Below, piece by piece: positions 1-12,001 of a stretch of 12,001 bases of DNA (within the stretch, counting starts at the first letter, position 1; every line of letters begins with the position of its first letter). The position numbers were made by a program, and so were the translations under genes. Source of the DNA: Gemmatimonadota bacterium. GTDB lineage: Bacteria; 4572-55; J002. The DNA lies in assembly GCA_003697105.1 (NCBI GenBank), contig RFFQ01000109.1, positions 1 through 12,001 on the forward strand. The letters run 5' to 3'. The notes under the pieces are model-generated. The model saw only the letters and a program-made list of their open reading frames with translations. It had not been told where the DNA came from and did no database searches.

Positions 1-113
1 GGCATTATTCTTAAATCCTGAATAGTCGTTTCTAGGGGGATATTTGTCTCACATGATTCCAACTTTCTGATGAGGTAGCCTAGTTACAGAATCTATCTTG
101 GGATAAGTTTCTC

Positions 114-119
114 TATAAT
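114..119 (+). promoter_or_regulatory. possible -10 box (TATAAT)
   Basis: The hexamer TATAAT matches the sigma-70 -10 consensus exactly and lies 48 bases upstream of the GTG start of the PKD gene. No convincing -35 element lies 15-19 bases upstream: TTGGGA at 98-103 is too near and TTACAG at 84-89 too far. In an AT-rich stretch a chance match is quite possible, so the call is tentative. Confidence 0.3.
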
Positions 120-156
120 CCATCCATCTTATATTCAACTCCAATTTTGAGGGATT

Positions 157-162
157 AGGAGG
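157..162 (+). promoter_or_regulatory. strong ribosome binding site, decides the GTG start
   Basis: AGGAGG is a perfect anti-16S core and ends 5 bases before the GTG at 168. The protein read from that GTG opens with a textbook Sec signal peptide, so site and start support each other. It is the strongest Shine-Dalgarno sequence in the window. The operon genes downstream mostly have weak ones or rely on overlap with the preceding gene. Confidence 0.8.
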
Positions 163-167
163 AGATA

Positions 168-3100
168 GTGAGGCACTCATTATCGTATCTATTCATATAT
201 GTTTTAGTTTTGATACCCATCTCCTTATCTGCCCAGCAATCCCGAGACACGGCATTGCTGTGTACATTCGGCAATAAAGCGACAACCAATTGGGGCGATG
301 ATGATTATAACCAAGTGATTTTTATAGCGCTCCCTTCGGAAGCAAAAGCCCCGTTTTATGTGCGGATTTATGACCCAGATTGTTACGGCGCATTGGATGA
401 AGCCAACGGCACGTGGAATACTGTTACCGATTTCCGGGTCTATGGCGGCGCAGGCACCTACACCAACCCAAATGCCCGAAGTGTCTCCCCCCAAGAAGGG
501 CTACGCAGTGGAAATCTCCTAAAAGGCCAACTATTTGGTAATGAAGCCCGCTTTGACCAACAATGGTTTGTCTTAGGTCCGTTCTCCCCCACGGAAGGTG
601 AAATTATCGGAAACGAAATCCTGTTCAAGCTGGTGATTGAAGGTAAAGAAGGGGACGATGGAAATCTTTATGACCTCCAAATTAGCCAATCCGAAACCGT
701 ATTTTCCCCATACCCTAACGCTCGCTTGTTTGCCTATGAATTCACCTTTCAGTTGCCTCCCGAAGAAAATCGGGTCATGCAAATTCAATTATTACCGGAA
801 TCTACCGTCACCCAATTAGCACTTTATAATTTTGATTCCGATAAATTGAATAGCTTAACCCTTCGTATCCCCCAGAACCCACCCATCGTATTGGATGCCT
901 CTGGGGATAATACATGGGCGGTCACCCGGGTCGATGTGTCCGAGATGGAGCAAAATTTTTCGGTCAACTTCGGGAAAACAAGTTTTGGGAATAACGATAT
1001 CGTCTTTTATGCAGAAGATCAAAACGGGCGACCCATCCCATTACAATACCCTCTACCCATTGTCCACTTTCAGCAAGTAGAAACTGAGATTAAGCGCGAA
1101 CATGAATGCAATACGATCTTTTTTGATGCCTCGGCCTCAACCGACCCCAATGGCGATTTGTTGGATTATATTTGGGATTTTGGAGATGGCGCCCAAGCGG
1201 CAGGTGTAAGAGTTTCACACACCTATACCAAAAGCGGGGATTACCCCGTAATGCTAACCGTGATTGATAATTCCGGGGCAATTTGTGCCATTGCCAACGA
1301 TGTTGTATCGATCAATATCAACACACCCCCAATTGCAGATGCCGGACCCAATTTGACCGGTTGCCCCAATGAAACCATCCGGTTTAATGGCACGCGCTCC
1401 GTCGATCCCGATGGCGCCATTATTAGTTATGAGTGGGATTTTGGGGATGGTGAATCCGGCCGAGGTGCGACACCGATTCACGCCTATCGAATGCCCGGCA
1501 TGTACACCGTGACTTTGACAGTTACAGATAATTCGGCGACGTCCTGCAACGTGTCATCGGATCAAATCACTGTGAATGTCAATTCCCCGCCCGTCGCCAA
1601 TGCCGGACCCGATCAAACTGTCGGAACCACCACGGTCGTTTTTGATGGCACCGCATCTTATGACCCTGATAACCCGGGCGGCATGACGGGTAACGCCCTG
1701 ATCTACACCTGGGACTTTGGTGACGGTAGCCCGGGCAAACAAGGACCCACCCCATTCCATACATACCAAAAACCCGGTCAATACATTGTGACACTAACTG
1801 TCCAAGACCGCTCCGGTACAGAGTGCAATATCAGCACAGATACCATGATTTTAACCATCAACCAATCCCCTAAAGCAAATGCAGGTACAGACCTTGTAGG
1901 TTGCGCCGGAAAACCAATCACGTTTGATGGCTCCCGCTCCGTGGATGCGGATGGTTCCGTGGTCGAATATCAATGGGACTTTGGCGATGGCAATATCGGT
2001 GAGGGACCAAAACCCACCCACAGTTACGAACGTCCCGGGACGTACAACGCAACGCTAAGTGTGGTCGATAACACTGCCACCCTCAATAGCCGTGACACGG
2101 ATGTAGTAACCGTAACGATTAATCACCCCCCAATGGCAGATGCCGGGATAGATAAAATCGTCTGTGAAAACTCGCAAGTGGTCTTTGATGGTTCAAATTC
2201 ATTTGATTTAGATGGACATATTACCCGGTACGTCTGGGATTTTGGCGATGGAAGCAAAGGCGAAGGCGTTCGTCCGGTACATGTCTATACCAAACCGGGC
2301 AAGTACCCGGTAAAATTGACCGTTTATGACAACAGCAATACCGGTTGCGGGTTTTCTTCCGATGAAGTGACCATTACCGTCAATCAAATTCCGGTGGCAA
2401 ATGCCGGTGCAGATCAAACCGTGTGCAGTAGTACCGTTACCTTCGACGGCACAAAATCCGTCGATCCCGATGGGATAATCACCCAATACTTATGGGATTT
2501 TGGGGACGGAGCGAAAGGCGGTGGTCCTCGCCCCACACACGTTTACCCCGATGAGGGTACATACCTCGTTACACTTACCGTAAAGGATGATTCCGGCACA
2601 AATTGTAACTCCCATAGTGATGTAATGACCGTAGTAATCAACAAAGCACCCGTGGCGGATGCCGGGCCCGACCAGATTGTCTGTACCGGTTCTCCGGTAG
2701 CATTTAATGGGATTGGATCAACCGATTCGGATGGCGCAATCCAAAAATATATGTGGGATTTTGGGGATGGTACCCCCCAAGTGAGCGGAGCCCAAGCCAC
2801 CCATACTTACCAAAAAAGCGGAAATTACCGCATCATTCTAACCGTGACCGATAATTCTGGAACCAGTTGCCAAAATACCATCGATGACCTGATTGTCCGG
2901 GTCAACAATCCTCCCGTGGCGGAAGCCGGAACAGACAAACGGGGTTGTGTGGATGAAGCCATCCCGTTTGACGGCAGCGCCTCTTATGACCCCGACGGTG
3001 AAATCCGGCGCTATATCTGGGATTTTGGCGATGGTAGCCCGACGGTGGAATCCGTCAGCCCCGCGCATGTGTATGCCAGCCCCGGCACATACACCGCCAC

Positions 3101-5330
3101 ATTGACGGTCTATGACAATAGCGGTACCACCTGCAATAGCGATACCGATAAAATCGTCGTCGTGATTAACGAAATGCCAATTGCCGAAGCCGGCGAGGAT
3201 ATCCACACCTGTAATACCACGGTCACATTTGACGGCAGCCGCTCTGTGGACCCAGACGGCGGAAAATTAAGCTATCACTGGGATTTTGGCGATGGTTATA
3301 CCGGTAGCGGTCCGCGACCCACCCATACGTACCGCCAACCGGGGGTGTATCCGGTCACATTAACCGTGACCGATGATAGCGGTACCCGGTGCAATAATAA
3401 CTTTGATAACCTCACCGTGTTTATTAACCAACCCCCCATTGCCGATGCCGGCGAAGACCAAGTCGTCTGCCTGACAGACATCGTGGCATTCAATGGGAGT
3501 AAATCGGTTGATCCAGATGATGGCGTCTTAAATTATGTTTGGGACTTTGGAGATGGCTCACCTCCCAAAAGCGGCGTGGTTAGCCCCATCCACCAATACC
3601 AAAAAGGCGGAATTTACACCGTCACTTTGACGGTTACGGATGATTCCGGCGTGGCGTGTAATACCAGTATTGATAAAGTTACCGTCCAAGTTGCCGAAGC
3701 ACCTTCTGCAGATGCCGGTCCAGACCAAACCGTCTGTGCCAATACACAAGTTAAATTTGATGGATCAAAATCACGTGACCTTGACGGGCAAGTAAATGCA
3801 TTCTATTGGGATTTTGGTGATGGAAATACCGGCGGCGGCATGAATCCAACACACGTGTACAACCGTGCCGGAATCTACACCGTCACCCTCACTATTACCG
3901 GCGATGAAGTCGGGAATTGCACCAATAGTGATACGGATGTAATGACCGTCACCGTACATGAAGCACCTACGGCAGTTGCCGGTGAAGACCAAGTCGGTTG
4001 TGTCGGAGAACGTTTGGTTTTTGATGCAAGCCTTTCCAAAGCCGCCAGCCCCATCGAAACCTATTTGTGGGATTTTGGCGATGGAACACAGCAAAATGGT
4101 ATCATGGTCAATCATGCTTATACCAAACCCGGAACATATACCGTGAATCTAACGGTTCAAGATAATTCCGGTACGGAATGCAACCAAACCAGCGATAAAT
4201 TGACTGTCATCATTAACAACCCCCCTGTTGCCAATGCGGGGGAAGACATCAAAATTTGTATCAATGACCCCGTTAAATTTGATGGCACCGCCAGTGTGGA
4301 TCGAGACGGATTCATTACCTCGTATGAATGGGATTTCGGGGATGGTAACAAAGGACGGGGTGTAAATACCATCCACATTTATAAACAACCCGGCGTCTAT
4401 ACGGCATCATTGACCATTCGGGACAATTCAAATGTGGCGTGCAATGTGGCGAACGATACCCGCGTAATTACGGTCAACCAACCCCCCGTTGCCCAAATTG
4501 GGGATGAGCAGCAAACCGTTTGTGTCGGAGAATCGGTTCAGTTTAACGGCACATCCTCCCAAGACGCCGATGGGCAGATCACTAAATACGAATGGGATTT
4601 CGGGGATGGTAACAAAGGAAATGGGGAAAATACCAGCCACATCTACAAAAATCCCGGCACATATCAGGCAACATTGCGTGTTATTGATGATTCCGGGGTG
4701 TATTGCAGCGTTGGAACCGCCTCCACGACGATCATCGTCAACCAACCCCCGATTGCAGAAGCCGGGGCTGATAAAATTGCCTGCCCCAATGAAACGTTGT
4801 ATTTTGACGGCGCACAAAGTACCGATCTGGATGGGCGAATTGTCCGGTATGAATGGGATTTTGGTGATGGTACGCGCGGCAACCAAATTAAAACAAGCCA
4901 TGAGTATCTGGAACCGGGAACATACACCGTTACCTTGACAGTCACCGATGATTCCGGTACCGAATGCGCAACCGCCACAGACCAACTGACCGTGATTATC
5001 AATGAACCACCTTTGGCAGCCGTTACATTAGACGATATAACCGCCTGTGTCGGTTGTGCTCATGATGAAGTCTATTTTGATGCCTCACCATCGAAAGACC
5101 GAGAAGGCGGGCGGCTAAGCTTTCAGTGGGATTTTGGTGATGGAACAAAAGGGGTGGGAATGCGTCCAACACATACTTACACCGAACCCGGTGTGTACAA
5201 TGTTACGCTAACCGTCATTGATGACTCCGGCACAAAGTGTAACTATTCCACCATCAATATTACCGTAAATGCCAATCGAGCACCAACACCGGATATTCAA
5301 ATCCGTTCAGATGCCGGTAGTAAGCCTTAA
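168..5330 (+). CDS. giant secreted protein with 16 PKD domains
   Basis: A 1720-residue exported protein starting at GTG. Residues 1-22 form a signal peptide (basic R2/H3, hydrophobic core, S-L-S-A then QQ). Residues 23 to about 303 form an N-terminal region with cysteines at 32 and 72 that I do not recognise. Sixteen PKD (polycystic kidney disease) Ig-like domains fill residues 304-1702, each with a W-D-F-G-D-G core (first W at 336, last at 1654) and a G-x-Y-x-V-x-L-T-V strand; most also have an S-x-D-x-D-G loop, which repeats 12 and 16 lack. PKD domains are known in cell-surface and extracellular proteins, where they act as spacers or in protein and carbohydrate binding. No catalytic domain, transmembrane helix, LPXTG, PEP-CTERM or recognisable secretion tail is visible. 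The last 18 residues (from N-R-A-P-T-P) resemble the start of a further repeat. A surface stalk, adhesin or matrix protein is my inference. The neighbouring glycan operon is a separate unit behind a terminator. Confidence 0.9.
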   Translation: MRHSLSYLFIYVLVLIPISLSAQQSRDTALLCTFGNKATTNWGDDDYNQVIFIALPSEAKAPFYVRIYDPDCYGALDEANGTWNTVTDFRVYGGAGTYTNPNARSVSPQEGLRSGNLLKGQLFGNEARFDQQWFVLGPFSPTEGEIIGNEILFKLVIEGKEGDDGNLYDLQISQSETVFSPYPNARLFAYEFTFQLPPEENRVMQIQLLPESTVTQLALYNFDSDKLNSLTLRIPQNPPIVLDASGDNTWAVTRVDVSEMEQNFSVNFGKTSFGNNDIVFYAEDQNGRPIPLQYPLPIVHFQQVETEIKREHECNTIFFDASASTDPNGDLLDYIWDFGDGAQAAGVRVSHTYTKSGDYPVMLTVIDNSGAICAIANDVVSININTPPIADAGPNLTGCPNETIRFNGTRSVDPDGAIISYEWDFGDGESGRGATPIHAYRMPGMYTVTLTVTDNSATSCNVSSDQITVNVNSPPVANAGPDQTVGTTTVVFDGTASYDPDNPGGMTGNALIYTWDFGDGSPGKQGPTPFHTYQKPGQYIVTLTVQDRSGTECNISTDTMILTINQSPKANAGTDLVGCAGKPITFDGSRSVDADGSVVEYQWDFGDGNIGEGPKPTHSYERPGTYNATLSVVDNTATLNSRDTDVVTVTINHPPMADAGIDKIVCENSQVVFDGSNSFDLDGHITRYVWDFGDGSKGEGVRPVHVYTKPGKYPVKLTVYDNSNTGCGFSSDEVTITVNQIPVANAGADQTVCSSTVTFDGTKSVDPDGIITQYLWDFGDGAKGGGPRPTHVYPDEGTYLVTLTVKDDSGTNCNSHSDVMTVVINKAPVADAGPDQIVCTGSPVAFNGIGSTDSDGAIQKYMWDFGDGTPQVSGAQATHTYQKSGNYRIILTVTDNSGTSCQNTIDDLIVRVNNPPVAEAGTDKRGCVDEAIPFDGSASYDPDGEIRRYIWDFGDGSPTVESVSPAHVYASPGTYTATLTVYDNSGTTCNSDTDKIVVVINEMPIAEAGEDIHTCNTTVTFDGSRSVDPDGGKLSYHWDFGDGYTGSGPRPTHTYRQPGVYPVTLTVTDDSGTRCNNNFDNLTVFINQPPIADAGEDQVVCLTDIVAFNGSKSVDPDDGVLNYVWDFGDGSPPKSGVVSPIHQYQKGGIYTVTLTVTDDSGVACNTSIDKVTVQVAEAPSADAGPDQTVCANTQVKFDGSKSRDLDGQVNAFYWDFGDGNTGGGMNPTHVYNRAGIYTVTLTITGDEVGNCTNSDTDVMTVTVHEAPTAVAGEDQVGCVGERLVFDASLSKAASPIETYLWDFGDGTQQNGIMVNHAYTKPGTYTVNLTVQDNSGTECNQTSDKLTVIINNPPVANAGEDIKICINDPVKFDGTASVDRDGFITSYEWDFGDGNKGRGVNTIHIYKQPGVYTASLTIRDNSNVACNVANDTRVITVNQPPVAQIGDEQQTVCVGESVQFNGTSSQDADGQITKYEWDFGDGNKGNGENTSHIYKNPGTYQATLRVIDDSGVYCSVGTASTTIIVNQPPIAEAGADKIACPNETLYFDGAQSTDLDGRIVRYEWDFGDGTRGNQIKTSHEYLEPGTYTVTLTVTDDSGTECATATDQLTVIINEPPLAAVTLDDITACVGCAHDEVYFDASPSKDREGGRLSFQWDFGDGTKGVGMRPTHTYTEPGVYNVTLTVIDDSGTKCNYSTINITVNANRAPTPDIQIRSDAGSKP
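1077..5273 (+). repeat. tandem array of 16 PKD-coding units
   Basis: The TGG of the W-D-F-G-D-G motif falls at 1173, 1434, 1710, 1974, 2235, 2493, 2754, 3018, 3279, 3540, 3807, 4068, 4329, 4593, 4854 and 5127. Spacings are 258-276 bp and always whole codons, with 261 bp (87 residues) the commonest. Repeat 3 is longest because of an N-P-G-G insertion before its core motif. Units have diverged at the DNA level, so this is an old coding repeat rather than a simple satellite, except for a 30-bp exact match between units 13 and 14. Linkers follow a P-P-[VI]-A-[DNE]-A-G pattern. Cysteines occur just before strand B and in the F-G hairpin of nearly every unit. Confidence 0.93.
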
Positions 5331-5368
5331 ATAACATCAAACACTATCACCAGCAAATACATAGAGCT

Positions 5369-5407
5369 AACCTTGCGACGAGACCCTCCCCCCTCTCGCA
5401 AGGTTTT
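5369..5407 (+). terminator. hairpin terminator between PKD gene and glycan operon
   Basis: A 10-bp perfect inverted repeat, AACCTTGCGA (5369-5378) and TCGCAAGGTT (5396-5405), flanks a 17-base pyrimidine-rich loop. The 3' arm runs into TTTT (5404-5407) and then CAATT. This fits a Rho-independent terminator for the PKD transcript, although the T tract is short and the loop large. The 3' arm contains AAGG (5400-5403), the only reasonable Shine-Dalgarno candidate for the ATG at 5414, so the same hairpin could also limit translation of the next gene. Confidence 0.65.
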
Positions 5408-5413
5408 CAATTA

Positions 5414-6385
5414 ATGAAGGCAATGAACATCATACCAACCTGCGATTTATCGATTATCATTCCTCTGCTCAATGAAGCCGATTCCTTGCACGAACTATAT
5501 GAACGCTGCCGGATAGAAGTCAATGCTCTGGATTTAAGCTATGAATTCATCTTTATTGATGATGGCAGTACCGACAATTCCGCCGCAATCATTCAAGAAC
5601 TCCATCAACAAGACCCCCACATTAAATTGATTCAATTCCGGCATAATTATGGCAAAGCGGCAGGTCTCGCCATCGGATTTGAAGCCGCCAACGGCGCAAT
5701 CGTGATTACAATGGATGCCGACCTACAAGATGACCCCGCCGAAATTCCAAATTTAATTGCCAAAATCAATGACGGGTGGGATTTGGTCTCCGGTTGGAAG
5801 AAAAAACGCAAAGACCCCCTCACAAAACGGTTACCCTCCAAAGTGTTTAATTATGTAACCGCAAAAGTCACCGGTTTAAAAATCCATGACGCCAATTGTG
5901 GACTCAAAGCGTACCGTTATGAGGTTGCCAAAACGGTGTATCCCTATTTATACGGGGAATTGCACCGTTATATCCCCGTCTTAGCACATATGGAAGGCTT
6001 CCGGGTAACAGAAACGGTTGTGGTACACCATCCCCGCAAATATGGCATTTCCAAATATGGCATGTGGCGGTTTTTTTCCGGATTTTTTGATTTGACGACG
6101 GTTGTCTTTCTGAACCGGTACACCAAACGTCCTCTCCATTTTTTCGGAATTTTGGGATTAATCACGTGGGCCACCGCCTCTTTAATTGCTTTGTACTTCT
6201 TTTGGGTCTGGCTAAACGAAGGCGCCTTACGGGTACGCCCAATGCTCCTCTTTGCCGGATTTTTAGCCGTCATTGGCGTGCAATTTTTCTCGATGGGCTT
6301 ATTGGGCGAAATGATCACCCGTTTCCGGCAAACCCCCCACACGGCAGATTATCTCATCAAAAATCGATTAGGATTCACCAAATGA
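5414..6385 (+). CDS. polyprenyl-phosphate glycosyltransferase (GT2, DPM1/GtrB-like)
   Basis: A 323-residue membrane-associated GT2 enzyme, predicted to move a sugar from a nucleotide donor to a polyprenyl phosphate (undecaprenyl phosphate in bacteria) on the cytoplasmic face. The GT-A fold shows S-I-I-I-P-L-L-N-E at 13-21, D-D-G-S at 49-52 and the metal-binding D-A-D-L-Q-D at 101-106. The family's N-C-G-L-K-A and K-Y-G-I-S-K-Y-G stretches follow. Two C-terminal transmembrane helices lie at about 243-267 and 277-301, the usual DPM1/GtrB/ArnC layout, and the length is normal. ATG 5414 has AAGG 10 bases upstream; an ATG at 5423 (codon 4) is possible but has AAGG only 2 bases away. It is the first gene of the operon and overlaps the next by ATGA. 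The sugar cannot be read from sequence, and no GtrA flippase or GT-C partner is in the window. Confidence 0.88.
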   Translation: MKAMNIIPTCDLSIIIPLLNEADSLHELYERCRIEVNALDLSYEFIFIDDGSTDNSAAIIQELHQQDPHIKLIQFRHNYGKAAGLAIGFEAANGAIVITMDADLQDDPAEIPNLIAKINDGWDLVSGWKKKRKDPLTKRLPSKVFNYVTAKVTGLKIHDANCGLKAYRYEVAKTVYPYLYGELHRYIPVLAHMEGFRVTETVVVHHPRKYGISKYGMWRFFSGFFDLTTVVFLNRYTKRPLHFFGILGLITWATASLIALYFFWVWLNEGALRVRPMLLFAGFLAVIGVQFFSMGLLGEMITRFRQTPHTADYLIKNRLGFTK

Positions 6386-7086
6386 AAACCGTCATCTTAG
6401 CCGGTGGATTCGGAACCCGCTTACGTTCGGAAGTCGCCGACCGCCCCAAACCCATGGGACTCATTGCCGGAAAACCCTTTTTGCAGTACCAACTTGAGTA
6501 CCTCTATTCTTTTGGCTTAACGGAATTTATTCTCTGTGTGGGCTACAAAGCCGATCAAATTATGGATTTTTTCGGCGATGGCAGCTCGTTTGGGATACAG
6601 ATCGATTACGCCCGCGAAGAAAAACCGCTGGGTACTGCTGGCGCACTAAAAAACGCCGGCTTAAATGAACCGTTTTTAGCCCTAAATGGCGATTCCTTTT
6701 TGCGAGTCGATATAACACAGGTACTCACATTTTACCAGAAAGTACACGCACCCGTAATCGTGTGCCGGTATGTAACCGATGCGTCGCGATATGGCGCCGT
6801 CCAATTTGATGCCCACCAGCGGATTATCGCTTTTCAAGAAAAAGCGAAGGCGCATGGCGCCGGTTGGATCAACGCCGGCATATATGTGCTCAATCCGGAT
6901 TTGATGATGACAATCCCACCCCACCAAAAGGTATCCATTGAGCAGGAAACTTTCCCGGCATATCTGGAGCGCGGAATGTACGCCTTCCCTTCGGAGGATT
7001 ATTTCATCGATATTGGCACGCCCCAAAGTTACCAGCAAGCACAGCGAGATGTTGATTACCTTAGCCCTTGGAGAAAAATACCATGA
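6382..7086 (+). CDS. hddC: D-glycero-alpha-D-manno-heptose-1-phosphate guanylyltransferase-like nucleotidyltransferase
   Basis: A 234-residue sugar-phosphate nucleotidyltransferase. In the HddC family it joins heptose 1-phosphate and GTP to give GDP-D-glycero-D-manno-heptose in the cytoplasm. Visible motifs are L-A-G-G-F-G-T-R-L at 6-14 (nucleotide binding), R-P-K-P-M at 21-25, P-L-G-T-A-G-A-L at 82-89 and the metal-site N-G-D at 102-104. A longer reading frame opens at 6166 inside the previous gene, but the N-terminal signature demands the ATG at 6382, which overlaps the upstream stop as ATGA. The HddC assignment rests on overall resemblance and on the kinase gene immediately downstream. A glucose-1-phosphate or mannose-1-phosphate nucleotidyltransferase is the alternative, since nucleotide specificity cannot be proved from these motifs. 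Confidence 0.82.
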   Translation: MKTVILAGGFGTRLRSEVADRPKPMGLIAGKPFLQYQLEYLYSFGLTEFILCVGYKADQIMDFFGDGSSFGIQIDYAREEKPLGTAGALKNAGLNEPFLALNGDSFLRVDITQVLTFYQKVHAPVIVCRYVTDASRYGAVQFDAHQRIIAFQEKAKAHGAGWINAGIYVLNPDLMMTIPPHQKVSIEQETFPAYLERGMYAFPSEDYFIDIGTPQSYQQAQRDVDYLSPWRKIP

Positions 7087-8087
7087 TTTACCGGAGTAAA
7101 GCGCCTTTACGAATCAGTTTTGCCGGTGGCGGCACCGATGTGTCACCCTATCCCGAAGAACGAGGAGGCGTCGTACTAAATGTCACCATTGATAAATACG
7201 CGTATGCCTCTTTGAAACCGCGTGATGATCGCAAAATGTCTATCCACTCCTTGGATTACGACATCGTCGCCAAATACAATATGGATGAAGAATTGACTTA
7301 CAATGGAGAACTCGACCTAGTTAAAGCGGTCGCGCGGAATCTGGAAGTCGATCAAGGGTTTGATCTGTTTATTCATAGTGATGCCCCGCCCGGCTCCGGA
7401 TTGGGATCATCTTCCACCATGTGTGTCGCTCTGGTTGGCGTGTTTCAACAGTGGCTAAATCTACCGTTAACACATTATGACATTGCCGAAGTAACCTACC
7501 ACGCGGAGCGAATCGATTTACAAATCACCGGTGGCCGCCAAGACCAATACGCTGCGACATTCGGCGGCTTTAATTTTATTGAATTCCTGAAAGATGCCAC
7601 CGTTGTCAATCCCTTGCGAATCCGACCGGAATATATCAACGAACTACACTACCGGCTTTTACTCTGCTATACCGGCAAAACCCGGCTTTCCGCCAATATC
7701 GTAGCGAATCATTCCAATGCGTTTCGCCGGAAGGAAAAAACAGTTGTAGAGGCACTCGACCAGACGAAAGCGTTGGCAATCGACATGAAAAATTGCCTGT
7801 TACGGGGTGAATTAGACTATTTTGGCGAATTACTCCACCATGCTTGGTTACACAAAAAACAGTTTAACGACCAGATCAGCAATGCCTATATTGATACGTT
7901 ATATGATACGGCTCGCAACAATGGCGCCGTGGGAGGTAAAATCCTCGGTGCAGGGGGTGGCGGCTATCTGCTGTTGTATTGCCCTTTTGATAAAAAGCAC
8001 ATTATTGCCAAGCAGTTAGAAGCGCTGGGTGGACAGATTGTGGAGTTTAGTTTCGAGTTTCAGGGATTGCAAACATGGCAGATTTAA
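7083..8087 (+). CDS. hddA: D-glycero-D-manno-heptose 7-phosphate kinase-like GHMP kinase
   Basis: A 334-residue GHMP-superfamily kinase. The HddA family phosphorylates C1 of D-glycero-D-manno-heptose 7-phosphate with ATP, giving the 1,7-bisphosphate on the way to the GDP-activated sugar. The N-terminal motif A-P-L-R-I-S-F-A-G-G-G-T-D (7-19), the ATP loop P-P-G-S-G-L-G-S-S-S (102-111) and the C-terminal glycine-rich G-A-G-G-G-G-Y (289-295) are all intact. An in-frame ATG at 7068 would add five residues, but the ATG at 7083 forms an ATGA overlap with the preceding stop and begins at the usual family position, so I prefer it. Its 3' end overlaps the methyltransferase gene by 13 bases. A fucose- or galactose-type GHMP kinase is a less likely alternative given the HddC-like neighbour. 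gmhA and gmhB are not in the window. Confidence 0.85.
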   Translation: MIYRSKAPLRISFAGGGTDVSPYPEERGGVVLNVTIDKYAYASLKPRDDRKMSIHSLDYDIVAKYNMDEELTYNGELDLVKAVARNLEVDQGFDLFIHSDAPPGSGLGSSSTMCVALVGVFQQWLNLPLTHYDIAEVTYHAERIDLQITGGRQDQYAATFGGFNFIEFLKDATVVNPLRIRPEYINELHYRLLLCYTGKTRLSANIVANHSNAFRRKEKTVVEALDQTKALAIDMKNCLLRGELDYFGELLHHAWLHKKQFNDQISNAYIDTLYDTARNNGAVGGKILGAGGGGYLLLYCPFDKKHIIAKQLEALGGQIVEFSFEFQGLQTWQI

Positions 8088-8818
8088 ATCGCCCGCTGGG
8101 ACAACCTGCCGCCTATCATGAATTGATTGTAACGCGACGGTTGGCAGTGTTGCAACAGTTTGAAGGTTTTCTGGACGCATCAAAAACGCTGGTGGATGTG
8201 GGCTGCGGGAATGGGGCGTCCCTACTGCAATTAGCACATCACTTTCGTTTGTGTCATGGTATTGATATTTCCGCCGCCAACCAACATGCGTTTGAAGCCG
8301 AAGCCCGCCGCCGGAATATCCAAAATTGTACCTTCTCTTTAGCCAATATCGACCAGTGGGTAGAAGTTCCAAAGCAGAAGTATGACCGGCTCATCTGCTT
8401 TGAGGTCATTGAGCACGTGCAAGATGACCAACATGCCGCAAAGATGCTCTACCATCTGGTAAAACCCGGCGGCTTGGCGGCAATTTCCGTCCCCAATAAA
8501 TGGTGGATTTTTGAGACCCACGGCGCACGGTTGCCCGTCCTCAAATGGAATCGCGTCCCGTTTTTTTCATGGTTGCCAACCCCGATTCATGAGCGGTTTG
8601 CCAATGCGCGCATTTACACCGTCTCGCGCATTACACGGCTATTGAAAAATGCCGGTTTTACCCTTGTGGATTGGCATTACATCACGGCGCCAATGGATCG
8701 TGTCACATGGAAACCCTTGCAAACGGTTCTCCGGCGTACGCTGTTCGCACAGCACACCACATCGATCCCGATGCTCTCAACCTCAATCATGGTCTTTGCC
8801 GAACGAAAGATGGACTAA
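8075..8818 (+). CDS. class I SAM-dependent methyltransferase
   Basis: A 247-residue cytoplasmic Rossmann-fold methyltransferase. Motif I is D-V-G-C-G-N-G (41-47) for SAM binding, followed by an acidic G-I-D-I-S at the end of the second strand, then F-E-V-I-E-H-V and the post-motif K-P-G-G with a following S-V-P-N, as in the UbiG/Methyltransf_11 group. The start at 8075 lies inside the end of the kinase gene, with AGGGA 8 bases upstream (8062-8066). In this setting the substrate is probably a sugar or nucleotide sugar, or the growing or finished glycan chain as a cap, but nothing in the sequence names it. The C-terminal about 60 residues are less conserved and may carry substrate specificity. 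The next gene starts 4 bases after its stop. Confidence 0.85.
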   Translation: MADLNRPLGQPAAYHELIVTRRLAVLQQFEGFLDASKTLVDVGCGNGASLLQLAHHFRLCHGIDISAANQHAFEAEARRRNIQNCTFSLANIDQWVEVPKQKYDRLICFEVIEHVQDDQHAAKMLYHLVKPGGLAAISVPNKWWIFETHGARLPVLKWNRVPFFSWLPTPIHERFANARIYTVSRITRLLKNAGFTLVDWHYITAPMDRVTWKPLQTVLRRTLFAQHTTSIPMLSTSIMVFAERKMD

Positions 8819-8822
8819 TGCG

Positions 8823-9950
8823 ATGAAAATCTATTTTGTAGCCCCGGCATACCCTTTACGGGGTGGCATTGTGCATTACGTGGCGATTTTGCATAATCTG
8901 CTGAAAGCGCGCGGGCATGACTCCAAAATTTTATCCTTCACCGTGCAGTACCCTAAATTTCTATTTCCGGGTAAAACGCAGGAGGAAGCCAGTAAAGAGA
9001 ATCTGCCCGTCGATGCCGAACCGGTATTTAGCTCCATCAATCCGTTGAGTTGGTTCGCCACATTTTGGAAGATCAAGCACTACCAACCGGATATGGTGAT
9101 TTTCAAATATTGGATGCCCTTTTTTGCACCCGGTTTTGGCACCGTCTGTCTGTTGACCCGGTGGTTTACCAAAACGAAGATTTTATTCATTTGTGATAAC
9201 ATTATTTCCCATGAATCCCTGCCGGGGGAAACCCTGCTAACTCGGATGCTCCTGCGTTTGGTGGATTTTTTCATCGTTCAATCGGATGCGGTCAAAGCCG
9301 ATTTGTTGCGGCTGCACAAAAATGCCGTTTACCGCGAAGTCGCCCACCCCATCTATGATGTGTTTGAATCCCAACCCTTAACGCCGGATGAGGCACGAGA
9401 GCAGTTTAATCTAAAACCCGGCATCCCGGTGGTGCTCTTTTTTGGGTTCATCAAACCCTACAAAGGGTTGCATGTGTTAATCGACGCCATCCCGCAAGTA
9501 CGGGCAGAGCTACCGGACGTTCAATTTCTGATTGCCGGAGAATTCTACGGCGACCGGGAAGCGTACCTCGAGCAAATTCAAAACCTGAATGCCGGTGATG
9601 CCTTACAATTACATGATGATTACATTCCCAACGAGCAAGTGCAAGCGTTTTTCCGTGCCGCAGATGTTGTGGTATTGCCCTACATTTCGGCCACACAAAG
9701 CGGGATCATCCAGATCGCCTATAGTTTTGATAAACCGGTGATTACCACCCGGGTGGGCGGCTTGCCGGAGGTCGTTCTGGATGGAAAAACTGGTTTCGTG
9801 GTGCCTCCGCAAGATAGCGTCGCCTTGGCAAAAGCGATTATCCGGTTTTTTCAGGAAAACCACGCGCCGAACTTTATTGAAAATGTCCGCGAAGAAAAGA
9901 AAAAATACTCCTGGCAACCGCTAATTGAAGCCATTGAAACCTTTTCGTAA
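8823..9950 (+). CDS. GT4-family glycosyltransferase
   Basis: A 375-residue retaining GT-B glycosyltransferase of family 4 type, adding a sugar to the glycan intermediate in the cytoplasm. The N-terminal Rossmann domain opens with M-K-I-Y-F-V-A-P and has a glycine-containing R-G-G-I-V-H acceptor loop. The C-terminal domain has G-F-I-K-P-Y-K-G-L (208-216) and V-G-G-L-P-E-V-V with D-G-K-T-G-F. At the donor-binding site the segment T-Q-S-G-I-I (291-296) stands where many GT4 enzymes have an E-G-F-G-type stretch; T-Q-S-G occurs in a recognised GT4 subgroup, so I read it as subfamily character and not damage. The frame stays open upstream to 8649, but the extra 58 residues lie over the methyltransferase gene and look non-coding. 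ATG 8823 starts the fold directly. Donor and acceptor are unknown. Confidence 0.87.
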   Translation: MKIYFVAPAYPLRGGIVHYVAILHNLLKARGHDSKILSFTVQYPKFLFPGKTQEEASKENLPVDAEPVFSSINPLSWFATFWKIKHYQPDMVIFKYWMPFFAPGFGTVCLLTRWFTKTKILFICDNIISHESLPGETLLTRMLLRLVDFFIVQSDAVKADLLRLHKNAVYREVAHPIYDVFESQPLTPDEAREQFNLKPGIPVVLFFGFIKPYKGLHVLIDAIPQVRAELPDVQFLIAGEFYGDREAYLEQIQNLNAGDALQLHDDYIPNEQVQAFFRAADVVVLPYISATQSGIIQIAYSFDKPVITTRVGGLPEVVLDGKTGFVVPPQDSVALAKAIIRFFQENHAPNFIENVREEKKKYSWQPLIEAIETFS

Positions 9951-9968
9951 CGCAAACAACCCCAGCCC

Positions 9969-10814
9969 ATGACCCCTACCCCCAAAGTCAGCATTGTCGT
10001 ATTGACATGGAACGATAAAGCCAACGTGTTGGAGTGTCTGGAATCCCTGTCACAGGTGGATTACCCGAACCTAGAGGTGATTGTCTCGGACAATGGCTCT
10101 ACAGATGGGAGCATCGAAGCCATCCGGGCAACGTTTCCAAATGTCATTCTGATCGAAAATGGTGAGAATTTAAAATTTTCACGCGGTAATAATGTCGGCA
10201 TACAGTACGCGCTGGAGCACGGCGCCGATTATGTTCTGTTGCTAAACAATGATACGATTGTCGATCCGCATTTCATCACAGAAATGGTCGAAGTAGGTGA
10301 AACTGACCCGACAATTGGCATGTTAGGACCCAAAATCTACTACCATACCGAACCCAACGTGATCTGGTATGCCGGAGGCGAAATTTCCCTGTGGAAAGGC
10401 TTAGCTTGGCACACCGGCATTCGCGAGCCGGACACCGGGCAGTTTGATGAAATTCGGGACGTCGGTTATATTACTGGGTGTGCCCTGATGGTCAAACGCA
10501 ACGTTATCGAAAAGATCGGAATGCTAGACCCCACTTACGTCGCTTATGCGGAGGATTCCGATTTTTCACTCCGGGCGCACCGAGCCGGTTACCGGCTGGT
10601 TTACGTCCCCTCCGCCAAGCTCTGGCACAAAATCGGTGGAGCATGGGGTACGGTCACCCGACGCAAAATTTGGAATAAATTCAAAAGTCATCTGATTTTG
10701 TTCCGCCGGTATGCCCCTCCGCTAGCGTGGTTTACCACCATCCCGCTCTTTTTCGTTCTGGATGGTTTTCGTATCCTCTTCCTGATTGCGAAGGGAAAAA
10801 TCCGCAACACCTGA
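9969..10814 (+). CDS. GT2 glycosyltransferase, rhamnosyltransferase-like (copy A)
   Basis: A 281-residue GT-A family 2 enzyme related to WbbL/RfbF-type rhamnosyltransferases, likely transferring a sugar from a nucleotide donor to a lipid-linked glycan. Motifs are V-S-I-V-V-L-T-W-N (7-15), S-D-N-G-S-T-D (40-46), the metal-binding N-N-D at 93-95, a G-P-K-I-Y-Y segment and the catalytic-region A-E-D-S-D-F-S-L-R. The C-terminal hydrophobic stretch at about 252-273 suggests membrane association. ATG 9969 follows an 18-base gap with no clear Shine-Dalgarno sequence, so translation may depend on coupling. It is a paralogue of the next gene, and by eye about half the residues are identical along the whole length. 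The RmlD-like gene two positions on makes a dTDP-deoxyhexose donor plausible but not proven. Confidence 0.86.
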   Translation: MTPTPKVSIVVLTWNDKANVLECLESLSQVDYPNLEVIVSDNGSTDGSIEAIRATFPNVILIENGENLKFSRGNNVGIQYALEHGADYVLLLNNDTIVDPHFITEMVEVGETDPTIGMLGPKIYYHTEPNVIWYAGGEISLWKGLAWHTGIREPDTGQFDEIRDVGYITGCALMVKRNVIEKIGMLDPTYVAYAEDSDFSLRAHRAGYRLVYVPSAKLWHKIGGAWGTVTRRKIWNKFKSHLILFRRYAPPLAWFTTIPLFFVLDGFRILFLIAKGKIRNT

Positions 10815-10835
10815 CTAGAAAAAAAGCCATTCATA

Positions 10836-11678
10836 GTGTCACCCAAAATTTACCTGATCATTCTCAACTGGAACGGCAGACACATGTTACCCGAGTGTCT
10901 CCAAACCGTCTTTCAACTGGATTATCCGAATGTTGAGGTGATGATCGTTGATAATGCCTCGACCGATCACTCGCGGCAATATGTAACGGAGCATTTCCCA
11001 CAGGTAATCTGGATTCAAAATCAGGAAAATTTGCGCTTTGCCGAGGGAAACAACGTCGGTATTCGCTATGCTTTAGAACACGGCGCAGACTACATCTTTT
11101 TATTGAACAACGATACCACCATTGCCCCGGAGGCGCTCACGGAATTGGTTCAGGTACTCAAATCAGACCCGACGATTGGCGTGGCAGGTCCCAAAATTTA
11201 CTATGCGGATGAACCCGACCGGCTCTGGTTTGCGGGCGGGCGCACTAATTTAATATGGGGGCATTTTTGGCATCGGGGAATCCGCCAACGGGATCACGGA
11301 CAATTTGACCAGATTGAACCCGTCGATTTTATCACCGGATGTGCCATGCTCGTACGCGCCTCAGTGATTCAAACCGTGGGATTGATGGATCCGCACTATT
11401 TCATCTACGGCGAAGACGTTGACTGGTGCCTGCGGATGCGGCAACACGGTTTCCAGTGTGTGTATGTCCCCTCAGCTACCGTCTGGCATAAAATTTCAGC
11501 CAGTAGCGGTCAGGTTTCGGTATTCAAAATCCAGCACCGGCTGAAAAGTCAGTTTCAACTCCTATGGCGATTTGCCCCTCGCTGGGCACTGTTTACAACA
11601 ATTCCCCTCTTTTTGATTGGAGATAGCTTGCGGATCATCTACCTAATTCTCATCAGAAAAATAAGGAATACCTCATGA
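10836..11678 (+). CDS. GT2 glycosyltransferase, rhamnosyltransferase-like (copy B)
   Basis: A 280-residue GT2 enzyme homologous end to end with the gene just upstream. Motifs are L-I-I-L-N-W-N (7-13), V-D-N-A-S-T-D (38-44), the metal-binding N-N-D (91-93), G-P-K-I-Y-Y, I-T-G-C-A and G-E-D-V-D-W-C-L-R, with a hydrophobic C-terminus ending K-I-R-N-T-S. The only possible start is the GTG at 10836: it lies 21 bases after the stop of copy A in the same frame, and no ATG intervenes. No good ribosome binding site is visible. The L-N-W-N and V-D-N-A-S-T-D motifs are the commoner rhamnosyltransferase forms, while copy A has L-T-W-N and S-D-N-G-S-T-D, so the two copies may have different donors or acceptors. 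Its stop overlaps the next start as ATGA. Confidence 0.86.
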   Translation: MSPKIYLIILNWNGRHMLPECLQTVFQLDYPNVEVMIVDNASTDHSRQYVTEHFPQVIWIQNQENLRFAEGNNVGIRYALEHGADYIFLLNNDTTIAPEALTELVQVLKSDPTIGVAGPKIYYADEPDRLWFAGGRTNLIWGHFWHRGIRQRDHGQFDQIEPVDFITGCAMLVRASVIQTVGLMDPHYFIYGEDVDWCLRMRQHGFQCVYVPSATVWHKISASSGQVSVFKIQHRLKSQFQLLWRFAPRWALFTTIPLFLIGDSLRIIYLILIRKIRNTS

Positions 11679-12001
11679 AAATTTTATTGATCGGCGCCGA
11701 CGGACAACTCGGTACGGATTTCCGCAAAATTTTAGCAGGTGAACCGGAGGAAGTGATCCCCAGCACCATCGCAGATATGGATATTACCGATATTCGAGCC
11801 GTCCAAAAGCGATTGCAAGCCGTAAAACCGGATGTGGTGATCTCTACCGCCGCAGAAAATCGAGTGGATTATGTGGAAGATCATCCAAAACAGGCATTTG
11901 CGGTCAACGCTTTGGGACCCCGCAATTTAGCCGTTGCATGCCGTAAAATTGGGGCGATATTGGTCTCTTACAGTACAGATTATGTCTTTGATGGGCAAAA
12001 A
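11675..12001 (+). CDS. rmlD: dTDP-4-dehydrorhamnose reductase-like protein, 3' end outside window
   Basis: The first 109 codons of an extended short-chain dehydrogenase/reductase; the window ends before the rest, about 280-300 residues in the family. RmlD reduces dTDP-4-dehydro-L-rhamnose to dTDP-L-rhamnose with NAD(P)H, the last step of donor synthesis. The nucleotide-binding G-A-D-G-Q-L-G (7-13), the K-P-D-V-V-I-S-T-A-A segment, V-D-Y-V-E-D-H-P, A-V-N-A-L-G and the S-T-D-Y-V-F-D-G signature (100-107) are all characteristic. The Y-x-x-x-K catalytic pair lies beyond the edge. ATG 11675 overlaps the upstream stop as ATGA. RmlA, RmlB and RmlC are not seen and may follow. Other members of the family reduce related 4-keto sugars, so rhamnose specificity is probable, not certain. 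Confidence 0.85.
   Translation, partial: MKILLIGADGQLGTDFRKILAGEPEEVIPSTIADMDITDIRAVQKRLQAVKPDVVISTAAENRVDYVEDHPKQAFAVNALGPRNLAVACRKIGAILVSYSTDYVFDGQK

Follow-up and report, generated by a model that had tools for sequence, protein, structure and literature searches.

Cysteines coupled across the joints of a 16-repeat PKD array from phylum 4572-55 predict disulfide staples between neighbouring domains

The window, by which we mean the whole 12,001-nt stretch of DNA analysed, is an entire contig and carries near its start an ORF for a long repeat protein, here called the window protein. Pfam searches matched PKD_4 (PF18911) to 16 stretches of this ORF with 1352 bits, against a curated cut-off of 27. 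The coding region is laid out as follows.

168..5330, + strand: array ORF, GTG start, 1,720 aa, signal-peptide-like N-terminus, searched against Pfam
243..1076, + strand: N-terminal region, all-beta, no Pfam match
1077..5273, + strand: 16 PKD domains in tandem, from Pfam and a repeat profile HMM

The N-terminal region is conserved in Chromatiales-type Gammaproteobacteria, in phylum 4572-55 and in Bacteroidales, where it forms a standalone protein of ~330 aa. No homologue of it was found in viral contigs. At one locus (L100:3821-8873), read from sequence, the ~330-aa standalone domain lies beside PorP/SprF-like ORFs and a PKD-containing protein. The C-terminus of the window protein consists of 19 residues past the last PKD domain, and no T9SS C-terminal sorting domain was among its Pfam matches. 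A hit to the myxosortase-dependent M36 metallopeptidase family (NF038112) was rejected; it reached 325 bits against a cut-off of 1500 and covered PKD stretches only. Downstream of the array, positions 5414-12001 read from sequence like a glycan synthesis cluster, with glycosyltransferases, a nucleotidyltransferase, a GHMP-type kinase, a methyltransferase and an RmlD-like reductase. Two of the glycosyltransferase ORFs are similar and adjoin each other (9969-10814 and 10836-11678).

All cysteines of the window protein were listed and the repeats were mapped by profile HMM. Two positions recur. The first, C1, lies just before strand B and is a cysteine in 15/16 repeats, the exception being repeat 3 ('QTVGTTTVVF'). 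The second, C2, lies in the F-G hairpin and is also a cysteine in 15/16 repeats, the exception being repeat 4 ('NTATLNSRDT'). An earlier note on this DNA had counted 16 repeats and 30/32 cysteines with the same two gaps, and both its counts and its coordinates were reproduced, as was the C-V-G-C that it placed at residues 1627 and 1630 of repeat 16. If C1 of each repeat n is assigned to C2 of the following repeat, n+1, then 14/15 joints have both cysteines. By this predicted pairing nearly every joint would be stapled, and the window protein stands at the extreme of its family. The putative staples and the remaining cysteines are listed below.

1107..1547, + strand: putative staple 1/2, C314 (C1 of repeat 1) to C460 (C2 of repeat 2), kept in (nearly) all 39 aligned arrays
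1362..1826, + strand: putative staple 2/3, C399 to C553, from the repeat HMM
1620..2087, + strand: bare joint 3/4, V485 side (repeat 3 without C1) and N640 side (repeat 4 without C2), bare too in paralogue C96 and the G001 orthologue
1902..2348, + strand: putative staple 4/5, C579 to C727, from the repeat HMM
2163..2606, + strand: putative staple 5/6, C666 to C813, from the repeat HMM
2424..2870, + strand: putative staple 6/7, C753 to C901, from the repeat HMM
2682..3134, + strand: putative staple 7/8, C839 to C989, from the repeat HMM
2946..3392, + strand: putative staple 8/9, C927 to C1075, from the repeat HMM
3210..3659, + strand: putative staple 9/10, C1015 to C1164, C1 and C2 in the identical 13/39 arrays
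3468..3920, + strand: putative staple 10/11, C1101 to C1251, kept in (nearly) all 39 arrays
3735..4181, + strand: putative staple 11/12, C1190 to C1338, kept in (nearly) all 39 arrays, C96 being one alignment column off
3999..4442, + strand: putative staple 12/13, C1278 to C1425, from the repeat HMM
4257..4706, + strand: putative staple 13/14, C1364 to C1513, from the repeat HMM
4521..4967, + strand: putative staple 14/15, C1452 to C1600, from the repeat HMM and alignment
4782..5240, + strand: putative staple 15/16, C1539 to C1691, C1 and C2 in the identical 15/39 arrays
5046..5057, + strand: C1627-V-G-C1630 of the last repeat, where the partnerless C1 has another cysteine close by, taken as local closure
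1284..1286, + strand: C373 (C2 of repeat 1), with no upstream repeat and unpaired under the n/n+1 rule
261..383, + strand (codons 261-263 and 381-383): N-terminal region cysteines C32 and C72, which probably pair within the domain

In the window protein taken alone, a single absent C1 and a single absent C2 would share a junction by chance with P ~1/15. The coincidence of the two gaps is thus weak evidence within the window protein and is decisive only when homologous sequences are added. Domain-by-domain mapping was carried out on 14 arrays from three phyla, comprising 191 junctions and 205 domains; arrays of the same clade in this sample are not independent. C1(n) and C2(n+1) were both cysteine at 108 junctions and both absent at 83, and one was never found alone. 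The two sites within a domain, C1(n) and C2(n), were discordant in 71/205 domains, and C2(n) and C1(n+1) were discordant at 85/191 junctions. Across the three phyla, then, the presence and absence of cysteines is perfectly coupled across joints in the sequences compared. The earlier note had proposed pairing of C1(n) with C2(n+1) and had suggested examining homologues for paired gain and loss. A cysteine without its partner was found at 0/191 junctions, and the proposed pairing is further borne out by an HMM-free spacing test on additional arrays. Pairing between neighbours is strongly supported, about as well as sequence alone permits.

The coupling is seen in each group of arrays. The window's phylum is represented in the collection by two genomes, and its array set consists of the window protein, paralogues C96 and C22 from the same genome, and G001:C72 and G001:C81 from the second genome, the last two corresponding to arrays of Candidatus Cloacimonetes bacterium 4572_55 (NBMB01). 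Pooled, these five arrays have 56 joints with both cysteines, nine with neither and none discordant. C96 and G001:C72 have the bare 3/4 joint and the terminal double cysteine in common with the window protein. C22 and G001:C81 are each concordant at 11/11 joints, and their bare joints lie elsewhere (5/6, 6/7 and 9/10 in C22; 2/3, 6/7 and 8/9 in G001:C81). The Thiocystis violacea homologue, with 1,611 aa and 15 repeats, has 12 mature cysteines that make exactly six n/n+1 pairs over its 14 joints, and its relatives follow the same pattern without exception. One of the gammaproteobacterial arrays, L129, likewise resolves 12 cysteines into six pairs with zero orphans. Related arrays were found in 93/395 Bacteroidota genomes scanned, and those that were mapped obey the n/n+1 rule.

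The spacing test dispenses with the HMM. Among the Bacteroidota arrays L147-L170, the majority contain just six cysteines over ~1,500 aa; every one of these has a partner 145-161 aa away, and no orphan is left. When six positions were drawn at random in 1,510 aa, all of them paired at 144-153 aa in 7/200,000 trials. The coincidence probabilities of five arrays alone multiply to ~10^-12.6, a product that is overstated as L120 and L144 share an inherited pattern. The test also produced one chance pairing, that of C76 with C216 in C22. The C1/C2 cysteines are mostly lacking from control PKD arrays of other lineages. L163 has none, and the array in L050 carries other cysteines that could not be placed on the ladder.

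Several apparent exceptions were traced and rejected. C1481 of L140 sits in a repeat that the HMM missed, the array of L143 is cut by the contig end, two repeats of L146 were missed by the HMM, and the extra cysteine of L145 is in strand A rather than at C1. Five discordant cells in the whole-protein alignment (C96, C22, G001b and L145) are absent from the domain-by-domain mapping. A non-overlapping partition was used for the repeat pseudo-alignment; overlapping windows were discarded because MAFFT put shared repeats out of register. The gammaproteobacterial arrays at L120, L129 and L136-L140 are of a type otherwise confined to Bacteroidota and 4572-55 and come from organisms akin to Thiocystis violacea. 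Arrays of this type are patchy, occurring in 5/146 other genomes sampled from the order of Thiocystis violacea, which suggests horizontal transfer.

Repeats 2-5 were modelled with AlphaFold2 from an alignment built from the homologous loci gathered here (pLDDT 93.6, pTM 0.67). A modelled domain aligned with the ColH PKD domain 4u6t at Z 16.4 and rmsd 0.7 over 86 residues by VIA-align, identifying it as a PKD beta-sandwich. In each domain of the model C1 lies between strands A' and B and C2 lies between F and G. Domains of the Ig-like fold carry the A-B turn at their C-terminal end and the F-G hairpin at their N-terminal end. Since these loops are at opposite ends, C1(n) and C2(n+1) would face each other across the joint. 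In repeat 3 the loop preceding strand C carries an insertion, 'NPGGMT' (window ~1671-1706), where the pLDDT falls below 50, the lowest certainty in the model. A similar insertion occurs in paralogue C96, not in the G001 orthologue.

The reading we favor, with a probability of about 0.9, is that the window protein forms an exported rod, at the cell surface or in the periplasm, whose 16 PKD domains are predicted to be joined by C1(n)-C2(n+1) disulfides at 14/15 joints. Neighbours in tandem Ig-like arrays are normally joined by short flexible linkers. Here the A-B turn cysteine of domain n would bond with the F-G hairpin cysteine of domain n+1, and each predicted bond would lock two neighbouring domains so that a flexible string may become a stiff, stretch-resistant rod. 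From the coupling we infer that the paired cysteines are oxidised disulfides; such staples would stiffen the rod. The 3/4 joint would be left unstapled and may serve as a hinge. The last domain, which has no successor, has a further cysteine next to its C1.

The terminal double cysteine is general in the window's clade. The earlier note had suggested that the last C1 could close on itself, and a second cysteine three or six residues away in 5/5 arrays of the clade argues for this. The mapped gammaproteobacterial and Bacteroidota arrays have no C1 in the last repeat. C373, C32 and C72 leave the window protein with an odd cysteine total (33). In the homologue alignment C72 is accompanied by a cysteine at the C32 position or six residues further along, suggesting that the two form an intradomain pair and that C373 is free, where it could perhaps contact another chain. 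Two extra cysteines surround the F-G hairpin of repeat 9 in L116, the 4572_55 orthologue (residues 1058, 1065 and 1067, 'VCDDSESECACNSD'), and possibly form an added local disulfide. Searches of the two 4572-55 genomes (97% and 93% complete) for oxidation proteins gave no match to DsbA (PF01323), Thioredoxin_4/DsbA-like (PF13462) or VKOR (PF07884).

Other explanations of the ladder were weighed. The coupled cysteines might be metal or cluster ligands, one set per joint, or might form interchain bonds in an oligomer. Co-occurrence reveals contact or cooperation rather than chemistry, calcium sites are known at PKD and BIg joints of other proteins, and the searches of the window's phylum for a canonical oxidase (DsbA, VKOR) found none. 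Against metal, each joint has just two conserved cysteines, and no other feature was noticed to vary with them. Interchain bonding would require a parallel staggered assembly, and the C-x-x-C by which the last domain would close locally fits a disulfide. We regard this explanation as improbable.

The earlier note had itself offered an alternative in which C1(n) and C2(n) bond within each domain and the orphans, C2 of repeat 3 and C1 of repeat 4, pair across the joint. It draws on the 14/16 window repeats that have both cysteines. It is contradicted by the 71/205 domains with one cysteine only, and it would leave at least half of the cysteines unpaired in the Thiocystis and six-cysteine Bacteroidota arrays, where the n/n+1 rule pairs all of them. 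The established topology of the Ig-like fold, which puts the A-B turn and the F-G hairpin at opposite ends of a domain, also speaks against it. Intradomain pairing was therefore set aside as very unlikely.

Finally, the repeats are homologous and the arrays paralogous, and many copies have both cysteines by descent, so the ladder might be a structurally meaningless by-product of duplication or gene conversion; we give this almost no credence, as such processes would couple neighbouring cysteines, contrary to the pattern, and bare joints vary between arrays yet stay paired, with 0/191 junctions discordant. The chain order is C1(n), C2(n), C1(n+1), C2(n+1). The coupled outer two are ~148 residues apart and the uncoupled C2(n) and C1(n+1) lie inside the pair, with the result that no contiguous block carries the pair alone and contiguous-block duplication cannot account for the coupling.

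The history of the predicted staples between neighbours was examined in an alignment and tree of 39 arrays. Staples corresponding to window joints 1/2, 10/11 and 11/12 are nearly universal. Joints 2/3 to 8/9 are bare in every array outside 4572-55. The C1 and C2 columns have identical species sets at joints 5/6, 6/7, 7/8, 8/9, 9/10, 10/11 and 15/16, and on the tree each of the variable joints among these underwent one or two changes. The earlier note had described the 3/4 gap as a linked double loss. Its direction is probably wrong; because outgroup arrays are bare at 2/3 to 8/9, it is most likely that no staple was ever gained at 3/4. The window's clade seems to have added staples until just the 3/4 joint remained.

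Gene context in relatives points to a possible function. In 22/26 neighbourhoods of relatives examined with phmmer the array closes a three-gene cassette, preceded first by a Cache/HAMP membrane receptor and then by a FecR protein that carries Ig-like domains and, in many cases, LysM. The cassette is usual in Bacteroidota and Gammaproteobacteria (L171:827-19046, with two in tandem in one Bacteroidota genome; L172:2313-10913; L120:2983-12743; L173; L194-L211; L214-L216). The output domain of the receptor is exchangeable, being an adenylate/guanylate cyclase or histidine kinase in Bacteroidota and GGDEF-EAL in Thiocystis. A literature search on a FecR/LysM/PKD operon returned nothing relevant. 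From the context in relatives we infer that the rod serves a sensing module as its envelope component and that in this module the FecR protein, often with LysM, could hold peptidoglycan. In 4572-55, C96, C22 and G001:C72 are not in a receptor/FecR cassette, 167 nt of the window contig precede the array, and a lone LysM-FecR homologue lies elsewhere in the window's genome. If the window protein has a sensory role, it is therefore suggested by kinship only. A broader proposal, which we put forward tentatively and consider doubtful as it stands, is that a widespread and undescribed envelope sensing module uses a stapled PKD rod of tuned stiffness to couple peptidoglycan-bound FecR/LysM proteins to a Cache/HAMP receptor with interchangeable outputs. 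Staples would be gained and lost joint by joint, with 3 to 14 of them in each rod, and such a rod might act as a ruler or as a force and redox sensor.

PKD arrays are known, and systematic stapling of neighbours with a code that can be read from sequence appears to be undescribed in the literature searched. The C1(n)/C2(n+1) code would allow locked and free joints, hence rod stiffness, to be read from genomes, and the predicted stiffness is testable by removal of individual cysteines. The code also offers a way into a large family of array proteins, so far unannotated, that lie beside FecR/LysM proteins and receptors in Bacteroidota and Gammaproteobacteria. The candidate disulfides, 14 or more in one protein, raise the question of how they would form in a phylum with no recognisable DsbA or VKOR.

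The window protein shares its fold and WDFGDG core with PKD_4/PKD (PF18911, PF00801). The PKD domains of ColG and ColH from Hathewaya (Clostridium) histolytica have the same fold, with single-domain Z of 16 and rmsd of 0.7-1.3; other solved examples of PKD domains are AAVR/KIAA0319L and the archaeal surface-layer protein 1l0q. ColH 2a-2b, the best match by sequence among the tandem PKD structures solved, lacks the C1/C2 pair in the alignments listed, unlike the window protein. To our knowledge inter-domain disulfides have no precedent in PKD arrays, and a literature search for them in PKD or Ig-like arrays yielded nothing relevant. Among the matches listed, GhpA (9flp, 9flu, 9flx and others) is the only bacterial solved tandem chain that spans all four modelled domains, aligning at Z 12-14, rmsd 4-6 and 18-22% identity by VIA-align. 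GhpA is described as the grappling hook protein of Aureispira sp. CCB-QB1, a giant Ig-like rod of Bacteroidota with 5,898 aa that forms a heptameric appendage (Lien et al. 2024 via PMC13319060). GhpA and the window protein have no N-terminal domain shown to be shared, and a T9SS sorting domain was not found in the window protein. The eukaryotic Ig/FN3 rods of the titin I-band, ICAM-5 and Robo1 are alike in their beads-on-a-rod architecture by VIA-align, with no sequence kinship shown. Disulfides in rods of the titin, ICAM-5 and Robo1 type are typically within one Ig domain. In the window array, by contrast, the predicted cysteine pairing is between neighbours.
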